DNA from: Dehalobacter sp.
Lineage (GTDB): Bacteria; Bacillota; Desulfitobacteriia; Desulfitobacteriales; Syntrophobotulaceae
Assembly (NCBI GenBank): GCA_023667845.1
Contig: JAMPIU010000143.1
Coordinates: 64,574 to 128,573, forward strand
DNA length: 64,000 nt
Direction of reading: 5' to 3'
This document shows, in pieces, positions 1 to 64,000 of this stretch. The notes beneath the pieces were generated by a model. That model was not told the DNA's origin and ran no database searches. It worked only from the letters and a program-made list of their open reading frames with translations. Every line of letters starts with the position of its first letter. Within the stretch, counting starts at the first letter, position 1. The position numbers were made by a program, and so were the translations under genes.

Positions 1-2
1 AG

Positions 3-293
3 GATCAAGTCGCTCCGGCTAGTCCAGTGGGTTTAGCTGCGGCGCCGAGCGATAAAAGTGCGATAATAAGCTGGACAGCAAATGCGGAGAGTGATATAGC
101 CGGATACCAACTGGAGTATAAAGCAGAAGGGGCGGCCTATTGGACGATAAAAACTTTCACAAGCACAGTGACGAGTACAACAATTGGCAGTTTGAGCAAT
201 GGAGGGAACTATCAGTTCCGGCTAAAAGCCAAAGACAGTGCCGGAAACTTCTCAGGGTATACAGATACTGTAACTTGCGTTCCAGATCTATAG
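3..293 (+). CDS. C-terminal end of a fibronectin type III protein (partial)
   Basis: The reading frame is open from the left edge (base 3) to the TAG at 291-293, so the start lies outside the window. The visible 96 residues form one FN3 beta-sandwich: an entry segment rich in Pro/Ala, a WTANAESDIAGYQLEY core, then the YQFRLKAKDSAGNFS stretch typical of strands F and G. It resembles the FN3 modules of the CWB2 protein starting at 673, so it is probably the tail of another secreted, modular surface protein. A GTG at 27 could be read as a start, but it lies inside the domain and has no ribosome binding site. Function beyond adhesion or spacing cannot be told from this fragment. Confidence 0.75.
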   Translation, partial: DQVAPASPVGLAAAPSDKSAIISWTANAESDIAGYQLEYKAEGAAYWTIKTFTSTVTSTTIGSLSNGGNYQFRLKAKDSAGNFSGYTDTVTCVPDL

Positions 294-372
294 ATGAATC
301 CTTAATTTATGATCTTACTCTAGAAAATGGAAAATTTGTAGGGATCAATTAAAAAGCGTCTTGACAAAGGTG

Positions 373-405
373 AACCTCGGAACGATGTTATTTCGTGCCG
401 GGGTT
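373..405 (+). terminator. Imperfect hairpin after the FN3 gene
   Basis: AACCTCGGAACGA at 373-385 pairs with TCGTGCCGGGGTT at 393-405 around a 7-nt loop, with two non-Watson-Crick positions. The T-rich stretch after it is interrupted, so it is only a weak terminator candidate for the gene ending at 293. The rest of 294-672 is AT-rich and holds no convincing gene; it carries the promoter of the next gene. Confidence 0.4.
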
Positions 406-569
406 TAGCGTCATTTAATCATTCTTTTTACCGTCTATTTTGAGGTAACCATGAAAGCCTCTTTTGCAGGTTTGCAACGTAGTAATATCCTATATTTATC
501 GATTGCGCAGTAATAATGGAAAAGTATAAAATTGAATCTCTTATAATATGAAAAAATTGGATATGATTA

Positions 570-578
570 TGGTATAAT
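570..578 (+). promoter_or_regulatory. Extended -10 promoter for the CWB2/FN3 gene
   Basis: TGGTATAAT is an extended -10 box (TGnTATAAT) about 95 bases upstream of the gene start. No good -35 is seen at the usual distance, which is tolerated for extended -10 promoters. The resulting leader of about 90 nt shows no riboswitch that I recognise. Confidence 0.45.
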
Positions 579-672
579 ATGTAAGGATATGAGTATCGTA
601 CAATAGTTCTAAAAATCAATTTCGTATAATACAGTCGATAGAGGTCAAGAACATCATTCAGGAGGAATCAAC

Positions 673-3321
673 ATGAAAAAAAACAGATCTTTTTTTTCAG
701 CCGCGATTATCCTTTGTTTCTTACTGGTAGCAACAGCATTGCCAACAAGTATTCAAGCAGCAACGGCACCTACAGTACCGACCAACTTAACTGCGGCTGC
801 TGCAAGCTCCAGCTCAATTGACTTGACCTGGGATACTGTCGATGGGGCTACCTCATACTGGGTTTATCGGTCGCAGTCTTCAACAACAAACTTTCTGAAG
901 ATTGCAACGGTCACGGATGTATCTTATACCAATACAGGCTTATGCGCGAACACAACATACTATTACAAAATAAGAGCTTATAATAGCAGCGGGACAAGCA
1001 CTTATACATCAGCCGTATCCACAAAGACCTCTGCTCCCACTGGGGAACCGTTAACCCCAACTGGTCTGGAGGCAACACCGCTTAGTTCGAGTCAGATTGA
1101 GCTTGTCTGGGATCCGACAACAGACGCAGAATCTTATTATGTCTTTAGAGATACTTCGGCTTCAGGCTCTTTTGCTACAAAAATTGCCACAGTGAAGACG
1201 ACCACGTATACCAGCACTGGGTTGACTGCAGGCAAACGGTATTATTTCAAGGTTCAGGCGTATAACAGCGGTTTTGGGACCAGCAGTAAATCATCTTACG
1301 CCTATGCCACGACGGAAACAGCAGTGCCTGATATGCCGGATAATCTGGCTGCAACTTCTGTGAGTTCCAGCCAGATTAATCTGACCTGGAGTTCGGTGTC
1401 TGCAGCAACATCATATTATGTTTACCGAGCCACCAGTTCTTCCGGGACGTACTCCAAAATAGCAACAGTTACGGATGAAAGCTACAATAATACGGGACTT
1501 TCTGCGAATACGACCTATTATTATAAAATTAGATCTTACAATAGCTATGGAACAAGCGATTATTCTTCGTATGCCTATGCGACAACTAAATCTGCAAGCA
1601 GTACTGGAGACACCTCGAATGCCTATCGACTGGCCGGTACAGACCGTTATGCTACTGCTGCCAAAATTGCAGAAGATGGTTGGGACTCTTCCTATTATGC
1701 AGTAATTGCCAGCGGAGAAGGTTTCTCGGATGCTTTATGCGGATCACCACTGGCGGCCAAATACGATGCGCCGATCTTACTGACATCGAGGTATGAACTG
1801 AATGCGCAGGCAAAAAATGAATTGGCCAGCCTTGGGGTAAAGCAAGTATTTATTATCGGAGGAACTGGAATAATATCTCCCTCGGTCGAACAGGCAATTA
1901 AAAACCTTGGTATCAGCGTTACCAGAATTGCCGGTACGGACCGCTATAATACATCCTTGCTGGTAGCGGAAAAGATAGGAACTTTCGACCAGGCAGTGGT
2001 TGCTACCGGGAACAATTTCCCTGATGCATTGTCTATTGCTTCGATAGCCGGGATTAAAGGGTATCCGATTCTGCTAACGGACAAGTATTCGATCCAGTCT
2101 AATATTCTTTCCTGCTTGAAAAGTAAAGTCACGACTACGATTGTGGTCGGAGGTACCGGTGCAATTAGTGACAGCGTTTATAACAAGCTGCCTTCCCCTG
2201 TAAGACTGAACGGTGATAGCCGGTACACAACGAACCTCAGTATTATCAAATATTTTGCGAGCAGCTTTGATTTTAAAAACTGTTACGCTGCAACCGGTGA
2301 AAACTACCCGGATGCATTAACCGGCTCGGCACTCGCAGCTAAAAATAATGCGCCAGTCTTTCTGGTCAGCAGTTCGGTGAGCCTTTCTCTTTTAAACTAT
2401 ATTAAGGATCAAAACATATCGTCAGTTACCGCATTTGGAAGTTCCAATGTCCTGTCATCATCTGTCTTAAACAGTATGGTCGCATCGGTGTCAGGAACAA
2501 GCAGCAAGATACCTGCCATACCGGATGATCTGACCGCTATTGCCTCAAGCCCGATCGAGATTGATCTGGACTGGGATACGGTAACCGATGCGACAGACTA
2601 CTATGTTTATAGAGCGACATCATCTACCGGGACCTATACAAAAATTGATACCGTCCAATCGAGCTCTTACACGGATGATGGTCTCACAGCTGGAAAAACT
2701 TACTATTATAAAGTGAAAGCCTATAACAGCTATGGAGAGAGCGACTATTCCACAAGGGCGTATGACACAACAGATGCAGACTATGCGTTGGATACCCCTT
2801 CAAACCTTGAGGCAACTGCCTTGAATTCAAAAGAAATTTACCTGAGTTGGGATGAAGTTGATGGTGCCAGTTATTACTATATCTACAGGTCGACCTCATC
2901 CTCAGGCACTTACACCAAAATCAAAACTGTTTCGACCAATTCGTATGCCGATACAGGACTCACAGCGGAGAAAACCTATTATTACAAGATACAGGCATAC
3001 GGAAGCGATGGTTTGAGCGCCTTTTCATCTGTGAAGTATGACAAGACAGACGCAGTAAGCGTACCCGCTACGTTGACAGCTACAGCATTGAGTTCCAGCC
3101 AGATCAAATTGACCTGGGAGACCGTCAGTGATGCCGAGTCCTATTATATTTACAGGGCAACTTCCGAGACCGGAACGTATACCAAGATTGCAACCGTAAC
3201 CGCTCTTGAATATACAAATACTGGGCTCACTTCAGGAAAAACATACTATTACAAAATCAAGGCCTATAATGGCAGCAGTCTAAGTGATTATTCCTCAGTG
3301 GCTGAGACAACGACCGAATAG
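673..3321 (+). CDS. Secreted cell-wall-binding protein with FN3 and CWB2 repeats
   Basis: An 882-residue exported surface protein. Residues 1-30 are a signal peptide (basic KKNR start, hydrophobic core, cleavage near IQAA). Three FN3 domains follow (about 33-310), then three cell wall binding repeat 2 (CWB2, PF04122) units (about 317-605) with the hallmark RLAGTDRY, RIAGTDRY and RLNGDSRY motifs and IIGGTG turns, then three more FN3 domains (about 612-882). CWB2 triplets anchor proteins non-covalently to secondary wall polymers in Firmicutes, as in the clostridial SlpA/Cwp family. FN3 modules are spacers or adhesins, and no catalytic domain is present. The start is fixed by CAGGAGGA ten bases before ATG. 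A paralog with the same modules lies at 32994-35882 on the other strand. Confidence 0.9.
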   Translation: MKKNRSFFSAAIILCFLLVATALPTSIQAATAPTVPTNLTAAAASSSSIDLTWDTVDGATSYWVYRSQSSTTNFLKIATVTDVSYTNTGLCANTTYYYKIRAYNSSGTSTYTSAVSTKTSAPTGEPLTPTGLEATPLSSSQIELVWDPTTDAESYYVFRDTSASGSFATKIATVKTTTYTSTGLTAGKRYYFKVQAYNSGFGTSSKSSYAYATTETAVPDMPDNLAATSVSSSQINLTWSSVSAATSYYVYRATSSSGTYSKIATVTDESYNNTGLSANTTYYYKIRSYNSYGTSDYSSYAYATTKSASSTGDTSNAYRLAGTDRYATAAKIAEDGWDSSYYAVIASGEGFSDALCGSPLAAKYDAPILLTSRYELNAQAKNELASLGVKQVFIIGGTGIISPSVEQAIKNLGISVTRIAGTDRYNTSLLVAEKIGTFDQAVVATGNNFPDALSIASIAGIKGYPILLTDKYSIQSNILSCLKSKVTTTIVVGGTGAISDSVYNKLPSPVRLNGDSRYTTNLSIIKYFASSFDFKNCYAATGENYPDALTGSALAAKNNAPVFLVSSSVSLSLLNYIKDQNISSVTAFGSSNVLSSSVLNSMVASVSGTSSKIPAIPDDLTAIASSPIEIDLDWDTVTDATDYYVYRATSSTGTYTKIDTVQSSSYTDDGLTAGKTYYYKVKAYNSYGESDYSTRAYDTTDADYALDTPSNLEATALNSKEIYLSWDEVDGASYYYIYRSTSSSGTYTKIKTVSTNSYADTGLTAEKTYYYKIQAYGSDGLSAFSSVKYDKTDAVSVPATLTATALSSSQIKLTWETVSDAESYYIYRATSETGTYTKIATVTALEYTNTGLTSGKTYYYKIKAYNGSSLSDYSSVAETTTE

Positions 3322-3377
3322 ATATGACCAAAGTCCTATTCTTTATGCTCCATTGGTATGAAAATGCCTGTCAACAG

Positions 3378-3406
3378 TTGTATTAAGTTTTTTGGTGAAT
3401 TATAAT
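3378..3406 (+). promoter_or_regulatory. Sigma-A type promoter upstream of the c-di-GMP riboswitch
   Basis: TTGTAT at 3378-3383 and a perfect TATAAT at 3401-3406 are separated by exactly 17 bases. The predicted start near 3413 falls just before the riboswitch aptamer, so it should produce the riboswitch-controlled mRNA. Confidence 0.65.
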
Positions 3407-3415
3407 AACCATATT

Positions 3416-3503
3416 AACACGATAAGGGCAAATCCGTCGAAAGGCGGAGACGCAAAGCCACGGGTCTAAAGCCGAAAGGTTATGGCAGCCGGGTTGCCGA
3501 ATG
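3416..3503 (+). promoter_or_regulatory. Cyclic-di-GMP-I (GEMM-I) riboswitch aptamer
   Basis: The sequence carries the GEMM-I signature in order: GGGCAAA, a GAAA tetraloop stem (CCGTCGAAAGGCGG), GACGCAAAGCCACGGG with its CTAA, a second stem-loop, then ATGGCAGCCGGGTTGCC. These match the class-I c-di-GMP aptamer, including the tetraloop and its receptor. It sits between a good promoter and a terminator (3531-3560) ahead of the secreted-protein gene at 3615, so transcription of that gene should respond to c-di-GMP. Whether binding turns it on or off depends on terminator/antiterminator pairing, which I could not fold. Confidence 0.93.
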
Positions 3504-3530
3504 GGTAACTGAATTAACACTTAATTAGGG

Positions 3531-3563
3531 TACCTGTTCCAGAACTTGGAGCAGGTATTTTTT
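3531..3563 (+). terminator. Riboswitch expression-platform terminator
   Basis: TACCTGTTCC pairs with GGAGCAGGTA (one T-G wobble) around the 7-nt loop AGAACTT and is followed directly by seven T. It lies 28 bases after the c-di-GMP aptamer and before the start codon at 3615, the standard arrangement of a transcription-terminating riboswitch. Confidence 0.85.
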
Positions 3564-3614
3564 TCACCCCAGACGGCAAGAACAACAAATTAAGGTTTTG
3601 GAAGGAGTAGAAAA

Positions 3615-4877
3615 ATGTTCAAAAAAAGGATTTTGGTATCGGTTCTGTGTTTGCTTTTCACTTTTGCTGTTGCTCCAACTTATGTTTTTGCTGAAACAGT
3701 GACGGGTGACACTACAACAAATGAATCCGAGACCATAACAACTGGCGAGGATGCTACGAATACAACAGACGATACTGCTAACGAAACTACGAACGATGCT
3801 GCAAATGATACCACAGCTGATACAGTCGATGAAGAAATTGCCGATGAAGCCGGTGTAACGCCGGACAGCTGGCTGTACTCACTCGAACAAATGATTGAAA
3901 GTGTTCAGGTGGCCGTGACCTTCTCTGCGGAAGGAAAAGCAGAACTGCTGGTCGAGTTTGCGAATGAAAGACTGGCTGAAGCGGAAATCATGTCCGAGCA
4001 AAACCAGTTGGATTTGATGGAACAGGTTCTGAAAGTCTATTCAGATACGATAAAGAAAGCCAACTTCCAGGTTCAACAAATCATTGAGGATACAGAAGCA
4101 GTTGACGGAACGGATACTACGGGTACAGATGCCACCACTGCCGAGGAAGAAACCACCGCAGCTACCACTGAAGAAACAACTACGGATGAAACAGCCACGG
4201 ATGAAACGGTGGCTGTTGACACAGAAGAAAATACCGTCATCAGCAATCTACTCGCCAGCATTGAACTTGTCCAAAGTGATGCCGAAAAGATCGTCCTTAA
4301 AATCACCGGAGGTTTGACGGAAGAACAGGCTGAAATCATGCAGAATATCATCCAAGCCGAAGTCCAGAATACCATTGCCATGAAAGCTTATGTGGCTGCG
4401 AAAGTAGCCTATGCTGAAGCTGTGCAGGAATTTGCAGCGGCCAAGGCGGAATTGGGACAAGCTCGTGCTTCAGGTGATGAGGCTGCCATTACCGCTGCCC
4501 TGGAAAAAGTCGAACAGGCTGAACAGTACAAAAACGACATGCAGGAGCTCAGGAAAGATGTTCAGAAAATCAAAGTAGAGACGAATAAGGAAACGAAGGA
4601 AGTCCTAAAAGAGCAAACCCAAAACATAAAAGAATATAAGAAGGCCAATAAGGGCCAAGCCGTGAGCGACCAGGAAGATAGCCTGGAAGCAGGGGACGAA
4701 CAGGATGCAACGACTGTAGATAATCAGGATGTAACGGTTACTGGCGATCAGACTGCCACAGCCGATGGCCAGTCTACTTCGGATGAAACAACAGTCGATG
4801 CACAGACCGTTCAGAACACAGTCACGAATACCTCCTCAAATAACGGACATAACGGTAAAGGGCAAGGAAAAAGATAG
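3615..4877 (+). CDS. Secreted DUF5667-type protein controlled by c-di-GMP
   Basis: A 420-residue exported protein. Residues 1-26 are a signal peptide (KKR start, hydrophobic core, FAE cleavage region). A Thr/Asp/Asn-rich acidic linker (about 30-78) precedes a helical module beginning TPDSWLYSLEQM and continuing FANERLAEAEIM, which matches the pattern of DUF5667 proteins (the TPDSxLYxLEqxxExxxl signature). A second Thr/Glu-rich linker at about 160-205 is followed by a further helical part and a charged, low-complexity C-terminus. AAGGAGTAG precedes the ATG. The aptamer and terminator directly upstream place it under c-di-GMP control, which fits a role in surface attachment, motility switching or matrix. 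That function is an inference; the biochemical role of DUF5667 is unknown to me. Confidence 0.85.
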   Translation: MFKKRILVSVLCLLFTFAVAPTYVFAETVTGDTTTNESETITTGEDATNTTDDTANETTNDAANDTTADTVDEEIADEAGVTPDSWLYSLEQMIESVQVAVTFSAEGKAELLVEFANERLAEAEIMSEQNQLDLMEQVLKVYSDTIKKANFQVQQIIEDTEAVDGTDTTGTDATTAEEETTAATTEETTTDETATDETVAVDTEENTVISNLLASIELVQSDAEKIVLKITGGLTEEQAEIMQNIIQAEVQNTIAMKAYVAAKVAYAEAVQEFAAAKAELGQARASGDEAAITAALEKVEQAEQYKNDMQELRKDVQKIKVETNKETKEVLKEQTQNIKEYKKANKGQAVSDQEDSLEAGDEQDATTVDNQDVTVTGDQTATADGQSTSDETTVDAQTVQNTVTNTSSNNGHNGKGQGKR

Positions 4878-4937
4878 GACTTTATATTTTCGATAACTGA
4901 GAATCATTCAAATTGTATTAAATACCTCCTTAGAAGA

Positions 4938-4984
4938 AACAGACAGCTATCAGGCAGATAAAGTGCCAGGGCTGTCTGTTTTTG
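4938..4984 (+). terminator. Intrinsic terminator after the DUF5667-type gene
   Basis: AACAGACAGC pairs perfectly with GCTGTCTGTT, with a nested GGCA/TGCC stem in the loop, followed by TTTTTG. It lies 60 bases after the stop codon. Confidence 0.8.
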
Positions 4985-5102
4985 TGGTCTTTATCAATCC
5001 ACAACAGAGGGGTTAGGAAATGGCATGCACTATTTTTGAATTTTTTATAGTTCAAACTTAGCTGAGGTTCATATAATATTATTAACAGTGATCAGGCAAA
5101 AG

Positions 5103-5239
5103 AAGAGAGAGGGCGAGTCCGCCGGCAAATCCTGATTGCCGTCGGCCCGCCCCCTCTCTTGATCTCTAATGTCGGTGCTGCCCGCTTACACTTGCGGAGG
5201 ATCATAAAGGTCATTGGTCGTGGTTTCAATGACCTTTAT
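5103..5239. repeat. Tandem long inverted repeats in intergenic DNA
   Basis: Three hairpins lie in 137 bases. First is an imperfect stem of about 25 bp (arms 5103-5128 and 5136-5160, loop ATCCTGA). Second is CCGC/GCGG at 5182-5197. Third is a perfect 13-bp stem, ATAAAGGTCATTG at 5204-5216 with CAATGACCTTTAT at 5227-5239. No gene overlaps them. They could be terminators for the convergent genes on either side, a structured RNA, or the remains of a small element. Confidence 0.6.
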
Positions 5240-5295
5240 ATCCTTTTGCCGTTTTGTATATACTATGCTTGGCTTGTCCAAAGGTTCTAAAAAAA

Positions 5296-5495
5296 TCAGG
5301 AACGAACTCTAAGCGGTTTCTTGGGGGGCGGCCACTCTTTAATTGTCTCTGCCATGTATTCAATCAGCCGATTGGCCTCTTTTCTTTTTTCTTCTTTCAG
5401 GTTCGGATCGATATGCGCCAGATTGGTGAGCGCTGTCGTCAGATTGCGCTGCATTGGCATTTTCCGGATTTGTTGGCCTTGATGCAGCCTTAGCG
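5296..5495 (-). pseudogene. Out-of-frame original C-terminus of the DUF3102 gene
   Basis: In the frame reached by skipping one base of the DUF3102 gene, the minus strand reads a coherent helical segment containing MQRNLTTALTNLAHIDPNL, EANRLIEYMAETIKEWPPP and the ending KPLRVRS, with a stop at 5296-5298. The composition (Leu/Glu/Lys helix, conserved-looking Trp-Pro turn) is what a natural C-terminus looks like, whereas the tail in the main frame is not. The likely cause is a one-base gain in the T-run at 5502-5507 or nearby. Reading error in the sequence is the other explanation. Confidence 0.65.
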
Positions 5496-6004
5496 TGCTC
5501 CTTTTTTAATTCGAAGATGGTGCTATCGATCGTCTCCAGCCCTTTTTTAAGTAGCTGATTCTCCTGAAGCGCCTGCTCCTTCGCTTGATTGGCCTGATCT
5601 CTGTCTTTCAGAGCCTGCTGCAGCTCCTGTTTCGTCATACTGCCGACGTCATTGTGCGTGATGAATTCCTCCCGCTCCTCTGTCGGTAAACCCAGTAAGA
5701 GGAGAGCCTGGGTGTAAGTCAAATGGGACACTGGTGTCCCATTTGAGCTGTCGGATCCTTCGGGGAAGCTAGACCCATACTCTTCGTAGATATTTATCAG
5801 CCTGGAGGCAGTTCGGCGAGAATAGTTCACAGACTCTTCCAGCCACTTAATCCATTCCCCGTGTTTGAGCATGGCCTTGGCTTCCTGCAAATGACGGCCG
5901 ATTTCAATGGCGCTGGTAAGCAGGATTTTTTTGGTCTGGTAGGTTATTATATTTATTTCAGCCGCTATGATAAGCGGCGTGCGTTCGGTGATCGGATTAT
6001 CCAT
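5360..6004 (-). CDS. DUF3102 family protein with a shifted C-terminus
   Basis: A 214-residue frame whose first about 110 residues match DUF3102: a helical start, then EIGRHLQEAK, HGEWIKWLEESV and YSRRTASRLINIYEEYG. A coiled coil (about 125-175, rich in Lys/Gln/Glu) follows. DUF3102 proteins are common in Firmicute plasmids, conjugative elements and phages; their function is not established. The last about 38 residues are low-complexity and unlike the family. A neighbouring frame (5296-5495) encodes a much more protein-like C-terminus, so a single-base indel near the A-run opposite 5502-5507 has probably broken the gene. The start is ATG at 6004, with GGGCGG upstream. Confidence 0.7.
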   Translation of the reverse strand: MDNPITERTPLIIAAEINIITYQTKKILLTSAIEIGRHLQEAKAMLKHGEWIKWLEESVNYSRRTASRLINIYEEYGSSFPEGSDSSNGTPVSHLTYTQALLLLGLPTEEREEFITHNDVGSMTKQELQQALKDRDQANQAKEQALQENQLLKKGLETIDSTIFELKKEHAKAASRPTNPENANAAQSDDSAHQSGAYRSEPERRKKKRGQSAD

Positions 6005-6167
6005 GCCGTCCGCCCTTTCATTATGAGTCTAATTACAGCATATGCAGATGGGCTTCGGATGGTGAGGGCTTGGTTTTGTGACGTAACAGACAGGAGTAAT
6101 AGCAATGGCGAAGATAGCTAAAGATAGCAGGAATAGCCATAGACAATAAACGCAGCGCAATAATAAA

Positions 6168-6204
6168 TAAATCCCACGGGTTTTGAATCCGTGAGATTTT
6201 TAAT
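6168..6204 (-). terminator. Terminator of the coiled-coil gene
   Basis: AAATCCCACGGGTT pairs with AATCCGTGAGATTT (two wobbles) around TTG. Read on the minus strand it follows the gene ending at 6235 and is succeeded by a T-rich TTTATTTATT. It could also work on the plus strand. Confidence 0.65.
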
Positions 6205-6234
6205 ATCATAATGATTTGTTGTCGAGACTTTGTT

Positions 6235-6588
6235 TTATACGGGCCTTCTCTGCAGGGATCTGATGGCAATTTCATGTTCGCCAAGTACCTGGATAATCGA
6301 TTTTTGGTCATCTGAGATATTGTCTAATTTATGATTGGTCTCTGTCCGAAATTCCATCAGTCCGGCTGTTTGCTCAACGACAACATCCAGTTTATGTTCA
6401 ACCTTACAGAGTCGTTGATCCATGGAATCCAGTCGTTGGTCGATACCGTCGAATCGTTGGTCGATACCGTCGAACCGTTGGTCGACACCATCGAACCGTT
6501 GATTGACACCATCAAATCGTTGAAAAATGTCTTTCTTCATTTCTCTGATTTCACGAAGCACGATAGTCTGAAACTCATCATTGGACAT
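6235..6588 (-). CDS. Small coiled-coil protein with heptad repeats
   Basis: A 117-residue protein. I place the start at ATG 6588 (MSNDEFQ) because GGAGGGAAG lies just upstream, rather than at an earlier in-frame ATG. After a short helical lead, residues about 24-60 are five near-perfect copies of the heptad QRFDG(V/I)(D/N), a continuous coiled coil; the rest is also helical and charged. There is no membrane segment or signal peptide. Such heptad-repeat proteins accompany phage and plasmid genes in Clostridia, and the DUF3102 gene next door supports an accessory origin. No specific function is recognised. Confidence 0.65.
   Translation of the reverse strand: MSNDEFQTIVLREIREMKKDIFQRFDGVNQRFDGVDQRFDGIDQRFDGIDQRLDSMDQRLCKVEHKLDVVVEQTAGLMEFRTETNHKLDNISDDQKSIIQVLGEHEIAIRSLQRRPV
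6413..6517. repeat. 21-bp tandem repeat coding for heptads
   Basis: Five units of 21 bp (consensus CGTTGGTCGATACCGTCGAA plus one base) lie inside the coiled-coil gene. The two units at 6434-6475 differ by a single base, and the outer ones have drifted. The unit equals seven codons, so copy-number change keeps frame and lengthens the coiled coil. Confidence 0.85.
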
Positions 6589-6736
6589 AGCGGCTTCCCT
6601 CCAAAACAAAATGAATCCTTTAATAGATATTATGCAATATAAAAAAGAAAAAAACAACCATAAAATACCAAAAATTTACAAAATACTGTTGCCATTTATG
6701 GGAAGAAAATATTTGGTAATATCTAACTTGAACCCA

Positions 6737-6765
6737 TTGACCCAAGGCACAAAGGAAGATAAGAT
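6737..6765 (+). promoter_or_regulatory. Promoter of the RND efflux operon
   Basis: TTGACC at 6737-6742 and TAAGAT at 6760-6765 are spaced by 17 bases. The start would fall near 6772, just before the TetR-type palindrome at 6784-6797. Confidence 0.5.
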
Positions 6766-6783
6766 AAGAGAGATGGTGTGCCG

Positions 6784-6797
6784 ACCGACCAGTCGGT
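6784..6797. promoter_or_regulatory. TetR-type operator
   Basis: ACCGAC-CA-GTCGGT has perfect 6-bp inverted arms around two bases and overlaps the predicted early transcribed region of the efflux operon. Palindromes of the ACCGACnnGTCGGT kind are typical targets of TetR/AcrR regulators. The operon's own TetR gene at 11525 is the natural candidate to bind here. Confidence 0.65.
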
Positions 6798-6878
6798 TTT
6801 TAACGGCTATCACATTCATGAATATGTCCTAAAAAGAATACACTTAGAAAGATATTGATTTTACGGGGGAGTAGAAAA

Positions 6879-8141
6879 ATGAAATTCAAAATGAAACGGT
6901 CTGAGCAGGGTGGCAGCCCGGACTTGAAAAAACCGATTGGGAAGAAGAAAATGATCATTACCGTGATCGTAATCCTGTTTGTCCTTTTGATTGGGGTAAG
7001 GATCTACGGGGCAGCGCAATCCGCAGCGGAAAAGAAGGCGGCAGAACAAAACAGACAGAATTATGTCCCGGTGGAAGCGTTGACCTTACATAAACAGAGC
7101 ATCTCCTCTGCGATTACCTTAAGCGGTAAAGTTGAAGCGGATAAAGAAGCTTCCGTGGTCGTCGGTACCCCGGCCAAAGTGGCGGCGGTCTATACCAAAG
7201 TTGGGGATCGAGTCAGCAAGGGCCAGGTACTTTTCAGCCTTGATAAAACCGATCTGATGTCCAGCTATAACCAGGCTTCAGCGGCCTATCAGCTGGCGCA
7301 GGCCGGCTATGAAACCAATATGGCCAATTATGAAAACAGTAAAAAGAATTATGAGAATATGAAACAGCTGTATGAAATCGGCGCGGTCAGCAAGTCGGAG
7401 CTTGATCAGGCTGCCGTGGCGGCTTCGGATGCGGTTCTGGAAACGTATAAAGGCCAGCTGGCTCAGGCCAAGGCTGCTTATGACGCGGCGCAGAAAGCCC
7501 TGAATGATATGGATGTAAAGGCGCCGATCGACGGTATTCTTACGGCTCTTGATGTAAAAATAGGGTCAATGGTGACGAGTGCCGTTTCTCCGGCCAGGGT
7601 GGTGGACCTGAGCAAAGTATTTGTAACGGTCAGCATTAGCGAGCAGGAGATTAACCGTGTACACAGCGGCCAGTCTGTCCAGATTGAAGTGCCTGCAGCT
7701 TTAGTGAAAGTCAAAGGGGTTATTGATAGTGTAAGTATCGCAGCCAATGCTCAGGGGAAATATACGCTAAAAACCTACATTGACAATAAAGACAACACGA
7801 TCAAACCCGGCATGTTTGCCAATGTGACCTTAAACATTGCCGGCAAAGATAATGTCCTGGCTGTGCCGACCGATGCGGTGATTTTTCACGGCGGAAAAGA
7901 TGTCGTGTATGTTGCCAAAGATAATGCTGCAGCCGAGATGGAAGTAACGACAGGACTTGAGAGCGGCACCGAGACGGAGATCATCAGTGGACTGACGGAA
8001 GGGGACATCGTCATTATCAAAGGGCAGAACTTTGTACAGGATGGTACGGAAATCAAAGTCGTAACCGTTGACGGAAAGCAGGTTGCTCACGAAACGACGG
8101 ATACGGCTTCGGCGCAAACAGGGGGAGGCGTTCAGAAGTGA
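6879..8141 (+). CDS. RND efflux periplasmic-adaptor-like (membrane fusion) subunit
   Basis: A 420-residue membrane fusion protein of the HlyD/AcrA family. It has an N-terminal membrane anchor (about 24-45), a beta-barrel/lipoyl part (KVEADKEASVVVGTP, then VGDRVSKGQVLFSLD), an alpha-helical hairpin (about 120-215, Ala/Gln/Tyr-rich), the second lipoyl half (DVKAPIDGILTALDVKIGSMV), and the C-terminal barrel ending ALxVPTDAV-like. It links the RND pump encoded next, with which it shares a 4-base overlap. ATG at 6879 is chosen because GGGGGAG ends seven bases before it; an upstream TTG at 6855 lacks a binding site. Control is probably by the TetR at 11525. Confidence 0.92.
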   Translation: MKFKMKRSEQGGSPDLKKPIGKKKMIITVIVILFVLLIGVRIYGAAQSAAEKKAAEQNRQNYVPVEALTLHKQSISSAITLSGKVEADKEASVVVGTPAKVAAVYTKVGDRVSKGQVLFSLDKTDLMSSYNQASAAYQLAQAGYETNMANYENSKKNYENMKQLYEIGAVSKSELDQAAVAASDAVLETYKGQLAQAKAAYDAAQKALNDMDVKAPIDGILTALDVKIGSMVTSAVSPARVVDLSKVFVTVSISEQEINRVHSGQSVQIEVPAALVKVKGVIDSVSIAANAQGKYTLKTYIDNKDNTIKPGMFANVTLNIAGKDNVLAVPTDAVIFHGGKDVVYVAKDNAAAEMEVTTGLESGTETEIISGLTEGDIVIIKGQNFVQDGTEIKVVTVDGKQVAHETTDTASAQTGGGVQK

Positions 8142-11100
8142 AAATATCTGAAACCTCGGTGAAACGCCCGGTTACGGTCCTGATGCTTGTTTTTATTGTC
8201 ATCATCCTCGGATTTGTGTCCTTTACACGTATTCCGCTGGACTTGATGCCCGAAATGGAGTTGCCTTATGCGATCGTGAGTACATCGTATAACGGAGCAG
8301 GCCCTCAGGAGATTGAAAACCTGGTCACGCAGCCAATCGAAAAGGCTGTTTCCACAGCCCAGAATGTCAAAAATATCAGCTCCATCACTTCGGAAGGCAG
8401 TTCACTCGTTATTCTGGAGTTTAATTATGGAGTCGATATGGATCAGGTTGCCCTCGACCTCAGAGAAAAAATTGACCTGATTAAAGATTACTTTCCTGAT
8501 GATGTCAGCAGCCCCATGGTCTTGAAACTCAATATGAATTCAACTCCGGTCCTGACGCTTTCTATTTCGTCACCGACGATGAGTCTCTCCGAACTGCAGA
8601 CCTTGGCCGAAGATACAATCCAACCAAGGTTGGAAAGGGCGGAAGGCGTTGCTTCCGTGTCCGTGACCGGCGGAACCAAGGATATTATTGAAATCCGGAC
8701 AAAAAGTGAGAAATTAGCCGGTTATGGCATTAGCCTCGCTTACCTTCAGGGAATATTGGCTTCGGAGAATGTCAACCTGCCCGGAGGTACGGTCAAGAAA
8801 GGGACCCAGGAGCTGACTGTCAAAACAACCGGGGAATTCATGTCGGTAGCTGAGATCGAGCAGCTGCTTATTCCGCTGCCTACCGGCGGAAATGTCCAGC
8901 TGAAAGATTTAGCCGATATCGAATTAAAGCCGGATCAGCAGACAACCATTTCCAAAGCGAACGGCAATCCCGGTGTCAATATTTCGATCCAAAAACGTTC
9001 CGACGCCAATACAGTCCAAGTTGCGGAAGCAGCCTATGTAGAGATCGACAGAATCCAGGATGAACTAAAAGACGTCAAGATTACGGTGGTTATGGACAAC
9101 GCGGCCTATATCAAGGCTTCTTTGTATTCGGTCGGGGAGCATGGGGTTATCGGCGCTCTCCTGGCGGTACTGGTCCTGTACATTTTCCTGCGAAATATCC
9201 GTTCTACCCTGATTATTGCTTCAGCTATCCCGATTTCCATTATTGCGACGTTTTGTCTATTATATTTTACCGGCATTACGCTGAATCTGATGACGCTGGG
9301 CGGATTAATGCTTGGTATTGGCCGTCTGGTTGACGATTCGGTCGTGGTGCTCGAAAATATCTACCGCTTCCGACAGAACGGCTATTCCAGGGTCGAAGCG
9401 GCAGTGAAAGGATCTTCGGAAGTAATCATCGCTGTCATGGCTTCCACGCTGACGACGGTCGCAGTCTTTTTACCGATCGTCTTTGTCCAGGGATTAACCT
9501 CCACACTATTCCGGCAGTTTGCCTTGACGATCGCGTTTTCGCTCGGAGCATCGCTGGTCGTTTCGATGACGGTTGTCCCGATGCTCGCTTCCAAGCTGCT
9601 GAAAGTAGAGCGGAAGAATCAGACTGCTGGTTTTGCTGATGCTGGTAAGACAGGGGAAACGGATAAAGCATATACACAGACCGAAGCGGCTGAAGCATCC
9701 GAAACATCCGAAACAGTGAAAGTAGCCATAACGGATGCAGCGGAAGATGAAGAAAATGGCAGGGGATTCTTCCGTACTCCTGCGTTCCTGGCGAAAGCCC
9801 ACGATAAATTTGACCAGGGCTATGAAGCGCTGCTCCAGGGGTATAAGAAACTGCTCAGATGGGCCCTGGGCCACAGGAAACGCGTTTTTATCGTTACAAC
9901 CATTGTCTTTGTCGTTTCCATTGCCTCTGTTGCCGCTGTTGGGACAGAATTCTTCCCGACGACGGATGAAGGCATGCTCTCGATCAGCGTTACGCTTCCT
10001 GACGGGGCAAAGGTCGGCGATACCTCGGCGGTCATGCGTGAAATTGAAACGAAGATAGAAGATATTCCCGAGATCGATACCATCTTCCTGGATGCCGGAT
10101 CATCCGGAACCATGAGCCTGACAGGCGCACAAGGCAACGTTGGTACCTTTACCGTAAAGCTGCTTCCTTTAACGGATCGGAAACGCGGCGTCGTGGAGAT
10201 CTCCGATGAAATCCGGGACCGGATTAAGGACGTACCCGGGGCCAAAACCAGTGTCGCAGCAACCCAGTCCGTGATGAGTGCCGGTGATCCGATCAGCATC
10301 ACCATCAAAGGTGAAAATCTGGATCAGCTGAAGAAGATCGGAGACGATTTTGTCACCGTGATTAAAAAAGTCCCGGGAACCCGCGAAGTTAAATCCAGCT
10401 ATGAAGACGGAATACCGGAAGTTGAAATCAACGTGGACCGTAAGGCGGCCAGCCAGTATGGTCTGAGTGCCGGAACAATCGCCTCTGCGGTAAAAGCATC
10501 GATCAGCGGGGCAACCGCGACACAGTTCAAATACAATGGGACCGAAATCGATGTAAAGATCAAAGGGGACGAAACGTTTAACCGGAATCTCCAAGCCCTT
10601 GAGCAAATTCCCATTACCACGGGCCTCGGCTATACCGTTACGTTGGGCCAAGTGGCGGATGTTTCCGTCAGCCGCGGTCCTGTCAGCATCAGCAGGGACA
10701 ACCAGGCGAGGACCCTGACGGTCTCCGGTCAGATCAGCGGCAGGGACGTCGGCAGTGTCTCCAAAGATATTCAGACGGCGCTGGCAGATTACCGGATGCC
10801 GAATAATTATACCTATGAAATGGGCGGACAGCAGCAGGAAATGGTCGATGCATTCAGTGACCTGTTCCTTGCGCTCGGACTTGCCGTGGTTCTGGTCTAT
10901 ATGGTCATGGCTTCCCAATTTGAGTCGCTGGTTTATCCGTTTGTCATCATGTTTTCCATCCCTCTTGGATTTGCCGGAGCGTTCTTAGGATTATTCATCA
11001 CCGGTAAACCATTAAGCGTTATGGGGATTATTGGTATTATCATGCTGGCCGGTATTGTCGTTTCCAATGCGATCGTTCTGGTCGACTATATCAATACACG

Positions 11101-11425
11101 ACGAAGAACGTACAAGGAGGACGTGCATGAGGCAATAATCAATGCAGGACCGATCCGCTTGCGGCCGATCATCATGACGACGCTAACGACTGTTCTAGCC
11201 ATGCTGCCGCTTTCACTCGGGATCGGGGAAGGCTCGGAGTTTCAGGCGCCGATGGCCATTGTCGTTATCACAGGTCTCCTATTTTCAACCCTGGTTACCC
11301 TGGTGCTGATTCCGGTCATGTATTCTTTCACGGATGATCTGTCCAATAAATTCAAACGCAAATTCAGAAAAGACAAAAAGTCTAAACCGGTGATCGCAGT
11401 AAACACGGATCAGCATACCCTTTAA
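8138..11425 (+). CDS. RND family efflux pump (AcrB/HAE-like)
   Basis: A 1095-residue resistance-nodulation-division transporter that exports drugs or hydrophobic compounds using the proton motive force. TM1 (about 12-32) is followed by a large extracytoplasmic porter loop, a six-helix block with the proton-relay pair in GIGRLVDDSVVVLENI, a hydrophilic Ala/Glu/Thr-rich cytoplasmic linker (about 490-550), the second loop, and the last helices, with MVMASQFESLVYPF and GIVVSNAIVLVDYIN. The relay Lys of AcrB TM10 is Ser here, as in many non-proteobacterial members. GTG at 8138 overlaps the stop of the adaptor gene. No TolC-like gene is present, consistent with a single-membrane cell. Confidence 0.95.
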   Translation: MKISETSVKRPVTVLMLVFIVIILGFVSFTRIPLDLMPEMELPYAIVSTSYNGAGPQEIENLVTQPIEKAVSTAQNVKNISSITSEGSSLVILEFNYGVDMDQVALDLREKIDLIKDYFPDDVSSPMVLKLNMNSTPVLTLSISSPTMSLSELQTLAEDTIQPRLERAEGVASVSVTGGTKDIIEIRTKSEKLAGYGISLAYLQGILASENVNLPGGTVKKGTQELTVKTTGEFMSVAEIEQLLIPLPTGGNVQLKDLADIELKPDQQTTISKANGNPGVNISIQKRSDANTVQVAEAAYVEIDRIQDELKDVKITVVMDNAAYIKASLYSVGEHGVIGALLAVLVLYIFLRNIRSTLIIASAIPISIIATFCLLYFTGITLNLMTLGGLMLGIGRLVDDSVVVLENIYRFRQNGYSRVEAAVKGSSEVIIAVMASTLTTVAVFLPIVFVQGLTSTLFRQFALTIAFSLGASLVVSMTVVPMLASKLLKVERKNQTAGFADAGKTGETDKAYTQTEAAEASETSETVKVAITDAAEDEENGRGFFRTPAFLAKAHDKFDQGYEALLQGYKKLLRWALGHRKRVFIVTTIVFVVSIASVAAVGTEFFPTTDEGMLSISVTLPDGAKVGDTSAVMREIETKIEDIPEIDTIFLDAGSSGTMSLTGAQGNVGTFTVKLLPLTDRKRGVVEISDEIRDRIKDVPGAKTSVAATQSVMSAGDPISITIKGENLDQLKKIGDDFVTVIKKVPGTREVKSSYEDGIPEVEINVDRKAASQYGLSAGTIASAVKASISGATATQFKYNGTEIDVKIKGDETFNRNLQALEQIPITTGLGYTVTLGQVADVSVSRGPVSISRDNQARTLTVSGQISGRDVGSVSKDIQTALADYRMPNNYTYEMGGQQQEMVDAFSDLFLALGLAVVLVYMVMASQFESLVYPFVIMFSIPLGFAGAFLGLFITGKPLSVMGIIGIIMLAGIVVSNAIVLVDYINTRRRTYKEDVHEAIINAGPIRLRPIIMTTLTTVLAMLPLSLGIGEGSEFQAPMAIVVITGLLFSTLVTLVLIPVMYSFTDDLSNKFKRKFRKDKKSKPVIAVNTDQHTL

Positions 11426-11524
11426 CTTGTAACAAGGGAAAAAGCTTTACTCAAAAAAAGCTGTAATTAAAAGACGAAGAATTTGATTTTACAGGCATCG
11501 GATCGGATAAAGGGGGGAACAACG

Positions 11525-12121
11525 GTGACCAAGGAACGGAAAAAAACTGAAATCCTCCAGGCAGCCGGCAAAGTATTTTATATCAAAGGCTTTGAAGGAA
11601 CAAAAGTGGACGATGTCGCCAAAGAAGCCGGGATCGGCAAAGGGACCGTCTATGAATATTTTGATAGCAAGCAACAGCTCTTTGAGGAAATGGCCGTTTA
11701 TAACTGCGAAGAGCATGGACGCAACATTCAGGACATTTTGGAAAAAGGAGGCTCTTTCAAAGAAAAAATCAGAGTTCTGGCAAAATATCAGGCAGAGTTG
11801 GTCAAGGAGCATATGCCGATTGCCAGGATGATGTCCTGTTCCAAGATTATGGTCAGGGAGATGGGAGCGGTCTTTATTGAACAAAATATCCGGGTCGGAG
11901 AGATTATCAAAAAGCAAGTCGTGCAGGCCATGGATCAAGGGGAAGTCAGGGCTGATATCGATCCGGAATTTGCTTCGGCGGCAATCATGGGCATAATCAT
12001 GCAGTATTGCGGCAAAAAAGTGATATTTGCTGAGGCCATGCCTGAGGAAGCGGACTATGACAAAATCGTTCAGATCCTGATGTCGGGAATTGGAATAAAG
12101 CCGGATGATAACAGAAGATAG
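11525..12121 (+). CDS. TetR/AcrR family repressor of the efflux operon
   Basis: A 198-residue regulator with the N-terminal TetR helix-turn-helix (VDDVAKEAGIGKGTVYEYF, followed by SKQQLFEEM) and a variable helical ligand domain. GTG at 11525 is preferred because AGGGGGG ends seven bases upstream; the frame extends further 5' to a TTG at 11483 without a binding site. It lies 99 bases after the RND gene on the same strand and probably senses an exported compound. The palindrome at 6784-6797 in the operon promoter is its likely operator, which would also autoregulate it if it is co-transcribed. Confidence 0.9.
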   Translation: MTKERKKTEILQAAGKVFYIKGFEGTKVDDVAKEAGIGKGTVYEYFDSKQQLFEEMAVYNCEEHGRNIQDILEKGGSFKEKIRVLAKYQAELVKEHMPIARMMSCSKIMVREMGAVFIEQNIRVGEIIKKQVVQAMDQGEVRADIDPEFASAAIMGIIMQYCGKKVIFAEAMPEEADYDKIVQILMSGIGIKPDDNRR

Positions 12122-12145
12122 TGAGCAGATCATAAAGAATCAATA

Positions 12146-12205
12146 AAAAACAGGTACGTTTCCGATGGGCTGAAGGTGCTCTCTGCGGGACGTACCTGTT
12201 TTTTA
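12146..12205 (+). terminator. Terminator of the RND-tetR operon
   Basis: AAAACAGGTACGT pairs with ACGTACCTGTTTTT across a loop of about 30 nt, followed by a T-run. It lies 25 bases after the tetR stop. Confidence 0.8.
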
Positions 12206-12221
12206 TTATATAGAATGTTGA

Positions 12222-12385
12222 CTAGTACCATGTAACCCTAAATCTTGTATATCCTGGCGGCGGATTTCTTTTCATACTGCGTTGTCGTCAATCGCCATAC
12301 ACTCGGTATGGCTCAATCCTCCGCCTTGTCTTAAAAGAAATCTGCTCACCATTATATTACAATTTTAGGGGTTACAAGGTACTAG
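12222..12385. mobile_element. MITE-like element with CTAGTACC terminal inverted repeats
   Basis: The 164-bp unit begins CTAGTACCATGTAACCCTAA and ends with the inverse (CTAGTACCTTGTAACCCC read from the right end), giving terminal repeats of about 22 bp with few mismatches. Inside, GCGGATTTCTTTT pairs with AAAAGAAATCTGC, and a GCCATAC/GTATGGC hairpin sits at the centre, so the whole unit can fold. It codes for nothing. Related ends occur at 21921-22021 and 39472-39533. Confidence 0.65.
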
Positions 12386-12397
12386 AATATAGCTTAG

Positions 12398-13462
12398 TTA
12401 TATCTTGAAATTCAGTTTGATGACGCCGACCTTGACAAGGGCTCTATAGAAAATACAGGCCAGCGGGAACAGGAATACGCCGAGGACCCCCATCACTTTG
12501 AAACCAATCCAGATACTGATCAGAGTCGTCAGAGCGCTTAAACCGATGCGCTCGCCCAGTATCTTGGGTTCAATCACTCTCCGTACGACAATGATAATGA
12601 TATACAGAATGGCCAGACCTGCGGCCAAGAACAGCTGATCCTGGAAAAGTGAGACAACAGCCCAGGGCATTAGCACGGATCCGGTACCGAGGATCGGCAG
12701 GATATCTACGATTACGATCAACAATGAAATGACTGCCACGTATTTTACATGGAGGATAGCGAGACCGGCAAAAGCAATAATATAGGTGATTGTGCTCAAA
12801 ATGACCTGCGCTTTTAAAAACCCTAATGTAGCATTGCGTAAATCACCCAAGACGTAAACAGCTTTCAGCTTGGAGGAATCTTTGAAAAAGGAGTAGAAGA
12901 AACGGTGGATATTGCTTAACTGGAATGTGAACAGGAAAACGGATACCAGGTAGATAATCGACAGGAAGAACATGTTCGGTATCGCCGTGGAGATACTAAG
13001 TGTTGAGGAACCGATCGCGGATACCAGGTTGATGTTAGCCAGGTCATTGATCCATTTCATGATCATATCGTTTATTTCGGGAGGCAGCAATCCGATCGTT
13101 TCCTGGATACGCCCCGTAAGGTTCAAAAACCAAACCTGAATTGCCGGGCCGTTCGATTGAATAAAGTCAAGCAGGTCCAAAAACTGAACATAGAGCTTAC
13201 TGATGATCAGGTAGAGGAAAATAACAATACTGGCAAGAAAAAACAGGTAGGTCACAGACACCGAGAGTGTCTTGCTTTTAAATCTAGAGACCTTGCTCAA
13301 CCATGCTGCTGCAGGTTCCAGAAAAAGAGCCGTGAAATAAGCAAGAACAAATGGCATAAAATGCGGAAGAATCTTATAAAGGCCATATGGAATGACGAGG
13401 GTTGCAACAATGATTAATACGGCGATAAATACTTTTTTGGAGTAATCAAGAAGATTTGACAT
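12398..13462 (-). CDS. AI-2E family transporter / YtvI-like sporulation membrane protein
   Basis: A 354-residue polytopic protein of the AI-2E/PerM/YdiK family (PF01594). It has two N-terminal helices (about 10-45), a third at 62-85, an amphipathic region (about 90-150), then a cluster of helices from 155 to the end with the conserved PILGTGSVLMPWA motif near residue 235-247. Length and layout resemble the YtvI sporulation membrane protein of Bacillus and Clostridia, which fits a spore former. Members export small molecules or ions, and the substrate here is unknown. It is alone on the minus strand, and ATG at 13462 is the only plausible start. Confidence 0.8.
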   Translation of the reverse strand: MSNLLDYSKKVFIAVLIIVATLVIPYGLYKILPHFMPFVLAYFTALFLEPAAAWLSKVSRFKSKTLSVSVTYLFFLASIVIFLYLIISKLYVQFLDLLDFIQSNGPAIQVWFLNLTGRIQETIGLLPPEINDMIMKWINDLANINLVSAIGSSTLSISTAIPNMFFLSIIYLVSVFLFTFQLSNIHRFFYSFFKDSSKLKAVYVLGDLRNATLGFLKAQVILSTITYIIAFAGLAILHVKYVAVISLLIVIVDILPILGTGSVLMPWAVVSLFQDQLFLAAGLAILYIIIIVVRRVIEPKILGERIGLSALTTLISIWIGFKVMGVLGVFLFPLACIFYRALVKVGVIKLNFKI

Positions 13463-13727
13463 TGTCCGAACCTTTCTTATCAGCGATGATCAGAAAAATA
13501 TGTTTTAAAAATAGTCCTGTTTAGATAATATTATCGGAAAAGCCTTGAATATGCAATCAAAGTCTGGGAAGCGCATGACAAATAATCTTGAAATGGAAAG
13601 GGGAATGCCTGTTTTCGTCGAATTATTGCTAAGATAGAAAAACTGAACAAGCTTACACGAAGCTTATTCATGCAAGATTATTGAATTTAGGCCGGACCTG
13701 CAAATCATACAGGAGGGAAAAAAGAAC

Positions 13728-15353
13728 GTGAAATTTGGCAAAAGTCTAAGGTTTTTGATGACAGCGCTTCTGGTATTCTGTCTGGGTTTGGGACTTCCGC
13801 TGCAGGCTTATGGCGCGGAAAACGATGCCCTGGATGAAGTCAGAACAATTTTGCAGGAGCAATATGTCGATGTTGTTCCGGATGAGGTACTGAACGCGCC
13901 GACGATCGAAAAAATGCTTCAGAGGTTGGGTGATAAATACACCGAGTATATGACCGCGGCCGAATATGAAGATATGATCAGTTCACTGAATATGTCCTTT
14001 TCCGGAATAGGGATAGAACTGGAAATGGTACAGCAGGGGGTTAAGGTTACCTGGGTCATTACTGGTTATGGGGCTGATAAGGCAGGAATCAAACAAGGGG
14101 ACATTATCCTCGAAGCAGATGGCTATTCCCTGGCGGGAAAAACCTCGGAATATTGCGCCGGCAAACTCCGGGGACCGGAGGGAACCAAGGTTCGGGTAAA
14201 AGTCAAAAGAAACGCTCAAATCCTAAGCTTCGCTGTCGTACGGATGAAGATTGTGATGCCGCTGGCTGAAGGCCGGGTACTGGAAGGGCATATTGGCTAT
14301 ATCGCAGTTAATTCCTTTGGCGAGGATGTTGCGACGCAGTTTGGCAAGCAGGCCCTGGCCCTGCAGGAAAAAGGTGTAGACTGCTGGATTATTGATCTGC
14401 GGAATAACTCCGGAGGGTATACAAAAGCGGCAATGGAGCTGTTGGGTTATTTTATCGGGGATAAAAGCGCGTATATCATGAAAGCAAGGGGAAACCTGGG
14501 TATTGTCGATACAGCCGTCAAGCAGGCTTTCACGATGGAAGGGCCGATTGTCTTGCTGATCAATGGGTACACGGCAAGCGCTTCTGAGATTACATCGGCC
14601 GCGCTGAAGGACTATGGCAAGGCGACCGTCATCGGGGAAACGACCTACGGTTCAGGCCGGGTTAAGGCTTTGATCCCATTAAGCAACGGAGACTATTTGA
14701 AAATGTCCGTTTACAGGTTTTTCTCTCCGTACTATAACCCGATTGATGAGATTGGAATCAAGCCTCATCTGGATTTGACCGGCGTCAATGAGCTGAATAC
14801 GGCTGTTTTGATGCTTAAAAACTATAAGGCTGAAGATAAATCACAAGATAAATCAGGGTATATCCAGCTGGAGGCGGGCCCTTATCTTTATCCGCTTTCG
14901 GTAAAAGAGCTTCGTCAAACCGAAAATTGGGTACTCGGCAAGAAAATCCTGGATTCCGCTTATGTAACCACAACACTTAAACTCGGAGGCCCTAACGGTT
15001 GGGAACCATTTCCCGAAGAGGTTCTCCAGGACCGCTGGCAGATCTACTACCCGGGATATGAAGAGTCCGGAGATCTTAAGAATATCCCACTCGGTAAGGT
15101 GTTCAACGTGAGCTTTAACCGGGAAATGGATTGGAATTCCGTAACGGCAGACAGTATTGAACTGATCAATACTGCTACAGGAGAAAGAGTCAAGTGCGCA
15201 TACACGTTTGTCGATCAGCAGCGTATGACTGTGAAACCGGAAATGAAACTTCAAGCCAATGCCGGGTATTGGCTGGTGATACATCCTACAATCAAGGATG
15301 CTAAGGGCCAGGCAATTACCGGGGGTGTAGCGTCAGCCACAACGGTGAAATAA
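13728..15353 (+). CDS. S41 (CtpA/CtpB-like) peptidase with PDZ and Ig-like domains, catalytic Lys replaced
   Basis: A 541-residue exported protein. It has a signal peptide (1-30), an N-terminal helical part, a PDZ domain (about 82-165, GIGIELEMV and KQGDIILEADG), an S41 protease domain (about 185-345), and a C-terminal SbsA-type Ig-like domain (about 440-541). The nucleophile motif is present (TASASEI, Ser284). The general base Lys that should lie 25 residues later in a TFGKG motif is Ser309 (TYGSGRVK), with a Lys only at 313. Normal family members cleave protein C-termini, such as SpoIVFA in sporulation; this one may be inactive or use another base. GTG at 13728 follows AGGAGG at 13711. Confidence 0.88.
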   Translation: MKFGKSLRFLMTALLVFCLGLGLPLQAYGAENDALDEVRTILQEQYVDVVPDEVLNAPTIEKMLQRLGDKYTEYMTAAEYEDMISSLNMSFSGIGIELEMVQQGVKVTWVITGYGADKAGIKQGDIILEADGYSLAGKTSEYCAGKLRGPEGTKVRVKVKRNAQILSFAVVRMKIVMPLAEGRVLEGHIGYIAVNSFGEDVATQFGKQALALQEKGVDCWIIDLRNNSGGYTKAAMELLGYFIGDKSAYIMKARGNLGIVDTAVKQAFTMEGPIVLLINGYTASASEITSAALKDYGKATVIGETTYGSGRVKALIPLSNGDYLKMSVYRFFSPYYNPIDEIGIKPHLDLTGVNELNTAVLMLKNYKAEDKSQDKSGYIQLEAGPYLYPLSVKELRQTENWVLGKKILDSAYVTTTLKLGGPNGWEPFPEEVLQDRWQIYYPGYEESGDLKNIPLGKVFNVSFNREMDWNSVTADSIELINTATGERVKCAYTFVDQQRMTVKPEMKLQANAGYWLVIHPTIKDAKGQAITGGVASATTVK

Positions 15354-15387
15354 CTTTTCTTTGTGATTCTTATAACAAATAACGTAT

Positions 15388-15444
15388 AAAAATCACCTTT
15401 TATGGGAAAGAATAGAAATAGATTAATCCCAAGAGGTGATTTTT
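15388..15444 (+). terminator. Hairpin that ends the peptidase gene and covers the next ribosome binding site
   Basis: AAAAATCACCT (15388-15398) is perfectly complementary to AGGTGATTTTT (15434-15444), with an inner TGGGA/TCCCA stem. It is followed by more T, so it works as a terminator for the S41 gene. Its 3' arm contains the AGAGGTGAT Shine-Dalgarno of the gene starting at 15446, so in any read-through RNA that site would be sequestered. Confidence 0.75.
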
Positions 15445-15445
15445 T

Positions 15446-16246
15446 TTGGAAGACCGACGATGCCGGAAAGGTTTGGCAGTGATGCTGACCACGGCGATTA
15501 TCCTGACTGCTACTGCCCAGACAGTATATGCTGTACCTGAAAAATCAAGAGAATTGCTCTACTCCCGGGTATTGGAAATCCAACAGACTGTCCTTGAGAA
15601 TGTCATGTCAGATGCCAGAGATATTATTCTGACGAAAGCAAATGAGAATCGTATATTCCGGATTCTTTTGGACAAATTTTCCAGACAGCCGGAAAATCAG
15701 ATTTCCTTTGTGATCGAACAGCTGCCTTTGGAAAATAAAGTTGTTACCGCAAACATAGAGCCAGATACGGTGATTGAGACGGCTAAACTGGCCGAATCGG
15801 CTGATTCAGCAGATTTGATTAATTCGGTGGATTCAGCCCGGGAGCCTGAAAGGGTTACTTCGGATATTTCCCGCAGCAGTCAGATTGTTTATGACCAGGA
15901 AGATGTGATACTTTTAGCAAAAATCATTTATGCGGAAGCCCGTGGAGAAAGCTTTGAAGGTCAGGTTGCCGTAGGGGCAGTGGTTCTGAACAGGGTGGAA
16001 AGCCCGAAGTTCCCGGATACGATCCGGGAAGTCATTTACCAGCCGGGACAGTTTTCTGCAGTCCTTGATAGGCAGATTGAACTGACACCGGGAGATGAAG
16101 CCTATCAGGCTGCGCAGGCAGCGCTTGAGGGGCAGGATCCAAGTGAGGGCGCTCTCTTCTATTACAATCCGCAGACAGCGACCGACAGTTGGATCAAAAC
16201 CCTAGATGTTGTAAAAAACATCGGAAACCATAATTTCTGCGTCTAA
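15446..16246 (+). CDS. SleB/CwlJ-type cell wall hydrolase
   Basis: A 266-residue exported protein with a signal peptide or anchor (about 10-30) and a middle region of no clear family. The C-terminal Hydrolase_2 domain (PF07486, about 150-266) starts LLAKIIYAEARGE, continues GQVAVGAVVLNRV and ends GNHNFCV; the YAEARGE Glu is the expected catalytic residue. SleB-type lytic transglycosylases degrade spore cortex during germination, and other members act on vegetative wall. The N-terminal peptidoglycan-binding repeat of B. subtilis SleB is absent. The start is TTG at 15446, eight bases after AGAGGTG; both lie in a hairpin (15388-15444), so translation may be restricted. Confidence 0.88.
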   Translation: MEDRRCRKGLAVMLTTAIILTATAQTVYAVPEKSRELLYSRVLEIQQTVLENVMSDARDIILTKANENRIFRILLDKFSRQPENQISFVIEQLPLENKVVTANIEPDTVIETAKLAESADSADLINSVDSAREPERVTSDISRSSQIVYDQEDVILLAKIIYAEARGESFEGQVAVGAVVLNRVESPKFPDTIREVIYQPGQFSAVLDRQIELTPGDEAYQAAQAALEGQDPSEGALFYYNPQTATDSWIKTLDVVKNIGNHNFCV

Positions 16247-16265
16247 TAAGGATTCTATTCTGGAA

Positions 16266-16310
16266 GGCAGCTGCAGCGAATGAACATCATTCACTGCAGC
16301 TGCCTCTTTT
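16266..16310 (+). terminator. Strong terminator after the SleB-like gene
   Basis: An 18-bp stem (GGCAGCTGCAGCGAATGA with its complement, one mismatch), a loop ACA, then TCTTTT, lies 20 bases after the stop. Confidence 0.85.
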
Positions 16311-16442
16311 ACTACAAAAATAAAGAGCTAACATAAAATAGAAAGCTAAGTAAGCTTCGCGGTGTCACAGCTGCAGCCTGCTTTTCATATTATGACATAG
16401 CACAACGCAGCGCAATTTGTAAACATACGAGGAGGTTAAAAG

Positions 16443-17450
16443 ATGTTCGGACATAACAAAGGGTTAGGAATCTTTCCCCAGGGTATTGGGGGTATGCCCG
16501 GAGAATCAATGATGGGTATGACGCCAAGACAGCTCAATTTGGTCGCTTCGGAAGGCTTTAGCGGAAACGGAATGGCGACAATCGGGATGGATAACAATTT
16601 TTCGGTCATTGCGCACCTACCGCCCGCCCATACATTTAGTCCTTATGCTCCGGCAGTTTATGCGGCTTATCTGGTTGACGGCAAGGGAAAAAACGGATTT
16701 TATGCAGGAACGCTAAGACCGGCCGGCAATGGAATGTATCAAGCCAATTTCAGGAGTCCTGTGCCGCTCGTACATTATGACAAAGTTGTCATTTCACTGG
16801 AGAGCCCGCAGTCCATCATGCAGTCCCCGCAGGGTCCTATTGTCATGAAAGTCAAAGAAGGCTTTTTCCCAGGGCTGGGACCGGTCAAAAAAGCCGGCAG
16901 CAATATGTGGGGAAAGGTGAGAGGCTTTGTCGGCAGCAGGTTCGGCAGCAAAGATGAAATCAGCCAGAATCAGCCTGCTCCCGGGCAAAATTCCGGGCAG
17001 GTCCCTGCCCAGCCGTCAGTTCAGCAATATCCCCAGCAGCCCCAACAGTCCCAGATTCCGCAATATTCACAGCAGCCTCAAAATCAGCAGTATCCCAATT
17101 ATTCGCAGAGCCCTCAGTATCTTCGGAACTCACAGCAGCAGTATCCTCAGTATGCCGCCCAGCAACGTGCTTATCCGCAGCAGGGTTATCCGCAATGGGG
17201 AGCGCAGATGCAGCCAAACAGGCAAAGATATGACCGACCGTATATGCCTCAGGGCGGATATCAGCAGGGACCGGTTTATGGGCAGAATCCTGCTTCACAA
17301 GTTTCAGCTATGCAAAGTCCGATGATGCAAGCTCCAGCGTCTCCGGCGCCGGTTCAACCTCTGGAATTTCAACCGGCCGCTCAGGTCACAGAACAACCCA
17401 AGAGCCAGCCGATACAGCAAGTATCGGCCGACGAGCCGAAGGAATCATAA
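16443..17450 (+). CDS. Unknown protein with Gln/Pro/Tyr-rich low-complexity tail
   Basis: A 335-residue protein not recognised as any family. Residues 1-165 look like a folded domain with mixed beta strands (GNGMATIGMDNNFSVIAHL, APAVYAAYLVDGKGKNGFYA, YDKVVISLESP), Met/Gly-rich at the start. From about 172 to the end it is low-complexity, dominated by QYPQQPQ, QYSQQPQ and Tyr/Pro/Gln/Ser blocks. There is no signal peptide or membrane helix. Similar Gln/Tyr/Pro tails occur in spore coat and exosporium proteins and in prion-like scaffolds, so a spore-layer role is possible but unproven. GAGGAGG stands eight bases before ATG. It is followed by a shared terminator and convergent minus-strand unknowns. 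Confidence 0.75.
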   Translation: MFGHNKGLGIFPQGIGGMPGESMMGMTPRQLNLVASEGFSGNGMATIGMDNNFSVIAHLPPAHTFSPYAPAVYAAYLVDGKGKNGFYAGTLRPAGNGMYQANFRSPVPLVHYDKVVISLESPQSIMQSPQGPIVMKVKEGFFPGLGPVKKAGSNMWGKVRGFVGSRFGSKDEISQNQPAPGQNSGQVPAQPSVQQYPQQPQQSQIPQYSQQPQNQQYPNYSQSPQYLRNSQQQYPQYAAQQRAYPQQGYPQWGAQMQPNRQRYDRPYMPQGGYQQGPVYGQNPASQVSAMQSPMMQAPASPAPVQPLEFQPAAQVTEQPKSQPIQQVSADEPKES

Positions 17451-17511
17451 CGGGAAGGAAAGTTCATCTTTGCCGGAGTCCGAAAAAATAAATATTAATA
17501 ATACCTGATAA

Positions 17512-17545
17512 GACGCACGTGGCCGTAAAGGTCAGGTGCGTTTTA
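17512..17545. terminator. Bidirectional terminator between convergent genes
   Basis: ACGCACGTGGCC pairs with GGTCAGGTGCGT around GTAAA, followed by TTTTAAT on the plus strand. It separates the Gln-rich gene from the minus-strand gene ending at 17550. Confidence 0.65.
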
Positions 17546-17549
17546 ATGA

Positions 17550-18134
17550 TTAACTGCCGTTTGCCGTATTCGCCGTGTCCGTCCTGCCAAAAATGGTCAG
17601 CAGGCCATAGAGAATAAGGCAAGCCAGCGGTACCACGTATCCCGGAACACTGTCGATGGATTTGAGCTTAAAAGCATATAAGGTGGAAACACGGCTTTGC
17701 ACAGGCGTAAAAGGGACACTCAAAGAAACATTGATTGTCATTCCTTCCTTCGGGATCAGCGGAGTCTGAGTCATCTTGAGCCGAAGTATTCTGTCCTCCC
17801 TTAAAGCACTGATGTCCGGCAGGGACTGACCGTATCCTCCCGGAAAGAATATTCGGGCTGAAACCGGAACAGCGGACCATTTATAAAATAGGGCCGTTGC
17901 AAGTTCCAGACCGATAATAATAAAATACCCATGCGGAATCATGATTTTGGTCAGCGGGATGATCAGGGTGCCGACTGGACTGTTGTTACTTGGATGGAGT
18001 GCGTTGGAGATCAGGAGGGAGATATAAAAAGGGACCGCTGCCTCTATTATTTTTTCCCCAGTCAAAGATTTGGCAGGAGCGGTGTTCTGATAAATTTGAC
18101 TACGGTGATGGAATACGGCAGACATTTTTTGCAT
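17550..18134 (-). CDS. Unknown membrane protein, tandem paralog A
   Basis: A 194-residue protein of no known family. It has a hydrophobic block at about 33-85, containing SPVGTLIIPLTKIMIPHGYF and an ELATALFYKW segment, then a soluble stretch of about 75 residues with ISALREDRILRLKMTQTPLIP and a beta-rich EGMTINVSLSVPFTP, then a C-terminal membrane helix (about 165-185). It is clearly homologous to the gene just upstream (18149-18763): same order, matching SP(V/T)G(T/A)L(I/L)IPL, (L)ATxLxxKWS(A/S) and a VPF/APYxxV turn. Only 14 bases separate them, so the two are an operon and probably a complex. ATG at 18134 has AAAGGAGG close upstream. Confidence 0.7.
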   Translation of the reverse strand: MQKMSAVFHHRSQIYQNTAPAKSLTGEKIIEAAVPFYISLLISNALHPSNNSPVGTLIIPLTKIMIPHGYFIIIGLELATALFYKWSAVPVSARIFFPGGYGQSLPDISALREDRILRLKMTQTPLIPKEGMTINVSLSVPFTPVQSRVSTLYAFKLKSIDSVPGYVVPLACLILYGLLTIFGRTDTANTANGS

Positions 18135-18148
18135 TGGCCTCCTTTTTA

Positions 18149-18763
18149 TTATTCAGTATTGCCCTGATCATTTCTGTATTTCGGGTAGAGCAGGAAGTAA
18201 ATAAATAAGATAAGCAAGGGGATAAAAGTTTTCGGGAGTTTCTTAATTTCAAATATTTCAATGCCATAAATCAATACAAATTTGGTGCCGATGCTTTGAG
18301 GCACTCCGGAGTAAGGTGCAACCAAAGCCAAATTAAAAGCCAAACCTTTTGGTTCCAACGGAGTCTCGGGTTCCTGCTGATTTCCCGTGTAATTACCACC
18401 TGCTCCGGCAGCATTTGTCTGGGAAGATGATGGCAGGCCATCAAGGAATAGCGTGATATCCGGATAAGCCTGCTGATATTGACTGAAAGCAGAAATGCCC
18501 GAGAAAGCAGAAGACCACTTCGCCAGCAGAGAAGTTGCGAGTCCAAGCGCAATAACTGTCAGGTAACTGAGGGGGATATTCAATATTTTCAGCGGTATCA
18601 GCAATGCTCCGGTGGGGCTGTAGCTGCTTTGCGGAAACAGACTATCTGTCAGAAAAAGGGTGAGTGTTAAAGGGATAGGTGTTAAGGGTGGGAACATTTC
18701 TGCAGAGGAAGGACTTCCAAAGTATTGATTATTCAGATATTGGCTGCTGTTTAAAAACATCAT
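18149..18763 (-). CDS. Unknown membrane protein, tandem paralog B
   Basis: A 204-residue protein, first of the paralogous pair. The N-terminus is Asn/Tyr/Ser-rich (QYLNNQYFGSPSS), followed by a hydrophobic block (about 25-90) with SPTGALLIPLKILNIPLSYL and LATSLLAKWSS. A linker carries a Gly/Asn/Gln-rich insert (GAGGNYTGNQQEP) that its partner lacks, then come a beta-type segment (LAFNLALVAPYSGVP) and a final membrane helix (about 182-198). The start is set at ATG 18763, with TAGGAGA seven bases upstream; an earlier in-frame start lacks a site. It follows the YlbF-like gene on the same strand, 59 bases away, suggesting one operon of three. Confidence 0.7.
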   Translation of the reverse strand: MMFLNSSQYLNNQYFGSPSSAEMFPPLTPIPLTLTLFLTDSLFPQSSYSPTGALLIPLKILNIPLSYLTVIALGLATSLLAKWSSAFSGISAFSQYQQAYPDITLFLDGLPSSSQTNAAGAGGNYTGNQQEPETPLEPKGLAFNLALVAPYSGVPQSIGTKFVLIYGIEIFEIKKLPKTFIPLLILFIYFLLYPKYRNDQGNTE

Positions 18764-18822
18764 TGAAGAATCTCCTATCCCTTTATAATAAGAAAAGACC
18801 AAACGGCAGAATAAGACGTGAT

Positions 18823-19329
18823 TTACTTGCTCTTGGGGTTTAACCGGCTTAGCAGTTCGGAAACATTGAGTCCTTCAGGGACTTGGAAGCCTTCCGGGAT
18901 CGTCATGGCAGGGCTGTTTTTGTCGCCTCCGATCGTATCCAGAAGCTGCTGGGCAAGATTTTGAATTTCTTTGGGGAAAGGCAGCTGTTCGGCACTGGGC
19001 ATACCGTAAATTGTGGTTGTGATCGTCAGGTTCACAGTTGCCATTATTTTCTCCAGATCCTGCTGGATGGAGAAGAAGCTTCGGATAGAAGGATATAGTT
19101 TGATCAGGCGCATTTTTAAGTCGATGAGCGCTAAGGTATCCTTTTCAGATATCACTTTGCTGAACATTTGCGCGGTCAGGATTTGACGTTCTTTATCCTG
19201 ATATGCCGCAAAAGCTTTGGCAGCTTCAGGGTCGTTTTGGATTTCGGCTTCTGCTTCTTTCAGCCTTTGTACTTCCGGTGTTTGCAGAAGCGCTTCGCCG
19301 AGTTCACGTGCTTTAACAATGTATTCCAT
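18823..19329 (-). CDS. YlbF/YmcA family regulator
   Basis: A 168-residue, mostly helical protein matching the Com_YlbF family (PF06133, formerly DUF964): an N-terminal ARELGEALLQTPEVQRLKEA helix, NDPEAAKAF, then helices to about 110. It is followed by a family-atypical tail with PSAEQLPFPKEIQNLAQQL and a Gly/Pro end. YlbF and YmcA work with YaaT in B. subtilis as RNase Y specificity factors that affect competence, biofilm and sporulation; whether this longer paralog does so is not known. GGAGGTGCC lies upstream of the ATG at 19329. It heads a likely operon with the two unknown membrane proteins. Confidence 0.8.
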   Translation of the reverse strand: MEYIVKARELGEALLQTPEVQRLKEAEAEIQNDPEAAKAFAAYQDKERQILTAQMFSKVISEKDTLALIDLKMRLIKLYPSIRSFFSIQQDLEKIMATVNLTITTTIYGMPSAEQLPFPKEIQNLAQQLLDTIGGDKNSPAMTIPEGFQVPEGLNVSELLSRLNPKSK

Positions 19330-19498
19330 ATGAATCAGGCACCTCCTTATGTATCAGGTTATGCAGTTCAAAATGCCGGAGTGCCTTAAAATACTAAACA
19401 AACTGTAACCGACAGGAAACAAAGAACGAAAAAAGTTTTATTCGGGAAGGATTTAAGGGAAATATGTAGAAAAATATTGCGATGAGGAGGAATGAACA

Positions 19499-20254
19499 TT
19501 GCGCACTTACCGTTTGGAAATTAGGGTTATTCAGCTTTCCGTATTGATGGCTGTTATTGTATTGGTCTTTGGGTATGTAAATGTTTGGAACGGAGGAACA
19601 CCGCAACAGTCCGCCAGCGGCAGCTCGACAGTCCAGAATGGCGGAGCAAGTAATGGGGGCGGTGCAGAAAATGAAGCCGGCAATACCGACGGTGATGCTG
19701 TTTTGAATGGCAGCGGTACGACTGTCAATACCAAAATGGTGTGTCTTGGTGATTCATTTACATACGGTTACCCGGGTGATCCAATTAATTCCTGGCCGCA
19801 GCATCTTGCGGATGTCCTGAAAGTGGAAGTGGTAAATTCCGGTCAGACTTATCAGAATGCATCCAGCCTGCTGGATCGCTTTGAAGAGGATGTAATTGCT
19901 GAGAAACCGGGCACAGTTATTATTTTTGCCGGCGTTGGAGATGCCATCCGCGGCACACCACTGGAAGAATACCAAAACAATATCAAAGCTATGGTCGAAA
20001 AAGCCACGGCCAATCAAATCAAGCCTGTCCTGGTGCTGCCGGTTCCTTTCCCTGACACACGTGAGCTCTATAAACAATACAGGGAATGGGAAACAGCTTA
20101 TGCACAGGAGCAAAAGATTACGACACTTGATTTTAAAGGAGTACTGTTTGGCGACGGGGAAGAGATCCTCAGAAAATATTCCGATGACGGGAGATATCCG
20201 AATAAGGACGGCTATCAGGCCATGGGCGATTATGCTGCCACAGTCCTGCAGTAA
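19499..20254 (+). CDS. SGNH/GDSL-type protein with altered catalytic blocks
   Basis: A 251-residue protein with an N-terminal membrane anchor (about 10-28), a Gly/Ser/Asn-rich linker (about 32-75) and an extracellular SGNH hydrolase fold. Block I is intact (GDSFTYG, Ser86). Block III reads GVGD instead of GxND, and block V reads DGRYPN instead of DxxHPN, so the oxyanion Asn and the catalytic His (Tyr233 here) are both replaced. SGNH enzymes act on esters of polysaccharides or lipids; this copy may be inactive or use other residues. The start is TTG at 19499, eight bases after GAGGAGG. A terminator follows. Confidence 0.75.
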   Translation: MRTYRLEIRVIQLSVLMAVIVLVFGYVNVWNGGTPQQSASGSSTVQNGGASNGGGAENEAGNTDGDAVLNGSGTTVNTKMVCLGDSFTYGYPGDPINSWPQHLADVLKVEVVNSGQTYQNASSLLDRFEEDVIAEKPGTVIIFAGVGDAIRGTPLEEYQNNIKAMVEKATANQIKPVLVLPVPFPDTRELYKQYREWETAYAQEQKITTLDFKGVLFGDGEEILRKYSDDGRYPNKDGYQAMGDYAATVLQ

Positions 20255-20280
20255 TATTTAACGTATTAACAAAGAGTCAG

Positions 20281-20305
20281 AGACAGCCTTCGGGCTGTCT
20301 TTTTG
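20281..20305 (+). terminator. Terminator after the SGNH gene
   Basis: AGACAGCC-TTCG-GGCTGTCT has a perfect 8-bp stem with a UUCG-type tetraloop, followed by TTTTT. Confidence 0.9.
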
Positions 20306-20335
20306 ACGTCCATGGATGGCCAAGGAGCGGCGGTA

Positions 20336-21088
20336 TTAATGCGGTAAGAAGACGGAGATAAATCCGAAGAAAATAAATCCGCCTATTCCTCCAAGAAAGG
20401 CCCAGACCGGGTGGTTTTCACGGGACAGCGGCCATAATTCGGCCAGAACCAGAAACACCATTGCCCCAGCGGCCAGGGCCACAAAAAAACAGAGCGAGGT
20501 ATGGACAAGCTCCATGGCCACCCTGCCGAGCAAGGCACCCAGCGGAGTAAATATTGCAATCAGGAGAGTCAGCGCTAGAATCTTCGGTTTTCTGATCCCG
20601 GCCATTACCAGAGGTGTAGCAGTGGCCATTCCTTCAGGCAGGTTATGCAGAGCAATACCAAGGGCGATGAATGTACCCAATTGACCGGCGGATTCGTGCC
20701 CTGCAGCAATGGCCATTCCTTCAGGTATATCATGAAGTGCTATGCCTGAGGCAATCAGGATGCCCATCCGTTTCAGACGGCTGTATCTGTGATTGGGAAG
20801 TTGACGATTTCTTGTTTTGAGCAGTCTGTCGGCAGACGACATCAGTATCATACCGGCCAAAATCCCGCCCAGGAGCAGTCCCGGCTGTTTGAAGGATGCA
20901 GCCAGCGGCAAAAGATCAAAGGCTACCACAGCAAACATGACGCCCCCTGCCGCGGACAGTAGAACGGCCAGAAGCCAATCTGGAGGGTCTCCCAGGAAAA
21001 GCACAATCAGACAGCCGGCTGTTGTGGCCAGCCCGGCAATTGTACTGATGTACAGCAGATACAGCGGAGATTGGAAGTCCAGGAGCAT
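20336..21088 (-). CDS. ZIP family divalent metal transporter
   Basis: A 250-residue polytopic protein with about eight helices. The two metal-binding signatures of ZIP transporters are present: HDIPEGMAIAAGHE in helix 4 and HNLPEGMATATPL in helix 5. A short cytoplasmic loop (TRNRQLPNHRYSRLKR) precedes helix 4. GufA/ZupT-type members import zinc, iron or manganese, and the particular metal is not readable here. The ATG at 21088 starts close to a hydrophobic helix. It is convergent with the SGNH gene and divergent from spoIIR. No metal-regulator box was recognised. Confidence 0.88.
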   Translation of the reverse strand: MLLDFQSPLYLLYISTIAGLATTAGCLIVLFLGDPPDWLLAVLLSAAGGVMFAVVAFDLLPLAASFKQPGLLLGGILAGMILMSSADRLLKTRNRQLPNHRYSRLKRMGILIASGIALHDIPEGMAIAAGHESAGQLGTFIALGIALHNLPEGMATATPLVMAGIRKPKILALTLLIAIFTPLGALLGRVAMELVHTSLCFFVALAAGAMVFLVLAELWPLSRENHPVWAFLGGIGGFIFFGFISVFLPH

Positions 21089-21262
21089 TTTTTCACCCGA
21101 TTCTTTCGGCAGATTGTCAGCAAATTTGACAGGGCCTTATGAATCTTATTTTCAGACTTCAATAAATATTCGCACTACCTAAAAAACTTCTGAGACGCAC
21201 TGAATAGAAAACTCCTTTGTTGGAAATAATTACCATAGAAAGAAGTTTTTGGTGTATATAAT

Positions 21263-21284
21263 AATTTTAGGATTTACAAGGTAT
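21263..21284. mobile_element. Remnant end of the CTAG element family
   Basis: AATTTTAGGATTTACAAGGTA closely matches the right end of the element at 12222-12385 (AATTTTAGGGGTTACAAGGTA), differing at two positions. No left end is found nearby, so this looks like a leftover or degraded copy. It lies between the spoIIR promoter region and the start codon. Confidence 0.4.
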
Positions 21285-21300
21285 GGGAGAGGGAAATTAA

Positions 21301-21924
21301 ATGTTAGAATTTGTGAATAAAATCATAATAAAGTTAATTGTCTGCCTGGTCTTGTGTTTCAGTTTCTTGGTGATTAATCCCTGCGGCCGGTCAGCAAACA
21401 GTGCTGAAACAGAAACGTATGACAGTACAAGTCTCATTCGCTTTCATGTTATTGCGAATTCGGACAATGAACAGGATCAGCTCCTGAAATATGCGGTAAG
21501 GGATGAAGTTTTGAAGGCTGCTTCCCCGAACCTGGCTGAATCACAATCTCTGGCCGAATCCAGAGAAATCCTTCTGAGCATGGAAGGCCAGTTACTGGAG
21601 ATTTCCAGGAGCGTAGTCAAAGAGTGGGGAAAAACCTATCCGGTGACCCTTGATTATGGTGTATTTGCTTTCCCAACAAAATCTTATGGTAATATTGTAC
21701 TCCCGGCGGGAGACTACGAAGCGGTTGAGATCAAGATAGGAAATGCTGAAGGGGCTAATTGGTGGTGTGTTTTGTTCCCGCCTTTATGCTTTGTTAATGT
21801 CGAGGAATCCACATCACTTCCTGTTGACGGCAAGCCTGCTGTGCCGCTGAATACAGCGGCCAAACAAAAAAAGCCGACCTATCAGGGGAAAGAAATCGGC
21901 TTTTATCTGGAGCGTTTTTTCTAG
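21301..21924 (+). CDS. spoIIR: Stage II sporulation protein R
   Basis: A 207-residue exported protein of the SpoIIR family (PF09551). It has a signal peptide (about 10-38) and the diagnostic LIRFHVIANSDNEQDQLLKYAVRDEVL, followed by WWCVLFPPLCFVN near residue 158-170. SpoIIR is made in the forespore under sigma-F and is secreted to trigger SpoIIGA cleavage of pro-sigma-E in the mother cell. The start ATG is preceded by GAGAGGG. The stop TAG is formed by the first bases of the inverted-repeat element at 21921-22021. It stands alone, as usual. Confidence 0.93.
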   Translation: MLEFVNKIIIKLIVCLVLCFSFLVINPCGRSANSAETETYDSTSLIRFHVIANSDNEQDQLLKYAVRDEVLKAASPNLAESQSLAESREILLSMEGQLLEISRSVVKEWGKTYPVTLDYGVFAFPTKSYGNIVLPAGDYEAVEIKIGNAEGANWWCVLFPPLCFVNVEESTSLPVDGKPAVPLNTAAKQKKPTYQGKEIGFYLERFF

Positions 21925-22021
21925 TACTTTATTAACCCTATAATGATCATATAGTGGCAAGCAATTTTCCGCAATAAAGCGTTGCCGTCAATATATGAAG
22001 ATTAGGTTTAACATGGTACTA
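21921..22021. mobile_element. Small inverted-repeat element between convergent genes
   Basis: This 101-bp unit starts CTAGTACTTTATTAACCCTA and ends with the inverse of TAGTACCATGTTAAACCTAA. Its inverted arms are about 30 bp with mismatches, and its ends match the 12222 element. Its left CTAG gives spoIIR its stop codon, and its right CTA gives the LytTR regulator its TAG stop. Confidence 0.6.
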
Positions 22022-22777
22022 TATCCCAAGGATCTCTTTGAGTCGGCGGGCCTGAGTGCGGCTGACTGGGACTTCGCTTTTGTCCTTGTCCTGCACGATC
22101 ACAGTATACGTACCATTAAAGTAAGGGACAAGCTCCCTCATTTTTTTTATATTGACCAGATAGCAGCGGTGGGTTCTGAAAAAAGTTTTTGGATCGAGTC
22201 TAGATTCCAAATCCCGCAGCGTATAACGAGTCAGGTAGAAGTCAGCTTCTGTTTTGACGTAAACATTGTCCTTATCTGTGGAAATATATATAATTTCTTC
22301 CGGCCGGATCAGGATGGTTTTCCCGTTATATTCAGCAGCAATCACTTCCAGGGGTTTGAATTCAGGGATATCCTCCTTGACCGGTTCAGCTTTAGGTTGA
22401 CCTGGAGCAGGCGTTTTACGCTTTCTTACCGTATTTAAGGCTTCTTCAAGCCGCTTCGGATGAATCGGTTTGAGAAGATAATCGTAAGCATGAACACTGA
22501 ACGCATCAAAAGCAAATTCTTCATGGGCGGTCGTAAAAATCACCGCTGGTTGTTTCGGGCTCTGGGAAAGCTTTCTGGCAAGTTCAATGCCGTTTAAGCC
22601 GGGCATATTGATATCGAGAAAAATGACGGAATAGTCGACACTATCAATCAGTTCCATGGCTTCAAGCGCGTTTTCTGCTTCCCCGACAATTAGCACGTCT
22701 TCAAATGATTTCAAGAGATAGCGTAGTTCTTTACGGGCCGGGGATTCATCATCAACCAGCAAGGCTCTTATTTTCAT
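22019..22777 (-). CDS. LytTR family response regulator
   Basis: A 252-residue two-domain regulator. The receiver domain (1-120) has the acidic pair DD9-10, phospho-acceptor Asp55 in FLDINMPG and Lys in YLLKP. A linker rich in Lys/Pro joins it to a LytTR DNA-binding domain (about 148-250: EEIIYISTDKDNVYVKT, FFRTHRCYLVNIKKM, VPVSRTQARRLKE). LytTR regulators usually control autolysis, virulence or biofilm genes. No sensor kinase is next to it, so it is an orphan in this window. ATG at 22777 has GGAGGTC upstream. The TAG stop comes from the element at 21921-22021. Confidence 0.92.
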   Translation of the reverse strand: MKIRALLVDDESPARKELRYLLKSFEDVLIVGEAENALEAMELIDSVDYSVIFLDINMPGLNGIELARKLSQSPKQPAVIFTTAHEEFAFDAFSVHAYDYLLKPIHPKRLEEALNTVRKRKTPAPGQPKAEPVKEDIPEFKPLEVIAAEYNGKTILIRPEEIIYISTDKDNVYVKTEADFYLTRYTLRDLESRLDPKTFFRTHRCYLVNIKKMRELVPYFNGTYTVIVQDKDKSEVPVSRTQARRLKEILGI

Positions 22778-22886
22778 ATTTTTTGACCTCCCTGAATTCT
22801 ATTTCTTTGGGACAAAGCATATTATCTTTTTAGAAATTTCTTTTTAGCGGACATTTCTATATTCATTTTAGAAAGGAGAACTTCCT

Positions 22887-23543
22887 ATGAGAAAAATACG
22901 GCTGCTGCTGACTTTCGTTCTGCTGATCGCAGCCATTATGCTTCTGGTCGGCTGCAATATCCTGAATGACCTGATCAAGGAAGGGGGCGGTGATGCTCCT
23001 TTAAGCAAACTTCTGGATAAGACTGCTCAGGAAGATACGGTCGAAGTGACTACAGATTCTCAGCAGACGGAACAAACTGTAAAACTTTATTTCGCAGATG
23101 CTGACGGAAAAGTCTTAATGGAAGAAAACCGAACAATTCCCAAGACACTGAGCCTGGCCCGCGAAACAGTAAGCCAATGGCTGCTGGGGCCGGCCGGAAG
23201 ATCAAGCGCTTATCCGATGGTAAACCCGCAGACGGTGTTATTGGACATTGGAATCAAAAACGGCATTGCCACAGTAGATCTTAGCAAGGAATTTCTTGAG
23301 CCTTACAGCAATGTCGCGGCCGAAACTGCTCTTTACGGTTTGGTCAATACCTTGACTCAGTTTCAAACTGTCCAGATCGTAAAGATTCGGGTCGAGGGGA
23401 AGGACATTCAAACCTATCGCGGAATCGGTCTGGAGAACTTAAGGTACCGTAATGATTTGATCGGCTACGCCTCAGGAACCGTGCAGGATGATGAAGAAAC
23501 TGCTAAAGTATCCCCAAGCGGAATCAATCTTTTCGAACAATGA
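22887..23543 (+). CDS. GerMN-domain lipoprotein
   Basis: A 218-residue lipoprotein. The signal peptide ends in the lipobox LLVGC (Cys near residue 23). A short linker leads to a GerMN domain (PF10646, about 62-175), with VKLYFADADGKVL, LARETVSQWLLGP and the IATVDLSKEFLE strand. GerM of B. subtilis takes part in sporulation and germination, and in many Firmicutes single-GerMN lipoproteins act at the cell wall. AGAAAGGAGAAC precedes the ATG. It is a monocistronic gene between the divergent LytTR gene and a marR gene. Confidence 0.85.
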   Translation: MRKIRLLLTFVLLIAAIMLLVGCNILNDLIKEGGGDAPLSKLLDKTAQEDTVEVTTDSQQTEQTVKLYFADADGKVLMEENRTIPKTLSLARETVSQWLLGPAGRSSAYPMVNPQTVLLDIGIKNGIATVDLSKEFLEPYSNVAAETALYGLVNTLTQFQTVQIVKIRVEGKDIQTYRGIGLENLRYRNDLIGYASGTVQDDEETAKVSPSGINLFEQ

Positions 23544-23755
23544 CTTCAATATTTTACCATTTGTTGAAAAGATCAAGATACGTTATGATATTAATTATAT
23601 AACACCTATCGTTAAAATCATCAATAATATTTGAATTATGAAAATTTTACTAGTGTTAATTTCCGGAATATGGTAAAATACTTTAAAAATGATATGTGCA
23701 AATATATACTTATATATAGGGGTTATCTATTTGATTTTTGAGGTGGGGTGTTCGC

Positions 23756-24205
23756 ATGTTAGAGAACAGAGAGTTAGCAGGTCATCTTGACCATCTGTTT
23801 CAGAGGCTCACCGTTTCTACCCAAAGGCAAAAGAGTGATTTTGCAGAAAAGCTTGGTATTTCCCGTCAGCAGTTTGAAGTGTTAACGATTATTTTTGAAA
23901 AGGGCCAGATTACGATGGGTGAGCTCTGCAAGGAAATTTCTTCAGCCTGCAGTACGGCAACCGATCTAGCTGACAAACTGGAAAGAGCCGGCTATGTGGA
24001 GCGAATTAGGGAAAAACGGGACCGCAGGATTGTGAGGCTTAATATTTTACCCAAGGGAGAAAAATTGGTCAAATCGGTAATTGAGACAAGGACAGAAAGG
24101 CTTGAAAGTATTCTGGAATCTTTTGAACAGGAAGACCGGATGCGTATTATTGGTATTCTAGAAACGTTATCCGATAAATATGAGAGACTTTCCAGAAAAG
24201 AGTAA
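23756..24205 (+). CDS. MarR family transcriptional regulator
   Basis: A 149-residue winged-helix regulator: dimerisation helices at both ends, the recognition region ITMGELCKEISSACSTATDLADKLERAGYVERIR, and the wing EKRDRRIVRLNILPKGEKLV. The start is put at ATG 23756 because GAGGTGGGG lies eight bases upstream; a TTG at 23738 is also in frame. Upstream, TGGTAAAAT (23671-23679) resembles an extended -10. The target is unknown; the fumarase operon 160 bases downstream is separated by a terminator. Signals sensed by such proteins are often phenolics or oxidants. Confidence 0.88.
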   Translation: MLENRELAGHLDHLFQRLTVSTQRQKSDFAEKLGISRQQFEVLTIIFEKGQITMGELCKEISSACSTATDLADKLERAGYVERIREKRDRRIVRLNILPKGEKLVKSVIETRTERLESILESFEQEDRMRIIGILETLSDKYERLSRKE

Positions 24206-24229
24206 AAATCGAATACAAAGGTTATTGAA

Positions 24230-24274
24230 CATTTTTGTCGGAGTAAGATCTTCCCGGCAAAGATGTTTTTTTTT
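24230..24274 (+). terminator. Terminator after marR
   Basis: CATTTTTGTCGG pairs with CCGGCAAAGATG (with wobbles), followed by nine T. Confidence 0.7.
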
Positions 24275-24367
24275 GACGGCAAACCTTTTTTTAAAAGTTA
24301 TATTTCTTGAATTCCGTATTTGCGCTATACTGAATAAAAGTGTTCCGGACAAAAAGCGGAGGTAATT

Positions 24368-25234
24368 GTGAAAGAGATTCATGTTAACGAGGTCATTTCT
24401 GCAGTGGAGAGACTGTGTATTGAGGCGAACTGTATTCTGAATCAGGACGTTATTGATGCTTTGAACAAGGCTCTCGGCACTGAGGAATCCCCCCAGGGCA
24501 GAGAAGTACTTCAGCAGCTTTTGGAAAATGCGGAGATTGCAGGCAAAGAAAATATACCGATATGTCAGGATACCGGGATGGCGGTATTGTTTGTAGAAGT
24601 CGGCCAGGACGTACATATTGTCGGTGGAGATTTGACGGGAGCCCTGAATGAGGGCGTGCGCAGGGGCTATGAAAAGGGTTTTTTGCGTAAATCTATCGTC
24701 AAAGATCCTTTTAACAGAATCAATACCGGAGATAATACACCTGCAGTTATTCATTATGAAATCACACCAGGGGACAAGATTGGGATTACGATTGCACCGA
24801 AAGGGTTTGGCAGCGAAAACATGAGTGCCTTGAAAATGTTTAAGCCTTCAGATGGTTTACCTGCAGTAAAGAATTTTATTGTGGAAACAGTGGATAAAGC
24901 CGGGCCTAATCCCTGTCCGCCCATTGTGGTCGGAGTTGGATTGGGAGGTACGATGGAAAAGGCTGCCTACTTGGCTAAAAAGGCCTTGCTTCGTCCGATC
25001 GGAGAATCGAATCCGGCTGAGGAATATGCCCGGCTGGAACAGGAGCTTCTGACCCAAATTAACCATTTAGGGATAGGTCCCCAGGGTTTTGGCGGTCGGA
25101 TGACGGCGCTGGCCGTAAATATTGAGGTATTTCCGACGCATATTGCAGGGCTGCCCGCAGCAGTCAATATTAATTGTCATGTTACCCGACATCGTCAAGT
25201 GATTTTGGAAGGGAGGGTCCCTTCCTGTGAGTAA
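24368..25234 (+). CDS. Fumarate hydratase class I, alpha subunit
   Basis: A 288-residue catalytic subunit of the two-subunit, oxygen-sensitive [4Fe-4S] fumarase (or L(+)-tartrate dehydratase) family. It interconverts fumarate and malate in the cytoplasm. Conserved stretches are ENIPICQDTGMAVLFVEVGQ (first cluster Cys), INTGDNTPAVIHYEI, PKGFGSENMSALKMF and GPNPCPPIVVGVGLGGTME (second cluster Cys). GTG at 24368 follows GGAGGT. The beta subunit begins before this gene ends (8-base overlap), so the two are translated together. A fumarase assignment is preferred over tartrate dehydratase on family frequency, but both remain possible. Confidence 0.92.
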   Translation: MKEIHVNEVISAVERLCIEANCILNQDVIDALNKALGTEESPQGREVLQQLLENAEIAGKENIPICQDTGMAVLFVEVGQDVHIVGGDLTGALNEGVRRGYEKGFLRKSIVKDPFNRINTGDNTPAVIHYEITPGDKIGITIAPKGFGSENMSALKMFKPSDGLPAVKNFIVETVDKAGPNPCPPIVVGVGLGGTMEKAAYLAKKALLRPIGESNPAEEYARLEQELLTQINHLGIGPQGFGGRMTALAVNIEVFPTHIAGLPAAVNINCHVTRHRQVILEGRVPSCE

Positions 25235-25802
25235 CGATCAAATGGTTGAAACCCGGAAAATTTCAGTACCGTTAGATGATTTGACTGCTGCTTCTCTCAG
25301 ATGCGGTGAAAAGGTGCTGATCAACGGAGTCGTCTATACCGGAAGAGATGCCGCTCATAAGAAAATGGCTGAGGCCTTGGGCCGGGGAGAGAAACTGCCT
25401 TTTGATATGAAGGGACAGGTGATCTATTTTGTGGGGCCCGCCCCAGCTCCTCCAGGCAAAGTCATCGGATCTGCCGGACCGACAACCAGTGGCAGAATGG
25501 ATGCCTATTCTCCTGGTCTGTTGGCCAATGGTCTAAAGGGGATGATTGGCAAAGGGCTTCGTTCACCTGAGGTCATACAGGCCATTAGGGAAAACGGCGC
25601 AGTCTATTTTGGGGCGATCGGTGGTGCCGGAGCACTCCTGGCTTCCTGTATCAAGGAAGCTGAGGTCATTGCCTATCCTGAACTCGGAACGGAGGCAGTC
25701 CGGAGACTGGTTATCGAAGATTTTCCTGCCATCGTCCTGATTGACAGTCTCGGGCAGAATCTTTACGAGACTGGCAGGGAAGAATATCAAATATTGGGGT
25801 GA
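25227..25802 (+). CDS. Fumarate hydratase class I, beta subunit
   Basis: A 191-residue C-terminal partner of class I fumarase: LRCGEKVLINGVVYTGRDAAHKK, the GPAPAPPGKVIGSAGPTTSGRMD substrate-binding motif, and FGAIGGAGALLASCIKEAE. GTG at 25227 lies inside the end of the alpha gene, with GGGAGGG upstream. The O-methyltransferase gene starts a few bases after its stop, which suggests a three-gene operon. Length and motifs are complete. Confidence 0.92.
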   Translation: MSNDQMVETRKISVPLDDLTAASLRCGEKVLINGVVYTGRDAAHKKMAEALGRGEKLPFDMKGQVIYFVGPAPAPPGKVIGSAGPTTSGRMDAYSPGLLANGLKGMIGKGLRSPEVIQAIRENGAVYFGAIGGAGALLASCIKEAEVIAYPELGTEAVRRLVIEDFPAIVLIDSLGQNLYETGREEYQILG

Positions 25803-25806
25803 TGGT

Positions 25807-26451
25807 TTGTTCTATCCTTTTGAATTGGAAAAGTACCTCGAGGAATTACTTCCTGCCAGAGATGAACTGCTTCGTGAGATGGAAAGCGTAGCTTTGGAGG
25901 AAACGATTCCTGTGGTTACACCGGCCGTGGGTCATTTTCTTCAGCTTATGGTAAAGATGACAGGTGCAAAACGCATCATGGAGATTGGTACGGCGATTGG
26001 CTACTCCACTGTCTATCTGGCCAGAGGCGCAGCCGAGACTGGAGGAAGGGTTTTTACGCTGGATATGAACAGAGGGAGGCTCAACAGAGCCAAAGAGTAT
26101 CTGAAAAAAGCCGGTCTTACCCATTTGGTTGATTTCAGCTGTGAGAATGCGCTGCACTGTCTGCCGAAACTGACGGAAACATATGACTTGATATTCGTGG
26201 ATGCAGCCAAAGGTGAGTACCTGGATTATCTTGATCTTATCGCACCACTTATTTCTCCCGGTGGTGTTCTGGTGGCGGATAATGTTCTATTCAGGGGCTG
26301 GGTTGTGCCTGATTCGGTTTTTGACCGGAAATATGATAGAATGGTCGGTTGTATGAGGGATTTCCTGCAGCGCCTGGCCTGTTTGCCGGAATTTGAGGTG
26401 AGCGTGCTTCCATTCGGCGACGGTATTGCGCTGGCCAGAAAGAACAAGTAG
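25807..26451 (+). CDS. Class I SAM-dependent O-methyltransferase
   Basis: A 214-residue protein of the COMT/TrmR-like O-methyltransferase_3 family. The SAM-binding motif I is MEIGTAIGYSTVYLA, the acidic residue after strand 2 lies in FTLDMN, DLIFVDAAKGEYLDY carries the metal-binding Asp, and VLVADNVLFRGWV is the next conserved block. Relatives methylate catechols or, in B. subtilis YrrM/TrmR, 5-hydroxyuridine in tRNA, so a tRNA-modifying role is quite possible. I choose TTG at 25807, with GGGGTGAT before it, as the start; longer readings overlap the fumarase gene. Confidence 0.85.
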   Translation: MFYPFELEKYLEELLPARDELLREMESVALEETIPVVTPAVGHFLQLMVKMTGAKRIMEIGTAIGYSTVYLARGAAETGGRVFTLDMNRGRLNRAKEYLKKAGLTHLVDFSCENALHCLPKLTETYDLIFVDAAKGEYLDYLDLIAPLISPGGVLVADNVLFRGWVVPDSVFDRKYDRMVGCMRDFLQRLACLPEFEVSVLPFGDGIALARKNK

Positions 26452-26544
26452 GAATTCGGGCAAGATATGAAGTCAGGATTAACGTATTTAACTAGGATAT
26501 TTGGTTAATGTATTGGGTAAGGATATTAGGATATACGAGGAGAA

Positions 26545-27243
26545 ATGATGTCAGGTAAGAAGGCTGCGAACGGGTTTCTTGCAATTGTCAGCGGATTGAT
26601 TCTGATTACTATCATCTTGCTGACGGTGATTGAACAGTGCGTCTTTGATCTCAATTTCTTCCGGTCGGAATATGCCAGACTAGATACGGTATCTGTGACT
26701 GGGATGCCGGAAAAGGATCTGATGGTGACGACCACGGAACTGCTGGCTTATATCCAGGGGGACAAGGATAACCTTGAAATCCGTGGAGAGATTAACGGTC
26801 AGGAAAGACAGGTGTTTAATCAGCGGGAAATCGTCCATATGGCAGATGTTCAAAGGTTGTACTTGGGCAGCCGCATGGTCCGTAACACAGGCTTGATTAT
26901 CCTGCTTCTGTTTCTGATCTTACTAAGGGTAAGCAGTGGGAAGAAATACTTTCGTTCCTGGGCCGGTGGTTTTCTGGCCGCGGCAGTCATATTTCTTTGT
27001 GTATTTGGGGCAGTAGGGATTGCGGTCTGGCGGGATTTTCAAGTGTTCTGGGACAACTTTCACTATCTGATTTTTACAAATGACCTTTGGCTGCTTAATC
27101 CGGAGACCGATATCCTGATCCAAATGGTGCCGCAGCAGTTCTTCTTTGATTTGGTTGTCAGGATTCTGGCTCTTTTTACTTCTGCCGTACTGATCCTCGC
27201 TCTTGTTGCTGCAAGAATTTGGTTCGCCTATCAGAAAGTATAA
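26545..27243 (+). CDS. TIGR01906/DUF1461 family integral membrane protein
   Basis: A 232-residue membrane protein with helices at about 10-30, 112-130, 140-162 and 205-225. Between helices 1 and 2 is an extracytoplasmic stretch with VTTTELLAYIQGDKDNLEI and FNQREIVHMADVQRLY, the typical DUF1461 (PF07314) signature. The FHYLIFTNDLWLLNPETDIL segment before the last helix is also conserved. The function of this family is unknown. ATG 26545 or 26548 are both possible after GAGGAG. It is a single gene between the methyltransferase and rph. Confidence 0.85.
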   Translation: MMSGKKAANGFLAIVSGLILITIILLTVIEQCVFDLNFFRSEYARLDTVSVTGMPEKDLMVTTTELLAYIQGDKDNLEIRGEINGQERQVFNQREIVHMADVQRLYLGSRMVRNTGLIILLLFLILLRVSSGKKYFRSWAGGFLAAAVIFLCVFGAVGIAVWRDFQVFWDNFHYLIFTNDLWLLNPETDILIQMVPQQFFFDLVVRILALFTSAVLILALVAARIWFAYQKV

Positions 27244-27322
27244 GTACCGTTGTGCTTGATGACCGGTCATACAATTGATAAATATCAATAATTTTTTGAG
27301 AACAGAAAGGAAGCTCGATAAT

Positions 27323-28057
27323 ATGCTAAGATTTGATGGAAGACAACCCGATGAAATCCGGCCTGTGAAGATTACCAGGAAGTTTACGGACCTTCCTGAA
27401 GGCTCCGTCCTGATTGAGGTTGGGAAAACCAGGGTGATTTGTACGGCTACTGTTGAAGATAAAGTACCGCCATTTAAAAAGGGGACCGGCAGCGGCTGGG
27501 TTACAGCGGAATACGCTATGCTCCCGAGGGCGACGGCCGTGCGCAATCAGCGTGAAGCCTCCAAGGGAAAATTGGGTGGAAGGACAATGGAAATCCAGCG
27601 ACTGATCGGCAGGGCACTGCGTTCCATTGTGGATCTGAGTAAACTGGGGGAAAGGACTATCTGGCTGGATTGTGATGTTCTGCAGGCAGACGGTGGGACT
27701 AGGACAGCTTCGATTACGGGTGCTTATGTTGCCCTGGCTGATGCTGTCAATTACCTGCTGAAAAATCAATTAATTAAGCAGGACCCTTTAACGGACAGTA
27801 TTGCGGCCATTTCTGTAGGTAAAGTAGATGGGGTACCTGTAGCCGATCTTGCCTATGAGGAGGATTCCAAAGCCGAAGTTGATATGAATATTGTGATGAC
27901 CGGTTCGGGGCGTTTTGTAGAGATTCAGGGTACTGCAGAAGGTCAGCCGTTTGACCAAGAGGATCTGAATGCATTCTTAAACCTCGGGGAATCGGGTATT
28001 CAAAAACTCAGCGCTTTGCAGAAGGAAGCTCTGGCCAAAGAGCTTCCGGTAGCCTAG
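27323..28057 (+). CDS. rph: Ribonuclease PH
   Basis: A 244-residue phosphorolytic 3'-5' exoribonuclease that trims tRNA 3' ends. Markers are [17 protein letters not shown] at the start, [15 protein letters not shown], the phosphate-binding [34 protein letters not shown] and [15 protein letters not shown]. The start is set at ATG 27323 with AAAGGAA upstream, matching the family N-terminus; a further 16 codons 5' are not conserved-looking. It is followed after 20 bases by rdgB, a common pairing in Firmicutes. Confidence 0.95.
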
Positions 28058-28077
28058 TCCGAAGGAGGTCTGTAAGG

Positions 28078-28671
28078 ATGCAGGTCTTGCTTGCAACAAC
28101 GAATAAGGGCAAAATAAAGGAACTAGAGGGATTGCTTCATAACGAAAAAATCAAAATTTTATCGTTAAGCGATCTTCAGGATTACCAGGAGGTTGAAGAG
28201 ACCGGCATTACATTTGCCGAGAATGCTTTTATCAAGGCGCGGGCTGCCTGTGCTGCAGGCCAAATGATTACGCTGGCAGATGATTCAGGGCTTGAAGTCG
28301 ATGCGTTGGCTGGAGCTCCCGGTGTTTTTTCAGCACGCTATGCCGGAGAGCCGAAAAATGATGAGCGTAATATCGAAAAACTCCTAGCAGACCTGGAAGA
28401 CGTGCCTGAGGAAAATAGGACTGCCCGCTTCCGCTGTGCGTTGGCTATCGTCTGTCCTGACGGCCAGGAATATCTGACGGAGGGAGCGATTGAAGGAAGA
28501 ATACTGACCGTAAAAATCGGAACCGGCGGGTTCGGTTATGACCCTGTGTTTTACCTGCCTGACCTTCAGAAAACGATGGCGGAGCTCAGCTCGGATGAAA
28601 AAAATTGCCTCAGCCACAGAGCGCAGGCTTTTGCGAAAGCAGTTCCATTGTTGACAACGTTACTGAAATAA
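28078..28671 (+). CDS. rdgB: XTP/dITP diphosphatase (RdgB/HAM1 family)
   Basis: A 197-residue nucleotide-pool sanitising enzyme that hydrolyses dITP, XTP and ITP to monophosphates. It has the N-terminal LLATTNKGKIKELEGLL, the metal and base-binding TLADDSGLEVDALAGAPGV, and GGFGYDPVFYLP and KNCLSHRAQAFAK near the end, which are all the standard blocks. GAAGGAGGT precedes ATG. It forms an operon with rph; three tRNA genes follow. Confidence 0.95.
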   Translation: MQVLLATTNKGKIKELEGLLHNEKIKILSLSDLQDYQEVEETGITFAENAFIKARAACAAGQMITLADDSGLEVDALAGAPGVFSARYAGEPKNDERNIEKLLADLEDVPEENRTARFRCALAIVCPDGQEYLTEGAIEGRILTVKIGTGGFGYDPVFYLPDLQKTMAELSSDEKNCLSHRAQAFAKAVPLLTTLLK

Positions 28672-28758
28672 TTTTTTATTATTCTGAATGTGAAATTAAA
28701 AATGCTTCTTGACTAGTTTTTTCTCTTGGGATATACTAATCATTGTCACAAAAAGCGG

Positions 28759-28835
28759 CGGGGTATAGCGCAGTTTGGTAGCGCGCCTGCCTTGGGAGCA
28801 GGAGGCCGGGGGTTCAAATCCCTCTGCCCCGACCA
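28759..28835 (+). tRNA. tRNA-Pro (anticodon TGG)
   Basis: The acceptor CGGGGTA pairs with TGCCCCG, the D arm is AGCGCAGTTTGGTAGCGC, the anticodon stem CCTGC/GCAGG has loop CTTGGGA (TGG), and the T arm contains GGTTCAAAT. CCA is encoded. It is first of three tRNAs. Confidence 0.95.
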
Positions 28836-28863
28836 TAATGAAATGCTGCGGTGACCGAAACGT

Positions 28864-28940
28864 GCGCCTGTAGCTCAGCCGGATAGAGCATCTGCCTTCT
28901 AAGCAGGTTGTCGGGAGTTCGAATCTCTCCAGGCGCGCCA
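28864..28940 (+). tRNA. tRNA-Arg (anticodon TCT)
   Basis: The acceptor GCGCCTG pairs with CAGGCGC, the anticodon loop is CTTCTAA (TCT), the T arm is GTTCGAATC, and CCA is encoded. Its 29-base distance to tRNA-Pro suggests one transcript. Confidence 0.95.
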
Positions 28941-28990
28941 TTTTTCATTGAGCGTGCATTTCTCGAAAACAAATGATGTAATTCAGACAT

Positions 28991-29067
28991 GGTGGATGTG
29001 GCGAAGTGGTTAACGCACCGGATTGTGGCTCCGGCACTCGTGGGTTCAAGTCCCATCATTCACCCCA
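28991..29067 (+). tRNA. tRNA-His (anticodon GTG)
   Basis: The anticodon stem CCGGA/TCCGG encloses TTGTGGC (GTG). The acceptor GGTGGATG, including the extra G-1 typical of tRNA-His, pairs with CATTCACC, followed by encoded CCA. Its 3' half (from 29021) is repeated exactly at 32799, marking it as an integration site. Confidence 0.95.
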
Positions 29068-29105
29068 TATAAAAAGATTAAGCTTTATCGCAAGATAAAG
29101 CTTTT
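29021..29105 (+). repeat. 85-bp direct repeat, left copy (tRNA-His 3' half and terminator)
   Basis: These 85 bases are identical to 32799-32883, offset 3778. The repeat covers the tRNA-His anticodon loop to CCA end plus the downstream terminator hairpin. This is the structure left by integration into a tRNA 3' end (att site). Confidence 0.93.
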
Positions 29106-29107
29106 AT
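29080..29107 (+). terminator. Terminator of the tRNA operon
   Basis: AAGCTTTATC-GCAA-GATAAAGCTT is a perfect 10-bp stem with a GCAA tetraloop, then TTTT. The same terminator is copied at 32858-32883. Confidence 0.9.
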
Positions 29108-29253
29108 TATTAGGAATGATGGGACTTGAACAGAAAGCGCGCCCTGTAGAAGCGTTTTCCGGCTATGGGAGGTGGCCGATCATGCAAACTCCGCTTCATA
29201 GCGGTAGGCCATCCATGGCCGTCGGAAAAAGGAAATGCGACCTATGGAAGCAT

Positions 29254-29304
29254 TTACCCGCCCCGGCGTGATAGCCACGAAGCGGCGGAGCAAGTCCCAT
29301 CATT
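29254..29304 (+). repeat. 51-bp direct repeat, left copy
   Basis: It matches 32887-32937 at 49 of 51 positions and ends with another copy of the tRNA-His T-arm sequence (CAAGTCCCATCATT). In the right copy it directly follows the 85-bp repeat; here 148 extra bases (29106-29253) intervene. Those bases include AATGATGGGACTTGAAC, the reverse complement of the tRNA 3' end, and a GGCCATCCATGGCC hairpin. Confidence 0.85.
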
Positions 29305-29438
29305 CACCCCAAAATCGTAAAGCAGTGTGTACCAAGGGTTTCAGAGATTAGCAAGAAGTTGCAAAATCACGTAATCCGGTCACCGAAAATAGACAGTCCG
29401 GCATGAATAACTTCCAAATCAAAAGGAGGTTATTTTTT

Positions 29439-29563
29439 ATGTCACGTATGCGTAAAATAATCAACAAGACTACGCAAAGAATTGGGAAACATCATTAAAA
29501 AACTATCTTGCTTATAGTAGCGCAAAACAAAAAAGTAAACGTACCTTACAAGATTTATTCTAA
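29439..29563 (+). pseudogene. Frame-broken small gene of about 41 codons
   Basis: A strong AAAAGGAGG stands nine bases before ATG 29439. The first frame stops after 19 codons at 29498. After adding one base at the AAAA run (29454-29457) the frame reads on as NNQQDYAKNWETSLKNYLAY and ends TLQDLF, with a stop at 29561-29563, a clean 41-residue helical peptide. This looks like a small accessory gene spoiled by one missing base. No family is recognised. Confidence 0.4.
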
Positions 29564-29609
29564 GCCCATATTTGCTATGCTAAGGTGCTAATTGCAATTG
29601 CCGCAAAGA

Positions 29610-30770
29610 TTAAAGTCCATCAGTAATTCTCCTAATGGCTTCAATTGAATAATCCACTTCCTTGTTGGTATTATAGTGCCCAAATGAGAAGCGTAGAGTT
29701 CCAGTTGGATAAGTTTTCAATGTTTTATGGGCATTTGGAGCGCAATGCAAACCTACCCTTGTCATCACGCCATAGCGATTGTCAAGTTCAAACGAAATCT
29801 CGGCAAGATCGCGTTTGGTGGTCTGAATGGATACAACCGCTGTGCGATTGGTTATATCCGGCCTCCCAATAATCCGAATATCCGGTAATGATTTCAGCTT
29901 TTTCAAAAAACGGGCGGTCAATTCGAGTTCTTTTTCTCGAATCTTATCAATGCCTGTTTCCAATAGATACCGCAAAGCTGCATGAAGTCCGAAAATTCCC
30001 GGAAGATTCATCGTGCCTGCTTCAAATCGGTCCGGCATGAAGCCTGGTACTTCCTCTGTATGGGATAAACTCCCCGTTCCGCCGCTGATAAGGGGGTTTA
30101 TTAACGGAAACATAGCTTCTGTCGTGATAAAGCCGCCGATCCCCTGCGGTCCCAGTAAACCCTTGTGTCCGGTAAAAGCGAGGGCATCAATACCCATTGC
30201 TTGCATATCGATTGGAATAACTCCAGCCGTCTGGGCGCTATCAATAATAAAAGCCAACCCCTGTTCTTTGCAAAAACTGCCTACTTTCTGAATAGGAAGA
30301 AGTGTCCCGCAAACGTTGGAAGCGTGGGTCATGACGATCGCTTTAGTGTTCGGCCTGAGTAGCCTGGGTACTTCTTCGAACAATAACTCTCCATCCTCAG
30401 TACAGGGAATCCTATCAAATTCTACTCCGGAAGTTTGAAGCTGGATCAAAGGCCGCATGACCGCGTTATGTTCCATTGCTGAAACAAGCACATGATCGCC
30501 ATTTTGCAAGAAGCCTTTTAAGATCATATTTAAACTAGTTGTGATATTTGGAGTGAAAATAACGTTTTTACAGTTGGGGTAATTGAATAACTCACAAATG
30601 AGTTCTCTGGTTTCAATCACAATTTCATCCGCTGTATAGGCACTTTCGTAGCCACCCCGACTGATATTTGCACCGATACTCTGCATGTAGTGCACTACTG
30701 CAGCAGAAACTGAAGCTGGTTTAGGAAAAGTTGTACAAGCATTATCAAAATATATTTTGGTGAGATTCAT
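29610..30770 (-). CDS. Cysteine desulfurase family aminotransferase (selenium/sulfur module)
   Basis: A 386-residue class V PLP enzyme. It has [13 protein letters not shown] at the start, the PLP-Lys in [13 protein letters not shown] (about 202), and the catalytic-Cys loop [14 protein letters not shown] (about 342), followed by [19 protein letters not shown]. This last block is the hallmark of the TIGR01977 subfamily, found next to selenium and sulfur trafficking genes rather than of IscS/SufS. It likely mobilises S or Se from cysteine or selenocysteine as enzyme persulfide/perselenide. It is divergent from the YedE operon 203 bases away, and all lie between the tRNA-His repeats. Confidence 0.88.
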
Positions 30771-30972
30771 TTTTTCCCTTTCTAACTGATGTTATTCAGC
30801 TTATATTATAGCTCAATTTTGTTGCGTTAATATATTCGAATAATCTATTCATAAAGACTTTTATTATTGAAAATTTCAATTTTTTTTTATAAACCTATTA
30901 TGGTAATATTATCTCCATATGTTAGACACATAATGTCTAAATAATGATATTACAGAAGGAGGTCATTGAAGA

Positions 30973-32049
30973 GTGATCAAAAACGAAAAGATTGTAATTG
31001 TTATCGCTGGAATTATCATTGGTATTATTTCTGTCACACTGGTACTTCTAGGCAATCCAGCCAATATGGGCTTTTGTATTGCCTGCTTTGTCCGCGACAC
31101 AGCAGGTGCGCTGGGTTTGCATCGGGCCAATGCCGTCCAATACATACGACCGGAAATTATTGGTTTGGTTTTGGGATCCTGTCTGATGGCTTTAAGTAAA
31201 AAAGAATTCTCACCGCGAGGTGGTTCTTCCCCTTTAACGCGGTTTATTCTTGGATTTTTTGTTATGATCGGAGCGCTGATGTTCCTGGGATGCCCCTTCC
31301 GGATGATTCTACGACTTGCCGGCGGAGACTTAAATGCTCTTGTTGGCTTGGTTGGATTCATCTGTGGCATTTTAGCAGGGATATTCTTCCTTAACAGGGG
31401 CTATACATTAAAAAGAACCTATAGTCTTCCGAAAATTGAGGGAGTCATATTCCCGGTGATACAAATTGTGTTTCTTTCTTTGCTCTTGGCAGCGCCTGCC
31501 TTTATTTATTTTACGGAAGCAGGAGCCGGTCCCGGAGCCAAACATGCCGCGATCGCAATTTCTCTAGCTGCGGGTATCCTTGTTGGTATCTTAGCGCAAA
31601 GAACCCGACTTTGCATGGTTGGCGGCATTCGGGATCTAGTATTATTTAGAGAATGGAAATTGTTGCTTGGTTTTCTGGCTATCCTGGCATCTGCTTTTGT
31701 TATGAATACCGCTACCGGTAACTTATCCGTGGGATTTGCCAATCAACCCATTGCCCATACGGATGGTTTATGGAATTTTCTCGGTATGCTTACGGTTGGT
31801 TTTGGCTCGACACTTCTTGGAGGCTGTCCGCTTCGGCAAATGATTCTTGCCGGGGAAGGCAATACGGACTCCGTTATTACAGTGATTGGCCTATTTGCCG
31901 GTGCAGCCTTTGCGCACAATTTTTCTTTAGCTTCTTCAGCTAAAGGACCTACGACCAACGGCATGATCGCGGTCGCTATTGGTTTGGTTGTCATGCTGAT
32001 AATCGCTGTGGTCAACACCCGGAAGGCCGCTGCAACTGTGAATAATTGA
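30973..32049 (+). CDS. YedE family putative selenium (or sulfur) transporter
   Basis: A 358-residue membrane protein with nine to ten helices, carrying two sulf_transp (YeeE/YedE, PF04143) units. Conserved small-residue/Cys motifs recur in the membrane: NMGFCIACFVRDTAGALGLH, FLGCPFRMILRLAGGD, RTRLCMVGGIRD and LLGGCPLRQMILAGEGNTDS. YeeE relatives move thiosulfate by relay between Cys residues. The YedE group that sits with TusA-like and DUF3343 genes has been proposed to import selenium compounds. GTG at 30973 follows AAGGAGGT. It is first gene of a three-gene operon (gaps 60 and 34 bases). Confidence 0.9.
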   Translation: MIKNEKIVIVIAGIIIGIISVTLVLLGNPANMGFCIACFVRDTAGALGLHRANAVQYIRPEIIGLVLGSCLMALSKKEFSPRGGSSPLTRFILGFFVMIGALMFLGCPFRMILRLAGGDLNALVGLVGFICGILAGIFFLNRGYTLKRTYSLPKIEGVIFPVIQIVFLSLLLAAPAFIYFTEAGAGPGAKHAAIAISLAAGILVGILAQRTRLCMVGGIRDLVLFREWKLLLGFLAILASAFVMNTATGNLSVGFANQPIAHTDGLWNFLGMLTVGFGSTLLGGCPLRQMILAGEGNTDSVITVIGLFAGAAFAHNFSLASSAKGPTTNGMIAVAIGLVVMLIIAVVNTRKAAATVNN

Positions 32050-32109
32050 CATACGCTTTGATATTTATTCAAATGTAAAAAATTACATTACATTGAGAGG
32101 AGAATTGAC

Positions 32110-32313
32110 ATGCTCGATGCAAGAGGCCGTTCATGTCCAGAGCCTGTTATCATGATCAAGAAAGCAATGGCTTCCAACGAGGATGAATATGCCATACTGC
32201 TTGACAACCGTACCTCTTTGGAAAATGTCTCACGTTTTGCGAGAGTTGCAGGATATCATAGTGATTATACTGAAGAAAATGGGATCTTTACATTGAAAAT
32301 AACAAAAAAATAA
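32110..32313 (+). CDS. TusA/SirA-like sulfurtransferase (YedF-like N-domain)
   Basis: A 67-residue single-domain TusA-fold protein: LDARGRSCPEPVIMIKKAM carries the conserved CPxP Cys that holds a persulfide or perselenide, and the sheet ends IFTLKITKK. The selenium-linked YedF proteins are about 190 residues, with this domain at the N-terminus; here only the TusA domain is present, and no YedF C-domain is found in the window. GAGAGGAG precedes ATG. It probably accepts S/Se from the desulfurase or the transporter and passes it on. Confidence 0.9.
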   Translation: MLDARGRSCPEPVIMIKKAMASNEDEYAILLDNRTSLENVSRFARVAGYHSDYTEENGIFTLKITKK

Positions 32314-32347
32314 TAATGTAGCACAAACATCGAAGGGAAATCCACTT

Positions 32348-32596
32348 ATGGAATACATCGCAACCTTTTATTCGCATTATGGCGCGATGCGCTTTAAAAA
32401 AAAGTGTATAGCCAATAACCTTCATGCGGTCGTAATGCCTGTTCCCAGAAGTCTCAGCTCTTCTTGCGGCAGCTGCGTCAAGTATGAAGATCACCGGGAC
32501 TTTGTTGCACCGGAAAATCCGGATGAAGAGATTGAACAAATAGTCTGCATTGAAACAACCGGGTACCGGCAGGTATATAAGGCTAAAGGAGCATAA
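32348..32596 (+). CDS. DUF3343 protein, putative Se/S carrier
   Basis: An 82-residue protein of DUF3343 (PF11823). It has an N-terminal IATFYSHYGAMRFKKKC helix-strand unit, the PVPRSLSSSCGSCVKYE motif (the family's Pro-Arg ... Ser-Ser-Ser-Cys-Gly with an extra Cys three residues on), and an ETTGYRQVYK tail. The CGSC pair could hold a persulfide or bind metal. DUF3343 genes regularly accompany YedE/TusA-like genes, supporting a carrier role in selenium or sulfur handling; that is inference from context. It is last in the operon, followed by 400 bases of intergenic repeats. Confidence 0.85.
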   Translation: MEYIATFYSHYGAMRFKKKCIANNLHAVVMPVPRSLSSSCGSCVKYEDHRDFVAPENPDEEIEQIVCIETTGYRQVYKAKGA

Positions 32597-32798
32597 TTGC
32601 TTATAGTTTGTTTCTAACCCAAGTATAGTTATAATAAATACTAATTGTGAAATTAATTACTTGTATTCTATAAAATAATTAGTTAAAATCCAGGTAGGTT
32701 AAGAAATCAAATACAGCATGAGAAACGGTGTTTTTCAAAGGTAAAAGCCCGCAAACACGCATGGATTATGGCTTGTGGTATCGCGGCAGTCACAGAGT

Positions 32799-32883
32799 GA
32801 TTGTGGCTCCGGCACTCGTGGGTTCAAGTCCCATCATTCACCCCATATAAAAAGATTAAGCTTTATCGCAAGATAAAGCTTTT
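32799..32883 (+). repeat. 85-bp direct repeat, right copy (tRNA-His fragment)
   Basis: An exact copy of 29021-29105: the tRNA-His 3' half with CCA and the downstream terminator, without the 5' half, so it is not a functional tRNA. It marks the right boundary of the 3.8-kb segment with the selenium/sulfur module. The rest of 32597-32993 is AT-rich and shows no gene. Confidence 0.93.
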
Positions 32884-32886
32884 TGA

Positions 32887-32937
32887 TTACCCGCCTCGGC
32901 GTGATAGCCGCGAAGCGGCGGAGCAAGTCCCATCATT
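32887..32937 (+). repeat. 51-bp direct repeat, right copy
   Basis: It is 49/51 identical to 29254-29304. It ends CAAGTCCCATCATT and runs into a T-run, and it follows the 85-bp repeat after three bases. Confidence 0.85.
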
Positions 32938-32993
32938 TTTTTTAATCATGGGGTTCGTCAGTAACCTGACCCCTTTAGGGCGGTGTAGATTTT

Positions 32994-35882
32994 TTATGGT
33001 GATGCTGCCTGCGTCGTGGCGGATGCTTTCGCGGATAGACCGCTCTGGCCGCTGCTGTTTAACGCAACAATTTTATAATAATAGGTTGTCTCCGGATCTA
33101 AGCCTGTATCCGTGTAAGGGGGCGCTGCCACATTTTCCGCTATCGGATTATAGGTGCCTTCGGAAGAGGATGCCCTGTAAACGATATAGGAGCTTGCACC
33201 GGTGACCGGAGTCCAATCCACAACAATCTGGCTGGAATTATCGGCTGTTGCCGTCAGATCTAATGGTACGGACGGAAATGTGATGGTATTTGCTGTTAAA
33301 GAATAAGGGCCATCTCCGGCGCTGTTGGAGGCCAAAACTTTATAGTAATAGGTGGTTCCTGCATCCAGACCCGTATTGGTATAGGAGGTTGAAGATAAAG
33401 TCGTGATACGTGTATAAGTTCCGGAAGCAGAGTGAGACCGGTATACGGAATAAGTCGGGTCTCCGCTTACGGCGGACCAGGACAGCGATATCTGCGAAGA
33501 GCTTAGCGCTGCAGCAGTCAGATTTGCTGGAGCAGTTGGCACACTCGAGGCAAGGGTAGTGGCACTGGTGACCGCCGAATAGGCACTGCTGCCGGCAGTG
33601 TTCACAGCCAGGACTTTGTAGTAATAGGCAGTACTCGCGGTCAGACTGCTGTCTGTATACGCATTGGTTGTGGTCGTGGCCATAAGCGTGTAAGTCCCTG
33701 ATACTGAATTGGCTCTGTATATGGAATAAGTATCTGCTTCGCTGACCGAAGACCAGGATAGGGAAATCTGTGTTGAGCTCTTTGGCACAGCAGTGAGATT
33801 ATCAGGAATGGAAGGAACGCTGGCAGCAATGGTTTTGGCACTGGCAATGGCAGAATAAGAACTCGAACCGACACTGTTTGTGGCCAGCACCTTATAATAA
33901 TAAGTCGTATTGGCTGTCAGACCACTATTGGTATAAGAAGTAGCGGTAATGGTCGTAAGCAGAGAATACGGTCCTGATGCTGAGGAAGACCGGTAAATGG
34001 AATAGGATGCTGCCCCGCTGACAGCGGACCAGGAAAGTGTGATCTGACTGGTACTTTTCGGTGTTGCCGTAAGATTTGCCGGGGCAGACGGGATGCTGAG
34101 CGCAGTCGTGGTGCTAGCAACAGGTGAAAAGGCGCTCGATCCGGTACCGTTCGTAGCTTTTATCTTATAGTAATATGTTGTGTTGGGGGATAGTCCACTA
34201 TTGATATACGAAGTCGAGGAAACTTTTGCAATCTGATAGTAAGACCCATAGTAGGAAGAAGCGCGGTATACAGCATAGGAAGTGGCACCGTTTACTGTTG
34301 GCCAGGATAACGCGATCTGACTGATACTTTGCGATTTCGCTGTAAGATTTGGCGGAGCAGCCGGGACAGAAGCAATATCGTCTAAAAGGGTGTTCACGAC
34401 GTTTTGCGGTATCACGGCTGTACCACCGAAGACAATCAATTTGCTGATCAGATTACTTTTTTGATTGATATAATTCCCGACAGAAGTGTTGGTCAGACTG
34501 TTGACCAAAATAACGGGGGAATTTGTCTGTGCTGCCAAGGCCGAACCTGCGAGCGCATCGGGAAATGATTGCCCGGTTGCGATACAGCAGGCGGCCAGAT
34601 TAAGTTGAGCTGAAAATTCATCGATAATTTTAAGGTTGGTTTCATAGCGGTCAGCACCACTCAGCCTTTTCCCCGCAGGAAGAAGATTTAAAACACTGGT
34701 GCTGATGACACCGGTTCCGCCAACAACATATGTGCTGGTGACATTTTGCAGAGCTTGCTGGATGTTACCGGGCAAGCTGTTTTTAGCTGTAAGCAGGATC
34801 GGAATTTCTTTGATCGCGGCGATAGGAGCGGCAGATAAAGCATCCGCAAAGTTTTCACCCGTTGCAATGATTGCCTGGTTATAGCTTCCCAGCGTCTGGG
34901 CAATTCTGGCCGAGGTATCATAGCGGTCAGAACCGGCAATCCGGGATATGGATATTCCCATATAATAGATCTCCCGTTCCACACTTGTGGAGATGGCTGA
35001 AGTCCCACCGATAAGAAAGACATGTGAGACGTGCAGACGGGAAAGTTCGGTCCTGGTCTTGGTGCTTAATGATTCGCTGGAGGTCAGCAGAATAGGAGCA
35101 TTATATTTAGAGGCGAGCGGAGCGCTGCATAAGGCATCCGGATAATTTTCACCATTGACAATGATGGCGTAGTTGGAAGAACTCCAGCCATACTGGGAAA
35201 TCAGGGCGGATGTTTCATATCTGTCACTGCCTGACAAACGATTGGAGGTTATGAAAGAGGATCCTGGACTGCCGGCGGCTGCATTAACGATATTGGAAAA
35301 ATAGTCTGTGCCGGAATTCCCCATAGCTTTGATCTTGTAATAGTAAGTATTGCCTGATGTCAGGCTGCCATCCGTATAATTGGTATAGAACGTCGAGGCA
35401 ATCTCCGTATAGGCCCCTGAATACGAAGCTGAGCGGTAGACCGTGTAAGAGGTTATTCCGCTGATTGAATTCCAGGAAAGATAGATTTGCCCTGGTCCGG
35501 AGGATTTCGCTGAAAGACTTGAGAAAGAGGAAAGGGTCGTGGCGCCGGCATAGGAAGAAAGTAAACTTGTTTCATTGTTGTCGACAGTCTGGATCTTATA
35601 GTAATAGGTTTGATTGGAGGCCAAACCGGTGTCGGTATATTGGTTTGTGGTAACCGAATTAGTAAAAGTGTAGGTTCCGGAATGGGAAGTTGATCGGTAG
35701 ACATTGTACTTGTCTGCGCCGCTTACTGCAGTCCAGGTTAACGCAATTTCATTTGGACCGAGTGCAGAAGCGGATAAGTTTGTCGGAGCGGACAAGGCAG
35801 CGGCAGAAATCTGAGGCATAGTCAAGAAACTGACGAGGAAGCATAAGAGTATCACCAATGATTTGGATTTGATTTCTCCCAT
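32994..35882 (-). CDS. Secreted CWB2/FN3 cell-wall-binding protein, second paralog
   Basis: A 962-residue exported protein. It has a signal peptide (1-29, KSKSLVILLCFLVSF...SAAA), two FN3 domains (about 31-205), three CWB2 repeats (about 209-504: RLSGSDRYETS, RIAGSDRYDTS, RLSGADRYETN, each followed by IATGE/IVNGE and IGGT turns), and five tandem FN3 domains (about 505-960). The module order matches the protein at 673, with more C-terminal FN3 units, so it is a paralog for surface display or adhesion. ATG 35882 is chosen because GGGAGGTG lies upstream and the signal peptide begins here; an in-frame ATG at 35930 is less likely. The adjacent FN3 units are alike enough to recombine. Confidence 0.9.
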   Translation of the reverse strand: MGEIKSKSLVILLCFLVSFLTMPQISAAALSAPTNLSASALGPNEIALTWTAVSGADKYNVYRSTSHSGTYTFTNSVTTNQYTDTGLASNQTYYYKIQTVDNNETSLLSSYAGATTLSSFSSLSAKSSGPGQIYLSWNSISGITSYTVYRSASYSGAYTEIASTFYTNYTDGSLTSGNTYYYKIKAMGNSGTDYFSNIVNAAAGSPGSSFITSNRLSGSDRYETSALISQYGWSSSNYAIIVNGENYPDALCSAPLASKYNAPILLTSSESLSTKTRTELSRLHVSHVFLIGGTSAISTSVEREIYYMGISISRIAGSDRYDTSARIAQTLGSYNQAIIATGENFADALSAAPIAAIKEIPILLTAKNSLPGNIQQALQNVTSTYVVGGTGVISTSVLNLLPAGKRLSGADRYETNLKIIDEFSAQLNLAACCIATGQSFPDALAGSALAAQTNSPVILVNSLTNTSVGNYINQKSNLISKLIVFGGTAVIPQNVVNTLLDDIASVPAAPPNLTAKSQSISQIALSWPTVNGATSYAVYRASSYYGSYYQIAKVSSTSYINSGLSPNTTYYYKIKATNGTGSSAFSPVASTTTALSIPSAPANLTATPKSTSQITLSWSAVSGAASYSIYRSSSASGPYSLLTTITATSYTNSGLTANTTYYYKVLATNSVGSSSYSAIASAKTIAASVPSIPDNLTAVPKSSTQISLSWSSVSEADTYSIYRANSVSGTYTLMATTTTNAYTDSSLTASTAYYYKVLAVNTAGSSAYSAVTSATTLASSVPTAPANLTAAALSSSQISLSWSAVSGDPTYSVYRSHSASGTYTRITTLSSTSYTNTGLDAGTTYYYKVLASNSAGDGPYSLTANTITFPSVPLDLTATADNSSQIVVDWTPVTGASSYIVYRASSSEGTYNPIAENVAAPPYTDTGLDPETTYYYKIVALNSSGQSGLSAKASATTQAASP

Positions 35883-36062
35883 ATGATATTCACCTCCCGT
35901 TGCATTCTCTTTTAAAGAATCATGAAACAATTATACCATTTTTTGGTTTATCATCTGTAAATTATATGTAAATCTTTTAGAATATTCAATTTAAATTTTT
36001 ATTGTTATTCTTAGTAAAATCATCCATAATAGAAATCAGCAAGAAGAATGGGGGGCCTGTTT

Positions 36063-36830
36063 GTGACAGAAAGATATGTTCAGACTGTGGAAAGAGCGCT
36101 GGATATATTGGAAGTACTGGCCAGTTCTAGGGAATCATTTGGTGTGACTGAAATCGGCAGCAGGATAGGGCTGCATAAAAGCACGGTACATCGGATTATT
36201 CAGACTTTATGCTATCGGGGATATGTTGAAAAAGAAAAAGATAGGGAACGGTACCGTCTCGGGATAAAAATAATTGAAGTCGGCAACGCATTTTTCAATC
36301 AGCTTGAAGTCCGGAAGATTGCCGAACGCTATCTGGAAAGCCTGGCCAAAACCTTTGATGAAGTAGTTCATCTTGTCCTGCCCGACAACGGAGAAGTAGT
36401 GTTCATCGATCATAAAGAGAGTTCCCAGTTAATCGGCATGTACTCCAAGGTAGGCAGCAGAGGCTACATGCATTGTACGGCGGTTGGTAAAGCAATTCTT
36501 TCCACTTTGCCGGAAGAGGAAGTAAGGCTTATTCTGCAAAAAAAGGGTATGCCCCGTTTTACTCAGCAGACGATTACAGATCCGGAAAAACTGATCGAAC
36601 AGCTGAAGGAAATAAGAAAAACAGGCATTGCAGTTGCCGCTGAAGAAACTGAAGTCGGGGTCATTAATATAGGAACACCCATTTATGATTATTCGGGTAG
36701 AACCATTGGTGCGATCAGCATTTCCGGACCCATTAATAGGCTGATGGAGAAAGGGATTGAAAAGGTCGGTCAGGAAATCAAGCGTGTTGGTCAGGATATA
36801 TCCTCCAGATTAGGATATTCCGGCCGCTGA
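36063..36830 (+). CDS. IclR family transcriptional regulator
   Basis: A 255-residue regulator with an N-terminal winged helix-turn-helix (VERALDILEVLA, FGVTEIGSRIGLHKSTVHRII) and a C-terminal GAF-like effector domain (about 80-245), with GYMHCTAVGKAILSTLPEEEV, GIAVAAEETEVGVINIGTPIYDYSG and IGAISISGP. The family controls catabolic operons for sugar acids, aromatics and short acids. GTG 36063 has GGGGGG seven bases upstream; ATG 36048 is the alternative start. Two TGAAACA-TGTTTCA palindromes, the typical 15-bp shape of IclR-type operators, lie downstream before the next gene and are probably its target. Confidence 0.9.
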   Translation: MTERYVQTVERALDILEVLASSRESFGVTEIGSRIGLHKSTVHRIIQTLCYRGYVEKEKDRERYRLGIKIIEVGNAFFNQLEVRKIAERYLESLAKTFDEVVHLVLPDNGEVVFIDHKESSQLIGMYSKVGSRGYMHCTAVGKAILSTLPEEEVRLILQKKGMPRFTQQTITDPEKLIEQLKEIRKTGIAVAAEETEVGVINIGTPIYDYSGRTIGAISISGPINRLMEKGIEKVGQEIKRVGQDISSRLGYSGR

Positions 36831-37017
36831 TCTTACAGTACTACCCAAAAAAACGCTTGACGGAAGTAGGAAACTAGTACATAATATTAATACTATATTT
36901 TCAAATATTTCAGAATCTTTTTGTGTTGGTTTGCATAAGATAGCCAAAAGATCAGACATTAAGCTTCAGCAAAAAAATTGAAAAGATGGGGACAATGATG
37001 AAGGTTTAGTTTAAAAA

Positions 37018-37032
37018 TGAAACAATGTTTCA
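37018..37032. promoter_or_regulatory. Operator-like palindrome 1 (TGAAACAATGTTTCA)
   Basis: Perfect 7-bp inverted arms around a single A. Size and symmetry resemble sites of IclR-family proteins such as KdgR. It is found 83 bases before the next start codon and about 190 bases after the IclR gene. Confidence 0.65.
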
Positions 37033-37068
37033 GATAATAAAACAAAACTAATTTTTATAGGTATAAAA

Positions 37069-37083
37069 TGAAACATTGTTTTA
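37069..37083. promoter_or_regulatory. Operator-like palindrome 2 (TGAAACATTGTTTTA)
   Basis: Same motif as box 1 with one arm mismatch, 51 bases further on (close to five helical turns). A half site GTGAAACA follows at about 37089. Together they suggest cooperative binding. Confidence 0.6.
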
Positions 37084-37114
37084 TATGGTGAAACACGGTG
37101 GGGAGTGATTGATC

Positions 37115-37732
37115 ATGATGAGGATTTCATCAATAGCTTATAATCAGGACAGAGATTGTATAGGATGTGCCATTAGAGATGAAAAGCAAATATCCACCTA
37201 TATTCTGTCTTTTCAGATAGCAGACCAGCTGATGTCGCGCTATCACGGGAAATGGGGTATTTCGGGCAACAGGATTACACTTCGATTTACAGACCTAGAC
37301 CATCCGCTGACGATTGATTATGATTCCGGAGTGATTAATTACGGATCCCTTACGACAGCATTTTATCATCGCTATAACCCTGCTAAGGGGCTGACGGTGC
37401 TGGTCGAGGATATCTGTTCCGACCTTGCGATCCCACAAAGTGAGCCCATTGAATATGAAGAATATTTATTTAGATTATTCGTCAAAATTGTGGAGATTTT
37501 CCATGCCCGATGCAATGTTCAGATCTTACCTGATATAAATGAAGGCAAATGGGAAATTCGTTTAGGTGAGGGGGAAGCTTCAGGCTGGATTGGGAAAGAT
37601 GGAATTGCCGAGAACCGGTTTGGTGAAAAAATGGATATAAAACAATGGCAGAATCTTAGAATTGAAAAAGCAGCGCTTTATGTCTTTGGTTTTAACTCTT
37701 TTTGCAAAAACTTTCAGTGTCCAATAAAATAA
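37115..37732 (+). CDS. Unknown soluble protein in the IclR neighbourhood
   Basis: A 205-residue protein of no family I recognise. It appears soluble and mixed alpha/beta, with DRDCIGCAIRDEKQISTYIL near the start (an isolated CxxC), a central strand-rich RITLRFTDLDHPLTIDYDSG, YEEYLFRLFVKIVEIFHARC, and a Cys near the end (FCKNFQC). There is no signal or membrane helix. GGGAG lies nine bases before ATG 37115. Two operator-like palindromes sit in its upstream region, so it is probably regulated by the preceding IclR protein. A terminator overlaps its stop codon. Confidence 0.7.
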   Translation: MMRISSIAYNQDRDCIGCAIRDEKQISTYILSFQIADQLMSRYHGKWGISGNRITLRFTDLDHPLTIDYDSGVINYGSLTTAFYHRYNPAKGLTVLVEDICSDLAIPQSEPIEYEEYLFRLFVKIVEIFHARCNVQILPDINEGKWEIRLGEGEASGWIGKDGIAENRFGEKMDIKQWQNLRIEKAALYVFGFNSFCKNFQCPIK

Positions 37733-37748
37733 GGACACTATTTTTTTG
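37716..37748 (+). terminator. Terminator overlapping the stop of the unknown gene
   Basis: AGTGTCC (inside the last codons) pairs with GGACACT at 37733-37739, followed by ATTTTTTT. Confidence 0.75.
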
Positions 37749-37844
37749 TATTAACTTTTGTTTGACAGGGCAATTTTTTTTAAGTATAATACTGTTTGCG
37801 TGTTAGAACCGTCAGCGAATTGCATAACCGATTTTCTATTCCAA

Positions 37845-37918
37845 TGGGGTATCGCCAAGCGGTAAGGCATCGGACTCTGACTCCGACACCGGTGGTTCAA
37901 ATCCATCTACCCCAGCCA
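37845..37918 (+). tRNA. tRNA-Gln (anticodon CTG)
   Basis: The acceptor TGGGGTA pairs with TACCCCA, the anticodon stem TCGGA/TCCGA has loop CTCTGAC (CTG), the T arm is GGTTCAAATCC, and CCA is encoded. Confidence 0.94.
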
Positions 37919-37928
37919 ACTTTTATAT

Positions 37929-38013
37929 GCGGGAGTGGCGGAACTGGCAGACGCACTGGATTTAGGTTCCAGCGGGTAACTCCGTGCAGGTTCAAGTCCT
38001 GTCTCCCGCACCA
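37929..38013 (+). tRNA. tRNA-Leu (anticodon TAG)
   Basis: The acceptor GCGGGAG pairs with CTCCCGC, the anticodon stem CTGGA/TCCAG has loop TTTAGGT (TAG), there is a long class II variable arm (CGGGTAACTCCG), and CCA is encoded. It is ten bases after tRNA-Gln. Confidence 0.95.
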
Positions 38014-38029
38014 AAATTAAGGATTCCAA

Positions 38030-38065
38030 GGCAGTTGACCTATAAATGGTTGACTGTCTTTTTTC
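38030..38065 (+). terminator. Terminator of the tRNA-Gln/Leu transcript
   Basis: GGCAGTTGACC pairs with GGTTGACTGTC (three wobbles) around TATAAAT, then TTTTTT. Confidence 0.75.
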
Positions 38066-38316
38066 TACACATTACGATCACAAATCGCCAAAATGGATGT
38101 GCCGTAACAAAGAAGTCACAGAAGAGATAACACCAAATGTAAAAAATCGAGAAAAAGTATTTAAATGTCAACCGGCAATTATTATAATATGGATGTAACA
38201 GGAATAATCCCAGATTCTTGGACCAGAATATCTTTTCATATATAATTATCTGATCCGGTTTATAATATGAATAGTAATAACACCAGATGAAAAGAGTCTT
38301 GGAGGGGGAAAAAGAA

Positions 38317-39474
38317 GTGTCGGGAATTTTGATTTTTTCATCAAACTATGGTGAAGGACATTTCCAGGCGGGTGAAGCACTTGCCGAAGCTTTTGGCCAT
38401 CAGCCTTCTCCAATACAGGTAAAGCACTTAGATTTTGGTTCTTTTTTTTACTTTAACACGGATTATTTTATGAGGAAAGCCTACGCAACAATGATCAAGA
38501 AGACGCCGAAACTCTGGAGAATACTCTTTGAAAAGACGGCAGGACTGACTGCCGAAGACTGCCGGAAGTTTGTGCGGGGATTGGAAACGAAGAAGCTGTT
38601 AGATTGTATCTGGAAGTTCAATCCTGATGTGATTGTAAGTACCCATTTTATACCGGCTGCCATACTGGGCGAACTGAAACTCAAAGGTCTCCTTTCTGTT
38701 CCGCTGGTCACGGTGGTGACGGACTACCTTGTTCACGGTGTATGGATCCACTCCGGAACGGATAAGTATATTGTAGGCTGCAAGGATGCATGTACCAGGC
38801 TTGCGGAGGCAGGAATAGCACCCCAGAACGTGATTCAGTCCGGGATCCCTCTCCGGTTAAGATTTGAAGAAGCCATCCAACAATGCGCCGCTAAACAAAA
38901 ACTGAAGCTTGACCTGAACCGGAAGACGGTACTCATCATGGGTCTTAACGGTAAACCCGTGAGCAATGTCGCAGAACTGAAGGAGATTGTCCGGAACCTG
39001 GCTCAGGATATTTCGGCACAATTATTGGTGGTTTGCGGCTACAATAAAGAGCTGTACCATGCGCTTAACAGTGAAATTCGGGAAACGAATCTCTGCATCA
39101 GACTCTACGGTCATGTCGACAATGTTCAGGAATTGATGGCAGCTTCTGATCTTATGATCACTAAAGGAGGAGCATTGACAATTTCCGAAGCACTGACCAT
39201 GGGACTTCCCTTGCTGATGTACAGACCAATCCCGGGGCATGAAAAAGGAAATGCTTATTTCGTTGAACAAGCGGGAGCGGGGAAGGCTTTTGGTACCCCG
39301 GATGAACTGATCCGCTACACAGTAGAACTGTTTAAGCATCCGGCCAGACTGGAAACAATGAGTTTAGCGGCACGGATGATACTGCCGGTCAATCCTTCAC
39401 AAAATGCAGCTGCCTATATTTTGACACTCAGGAAAAACACCAAAACCAATCCGTTCAAAACAGAAGCGATGTAG
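38317..39474 (+). CDS. UgtP/MGDG synthase-type glycosyltransferase
   Basis: A 385-residue GT28-like enzyme. The N-terminal half (MGDG synthase domain) has ILIFSSNYGEGHFQAGEAL and DVIVSTHFIPAAIL. The C-terminal half has the UDP-sugar site: RLYGHVDNVQELMAASDLMI, KGGALTISEALTMGLPLLMY and IPGHEKGNAYF. Relatives glycosylate diacylglycerol for glycolipid or lipoteichoic acid anchors on the cytoplasmic membrane face; in spore formers they also include uncharacterised polysaccharide enzymes. The start is GTG 38317, nine bases after GGAGGGGG; an ATG at 38287 lacks such a site. The TAG stop coincides with the left end of a CTAG-type element. Confidence 0.88.
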   Translation: MSGILIFSSNYGEGHFQAGEALAEAFGHQPSPIQVKHLDFGSFFYFNTDYFMRKAYATMIKKTPKLWRILFEKTAGLTAEDCRKFVRGLETKKLLDCIWKFNPDVIVSTHFIPAAILGELKLKGLLSVPLVTVVTDYLVHGVWIHSGTDKYIVGCKDACTRLAEAGIAPQNVIQSGIPLRLRFEEAIQQCAAKQKLKLDLNRKTVLIMGLNGKPVSNVAELKEIVRNLAQDISAQLLVVCGYNKELYHALNSEIRETNLCIRLYGHVDNVQELMAASDLMITKGGALTISEALTMGLPLLMYRPIPGHEKGNAYFVEQAGAGKAFGTPDELIRYTVELFKHPARLETMSLAARMILPVNPSQNAAAYILTLRKNTKTNPFKTEAM

Positions 39475-39533
39475 TACCCGGCAGAAAATCTGCCCGTCAT
39501 TATATTCCGAAACAAGGATTAACAAGGCACTAG
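39472..39533. mobile_element. Short CTAG-family inverted-repeat element
   Basis: The 62-bp unit begins TAGTACCCGG and ends AGGATTAACAAGGCACTAG, whose inverse matches the ends of the 12222 and 21921 elements. GGCAGA-AAA-TCTGCC forms a perfect hairpin inside. It again provides the stop codon (TAG) of the preceding gene. Confidence 0.5.
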
Positions 39534-39615
39534 ATTTAAACAGAATATCAAGCGTTTTCCTTGATTCTTTGGAAAACTTCTGATAATATTAACTGGTCAA
39601 TATCAGGTTTACTGG

Positions 39616-39641
39616 AAAGGGGAAACGGATGTTTCCTCTTT
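39616..39641 (+). other. Hairpin upstream of tig
   Basis: AAAGGGGAAAC pairs with GTTTCCTCTTT around GGAT (one wobble), with a T-run (TTTTTTTCC) 13 bases later. It may be a weak terminator or leader structure in the 313-base gap before tig. Confidence 0.4.
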
Positions 39642-39787
39642 CTAAACTTATTGCTTTTTTTCCAGGGATTTACTCTTTAGCAAGGTTTGCATTTATTTGA
39701 AAAAGGGCAGAATATCCTGGTGTGAAATGTTGATACTATTTAAATATAAAAATAAAAAGCAAGGTTAAATTCCAAGGAGGAGCGGAC

Positions 39788-41137
39788 ATGTCTGTCAAGA
39801 TCGAAAAGAAGAACAATAACACCTACGAAATGGAAATTACGGTTGGGGTTGAAGAGGTTTCTGCAGCTTTTGACCGGGTAATGAAAAGAGCCGGACAGGG
39901 ACTCAGCATACCAGGTTTTCGCAAAGGAAAAGCCCCTAAGCATATAATAGAAAGGTATGTTGATAAAGACGCTGTGAAAAATGAAGTGATGGAGCAGGTC
40001 TCTTACCCGGCTTTATTTGAAGCCTTTAAAGAGCATTCCATTACGCCTGTTTCCAGACCGGCTATACAGGTTGTTCAATTTGAGGCAGATAAAGATTTCA
40101 TTTATAAAGTTAAGGTAGAGACAAAACCTGATGTAGAGCTGGGAGAATATAAGGGTCTTGGCATCGAAAAACAGGCTGTTGAGGTTACAGACGAGCAGGT
40201 GGCCGAAGAATTGGAACGCCGTCAAAATAGACATGCTAAACTTATTCCGGTTGAAGACGGAGAAATCATTGACCAGGATATCGTCACGATTGACTTTGAA
40301 GGATTCCTGGGTGATGTGCCGTTTGAAGGAGGAAAAGGCGAGAATCACGAGTTAACCATCGGTTCCGGCACTTTTATCCCAGGATTTGAGGAACAAATAA
40401 AAGGTTCTAAGAATGGTCAGGAACTCGAAATCAATGTTAAGTTCCCGGAAGGCTATCACAGCGAAGAGCTCTCTGGAAAAGATGCCATGTTTAAAGTCAA
40501 GATCAACGGTATTAAGAGAAAAGAACTGGCTGCTCTGGATGACGAGTTTGCCAAAGACGTCAGCGAATTTGACACGTTAGAAGAATTGAAGCAGGATATT
40601 AGAGAAAAGATGATTTTGGCTGCAGAAAACAGACGCGACAATGAATATAAGACTGAAGTTATGAAGAAGGTTGCTGAAAACGCAGTCTGTGAAATTCCTG
40701 AAGGAATGAAACAGGAACGCATTGATGCGTTGATGGAAGACCTGCAGCAGAACATGGCCTATCAGGGGATTTCCATGGAGCAGTATTGTCAGTATGTCAA
40801 TACCAGCATAGAAGCGCTTCGTGAATCCTTCAGTCAGCAGGCAGCTGATGGACTAAAAACTGAACTTGTCCTTGAAGCAATTGCGGAAAAAGAAGGAATT
40901 ACGGTTACTGATGAAGAAATTGAATCCGAGATTAATAGGATGGCTATGCAGTATGGCAGGACAGCTGAAGAACTGAAGTCAGCTTTTGAAGCTCGCGGTG
41001 AGATGCAGATGTTCAAAATGAGTTTAACATCAGAGCATACCGTTGATTTCCTGGTCAAGAACAATGGTATTGAACAGGAAAGTGCCGCAGCACAGAACAC
41101 GGATTCGGAGAGTAATGTTGCGGAGGAAAATGAATAA
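39788..41137 (+). CDS. tig: Trigger factor (ribosome-associated chaperone and prolyl isomerase)
   Basis: A 449-residue, full-length trigger factor. The ribosome-binding domain has the signature PGFRKGKAPKHIIERY at about 40-55. The FKBP-type isomerase domain lies at about 155-240 (VTIDFEGFLGDVPFEGGKGE, SGTFIPGFEEQIKG), and the C-terminal helical chaperone arms at about 250-430. It binds next to the exit tunnel at L23 and protects nascent chains. AAGGAGGAGCGG precedes ATG. It is followed by clpX, the usual tig-clp-lon order; clpP is not between them here. Confidence 0.96.
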   Translation: MSVKIEKKNNNTYEMEITVGVEEVSAAFDRVMKRAGQGLSIPGFRKGKAPKHIIERYVDKDAVKNEVMEQVSYPALFEAFKEHSITPVSRPAIQVVQFEADKDFIYKVKVETKPDVELGEYKGLGIEKQAVEVTDEQVAEELERRQNRHAKLIPVEDGEIIDQDIVTIDFEGFLGDVPFEGGKGENHELTIGSGTFIPGFEEQIKGSKNGQELEINVKFPEGYHSEELSGKDAMFKVKINGIKRKELAALDDEFAKDVSEFDTLEELKQDIREKMILAAENRRDNEYKTEVMKKVAENAVCEIPEGMKQERIDALMEDLQQNMAYQGISMEQYCQYVNTSIEALRESFSQQAADGLKTELVLEAIAEKEGITVTDEEIESEINRMAMQYGRTAEELKSAFEARGEMQMFKMSLTSEHTVDFLVKNNGIEQESAAAQNTDSESNVAEENE

Positions 41138-41187
41138 GATAATTATTGCGATAATGATAAGGGAATTCTCAATAAAGGGGTGAGCAT

Positions 41188-42441
41188 ATGGCAAAGTTTA
41201 ACGATGAAAAGAATCAACTGAAATGTTCTTTTTGCGGTAAAACGCAGGAACAGGTCAAGAAACTGGTAGCAGGTCCCGGGGTATACATTTGTGATGAATG
41301 CATCGAGCTCTGTAATGAAATCATTGAAGAGGAACTCCAGGATGATGTAGGCTCAGAAATTGGAGAGATTCCTAAACCCAAAGAAATCAGAAGTATTCTT
41401 GATCAATACGTTGTCGGTCAGGACGAAGCAAAAAAAGCATTATCTGTTGCAGTTTATAACCATTACAAGCGTATCAGCATTGGCATGAAGGTCGATGATG
41501 TCGAGCTTCAGAAATCCAATATTATTATGCTCGGTCCAACAGGTTCCGGTAAGACGCTGCTTGCTTCTACACTGGCTAAAGTTCTGAATGTCCCATTTGC
41601 TATAGCGGATGCAACCTCATTGACGGAAGCCGGCTATGTCGGAGAAGATGTCGAGAATATTCTCCTCAAACTGATTCAGGCTGCTGATTATGATATTGAG
41701 AGGGCAGAGCGAGGGATTATCTATATTGATGAGATTGATAAGATTGCCCGAAAATCTGAGAATCCATCCATTACCAGGGATGTATCAGGGGAAGGTGTTC
41801 AGCAGGCACTGCTCAAGATCCTGGAAGGCACAGTAGCCAGTGTTCCTCCGCAGGGAGGACGCAAGCATCCCCACCAGGAATTCATCCAGCTCGATACCAC
41901 GAACATCCTGTTCATTGTCGGCGGGGCTTTTGATGGGATTGACAAGCTGATTCAAAACCGTATCGGCAAGAAAGTGATGGGTTTTGGGGCGGAAATTCAA
42001 AAGAAGAATGAAAAGAACGTCGGGGAATTCTTAAGGCAGATCCTGCCGGTAGACCTCTTAAAATACGGGTTAATTCCCGAGTTTGTCGGAAGACTTCCTG
42101 TTATTGTCACCTTGGATGCCCTAGATCAGGATGCGCTAGTCAGCATTTTGACCCAGCCCAAAAACGCCTTAGTCAAACAGTATGAAAAACTGCTGGAAAT
42201 GGACGGTGTAGGGCTGGAGTTTAAAGAAGATGCGCTTAAAGCCATTGCTGAAGAAGCGATTCGCCGTAATACAGGAGCGAGGGGTCTCAGGGCGATTATG
42301 GAAGAAATCATGCTGAATGTCATGTATGATATTCCAACCCGTTCGGATGTCACCAAATGCGTCGTTACCAAGGATACGATCCTTCAGCGGATTGAGCCTG
42401 AGCTTATCACGGTGGACAACAAGAAGGAAGAATCAGCTTAA
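41188..42441 (+). CDS. clpX: ATP-dependent Clp protease ATP-binding subunit ClpX
   Basis: A 417-residue AAA+ unfoldase. It has an N-terminal zinc-binding domain with CSFC (Cys13, Cys16) and CDECIELC, Walker A GPTGSGKT, Walker [11 protein letters not shown], sensor and pore regions including GYVGEDVE, and the ClpP-docking IGF-type loop in the [10 protein letters not shown] area. It delivers tagged substrates to ClpP. AAGGGGTGAG precedes ATG. The clpP gene is not between tig and clpX, contrary to many Firmicutes, so ClpP must be encoded elsewhere. Confidence 0.97.
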
Positions 42442-42465
42442 ACAGAATAAATCTAAACCTATGAG

Positions 42466-42506
42466 ATACTGTTAATAGTTTTATGCTATTGGCAGTATTT
42501 TTTGTA
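42466..42506 (+). terminator. clpX terminator
   Basis: ATACTGTTAATAG pairs with CTATTGGCAGTAT (wobbles) around TTTTATG, followed by TTTTTT. Confidence 0.75.
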
Positions 42507-42533
42507 AACTTAGGGTTTACGTCATGTACCCTA

Positions 42534-42583
42534 ACCGCTCTTCGGCTATTGCGCCATGGATGGCGCAATAGCCGAAGAGCGGT
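42534..42583. repeat. Perfect 24-bp-stem palindrome with a two-base loop
   Basis: Positions 42534-42557 are perfectly complementary to 42560-42583, with GG as the only unpaired bases. The centre is GCGCCAT-GG-ATGGCGC. It lies between clpX and cbiZ, in no gene, with no T-run after it on either side. Confidence 0.95.
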
Positions 42584-42662
42584 ATTGTGGCTCACAGACT
42601 TACCCTCACATAATGGTAATGTAATATACAAAATGAAAAAACAACAATTTGAGGATACTGTT

Positions 42663-43859
42663 CTAGTCGAACTTCGCTGCAGCAATGATCCTTACTGTTA
42701 GCACTGCAAAGCAATGGGACATTGCCGTTATGGCATCGTCAACGGAGCTGTAGGAAATTAAGAAATCATTCAGAAAATCATGCAGGAAATCATCCGGTAA
42801 ATCATAGCTTCTCCTGAGACGTTCAATGATGATTTTCCCTTCGGAGGCAGCCTGGGCAGGCGATAATAACTGCCAGTCCAATTGATCCATCAGATGGATA
42901 TAGAGCGTAGCCGGGACCACTAGTTCCCCTTCGCGTTCTATCTTTATTAACCTGTTCAGGAACTTTTGCTTATCCAGCGATTCCGGTTTTCTCGATTCCG
43001 CTTGATTCAGAACTCCTGTTCGAGACGTGGATCCCTGACATTCCAGGACACCGATGCCCTTCTGGTATTCTTGCCAGAGGGTTTCTTCATTGATACCGAA
43101 TCTTTTTAAGCGGTTCAGCAGGCTGAACTGGCAGACCGGGCATAGGCCGGTCTGCAGGAAAAGAGCCTCCTTCACAGCTTGTTTGACGGTGATTCCAATC
43201 AGTTCTCCCAATTTGCTGTGTTTGCCGGCATAGAAGAGCCTGGAGCCAGAGTTGCTGTTGCAGATGATGACCGTCCCGTCTGTGCCTGATCCTGTGGCGA
43301 TGCCCCTAGAATAGCAACTGCCTGCCATAAGCTCCTGCAGGGCAGCCGTTTTGGCTTCTGTACAAGTCACAAGTGCTCGGGTCAGGGTCTCTTCCGGAAG
43401 ATCGGCATTGATATACAGCAGAATATTAATCGTTCCAGCCGGAATGTTTACCGTTTCCCCCTGCCGTTCATGGAAGAAAGCTGGATCACCGATCCGGCCG
43501 CCGTTCATTTCGATGCCGCCGGTTACCACTGCGGTGACGGTCAGATCTTCGTAGCTTGCTGTCCGAATAGCCGCATTATTCATGGCAGCAGCTGTCAGAA
43601 GACCTGCGGAGGCTTCAGGATCAAGACCCAATTCCGTGGCAATCAGCTTCATATGTTCCTCATAGACGGTTGGAGTGATGTCACACGTCAAGCCCATTCC
43701 CGAATTAATATCGTGGTTAAAAACAAATTTCAGGTTTTCACGGTAGCCACCGTTCAAATGGGCGGTACTCAGAACCTTGCGGTCATCCTTGAAAAAAATA
43801 ATGATACTGTCTTTATAGCGCTCAACGGTATCACCTGTTTCGTAAGTCCACAGAAGCAA
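42663..43859 (-). CDS. cbiZ: Adenosylcobinamide amidohydrolase CbiZ with extra C-terminal domain
   Basis: A 398-residue protein. Residues about 20-220 match CbiZ (PF01955): VLSTAHLNGGYRENLKFVFNHD, GLLTAAAMNNAAIRTASYED, VVTGGIEMNGGRIGDPA and GIATGSGTDGTVIICN. CbiZ cleaves the aminopropanol side of salvaged corrinoids to give adenosylcobyric acid for rebuilding. The following about 170 residues (SLLNRLKRFGINEETLWQEY onwards) are helical and not part of CbiZ; I do not recognise them. The start is TTG 43859, eight bases after GGAGG and one base after the ABC gene's stop. It is last gene of the riboswitch-controlled corrinoid uptake operon. Confidence 0.9.
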   Translation of the reverse strand: MLLWTYETGDTVERYKDSIIIFFKDDRKVLSTAHLNGGYRENLKFVFNHDINSGMGLTCDITPTVYEEHMKLIATELGLDPEASAGLLTAAAMNNAAIRTASYEDLTVTAVVTGGIEMNGGRIGDPAFFHERQGETVNIPAGTINILLYINADLPEETLTRALVTCTEAKTAALQELMAGSCYSRGIATGSGTDGTVIICNSNSGSRLFYAGKHSKLGELIGITVKQAVKEALFLQTGLCPVCQFSLLNRLKRFGINEETLWQEYQKGIGVLECQGSTSRTGVLNQAESRKPESLDKQKFLNRLIKIEREGELVVPATLYIHLMDQLDWQLLSPAQAASEGKIIIERLRRSYDLPDDFLHDFLNDFLISYSSVDDAITAMSHCFAVLTVRIIAAAKFD

Positions 43860-43860
43860 A

Positions 43861-45132
43861 TCATTTTCCTCCGATCCTACCTAATAGTTCCCGGATGCTT
43901 TCGAACTTCTCTGCACCATGCTGTATCATGCCGGTGAGAAGGCTGTCAGCTTTGCCACCGGTAAAATCTCCTGTGTAATCCCACTGTTCTGATTCAGGTT
44001 CCACAATCATTACTTTTTTGTTTTTAAGGTGTAAAGCCGCTGAAACTTGTTCTAAATTGACGATGTTCCCGTACCCGAAAGGAACAGACAAAACAATGAT
44101 CAGGTCCGCTTCGTTTAGAAGGTCTTCATTCATGTTAAACGCTTCGGCGGAGATGGGGGCAAAAGGAGCTTCTTCTGATACGGCAATGCCAAGTTCTTTG
44201 GCTTTTTTCCAGTCCGAATCTCCAATGTTCAGGACGCCGCAGCTCACTTGATAACCGGCCTGAACCAACTGTTCCATCAGATAGACACCGCTTCCACCTC
44301 CGCAGAGTAAATGAATACGTACATCCCTGGCAGCCTCACTCCGGTCCTTCTTTTTACTTAACGGAATAATATTAAAGCGTCCGGTGATTTCATTCGTCGA
44401 AATCGCAACTTCGATATGGTAGCTGTCACGGATCTTCTGGGCTGTAAGCACTTCAACGGGACTGCCATAAGCCACAATTTTGCCTTTATCCAGAAGAATG
44501 ATTCTATGGCTGAATTGGGCGGCAAGGTTAAGATCGTGCAAAACAGCGATCACGGTCAGGCCTTTAGTTTTATTCAAACGATCCAGAAGCTCCAGCAATT
44601 CATATTGGTGCTGGATATCTAAATGAGAGGTTGGTTCATCGAGCAGCAGGACTTTGGGTTCCTGAGTTAAGGCTCTGGCCACAATGACTCTTTGCCGCTC
44701 ACCTCCGCTTAGTTCGTTCACAGAGCGGTCCTTCAGGTGCCAGACGTTTGTCAGCTCCATCGCCCATTGAGCAATCTCCACATCCTTTTCAGAATCGCCC
44801 TCAAATCGCTTTTGATGGGGCATTCTGCCCATCAGTACCGTCTCCATGACAGAAAAAGCAAAATCCCCTCCGGTATCCTGGGGGACGACTGCAATCGTTT
44901 TGGCAAGATCTTTTTTCTTAATCTTAAAAATATCCTGATCGTCGAGCAAGACAACCCCCTTCTGGGGAGTAATTTCTGCGGTAATATTTTTTAGCAGGGT
45001 AGACTTGCCGGACCCGTTGGGTCCAATAATGGACACAAAACTGCCCCTGCTGATTTCCAGACTTAAGCTTTCCAGAATATTTTTACTGCCGTAGGCAAAT
45101 GTGAGGTTACTGGCAATGATTGAAGGCTCCAC
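43861..45132 (-). CDS. Corrinoid ABC transporter ATP-binding protein with fused C-terminal domain
   Basis: A 423-residue protein. Residues 1-255 are a FecE/BtuD-type ATPase: Walker A GPNGSGKST, Q-loop VPQDTGG, signature LSGGERQRV, Walker B VLLLDEPTSHLD and H-loop VLHDLNL. Beyond 262 is a separate Rossmann-like domain of about 160 residues, with IHLLCGGGSGVYLMEQLVQA, GVLNIGDSDWKKA and LIIVLSVPFGYGNIVNLEQ. It is not needed for transport in canonical BtuD and has no function I can name; it may sense or modify the ligand. It is coupled to the permease upstream (stop and start adjacent) and to cbiZ. Confidence 0.92.
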   Translation of the reverse strand: MEPSIIASNLTFAYGSKNILESLSLEISRGSFVSIIGPNGSGKSTLLKNITAEITPQKGVVLLDDQDIFKIKKKDLAKTIAVVPQDTGGDFAFSVMETVLMGRMPHQKRFEGDSEKDVEIAQWAMELTNVWHLKDRSVNELSGGERQRVIVARALTQEPKVLLLDEPTSHLDIQHQYELLELLDRLNKTKGLTVIAVLHDLNLAAQFSHRIILLDKGKIVAYGSPVEVLTAQKIRDSYHIEVAISTNEITGRFNIIPLSKKKDRSEAARDVRIHLLCGGGSGVYLMEQLVQAGYQVSCGVLNIGDSDWKKAKELGIAVSEEAPFAPISAEAFNMNEDLLNEADLIIVLSVPFGYGNIVNLEQVSAALHLKNKKVMIVEPESEQWDYTGDFTGGKADSLLTGMIQHGAEKFESIRELLGRIGGK

Positions 45133-46182
45133 TTATATTCCTCTCTCTTTCTTTTTCTTCAGCAGATAGATGAAAAAGGGCCCGCCAAAAAGCGCGGTAA
45201 TGACACCGACAGGGATTTCCTGTGAACCCATGCATGTCCTGGCAATCGTATCGGTAATCACCAAAAAAGTTCCGCCCACTAAGAAAGAGAGCGGAAGCAG
45301 GATCCGGTGATCCGGACCGACTAGAATCCTAACAATGTGCGGAACTATCAATCCGACAAAACCAATCGAGCCGCAGGCAGCCACAGCGCCAGCTGTTGTC
45401 AGTGAAGTAGCGACAAGAAGAATAATCTGCAGTTTCCCAAGATTGATACCCAGATGCTGAGCGGTACTGTCGCCAAAAACCATCGCATTCATTTCCTTGG
45501 CTAAAGTAAATAAGACAATGATGCCAATAATCGTGAACGGAGCGGCAAGCTGGATATGTTCCCAGCTCTTATTGGCAAAACTGCCCATGAGCCACAGATA
45601 GATTTTATCGATATCTTCCGTATTTAAAACCATCAGAAAAGACATGACTGCTGACAGGAACGCACTGAGTGCGACACCTGCCAGTAGCAGTGTAGTGACA
45701 ACAACTTTTTTTCCAACTCTGGCCAGGGAGTAGACAATCCAGGTTGTGAGAAATGCTCCGGCAAAACTAAAAACAGGAATTTCAATCATACCCAGGAAAC
45801 CGGCTGCTCCTGTAACAATGGCGACCGTGGCTCCCAAACCTGCACCTGAAGATACCCCCATCACGTAAGGATCTGCCATTGGGTTTTTAAAAAAACCCTG
45901 CAGCGTACCTCCTATAACCCCTAGGGCTCCCCCGACCAAAGCTGCCAGAATGATTCTTGGAATACGCAGAGTCCAGATAATTGTCTGGTGGACCTGTGAA
46001 TAGTCTTCCGCGTGAAACCAGTGATTCAATAAAGGTACTTTGCTCAGGATAACCCCGGCACTCTCTTTAAAAGAAATGTTCGCGGAGCCAATCGTTGTGC
46101 AGAAAATGCCCACGATGACCAAAAATAAAGTGAAGATGATCAGCAAGTACTTCCAATTTTTCCTGCTTTTTAATACATCCAT
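45133..46182 (-). CDS. Corrinoid ABC transporter permease (BtuC/FecCD family)
   Basis: A 349-residue FecCD permease with about ten membrane helices. It has an N-terminal TM at about 15-35, the family block GGALGVIGGTLQGFFKNPMADPYVMGVSSGAGLGATVAI-like (residues about 80-120), the AGVALSAFLSAVMSFLM helix, and the coupling-helix region CGSIGFVGLIVPHIVRILVGPDHR. It works as a dimer with the ATPase encoded next. The B12 riboswitch upstream and cbiZ downstream indicate corrinoids as substrate, though relatives carry haem and siderophores. Confidence 0.92.
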   Translation of the reverse strand: MDVLKSRKNWKYLLIIFTLFLVIVGIFCTTIGSANISFKESAGVILSKVPLLNHWFHAEDYSQVHQTIIWTLRIPRIILAALVGGALGVIGGTLQGFFKNPMADPYVMGVSSGAGLGATVAIVTGAAGFLGMIEIPVFSFAGAFLTTWIVYSLARVGKKVVVTTLLLAGVALSAFLSAVMSFLMVLNTEDIDKIYLWLMGSFANKSWEHIQLAAPFTIIGIIVLFTLAKEMNAMVFGDSTAQHLGINLGKLQIILLVATSLTTAGAVAACGSIGFVGLIVPHIVRILVGPDHRILLPLSFLVGGTFLVITDTIARTCMGSQEIPVGVITALFGGPFFIYLLKKKKERGI

Positions 46183-46197
46183 GATTGATAACTCCGT

Positions 46198-47115
46198 TTA
46201 TTTACCGAAAACTTCGGGATGAATCGTTACCGCCATTTGTTCCAGACCCTCGATAACTCTCGGGCCTGCTCTGCTGATCAGGTTGTCATCAATTGCAAAT
46301 ACCCTGTTGTTTTTCACGGCGCTTAAGACTTTATAGCCGGCTCGATTTTGGATATCTGCAGGGGTATGTGCATGGGTATTGATGATATAGTAATCCGGAT
46401 CGGCTTGAAGCAAATTTTCCATGCTGTAATTATAATACCTTTCCGTGTTGTCGGCAGCAATATTAACACCACCGGCAACTTCAATAATATTATTGACAAA
46501 ACTGGTTGAACCGGCTGACATCAAAGGATCATCCCAGATTTCAACAAATACGCTTGGTTTGGCCAGGCCTTTGACTTTGGAAGTGATATTTTCTACTCTG
46601 GTTCTCATATTTGCATTCAGCGCAGTAGCCTCAGCTTCCTTGCCGGTCAGAGAACCGGCCAATTCAATATTGCTGATGACCTGATCAATCGTATCGGCAT
46701 CGAGCACAACGACAGTCGTGCCTAGTTCTTCAAGCTTCGTGATAACATCTTCCTGTACGCCGGCGGAGATAAAGACCATATCCGGATCTGCAGCGACAAT
46801 CATTTCCACATTCGGGTCTTTAAAGCCGCCCATTTTTTCTTTGGTCAGCGCCTGTTCAGGATAGTCGCAGTATTCTGAAACACCAATGATTTCTTGATCA
46901 AGTCCAATGGCAAAGAGAATTTCGGTGATAGCAGGGGCTAAAGAAATAATTTTCTGGGGATACTTGTCGATGGTAATCTCTCTGCCCAGCGTGTCCGTAA
47001 ACATCTTTTCCTGTTGGGCCTGTTGGTTTTTTGTTGAACAGCCTGTGGCCAAGCCAAGGGCCAGGGTAAGGACCATGGTCAGAATCAGCAGTAGTACAAA
47101 TGGTTTTTTCTTCAT
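46198..47115 (-). CDS. Corrinoid-binding lipoprotein (BtuF-like)
   Basis: A 305-residue class III substrate-binding protein. The signal peptide ends in the lipobox LATGC (Cys about 26). The two lobes carry TLGREITIDKYPQKIISLAPA, GVSEYCDYPEQA, KMGGFKDPNVEMIVAADPDM and SAGSTSFVNNIIEVAGGVNI, and a long helix joins them. It captures corrinoids outside and delivers them to BtuC/BtuD. The start is ATG 47115, eight bases after AAGGAG, rather than the ATG at 47121. It is first gene of the operon directly after the riboswitch terminator. Confidence 0.92.
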   Translation of the reverse strand: MKKKPFVLLLILTMVLTLALGLATGCSTKNQQAQQEKMFTDTLGREITIDKYPQKIISLAPAITEILFAIGLDQEIIGVSEYCDYPEQALTKEKMGGFKDPNVEMIVAADPDMVFISAGVQEDVITKLEELGTTVVVLDADTIDQVISNIELAGSLTGKEAEATALNANMRTRVENITSKVKGLAKPSVFVEIWDDPLMSAGSTSFVNNIIEVAGGVNIAADNTERYYNYSMENLLQADPDYYIINTHAHTPADIQNRAGYKVLSAVKNNRVFAIDDNLISRAGPRVIEGLEQMAVTIHPEVFGK

Positions 47116-47147
47116 AATCATTTCTCCTTTGTTTTGATTCTTTTAAG

Positions 47148-47187
47148 ATAAAACAAAAACAAAAGTCTCTTAATTCTAAGAGACTTT
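47148..47187 (-). terminator. Expression-platform terminator of the cobalamin riboswitch
   Basis: On the minus strand AAAGTCTCTTA-GAAT-TAAGAGACTTT is a perfect 11-bp stem followed by TTTTGTTTTTGTTTT. It lies between the aptamer and btuF. Confidence 0.85.
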
Positions 47188-47244
47188 CCCATTCTAAGTC
47201 GGCTTAATCATTAAAGGAAGCGTTTTTACCATACATCATCTTCC

Positions 47245-47365
47245 TAATCCGAGGCAGGTCTCCTGGCTTACGGGTCATTCTCCTTCCGGCCTTCCCGGAT
47301 CATATCCAGTGGCATTCAGAATTCGTCTCCTCATTCTGAGGCACCTAGGATCAATCATTCATTTC
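47245..47365 (-). promoter_or_regulatory. Cobalamin (B12) riboswitch
   Basis: Read on the minus strand, the sequence contains in order TAGGTGCC, GCCACTG, GGGAAGGC, ATGACCCGTAAGCCAGGAGACCTGCC; the last element is the B12 box, followed by closing bases. It heads the btuF-btuC-btuD-cbiZ operon with a terminator in between, so corrinoid binding should stop transcription. Confidence 0.95.
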
Positions 47366-47408
47366 TCATTTCTCTACGCTTACAATATTGCATAGAAGGC
47401 CCTTTTTG

Positions 47409-47573
47409 TCAATCGGATTTTTTTTTAGGAATCCTTCCTGCTTTCCGGACGCTTTCCCGTAAGAGATATTCAATATGAGCGTTGACGCTTCGGAATTCGT
47501 CGGACGCCCATTCTTCAATCATGCTGAATAACTTTGGATCGATACGCAGCGGAAAGTTCTTCTTGTCTGCCAT
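47409..47573 (-). CDS. Small ribbon-helix-helix (Arc-like) protein
   Basis: A 54-residue protein. It starts [21 protein letters not shown], the beta strand plus first helix of an Arc/MetJ-type fold. [21 protein letters not shown] helix-turn-helix pair follows, then a basic tail ending KKKSD. AGGAGCAGG lies directly before ATG 47573. It is 32 bases downstream of the SPFH gene on the same strand, so the two are co-transcribed. Arc-like proteins bind DNA as dimers. Similar small proteins next to SPFH genes in Firmicutes are usually annotated as Arc family, but their target is unknown. Confidence 0.8.
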
Positions 47574-47605
47574 TATCCTGCTCCTGCTGACGCCTTTTTT
47601 ATTTT

Positions 47606-48469
47606 TTAATACAGAGTGCCGGTATTGAGTACTGGCTGGGCTGAACGGTCAGAGACAATTGCGACCAGCAGGTTGTTGATCATTGCCATCTTGCGTTCGT
47701 CGTCGAGTTCAATTGTCCCGCTGTTTTCCAACTGCTGAATAGCCATCTGGGCCATTCCGACAGCACCTTCCACAATTTTCTGACGGGCAGCCAGGATTGC
47801 GTTAGCCTGCTGCCTCTGAAGCATGGCGCTCGCAATCTCGGTGGCATAGGCCAGGTGGGTTAGGCGTGCTTCAATTACTTCCACGCCGGCAAGTGTCAGG
47901 CGCTCCTGAAGTTCCTTCGCAATTTCTTCGGCTACTTCCTCGGTGTTGCCCCTTAAGGAAACATCACCTTCTTCATAATTGTCATAAGGATATTTGGTTG
48001 CAACATGACGCAGCGCTGTCTCACTTTGGATTTCTACAAACTGTTCATAATTGTCTACATCAAATACAGCTTTAGCCGAGTCCACCACTTTGATCACGAC
48101 AACTGCAGCAATTTCAATCGGATTGCCGTCGACATCATTGACTTTCAAACGTTCGCTGTTGAAGTTGCGGACTTTCAGGGAAATCTTTTTCGCGGCAACG
48201 AACGGAACCGTCAGCCAGATACCGGGTTCGCGGATACTGCCGATATAGCTGCCGAAAAATGTCAGTACTTTGGCTTGATTCGGCTGGATAACCTGGATGC
48301 CGGTTGAGACAATCAGTGCCAGAAGAAGCAGAACCACTGCTAGTACGATATTCGTGAATCCTGTTTCTTGAACTGAGGCAACAATATTAAATGTTGCAGC
48401 AGCCAAAAGGGCTAAAAAAATGAGAATGCCCAGGAACCCGTTAACTTTCCATGCTTTTTTTTCAATCAT
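47606..48469 (-). CDS. SPFH/Band 7 domain membrane protein
   Basis: A 287-residue stomatin-like protein. Two membrane segments (about 9-28 and 38-58) precede the SPFH domain (about 58-220): [49 protein letters not shown] and [14 protein letters not shown] helical part with [23 protein letters not shown] and the Ala/Gln-rich coiled coil follows. Such proteins form ring scaffolds in membrane microdomains and often regulate proteases; the lonB gene is just divergent. ATG 48469 is preferred since AGGATGA lies eight bases before it. The small Arc-like gene follows. Confidence 0.88.
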
Positions 48470-48655
48470 AGCTATCATCCTTTCTTTGTGAAAAACCAGT
48501 TTAAATCAAACTGGATCAAACATTTAATTGATATAATAATGATATCATTCTAATATAATTAATGCAACGATTTTTGCGGGTGACTTTCGCAATATGTTTT
48601 GAATCTTCTGATCTGGTAAATACTACATAGAGAGTGTTGAGCAGGAGGTACTGGA

Positions 48656-50401
48656 ATGGAAGGTTTGGGGTTTGGGTCACTACTGGCAATGATTCAGTTG
48701 GCTTTTGTATTGGTTGTTGGAATTTATTTCTGGACGATGTTAAGGCAGCAGTACTCGACGAGATCTGCTGTGGAGAAGGAGTCCGTGAAACAAAAAGAAA
48801 AGCTGCAAAGAATGCGTAAAATATCTTTGACGATCCCGCTGTCGGAAAAGACCAGACCGGAAGTCTTTGCGGAAATCATTGGACAAAAAGAAGGTGTGAA
48901 AGCACTTCGGGCTGCTTTATGTGGGCCGAATCCTCAGCATGTTCTACTGTACGGGCCTCCGGGTGTCGGCAAAACAGCCGCGGCCAGGCTTGTCCTTCAA
49001 GAAGCTATGAAAAATCCGCTCTCGCCGTTTAAAAGTGAGGCAAAATTTGTTGAAATTGACGGTACGACGGCCAGATTCGATGAGAGAGGGATCGCTGATC
49101 CGCTGATCGGTTCTGTCCATGATCCAATTTATCAGGGAGCTGGCGCCATGGGGATGGCGGGAATACCGCAGCCTAAGATGGGTGCAGTCACCAAAGCCCA
49201 CGGTGGGATTCTTTTTATTGATGAAATTGGTGAACTTCACACTATCCAAATTAATAAACTGCTTAAAGTAATGGAGGACCGCAAGGTTATTTTGGAAAGC
49301 TCGTACTACAGCTCTGAGGACAGCAATGTCCCTGAGCACATCCACGATATTTTCCAAAACGGCTTGCCGGCAGATTTTAGAATGATCGGTGCGACGACCA
49401 GAAGACCGGAGGAAATACCGGCGGCAGTACGCTCACGCTGTATGGAAATTTTCTTCAGGGCGCTTCAGCCGGAAGAAATTGCAGTCATCGCCAAAAATGC
49501 TGCCGAAAAAATTGATATTGAGATCACAGACGGAGCATTGGAAGTTCTTAAAAAATATGCCACGAACGGCAGAGAAGCTGTCAATATCGTACAGCTGGCA
49601 GCTGGAGTCGTTCAAAATGAAGGCCATCGCTGTATCGATGAGGAGGATATCGAATGGGTGGTTATGACCGGACAATACACGCCAAGACCTGAGAAAAAAA
49701 TTCCTCCTTTCCCCCAGATTGGATTGGTCAACGGCTTAGCAATCTACGGAGCAAACCTTGGCATGCTCCTGGAAATAGAGGTCACAGCCTACCCGGTAAG
49801 GAACCGTAAGGGGGAGCTCTATGTAACCGGAATTGTTGAAGAGGAAGAATCAGGCTATGAAGGTAAAAAAACGCGCCGGAAAAGCATGGCGCGCTCCTCG
49901 CTGGAAAATGTTCTGACCGTGCTTTGCCGGGAGCATAAGATTGAACCGCGTCATTACGATATCCATGTCAATTTCCCCGGGGGAGTTCCAATGGATGGTC
50001 CATCTGCAGGTACGGCTATGGCGACAGCGGTATATTCGGCAATTAAGAAATGCAAGGTGGACAATACCGTAGCTATGACCGGGGAGTTATCGATCAGGGG
50101 AAGAGTAAAACCGGTTGGCGGGATCAGTGCCAAAATTGAGGCAGCCGTCCAGTCAGGGTGTAAAAAAGTATTTATTCCGCAGGAAAACTGGCAGGCCAGG
50201 TTTGCTCACTGGGAAAAGGACATCCAGATCATTCCGGTGGAAACGCTTGATGAGATATTGAATGCAGTACTGCAACCTGTTCTGCCAGCCGCCGACATGA
50301 TTGAAGTGGATTTGTCGGAAAAGGAGGTGTCGCTGAATAAAGTGCTGAAAAGGATAAAAATTCCATCCGGCAATTTGCATGAACAAGGTAAACCGTGTTA
50401 A
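48656..50401 (+). CDS. lonB: ATP-dependent protease LonB
   Basis: A 581-residue membrane-associated Lon paralog found in spore formers. An N-terminal hydrophobic helix (about 10-28) precedes the AAA+ domain (about 65-340), with Walker A GPPGVGKT, Walker B ILFIDEIGEL and sensor GATTRRPEEIP. The S16 protease domain (about 370-560) has the dyad Ser in DGPSAGTAMA and Lys in GISAKIEAAV. In B. subtilis LonB is made in the forespore under sigma-F. GGAGGT precedes ATG 48656. It is followed after 38 bases by lonA, the standard pair. Confidence 0.95.
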   Translation: MEGLGFGSLLAMIQLAFVLVVGIYFWTMLRQQYSTRSAVEKESVKQKEKLQRMRKISLTIPLSEKTRPEVFAEIIGQKEGVKALRAALCGPNPQHVLLYGPPGVGKTAAARLVLQEAMKNPLSPFKSEAKFVEIDGTTARFDERGIADPLIGSVHDPIYQGAGAMGMAGIPQPKMGAVTKAHGGILFIDEIGELHTIQINKLLKVMEDRKVILESSYYSSEDSNVPEHIHDIFQNGLPADFRMIGATTRRPEEIPAAVRSRCMEIFFRALQPEEIAVIAKNAAEKIDIEITDGALEVLKKYATNGREAVNIVQLAAGVVQNEGHRCIDEEDIEWVVMTGQYTPRPEKKIPPFPQIGLVNGLAIYGANLGMLLEIEVTAYPVRNRKGELYVTGIVEEEESGYEGKKTRRKSMARSSLENVLTVLCREHKIEPRHYDIHVNFPGGVPMDGPSAGTAMATAVYSAIKKCKVDNTVAMTGELSIRGRVKPVGGISAKIEAAVQSGCKKVFIPQENWQARFAHWEKDIQIIPVETLDEILNAVLQPVLPAADMIEVDLSEKEVSLNKVLKRIKIPSGNLHEQGKPC

Positions 50402-50439
50402 AATATAGCACTGGCAAGTCTTTTGAGGGGAGATAAATT

Positions 50440-52824
50440 ATGCAAGAAAGAGAGATACCGATCCTTCCGCTTAGAGGAATCCTTGTCTTTCCCTATATGG
50501 TGATTCACCTTGATGTTGGCAGGGAAAGATCCATGGCAGCCATTGAGGAAGCAATGCTCTTGGATCGCCAGATTCTTCTACTATCGCAAAAGGAAATGGA
50601 AATAGACAGTCCGACGATTGATGATCTGTATACAGTTGGCACAATTGTCGATATTAAACAGCTTTTGAGACTTCCCGGCGGGACAATGCGCGTTCTCGTC
50701 GAGGGGATCTGCCGTGCCGAGGTCAAAGAATTTTTGGCGGAAGATCCTTTCTTTAAAGCGCAGGTAGAAAGATTCTCCGGTAATGAGCGTATGACCCCCG
50801 AATTGGAGAATATGACCAGAAGTCTGACCCACCAGTTTGAGGAATATGCGCGTCTCAGCAAAAAAGTATCCCCCGAAGCGATTGGATCGGTGCTTGCTGT
50901 AAAAGAGCCCGGTCGGATGGCTGATTTGGTGGCTTCCCACCTGAATTTAAAGATAGAGGATAAACAGGTGGTTCTTGGCGCGATTGATGTAAGCGAACGT
51001 CTGGAAAAGCTCACCGAACTGATCATGCGTGAAATCGAGATTCTCGAGCTGGAAAGACGCATTGGGCTCAGGGTCCGAAAACAGATGGAAAAGGCCCAGA
51101 AAGAATATTACCTGCGGGAGCAGATTAAAGCGATCCAGAAAGAACTGGGCGACAAGGATGAAAAACAGGCTGAAATTGAAGAATATAAAGAGAAGATCGA
51201 AAAGGCGAGTCTGACGGATGAGGCCAGGGAAAAGGCCTTGAAAGAACTGGACCGCCTCGAAAAAATGGCTGCAGCTTCCGCTGAAGGAACCGTTGTCCGG
51301 ACGTATATTGACTGGATCATCGCACTCCCCTGGAATAAGGCGAGCAGGGACAAAGGGGATATGCATAAGGCTGAAAAAATATTGGAAGAAGACCACTATG
51401 GTCTGGAGAAAGTCAAGGAGCGGATCCTGGAGTATCTTTCTATCCGTAAACTCACGCCAAATATGCGCAGCCCGATACTTTGCTTTATCGGACCGCCCGG
51501 AGTAGGTAAAACCTCACTCGCGAAATCCATTGCGAGGTCTCTGGACCGCAAGTTCGTCAGAATGTCCTTGGGCGGCGTTCGCGATGAGGCGGAGATCAGA
51601 GGTCACCGCCGGACGTATATCGGCGCATTACCTGGCAGGGTGATCCAGGGGATACGCAAGGCGGAAACGAAAAATCCGGTCTTCCTATTTGATGAAATTG
51701 ATAAAATGTCTTCAGACTTTCGCGGGGATCCTGCTTCTGCCATGCTTGAAGTGCTTGATCCGGAGCAGAACCATTCCTATGCGGATCACTATCTGGAGGT
51801 TCCATTTGATCTTTCCAAAGTGCTGTTTATCATGACAGCCAACTATATCGAAAATATTCCGCGTCCGCTTCTGGACAGGATGGAAGTCATTCATTTAAGC
51901 GGCTATACCGAAGATGAAAAAGTCAATATTGCGGTTCGGCACCTCGTACCGAAACAGATGAAAGTGCATGGGTTGAAAGAGATTGTTGTCCGGCTGGATA
52001 GCGCCTGCGTCCTGAAGATTGTCCGGGGTTATACCAGGGAATCCGGAGTCAGGAATTTGGAACGCGAAATTGCTAATGTGTTGCGTAAAGTAGCGGTCCG
52101 TGTCGTGAAAAAGGAATGGGAGCCGAGGACGCTGACACCGGAAGATATTGAAACCCTGCTCGGAGCTCCCCGCTATTTTTACCGAACAGTGGGCTTCGAA
52201 CCGGAGATCGGCGCTGCCGTCGGCCTGGCTTATACTGAAGTCGGAGGAGATGTACTGACCATTGAAGCTACGCCTCTGGCAGGCAAAGGAAGACTGACGC
52301 TGACTGGAAAACTCGGCGATGTGATGAAAGAATCGGCACAGGCAGGATTGACATTTGTCCGTTCCCAGGCTGAGAGCTTGGGGATTAGCAAGGATTTTTA
52401 CGATCAGCTTGATTTGCACATTCATGTGCCGGAGGGAGCTGTACCGAAGGACGGACCGTCCGCCGGCATCACGATGGCGACGGCAATGGCTTCGGCGCTT
52501 TCTTCCAGAGCTGTCCGTCAGGATGTTGCGATGACTGGAGAGATCACCCTACGCGGCAATGTGCTGCCGATTGGCGGACTGAAGGAAAAGGTGCTGGCCG
52601 CACACAGGGCGGGTATCAAAACGATTATTCTTCCCGAAAAGAACCTGAAGGACCTGGAAGAAATTCCGGAAGAAATCAGGAAAGAACTGGAATTCCGTTT
52701 TGTCAAACGAATGGAGGAAGTTCTGGATATAGCCCTTCTTCCGGTTTCTAAATCACAAGAATTCCTGCCGCAGCTGCCGGTCTATAACACGGATTTTACG
52801 CAGCCTGAAAGCAGGCCGCTGTAA
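50440..52824 (+). CDS. lon: ATP-dependent protease La (LonA)
   Basis: A 794-residue cytoplasmic Lon. The N-terminal substrate-recognition (LAN) domain starts [19 protein letters not shown], and a coiled coil lies at about 190-285. The AAA+ module has GPPGVGKT and [10 protein letters not shown]. The protease domain has Ser in [15 protein letters not shown] and Lys in [14 protein letters not shown]. It degrades misfolded and regulatory proteins. AGGGGAG precedes ATG. It ends in a long terminator. Position after lonB and before engB is the common Firmicute order. Confidence 0.97.
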
Positions 52825-52882
52825 GCAGCTCAAATAATCTGCTGCTAAACAGGTTTCAGTCTTATATACCGGCAGACGGGAG

Positions 52883-52950
52883 ACAGAGGGGCGTTTTAGT
52901 ATCTTGTTTCAGAGGAAACAAAGAAAACGTCCCTCTGTGTTTTCCTTTGT
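52883..52950 (+). terminator. lon terminator
   Basis: ACAGAGGGGCGTTTT pairs with AAAACGTCCCTCTGT, with an inner TTGTTTC-AGAG-GAAACAA hairpin; GTTTTCC follows. Confidence 0.75.
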
Positions 52951-53103
52951 TTTCTAACTCCTTAGTCGGTCTCCCGATGTATTTGTCTCCCTTGGATTAA
53001 TCCCGATTTTGGAGTACAATATTAGCTGTTGATGTTTTAGGACATCGTTGGGACATAACATAGTTGGGATATTGTACTCACGATGTTCCGTTGAGGTGAT
53101 AGT

Positions 53104-53715
53104 GTGATTTTTCGTAAAGCTGAATTTATGATTTCGGCAGTGAAGCCGCAGCAGTATCCTGAGGGAACAAAGCCGGAGCTGGCTGTCTCAGGCCGTTCCA
53201 ATGTAGGAAAGTCTTCTTTGATCAATAAACTTGTCAATCGAAAGGCACTGGCCAAGGTCGGCAAAACGCCCGGCAAAACGCAGACGATCAATTTTTTTAA
53301 TATTAATGATGAATGGTATCTTGTTGATTTACCGGGTTATGGCTATGCAAAAGTGCCTCAGGAGACCCGAATGCAGTGGGGGAAGATGATGCAGACGTAC
53401 TTTCGTCTGCGTGAAAATTTGAAAGGCGTCATTCAACTGGTTGATATCCGCCATCAGCCGACCGAGGAAGACAGGCTGATGATGGAAATGCTTAAGGTCA
53501 ACAACATACCTGTTCTGGTGGTAGCGACAAAAGCAGATAAGATTGCGAGGGGACAACGACCCAAATATCTCAAAATCATTGCGGAATCTTTCAAAATGTC
53601 GGACTGGAAGACGATTATTCCTTTTTCTTCAGAGGACGGTACCGGCCTTCAGGAATTGAATCAGGCCATGGATGATATTATTTTTCCCGATACGGAAGAC
53701 AAGCCCGGAGAGTGA
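53104..53715 (+). CDS. engB: Ribosome biogenesis GTPase EngB (YsxC/YihA)
   Basis: A 203-residue TRAFAC GTPase needed for assembly of the large ribosomal subunit. G1 is SGRSNVGKSSLINKLVN, G2 region KTPGKTQTINFF, G3 DLPGYGYAKV, G4 ATKADK and G5 FSSEDGTG. GTG 53104 follows GAGGTGAT. It is downstream of lon with its own leader. Confidence 0.96.
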   Translation: MIFRKAEFMISAVKPQQYPEGTKPELAVSGRSNVGKSSLINKLVNRKALAKVGKTPGKTQTINFFNINDEWYLVDLPGYGYAKVPQETRMQWGKMMQTYFRLRENLKGVIQLVDIRHQPTEEDRLMMEMLKVNNIPVLVVATKADKIARGQRPKYLKIIAESFKMSDWKTIIPFSSEDGTGLQELNQAMDDIIFPDTEDKPGE

Positions 53716-53874
53716 TCCGGAAGAATAATTGATGAAGAAGAGCAATAGATTTTGAAGAGTAATGCAAAATAAAACATAGAATAATTTAAGAATTATATGG
53801 AAAATAATAACATTAATAGCTTTGAAGTAATAGTTTAAGAAAAATAGTTTATTGAGCTAAACGGGAGAGAAAAA

Positions 53875-54864
53875 ATGATCGATATAATTTTTTTGGTTGT
53901 CAGTCTGGGTATTATTCTTCTCGGTGCAGAAGTGTTTACAAACGGAATAGAGTGGCTTGGCAGGAAGCTCAATCTGGGTGAAGGGGCTGTTGGTAGTATC
54001 TTTGCCGCGGTAGGAACCGCTTTGCCTGAAACATTGATTCCAATTCTCGCGATTCTAACCTCCAGTGGTGCAAGCGGGCACGACATTGGAATAGGGGCAA
54101 TTTTAGGAGCGCCGTTTATGCTTGGAACACTTGCTTTTTTCGTCACAGGGATTGCTGTGCTGATTTTCCGAAGAACAAACAGACCGATGTATATTCATCC
54201 GGAAGTCATTGAGCGGGATCTAAAGTTCTTTCTGATTGTCTATTTACTCGCAATCGTTGCTTCTTTTTTACCGACACACTCTTTGAAAATGCTGATCGTG
54301 ATTGTTCTTGTGGGGGCTTATTGTGCCTATGTTTACCGGACAATTAAATCAAGCCATGGTGAAGCGAATTTAGAAGAGGAACTTCCCGTGTGCTACTTTT
54401 CCCGCAGGGGGGAGCCTAGACTGATTGTCATATTTGTTCAGATCATAGCTGCGCTTGCAATTATCATTGCGGGCGCGGAACTGTTCATTAATTCTGTTCA
54501 GGCTGTATCGACGGCTGCCGGAGTCCCTGTGTTCATCCTGGCAATAATTATTACGCCGATTGCAACTGAACTGCCGGAGAAATTCAACAGTGTTCTCTGG
54601 GTGCGTCGTGGTAAAGACACATTGGCCATGGGAAATATCACCGGAGCAATGGTCTTCCAGAGCTCGGTCATTCCGGCAATTGGCATTTCGCTGACCTCCT
54701 GGGTTCTGGAACCGCTGGCGCTGGTCAGTGCGCTGCTTGCCCTAGCCTCCGCATCCCTTCAGTATTTCATCATCGTCAAAACAAAAACCCTCTATCCTGC
54801 AATCCTGATGATTGGCGGGGTATTCTATGCGGTCTTCTTATTCCTTTCCCTAAAAGCGATTTAA
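53875..54864 (+). CDS. CaCA family sodium/calcium antiporter (YrbG-like)
   Basis: A 329-residue membrane exchanger with about ten helices in two inverted halves. The alpha-repeat motifs appear as GAVGSIFAAVGTALPETLIPI in the first half and PVFILAIIITPIATELPEKFNS in the second, carrying the cation-binding Glu residues. A cytoplasmic loop (IKSSHGEANLEEELPV) separates the halves. It probably exports Ca2+ against Na+ or H+. GGGAGAG precedes ATG. It is a single-gene unit after engB. Confidence 0.88.
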   Translation: MIDIIFLVVSLGIILLGAEVFTNGIEWLGRKLNLGEGAVGSIFAAVGTALPETLIPILAILTSSGASGHDIGIGAILGAPFMLGTLAFFVTGIAVLIFRRTNRPMYIHPEVIERDLKFFLIVYLLAIVASFLPTHSLKMLIVIVLVGAYCAYVYRTIKSSHGEANLEEELPVCYFSRRGEPRLIVIFVQIIAALAIIIAGAELFINSVQAVSTAAGVPVFILAIIITPIATELPEKFNSVLWVRRGKDTLAMGNITGAMVFQSSVIPAIGISLTSWVLEPLALVSALLALASASLQYFIIVKTKTLYPAILMIGGVFYAVFLFLSLKAI

Positions 54865-54981
54865 TTCCGAGCGGAAGATATCACAGAAAAAAATAGACAA
54901 ATGTTCCCAAAACTATGAATAAAGGTTATCCCGGTTTTAATATATTATAATAGGATAATATATGAAACCGGGTGATTTTTT

Positions 54982-55578
54982 ATGGGAACAAGCATTCTAA
55001 AAGGCATTACCATAGGTCTGCTCGTCACGGTTCTGACCCTCCTGGCTGTACTGGTCACAACGCTGGCTGGAATTGATGAAAAGATCATCGCCTATCTTGT
55101 GGATTTTGGTCTTTTGCTGAGTTGCCTGGTAGCCGGTTTTCGAGCCAGTAGAGACTCCGGCCGGCTGCTTCCTGCAGGACTGGCTGCCGGGGGATATGCT
55201 GTGGTTGGCATACTGCTTTTGGCTCTTTATTTTCCGATTGAAAGCCTTGGCGCCGTCAAAATCATTTCCGAGGGAATAGGTCTTGGATTGCTGGCAGGGG
55301 TGCTCGGTACAGGTTTTCTTGGTTCCGAGCCTGTCTCTTATGAACGGCTAAACAGTATATCGCATCCAAACAGTCTGCGGCCATCTAAATGGCCGTTAGA
55401 GGAAGACCGGAAATCCACAACTGAGATTCGGAGAAATTCCAGTTGGTACGGTGAAGACCCGAATGCGGAAAGGGCCCGGATCTACGAACTGTGCAGCAAA
55501 GAACCGGAACTCACGGAGGAAGAAGAAGCTTTCAACTGGTGGGAAGTCGAAACCAAGAGGCAGCTTCGGCGACGGTAA
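54982..55578 (+). CDS. TIGR04086-like membrane protein with cytoplasmic tail
   Basis: A 198-residue protein with four membrane helices (about 7-30, 36-52, 62-82, 90-112), matching the small TIGR04086/YrzE layout of Clostridia and Bacilli. A hydrophilic C-terminal tail of about 80 residues follows, with SSWYGEDPNAERARIYELCS, an acidic run and a basic RQLRRR end. The tail is longer than in typical members of about 120 residues. Function is unknown. GTGATTTTTT precedes ATG 54982. Confidence 0.7.
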   Translation: MGTSILKGITIGLLVTVLTLLAVLVTTLAGIDEKIIAYLVDFGLLLSCLVAGFRASRDSGRLLPAGLAAGGYAVVGILLLALYFPIESLGAVKIISEGIGLGLLAGVLGTGFLGSEPVSYERLNSISHPNSLRPSKWPLEEDRKSTTEIRRNSSWYGEDPNAERARIYELCSKEPELTEEEEAFNWWEVETKRQLRRR

Positions 55579-55793
55579 CTATACAATCCAAAAGCGTTGA
55601 CTTCATTTAAGCTTCTTTTCCACTTGCATTGTTTCAGAGTGAACGAGCAAGAGGGAAGAGGTTTTTTTCTCATTGAAAAGAGTTTTAGTATAGGTAATCC
55701 ATATACAGGAAAAGCTAAGCCGAATGATGAGTGCCGCGGCGGACAGAGTAAGAAATGAAAGCAATTGGATAGCTGAAAACAGGGGTGCCGATG

Positions 55794-57323
55794 ATGACGA
55801 AAAGAGAAAAAACTATCCTATTTTTCTTATTGACTTTTATTCTTCTGCTCAGGCTCTATCACATGAATGTCGGTCCTGTTGAAATTGAGGAGAGCTGGCG
55901 GCAGGCTGACACAGCATCAATCGCCAGGAATTTTGCGGGTTATGACTTTCATCCGTTTCATCCCAATTTGAACTACGACGGGACGTTTCCAAATATTCCG
56001 GCATTGGAAATTCAAGTTACGACTTATCTGATTGCGATCCTGTACAAAGTATTCGGCTATCATTATTTTCTGGCAAGGGCTGTTCCGATTGCTTTTTTTT
56101 TGATCTCAGCCCTATATCTGTATCTGCTGGCACGCCTGTATCTGGGGTGGAACGGAGCAGCTTACAGTCTTCTGATTTATGGAATCCTTCCGATTAATCT
56201 GTATTATTCCCGGGCGATTATGCCGGAGTCCGCAGCCCTGATGTTCTGGATCGGAGGATTTTACTATTTTAACCGATGGATTATCAAGCAAAACAATAGC
56301 AGGGATTGTCAAAGAAACAATCACAGGAATCATGGGAATAACGGCAATCATAGGAATGATGATGTAAATGATCGCGATTATGGCGATCTGCGAAGCAAAT
56401 ACGGTTTGCTTATTTTGAGCTCGTTTTTTTTAGCTTTGGCAATCATGACCAAACCGCCTGTGATTTTTATTGGAATCCCCATGATGTATCTCTGTTTTAA
56501 GTATTATGGGCAGAAATGGCTGAAAATGCGTGTTTTTTGGATATACGGCTTCATTACGGCAGCGTTTCCAGCCTGCTATTACTATTTCAGTACTGCCGCT
56601 GCGGAGTATAAATTTACACTGGGCATTACCCGTAATATTATTTTTAAGCAGGCGGTTACCGCCTTTTACAGTCCGGAAGCACTTGACTTTTTCACGGTAA
56701 ATTTGCCGAGGGCCCTTGGCATAAGCGGGCTGCTTCTTTGCCTTGCAGGGATATTTTTTCTGCAGGAAAAGCAAAAAGTATTTCTGGTTTGGTTTATCGC
56801 TATGATTTTGGAGGCAATCTTGATTGTAAGCGAGATCCGGGCATTTTATTACCTGATATTTTTGATGGTGCCGTGCTGTTTGCTGGCCGGTAATCTTTTG
56901 GCCAGGGCGGCTTCGGGTCCAGTGGGAAAAATTGCAGGAGTGGTATTGGTGCTGCTCCTAATGAAGGAAAGTTATGATCTGGTCAAACCGATGTTCACCA
57001 TCAATACGGTGATGGCGCAACAAGTAAATGTAGTAAAGCAGCTGACGGATCAGGACGATCTCCTTGTGGTCGGTTCTCTGGATCCGTGTCTGCTGGACTT
57101 AACGGACAGAAGGGGCTGGCGGTACAATCTTAGGCTGTATGCTGCAACACCCAAAGATCCTATTCAGGAACTGGACGATTATATTGCAAGAGGAGCCAAA
57201 TATTTTGTGCCAATTCAGGGGAAAATATATGGGGATCAGGATGAGAGGCTGTTGAGCTATATCGAAGGAGAATATCCGAAGATCGAGGTCGTACAGGGTT
57301 ACCCGATTTATGTACTAAAGTGA
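55794..57323 (+). CDS. ArnT/PMT-type membrane glycosyltransferase (GT39/GT83 family)
   Basis: A 509-residue polytopic enzyme. The first luminal loop carries the family motif IEESWRQADTASIARNFAG (acidic residues needed for the lipid-sugar donor). About ten helices follow, with INLYYSRAIMPESAALMFW. A soluble C-terminal part is present. It would transfer a sugar from an undecaprenyl-phosphate carrier to a lipid, polymer or protein outside the membrane. Between helices, a short loop (about 164-195) is rich in Asn/His/Asp/Arg with near-repeats (NNHRNHGNNGNHRND), unlike relatives. ATG 55794 lies eight bases after AGGGG. The next two genes probably supply the donor. Confidence 0.85.
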   Translation: MTKREKTILFFLLTFILLLRLYHMNVGPVEIEESWRQADTASIARNFAGYDFHPFHPNLNYDGTFPNIPALEIQVTTYLIAILYKVFGYHYFLARAVPIAFFLISALYLYLLARLYLGWNGAAYSLLIYGILPINLYYSRAIMPESAALMFWIGGFYYFNRWIIKQNNSRDCQRNNHRNHGNNGNHRNDDVNDRDYGDLRSKYGLLILSSFFLALAIMTKPPVIFIGIPMMYLCFKYYGQKWLKMRVFWIYGFITAAFPACYYYFSTAAAEYKFTLGITRNIIFKQAVTAFYSPEALDFFTVNLPRALGISGLLLCLAGIFFLQEKQKVFLVWFIAMILEAILIVSEIRAFYYLIFLMVPCCLLAGNLLARAASGPVGKIAGVVLVLLLMKESYDLVKPMFTINTVMAQQVNVVKQLTDQDDLLVVGSLDPCLLDLTDRRGWRYNLRLYAATPKDPIQELDDYIARGAKYFVPIQGKIYGDQDERLLSYIEGEYPKIEVVQGYPIYVLK

Positions 57324-57390
57324 GCGGTGACAGCTTATCCGCAAACTTACGTTTATCTTTTGGAAATACTGCCTGGAGGAGGCGAGTGAT

Positions 57391-58122
57391 ATGAAGGTCC
57401 TGATTGGCTTGCCCGCCTATAATGAAGCAGCCGGGATTATTCATTTATTCAACAGCATTGCATCCTACCGAGAGGTCAGCCGGTATAATATTCAGGTCCT
57501 GCTGGTGGATGACGGCAGCAGCGACAATACTGCAAAAATTGTAAGCACTTACGCCCAGGATCATGGTTATGTAACACTGGTCAGGCACCACGGAAACAAG
57601 GGCCTCGGAGAAGCCGTCAAAACAATTTTGCGTTATGCACTGGAAAACCTGAAGGATGACGATGTCCTGGTTACCATGGATGCCGACAATACCCACAGCC
57701 CTTTGCTGATTGAGAGCATGATTGAAACGCTGAATAGTCGGGATCTTGACTTGGTTGTGGCCTCCAGATTTACTTCGGGAGGATATGAAATTGGGCTGAA
57801 AGTCTTGCGAAAGTTATTCAGCCGGGGTGCCAGGTATTTCTTCAAATTGTTTTTCCGCATCAGAAACCTTAATGATTACTCATCTGGTTACAGGGCATAC
57901 CGGGTGAGAATAATCAGAAAGGCACAGGAACGCTGGAAAGAACTGATTACAACCAACGGATTTGACTGCATGGCTGAGATCGCTGCTAAATTCAGCAGGA
58001 TGGGGGTTAAAGCCGGGGAGGTACCGCTTATTCTTCATTATCAACAGAAAGAAGGGGCCAGCAAAATGCAGGTGTCAAAGACAATTAGAGGTTACTTTGC
58101 GCTGCTGGCTAAGGTGAGATAA
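57391..58122 (+). CDS. Family 2 glycosyltransferase (polyprenyl-phosphate sugar synthase type)
   Basis: A 243-residue GT-A fold enzyme like DPM1/ArnC without membrane helices. KVLIGLPAYNEAAGIIHLF is the start of the fold, VLLVDDGSSDNTAKI binds nucleotide, HGNKGLGEAVKTIL follows, then DVLVTMDADNTHSP with the metal-binding Asp-x-Asp, and DLVVASRFTSGG. It likely makes undecaprenyl-phosphate-mannose or a related donor from NDP-sugar in the cytoplasm. GGAGGCGAG precedes ATG. It lies between the membrane transferase and a small flippase-like gene, five bases before the latter. Confidence 0.9.
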   Translation: MKVLIGLPAYNEAAGIIHLFNSIASYREVSRYNIQVLLVDDGSSDNTAKIVSTYAQDHGYVTLVRHHGNKGLGEAVKTILRYALENLKDDDVLVTMDADNTHSPLLIESMIETLNSRDLDLVVASRFTSGGYEIGLKVLRKLFSRGARYFFKLFFRIRNLNDYSSGYRAYRVRIIRKAQERWKELITTNGFDCMAEIAAKFSRMGVKAGEVPLILHYQQKEGASKMQVSKTIRGYFALLAKVR

Positions 58123-58126
58123 ACGA

Positions 58127-58474
58127 ATGATTTATTTGCTGGCCTTGATTTCCATTGCACTGGGATCGACCGGGCAGTTCGTTCTTAAGCTGGCGGCAGG
58201 GGAACTTCGGCCGGACAGCGGAATCTGGAATCTTGTTTATTCGATGATCAGCCTGAAGATGGTCTTTGCTGTAAGCTGTTTTGTTTTCAGCATGCTGATG
58301 TGGATATTTGTCCTGAGAAAGCTGGAGCTCAGTATTGCTTATCCGATGGTCAGTCTGGGCTATATCCTGGTGATGCTGCTTTCCTTTTTCTTTCTTCAGG
58401 AACAGGTTTCAGCCGCCAAGGTCGGCGGGACTTTATTGATTGTGGCAGGGGTCATCGTACTAAACATGAAGTAA
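58127..58474 (+). CDS. EamA/SMR-like small transporter (ArnE/F-like)
   Basis: A 115-residue protein with four membrane helices (about 2-20, 36-60, 66-88, 95-113) and the EamA half-unit pattern: STGQFVLKLAAGEL in helix 1 and LELSIAYPMVSLGYILVMLLSFFFLQEQV in helices 3-4. Small members of this type, such as ArnE/ArnF, flip lipid-linked sugars across the membrane, which fits its place after a polyprenyl-phosphate sugar synthase. A multidrug SMR function is less likely. Start ATG 58127 is almost contiguous with the upstream gene. Confidence 0.82.
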   Translation: MIYLLALISIALGSTGQFVLKLAAGELRPDSGIWNLVYSMISLKMVFAVSCFVFSMLMWIFVLRKLELSIAYPMVSLGYILVMLLSFFFLQEQVSAAKVGGTLLIVAGVIVLNMK

Positions 58475-58498
58475 TGTCCTGCTTTAAGAATTTCTGAT

Positions 58499-58543
58499 AA
58501 AAAGATTACCTGAGTCCGTTCAACGGACTCAGGTAATCTTTTT
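58499..58543. terminator. Bidirectional terminator between the sugar cassette and rnj
   Basis: AAAAGATTACCTGAGTCCGT is perfectly complementary to ACGGACTCAGGTAATCTTTT, with loop TCA, and it has T-runs on both strands. Confidence 0.92.
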
Positions 58544-58603
58544 ATTGTCTGATGTGTTAAATCTATTCGTTTTCTAAAATGTTTTTAATATTTTAAAGGA
58601 ATA

Positions 58604-60403
58604 TCATGTCGGGGACTGAATTTTAGGCTTCATTGTTCTTTTCGGACTCGCTTTTACGGCCATTTCCTTGTAGTTGGGCGGTTTGTTGGTTGCTTCTCTG
58701 GCAGCAGTGTCTTTCTTGTTTGCGTCCTTGATTGCTTCGCTGTTTACTTCCTGAATGATGACCAGAATCATTGGACGTCTGCCGGTTCTTTGATAGAGGT
58801 GTTTTCCGACGATATCTTTGACCTTGTTTTTGATTGGCGCCCATTGGTTGATACCCTTTTGCTGGCATTCCTGCATAGCCTCTCGGATCAGGCACCTGAC
58901 TTCGCTGATAATTTCTTCCGACTCCCGCACATAAATAAACCCGCGGGTCACGACATCAGGTCCTGCAACCAATGCACCGGTCGGACGGCTGACAGTCAGA
59001 ACAGCAATCAATATCCCATCCTGCGATAACTGTTTACGGTCACGCAGTACAATATTGCCGACATCACCAATCCCGAAACCATCGATCAGAACTCTGCCTG
59101 CTGGAATACTTTCGGCCATTTTAGCGCCCTCGTCTGTAAATTCCAGAACACTGCCGTTTTCGGCAATAAAGATATTTTCTTTAGGGATGCCGACCTGCTG
59201 CGCGAGTTCAGCGTGCTTGACAAGCATGCGGTACTCACCATGTACAGGAAGGAAGTATTTCGGTTTCACCATGCTGAACATTAGTTTAAGTTCTTCTTCG
59301 CTGGCATGCCCCGAAACGTGCATTCCTGAAATCGGCTCATAGATGACATGCGCACCGAGTTTGAGCAGTTGGTCGATATTGCGGGAAATGGCTTTCTCAT
59401 TACCGGGAATCGCGCTGGCCGAAATGATGACCGTGTCGTTCTCACTGATTGAGATCTGGCGGTGGTCGCCACTGGCTATTCTGCTTAAGGCTGACATCGG
59501 TTCCCCCTGGCTGCCTGTAGTCAGGATGCAGAGCTGGTTGCCGGGATAATCCATTGCCTTGTCTACCTCAATCAGGGTTCCCTCCGGCATATCAAGATAA
59601 CCCAGATCCATCGCAATATTAATGACATTGACCATGCTTCGTCCGATTGCAGCAACTTTGCGTTGGCATTTGACGGCAGCGGAAATCGCCTGCTGCAGCC
59701 TGTTGATATTTGAAGCAAAACTAGCAAAGATAATCCGTCCTTCGGCGTGGAAAAAGGCTTCATCAATATTTTGGCCGACAGACCGCTCGGACATGGTAAA
59801 GCCGGGACGGTCGACATTCGTGCTATCCGACATCAGGCACAGAACGCCGTGTTCCCCTAGTTCGGTAAATTTGTGTATATCCAGGACATCGCCGCTGACA
59901 GGCGTATGGTCGAGCTTAAAGTCTCCGGTATGGACAATGGTACCGATCGGTGTATGGATGGCCAGGCCGACAGAGCCCGGAATACTGTGGCTGATGTTGA
60001 TGAATTCAACCCGGAAAGCGCCGAGCCGGACCGTGTCATTCGGATGAATGACATTGAGTGTCGCTTTCGTAATATTTGCTTCCTTCAGTTTGGACTGAAT
60101 CAGGCCAATTGTAAGGCGTGTCCCATAAACAGGGACATTAAGATCCTTCAATAGATAAGGGAGAGCCCCAATATGATCTTCATGGCCATGGGTAATGAGT
60201 ATCCCTGCAACCATTGCCTGGTTTTCAACCAAATACGTATAGTCCGGAATCACGATGTCAATACCTAAGAGGTCTTCATTCGGAAATGTCAGACCTGCAT
60301 CAACCAGGATAATTTTATTATTATACCGGATGACGGTCATGTTCTTGCCAATTTCCCCGAGACCTCCGAGGGGAATAATTTGCAGTTTGTTCTCTTTTGT
60401 CAA
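58604..60403 (-). CDS. rnj: Ribonuclease J
   Basis: A 599-residue metallo-beta-lactamase/beta-CASP RNase with 5' exonuclease and endonuclease activity in mRNA decay and rRNA maturation. Metal motif THGHEDHIGAL (His72, His74, Asp76, His77) and beta-CASP blocks GIVHTGDFKLDHTP-like, SDSTNVDRPGF, ITTGSQGEPMSAL-like and HVSGHASEEELKLM are present, followed by the C-terminal domain. The last about 45 residues (DTAAREATNKPPN onwards, Lys/Pro-rich) extend past the core. TTG 60403 has GGAGGT eight bases upstream. Whether it is J1 or J2 cannot be told from a single copy. Confidence 0.95.
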   Translation of the reverse strand: MTKENKLQIIPLGGLGEIGKNMTVIRYNNKIILVDAGLTFPNEDLLGIDIVIPDYTYLVENQAMVAGILITHGHEDHIGALPYLLKDLNVPVYGTRLTIGLIQSKLKEANITKATLNVIHPNDTVRLGAFRVEFINISHSIPGSVGLAIHTPIGTIVHTGDFKLDHTPVSGDVLDIHKFTELGEHGVLCLMSDSTNVDRPGFTMSERSVGQNIDEAFFHAEGRIIFASFASNINRLQQAISAAVKCQRKVAAIGRSMVNVINIAMDLGYLDMPEGTLIEVDKAMDYPGNQLCILTTGSQGEPMSALSRIASGDHRQISISENDTVIISASAIPGNEKAISRNIDQLLKLGAHVIYEPISGMHVSGHASEEELKLMFSMVKPKYFLPVHGEYRMLVKHAELAQQVGIPKENIFIAENGSVLEFTDEGAKMAESIPAGRVLIDGFGIGDVGNIVLRDRKQLSQDGILIAVLTVSRPTGALVAGPDVVTRGFIYVRESEEIISEVRCLIREAMQECQQKGINQWAPIKNKVKDIVGKHLYQRTGRRPMILVIIQEVNSEAIKDANKKDTAAREATNKPPNYKEMAVKASPKRTMKPKIQSPT

Positions 60404-60631
60404 AAACTTTTACCTCCATATTTTGTGTTGTGTCAAACAAGCAGAAAACAAGCCAAAATACGGTTAAACCCAAACGCCCCGGTGTTTAAGCATATTTCAG
60501 TAATTTTTTATTAGCCGTTCTGAGGCACATTAATTATTATTATATCACGTATTTGTGTTTTTAAACAAACATTGCCTGGGAAACCTTTCAGCTAATACGA
60601 ATTTGAATGGGATCCTTTCGCTTAAAACCTT

Positions 60632-60660
60632 TTGACTTTTTTTTACTGCCTCAGTATAAT
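60632..60660 (+). promoter_or_regulatory. Strong sigma-A promoter upstream of valS
   Basis: TTGACT at 60632-60637 and TATAAT at 60655-60660 are spaced by 17. It would start an RNA near 60667, giving a leader of about 335 nt before valS. Confidence 0.75.
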
Positions 60661-60830
60661 AAAGAAAACTTGGCTGGTGCCAAGTCTTTGGCGGTCGCTT
60701 CTTGCCATCCTTGGCATCGCGACACTAAGCCATCCGTGGCTGTCGGCAGCATTAGCTGCACTTAGATGTAACAGAAAGTATGTATACATTCTGTCATACT
60801 AAAGAAAACTTGGCTGCCACCAAGCCTTTT
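60660..60830 (+). repeat. Structured valS leader with a duplicated 17-bp motif
   Basis: TAAAGAAAACTTGGCTG occurs at 60660-60676 and again at 60800-60816, each followed by a CCAAG complement to give a hairpin. Between them are perfect small hairpins TGCCA-TCCT-TGGCA (60703-60716, enclosed by GTCGC/GCGAC), AGCCA-TCCG-TGGCT (60728-60741) and GCAGC-ATTA-GCTGC (60746-60759). No T-box consensus is seen. The remaining parts of 60404-61002 hold no gene. Confidence 0.7.
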
Positions 60831-61002
60831 GTTGTTAGCGGCAGTATAGAATTTAGAGTGGAATTGGCAGAGGGGCTGAAAGATTTCCCGATTCATTGCC
60901 GGCTGGAACTGTACAATCGTATAATATTCCGGTATGAAGTATTTATGTGAGTCTTTCGTCCTTTGGGCCGGAAGATTTTTTTGGTTCGAAAGGAGCCTTT
61001 TT

Positions 61003-63678
61003 ATGAGTGAGGATCAACAGATGGCCAAAATATATGATCCTGGCCAGGTAGAGGAAAAATGGTATCAGTATTGGGAACAGAACGGATTTTTTACGCCAAA
61101 AGTTGAACCGGAGCAGAAACCTTTCAGCATTGTGATGCCGCCGCCGAACGTAACCGGGTCTTTGCATCTCGGACACGCGATGGATAACACGCTGCAGGAT
61201 ATTCTGGCCCGTTATAAAAGAATGCAGGGATATAATACGTTATGGCTTCCCGGGACAGACCACGCGGGCATTGCCACCCAGGCCAAAGTTGAGGAACAGT
61301 TGGCCAAAGAAGGAACGAACAGACACGAACTTGGAAGAGAAAAATTTCTGGAAAGAGTCTGGGCCTGGAAGGAACAGTATGGTGGTACAATTACCCGTCA
61401 GCTGCGCAAACTAGGTGCTTCCTGTGATTGGTCACGGGAACGGTTTACCATGGACGAAGGATGTTCCAAGGCTGTAAGAGAAGTCTTTGTCAACCTTTAC
61501 AACAAAGGCCTGATTTATAGAGGGAACTATATTGTTAACTGGTGCTCCAAGTGCCATACGACCATTTCGGATATTGAAGTCGAGCATAATGAACGGGAAG
61601 GAAACCTGTGGCATATTCGTTATCCGGCAGCGGATGGCGGGGAAGGCGTTGTTGTGGCGACGACCCGTCCGGAAACGATGCTCGGAGACGTGGCGGTTGC
61701 CGTCCACCCTGAGGATGAACGGTACCGGCATCTTGCAGGAAAGAATGTAATCCTTCCTTTAGTGAAAAGAAAGATTCCGGTGATTACCGATGAATATGTC
61801 GAGAAGGAATTTGGCACCGGCGCGGTCAAAATTACGCCTGCGCATGACCCAAATGACTTTGAGATGGGGCTCCGCCATAATCTGGAGCAGATTAATATCA
61901 TGAACAGCGATGCCACCATCAACGAAAATGGCGGCAAATACCAGGGACTGGATCGATACGAAGCACGCCGCCGGATTGTCAAAGATCTGGAAGAGCTTGG
62001 CCTTTTGGTTAAGATAGAACCGCATACCCATGCAGTGGGGGAGTGTTACCGCTGTTCCACAGTGGTTGAGCCCCGGGTTAGCAGGCAGTGGTTTGTCAAA
62101 ATGAAGCCTTTAGCTGAACCGGCAATCAAAGTCGTGCAGGATGGCGATCTACAGTTTGTGCCCGACCGTTTTGCCAGGATCTATACAGGCTGGCTGGAAA
62201 ATATCCGGGATTGGTGTATATCGCGGCAGCTCTGGTGGGGTCATCGTATTCCGGTTTGGTATTGTCAGGATTGCGGAGCTGAAGTTTGCGTGAAAGAGGA
62301 TCCGGCGGCATGTCCGAAATGCGGAAGCCATCACCTGCAGCAGGATCCCGATGTTCTGGATACGTGGTTTTCTTCAGCACTCTGGCCATTCTCAACCATG
62401 GGATGGCCCGAAAATACCGCTGAACTGAAACAGTTTTATCCGACGAGTGTTCTGGTTACCGGCAGGGATATTATTTTCTTCTGGGTAGCCCGGATGATTT
62501 TTATGGGACTGGAATTCCGGGAAGATGTTCCGTTCCACAAGGTGATGATTCACGGGTTGATTCTTGACCCGCAGGGGCGCAAGATGAGCAAATCACTTGG
62601 CAACGGTGTCGATCCGATCGAAGTCATTAATCAATATGGCGCGGACACCCTGAGGTTTATGCTGATCACCGGCAACACACCGGGTAATGATCTGAGATTC
62701 CATTTTGAAAAATTAGAGTCCACCAGAAACTTTTTGAATAAAATCTGGAATGCCTCCCGTTTTGTGCTGATGAATCTGGAGGACTACCAATCGGAAGCTA
62801 AGGAACAGCCTGCCGGACCGTACGCTGCTGAGCTTACCCTGGCAGACAAATGGATCCTGTCACGCTATGAAGATACGGTTCAGAATGTCACGGCCGCTTT
62901 AGAGCGCTTTGACCTTGGGGAAGCCGGCAGACTACTCTATGAATTTATCTGGAATGAATATTGTGACTGGTACATCGAGCTGACTAAAAAACGACTTTAT
63001 ATGAAAGAAAACCAGTCTGAACGCCAGACCGCCCAGCGCATTCTCTTTGAAGTGCTGGAAGGTACAATGAGACTGATTCACCCGTTTATGCCGTTCTTAA
63101 CTGAGGAGATCTGGCAGCATCTGCCCATCAAAGGAAAGACGATTATGCTCAGCTCCTGGCCGCAGGTTGAAGGATATCGCAACGAGCAGGTTGAAAAAGA
63201 TATGAATGTCCTGATGGATATTATCCGGGCAGTGCGCAATATCCGGGCGGAGATGGGTGTCGCTCCGGGCCGCAGGGCAGATATCCTGCTCGTAGCTCCC
63301 GAAAAAGATATGCTCTCGGTTCTACAAAGCGGTCTTGCGGATATCCGGCAGCTTGCAGTTGCGGAAAACATCACAATTTTACAGCAGATGGAGAATAAGC
63401 CGCCGCAGTCTGCCAGTACGGTTCTTACTGGTGTTACCGTTTATATACCACTGAAAGGGCTGCTTGATTTGGACAAAGAAGTGGCCAAGGTCCGCAAGGA
63501 AATCGAAAATATGATCAAGGAACAGAAAAGGCTGGAAGACAAGCTCGGCAACCCAGGGTTTACCTCGAAAGCGCCGGAAGAGGTTGTTCAAAAGGAAAAA
63601 GAGAAACTGGATGATATCATGGTCAGAATGCGTTCTCTAAAACTCAGATTATCCGATTTAAGCGAAGAGCTTGAATAA
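61003..63678 (+). CDS. valS: Valyl-tRNA synthetase
   Basis: An 891-residue class Ia synthetase that charges tRNA-Val. The HIGH motif appears as HLGH (55-58), KMSKS in [14 protein letters not shown], the editing domain lies at about 195-345, with [20 protein letters not shown], a CxxC pair region ([20 protein letters not shown]) forms a zinc-like insertion, and the C-terminal coiled-coil arm is [23 protein letters not shown] 61003 follows AAAGGAG and fits the family N-terminus. A 69-base in-frame extension upstream is not conserved in character. It is followed by folC after 21 bases. Confidence 0.96.
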
Positions 63679-63699
63679 ATCTGCAAAGGATTAAGGATA

Positions 63700-64000
63700 A
63701 TGACGGAATACGAAAAGACATTGGAATATATTAAGAATCTGACGAAGTTCGGCATTAACCTCGGACTGGAGCGGATCAAGGCTTTGCTGGATCGTCTGGA
63801 CCACCCGGAAAAGAAATTGAAAGTGATTCATATCGGCGGCACCAACGGGAAGGGATCGACGACGGCAATGCTTCAGTCGATTATGAAGCAGGCCGGTTAT
63901 CGCGCGGGAATGTTTACATCCCCCCACCTTCATGATTTCCGGGAAAGAATCACGATCAACGGAGAGATGATCTCGCCGGAAGATGTGGTTTCAGGGATCA
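63700..64000 (+). CDS. folC: Folylpolyglutamate/dihydrofolate synthase, N-terminal part
   Basis: The frame is open from ATG 63700 to the window edge (100 residues seen). It starts TEYEKTLEYIKNLTKFGINL, then LERIKALLDRL, VIHIGGTNGKGSTTAMLQSI with the ATP-binding P-loop, and MFTSPHLHDFRERITING, all typical of FolC. It adds glutamate to folate in the cytoplasm. AAGGATA precedes the ATG. The valS-folC order is common in Firmicutes. The gene continues to the right of the window. Confidence 0.93.
   Translation, partial: MTEYEKTLEYIKNLTKFGINLGLERIKALLDRLDHPEKKLKVIHIGGTNGKGSTTAMLQSIMKQAGYRAGMFTSPHLHDFRERITINGEMISPEDVVSGI

Follow-up and report, generated by a model that had tools for sequence, protein, structure and literature searches.

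The hairpin-rich valS leader of a Dehalobacter genome is probably built of dispersed palindromic repeats lying between a promoter and the remains of a lost T-box

The window analyzed here, a 64,000-nt stretch of a Dehalobacter sp. contig, contains valS and, divergent from it, the RNase J family gene rnjA (750 bits with the RNase_J1 model, under that model's cut-off of 820), separated by an intergenic gap of 599 nt (60404–61002; Table 1). A strong promoter had been predicted in this gap, and the near-consensus TTGACT-17-TATAAT site toward valS is indeed the top-ranked of 9 promoter-like sites in 60300–61100, where shuffled sequences gave a mean of 2.0. The exact 17-bp duplication of the original prediction is likewise there: TAAAGAAAACTTGGCTG stands without mismatch at 60660–60676 and 60800–60816, with a start-to-start spacing of 140 nt, and the duplication extends to 34 nt at 85% identity. 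The leader is also as rich in hairpins as had been claimed, since the predicted fold of 60655–60840 reaches −66.7 kcal/mol (z −5.34), a value that none of 200 shuffles equaled, and its small stems include CTTGGC/GCCAAG, AGCCA/TGGCT, GCAGC/GCTGC and ACAGAA/TTCTGT, together with GTCGC/GCGAC enclosing TGCCA/TGGCA.

Table 1. Features at the rnjA–valS locus, in window coordinates.
Feature	Position	Strand	Basis
rnjA, RNase J family gene	58604–60403	−	NCBIfam TIGR00649 above cut-off; divergent from valS
Sigma-70-type promoter toward valS, TTGACT-17-TATAAT	60632–60660	+	11 of 12 consensus bases; consensus match alone
Repeat A copy 1, 140 nt with nested module	60660–60799	− (hairpin and terminator strand)	R1 match 60653–60803
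Terminator-like hairpin of A copy 1, AAGACTTGGCACCAGCCAAGTTTT CTTT	60665–60688	−	Terminator scan
Repeat B, nested two-hairpin module, 58 nt	60688–60745	+	R2, 76.7 bits, E 1.6e-15
Conserved arm of A, CTAAGTGCAGC on the minus strand	60745–60765	−	Alignment A1, R1 alignment
Hairpin P1 of A copy 1	60767–60799	−	Fold; other copies show compensatory changes
Repeat A copy 2, left end with terminator-like hairpin 60828–60805	60800–60834	−	34-nt duplication, terminator scan
Possible T-box Stem I remnant	60873–60902	+	0 of 300 shuffles against the G015 T-box leader; weak
Relic of valS T-box terminator hairpin and U-run	60949–60980	+	blastn match (E 6e-5) with T-box terminators at L255, L256 and L261
valS	61003–63678	+	ATG at 61003; NCBIfam NF004349 and TIGR00422 above cut-off

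The query 60640–60850 matched 44 places in the genome at E ≤ 1, of two kinds: some share the flanks of the 140-nt unit, which belong to a dispersed repeat of about 100 nt, here called A, and the others share its middle, a second repeat, B. With an A copy that lacks the middle as query, 30 places matched. At valS, the 140-nt unit is one copy of A. We built a model, R1, from 13 copies on the terminator strand (16 were drawn for alignment A1 and the short copies L050, L051 and L057 left out); the window copy was not among them, and R1 matches it with 63.3 bits (E 2.7e-11), the sole R1 match within the window at E ≤ 5. On the terminator strand, A runs from hairpin P1 through a conserved stretch like CTAAGTGCAGCTAAGGCTG to CTTGGCGCCAGCCAAG and TTTTCTTT, and the valS copy, on the minus strand, ends in a terminator-like hairpin and U-run. 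Of the 9 pairs counted in P1, after removal of four poorly pairing columns, 3 have changed on both sides; its covariation score beat 500 of 500 shuffles, and further measures stood out less against the shuffles (12 and 67 of 500). Changes in the terminator stem are one-sided only. The second copy follows head-to-tail at 60800, and beyond its left end it is eroded, with a weak whole-length R1 match at about 60793–60880 (27.6 bits, E 0.13; contig positions 125366–125453). At two other loci (L233 and L075), both found by one strict pattern, A copies are joined head-to-tail through the junction that is seen at valS.

The nested repeat B forms two hairpins, the GTCGC/GCGAC stem around TGCCA/TGGCA and then AGCCA/TGGCT. 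Its model, R2, was built from 15 copies, the window copy included, and gave 38 matches in this genome at E ≤ 0.001, with 30, 39, 60 and 31 in the congeners G001–G004; R2 matches 20 of the 31 genomes searched, with a maximum of 67 copies in G015. Besides the strong match at valS, the window holds one weak, truncated B-like match at 29184–29224 (E 0.006), about 120 nt past a tRNA gene. In a Desulfosporosinus copy of A (L115), B lies inside A in the same place and on the same strand as at valS; the B modules within A at L097 and L135 are in the opposite orientation or occupy a second position. In all, the 80 loci searched gave six R2 matches at E ≤ 0.05. B also occurs as the core of palindromes of about 180–200 nt (L002, L004, L007, L009 and L012), whose predicted folding energies range from −146 to −243 kcal/mol, some of them paired within 400–500 nt. 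In another genus (L261; R2 match at 30423–30480 of G013 contig C91), the valS leader has a B module downstream of an intact-looking T-box, apparently an independent arrival.

Repeat A has a wide but patchy distribution, which ranges from Desulfosporosinus to Fictibacillus and Aneurinibacillus. R1 gave 22 matches in this genome at E ≤ 0.01 and 28, 32, 31 and 28 in G001–G004; it matches 18 of the 31 genomes searched, with 0 to 33 copies in other genera. An exact 22-letter pattern of A's left end occurs in at least 120 stretches of the genome collection. The 80 matches listed come mainly from Desulfosporosinus and unclassified Bacillota, with further genera among them (Fictibacillus, Aneurinibacillus, Ammoniphilus, Metabacillus, Oceanobacillus and others), and A's other arm follows within 160 nt in 63 of these 80, compared with 2 of 1407 control windows. 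Among the 17 listed matches that lack the other arm, L108, L110 and L121 have one unrelated sequence in common and are probably chance matches. Among 398 genomes drawn evenly from the phylum, 7 contained the pattern and none its backward control; because of this and of the many genera among the listed matches, we regard the distribution as wide and patchy. At gathering score, Rfam searches over 12 loci with element copies returned just T-box and cobalamin riboswitch matches, both away from the repeats, and nothing credible over the element was found in six loci at E ≤ 10, so that A and B match no known Rfam family; the pair seems undescribed in Rfam and in the literature searched. Elsewhere in the window, a c-di-GMP-I riboswitch lies at 3417–3501 (+; 88.6 bits) and a cobalamin riboswitch at 47238–47419 (−), the latter barely above threshold (34.1 versus 31.5 bits).

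Copies of A are biased along the direction of transcription. For 22 of 24 copies in this genome, the terminator strand faces a downstream same-strand gene, often 3–215 nt before its start; the genes that follow include uppS, obgE, dnaX, alaS, pth, gyrB and rimM (alaS and gyrB partial), while a proposed rnpA was not confirmed. We pooled copies from this genome (the window copy included), G003 and the 80 listed loci, counting as genes the called ORFs no shorter than 100 codons; of 119 copies, 97 were classifiable. In co-directional gaps, 59 of 70 copies lay along the genes and 11 against (binomial p 4e-9, for copies that are not fully independent, being partly from one genome or related species), at a median of 70 nt from the next start. 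Convergent and divergent gaps held 9 and 18 copies, as in the background (Fisher p 0.26 and 1.0), and an avoidance of convergent gaps, suggested at first, was not upheld against it. The strand bias could reflect selection for, or tolerance of, termination, or a replication-linked bias in insertion.

A T-box would have been expected upstream of valS, and its consensus had been reported absent. The covariance-model search proposed at the time agrees: the window has no Rfam T-box match at gathering score, and 60540–61020 yields none at E ≤ 10, its only row being a snoRNA model at E 7.7. Downstream of the repeats, a T-box terminator has nevertheless left a trace. We located valS N-termini in 30 of 31 genomes and found T-boxes at 12 of 23 valS loci searched with Rfam, 4 of the 12 only at E 1e-12 to 1e-5; none was found at five loci of the genus (L251–L254 and L258; E ≤ 0.5) or, at the thresholds applied, in six other relatives. 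When 60949–60980 was compared with the leaders of eight relatives, 0 of 300 shuffles did as well for seven of them and 2 of 300 for the eighth. Judged by this similarity, the segment is a T-box terminator relic, which does not amount to T-box membership. A candidate Stem I remnant was rejected, being significant against one of the eight leaders, with 17 to 300 of 300 shuffles as good for the other seven. In the valS leaders of G009 and G017 (L262 and L263), the T-box sequence GGTGGTACCG and the terminator are kept, the leader is very short by eye, and Stem I seems lost, with no Rfam match at E ≤ 0.5. Because all five loci of the genus lack a T-box, with a relic here, and because these two leaders are so short, valS T-boxes appear to have decayed more than once in the family. 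The G003 leader (L258) holds just a promoter and a strong T-box-derived terminator hairpin, apparently unopposed by eye.

We then compared sites among the congeners. Of 20 A sites examined, G001 has 12 in common with this genome, including rnjA/valS with B inside, which indicates that many copies are old and stable; for G003 the count is 0 of 20 (20 of its 31 matches, two weak paralog matches being ignored), and 12 of its copies form a subfamily with 88% mean identity (79–94%), compared with 75% among 13 copies here. At valS, this genome, G001 and G002 carry the 140-nt unit and the second A copy, G004 (valS 5% diverged) has the second copy only (R1, 33 bits), and G003 (valS 21% diverged) has neither. 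The uppS site is without A in G001, has A with B in G002 and G004, and A without B in this genome; in G001 it reads GGCCAAAT followed by AAAAAACT, which would fit either an excision or an empty site of long standing. At L213, A is absent in this genome and G002 and a decayed-looking copy stands in G004; at L222, A is present in G001, G002 and G004, this genome gave no match, and G003 was not alignable. A clean insertion with target duplication was sought at uppS, alaS, L213 and L222, and none was found; the aligned differences at uppS, alaS and an ABC-transporter site resemble deletions in which ends of the element, or scars, stayed behind. Because these three look like deletions, loss of the valS unit in G004 is as possible as gain in the other three genomes. 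These site facts fit repeats that were gained and lost over time. The "inserted repeat array" that had been suggested for this leader stands as to the array, in that 60660–60834 is A, nested B and the left end of a second A, both dispersed genome-wide; the insertion event itself was not caught, and the site differences that can be read resemble losses.

Together, these results make it highly probable that the leader consists of dispersed palindromic repeats, A with nested B and an eroded second A, with the valS promoter on one side and what is left of a lost T-box on the other. Judging from the promoter, the valS transcript would probably start at A's left end and carry A in its non-terminator direction, B, the eroded A and the T-box relic. 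A and B would be non-autonomous mobile elements; along transcription, A may act as, or be tolerated only as, an intrinsic terminator, which would account for its strand bias, and at valS, read the other way, it would just add stable hairpins at the mRNA 5′ end. For the hairpins at valS, genomic litter is a likelier explanation than a new regulator, although the compensatory changes in P1 could mean selection on RNA. A valS-specific regulator replacing the T-box, the "different kind of regulator" first proposed, would have in its favor that the leader takes up the former place of the T-box, downstream of the promoter and ahead of the gene, and that this genome (G000), G001 and G002 retain it. 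The idea is hardly credible, since its parts are generic repeats whose copies adjoin unrelated genes, and the comparison of relatives named at the outset as able to refute it went against it: G004 is without the 140-nt unit, and G003 lacks both the segment and a T-box.

A cis-regulatory attenuator, in which P1 and the conserved CTAAGTGCAGCTAAGG arm sense a signal and a CGCCAA/TTGGCG antiterminator competes with the CTTGGC/GCCAAG terminator, would draw on the orientation of 22 of 24 copies toward the next gene, on mutually exclusive stems visible by eye in alignment A1, on the P1 covariation and on the housekeeping nature of the genes listed above. We find it very doubtful nonetheless: the targets have no pathway in common, the terminator stem is without both-sided changes, and G001 lives without the uppS copy. 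The window copy would have to serve the minus strand, and because a promoter-like site and 250 nt separate it from rnjA, it need not be in the rnjA transcript. A cis-regulatory RNA family had been our leading idea and was dropped because G003 has A at none of the 20 examined sites. The strand bias could instead stem from IS200/IS605-type single-strand insertion into the template of one replication arm, with no part for termination; such insertion would set the copies in line with most genes. Bacterial genes are mostly co-oriented with replication, and A has hairpin ends and no visible target duplication, as such insertion would have it; this explanation seems unlikely, however, given that the Y1 transposase domain PF01797 has no match at E ≤ 0.001 in this genome, is also absent from G002 and G004, and in G001 and G003 has no A beside it (no R1 match in ten PF01797 loci). 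A Y1 transposase partner for A, sought through PF01797 in these five genomes, was therefore rejected. Two Y1 transposases of G003 (L302 and L303; 263–268 aa) are of RAYT-like size, with no A beside either. In a further reading, which we judge quite unlikely, A would be a mobile terminator passed horizontally among Bacillota, with B and its relatives at an exchangeable tip; hosts would retain copies aligned with transcription units, and some copies would have come to serve as attenuators in housekeeping leaders.

With dispersed repeats as the explanation, a false candidate for a regulator drops out and the missing T-box is accounted for: the genus has lost it, with one relic hairpin left. The strand bias of A, in turn, makes it directly testable whether dispersed repeats serve as terminators.

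With known systems, A and B can be compared as follows. The 3′ end of this leader matches the valS T-box terminators of relatives; it differs from a T-box leader (RF00230) in being without T-box sequence, antiterminator or scoring Stem I. Compared with MITEs, A gives a mixed picture: it is dispersed, short, non-coding and multi-copy, as they are; the one inverted repeat seen is an imperfect internal palindrome, with no clear target duplication at the deletion-like uppS and ABC-transporter sites; and a search of five genomes for the transposase domain PF01797 showed no A next to its matches. A REP/REPIN system with its RAYT is not indicated, this genome having no PF01797 match and A's ends no GTAG tag by eye. 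B resembles the GTAG- and CGTC-tagged REPs in being a small, GC-rich, dispersed palindrome pair found inside other palindromes; for the CGTC-tagged class, stems of 8–9 bp are described (PMC3733652), whereas B has 58 nt, two unequal hairpins, no GTAG tag and no 8–9 bp stems. The pneumococcal SPRITE is, like A, a dispersed terminator-like repeat; its description is of a duplex of 18 bp, with a long U-rich tract, close to the 3′ ends of genes (PMC3049150), whereas A has two hairpins and a short U-run, and in co-directional gaps lies at a median distance of 70 nt from the following start. Pneumococcal repeats are described there as enriched downstream of genes (PMC3049150), whereas A's gap types follow the background. 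Closest are the BOX elements of Streptococcus pneumoniae, described there as short intergenic modular repeats in tens of copies that nest with other repeats, whose internal module boxB folds on itself and is absent or multiplied in some copies (PMC3049150). A differs from BOX in reading as a terminator on one strand and in being biased along genes, and shares with it, by description and with no sequence relation claimed, a modular architecture with an internal module (PMC3049150, as far as the cited passages go). By this analogy, the best reading of A and B is, in kind, a BOX-like modular dispersed repeat.
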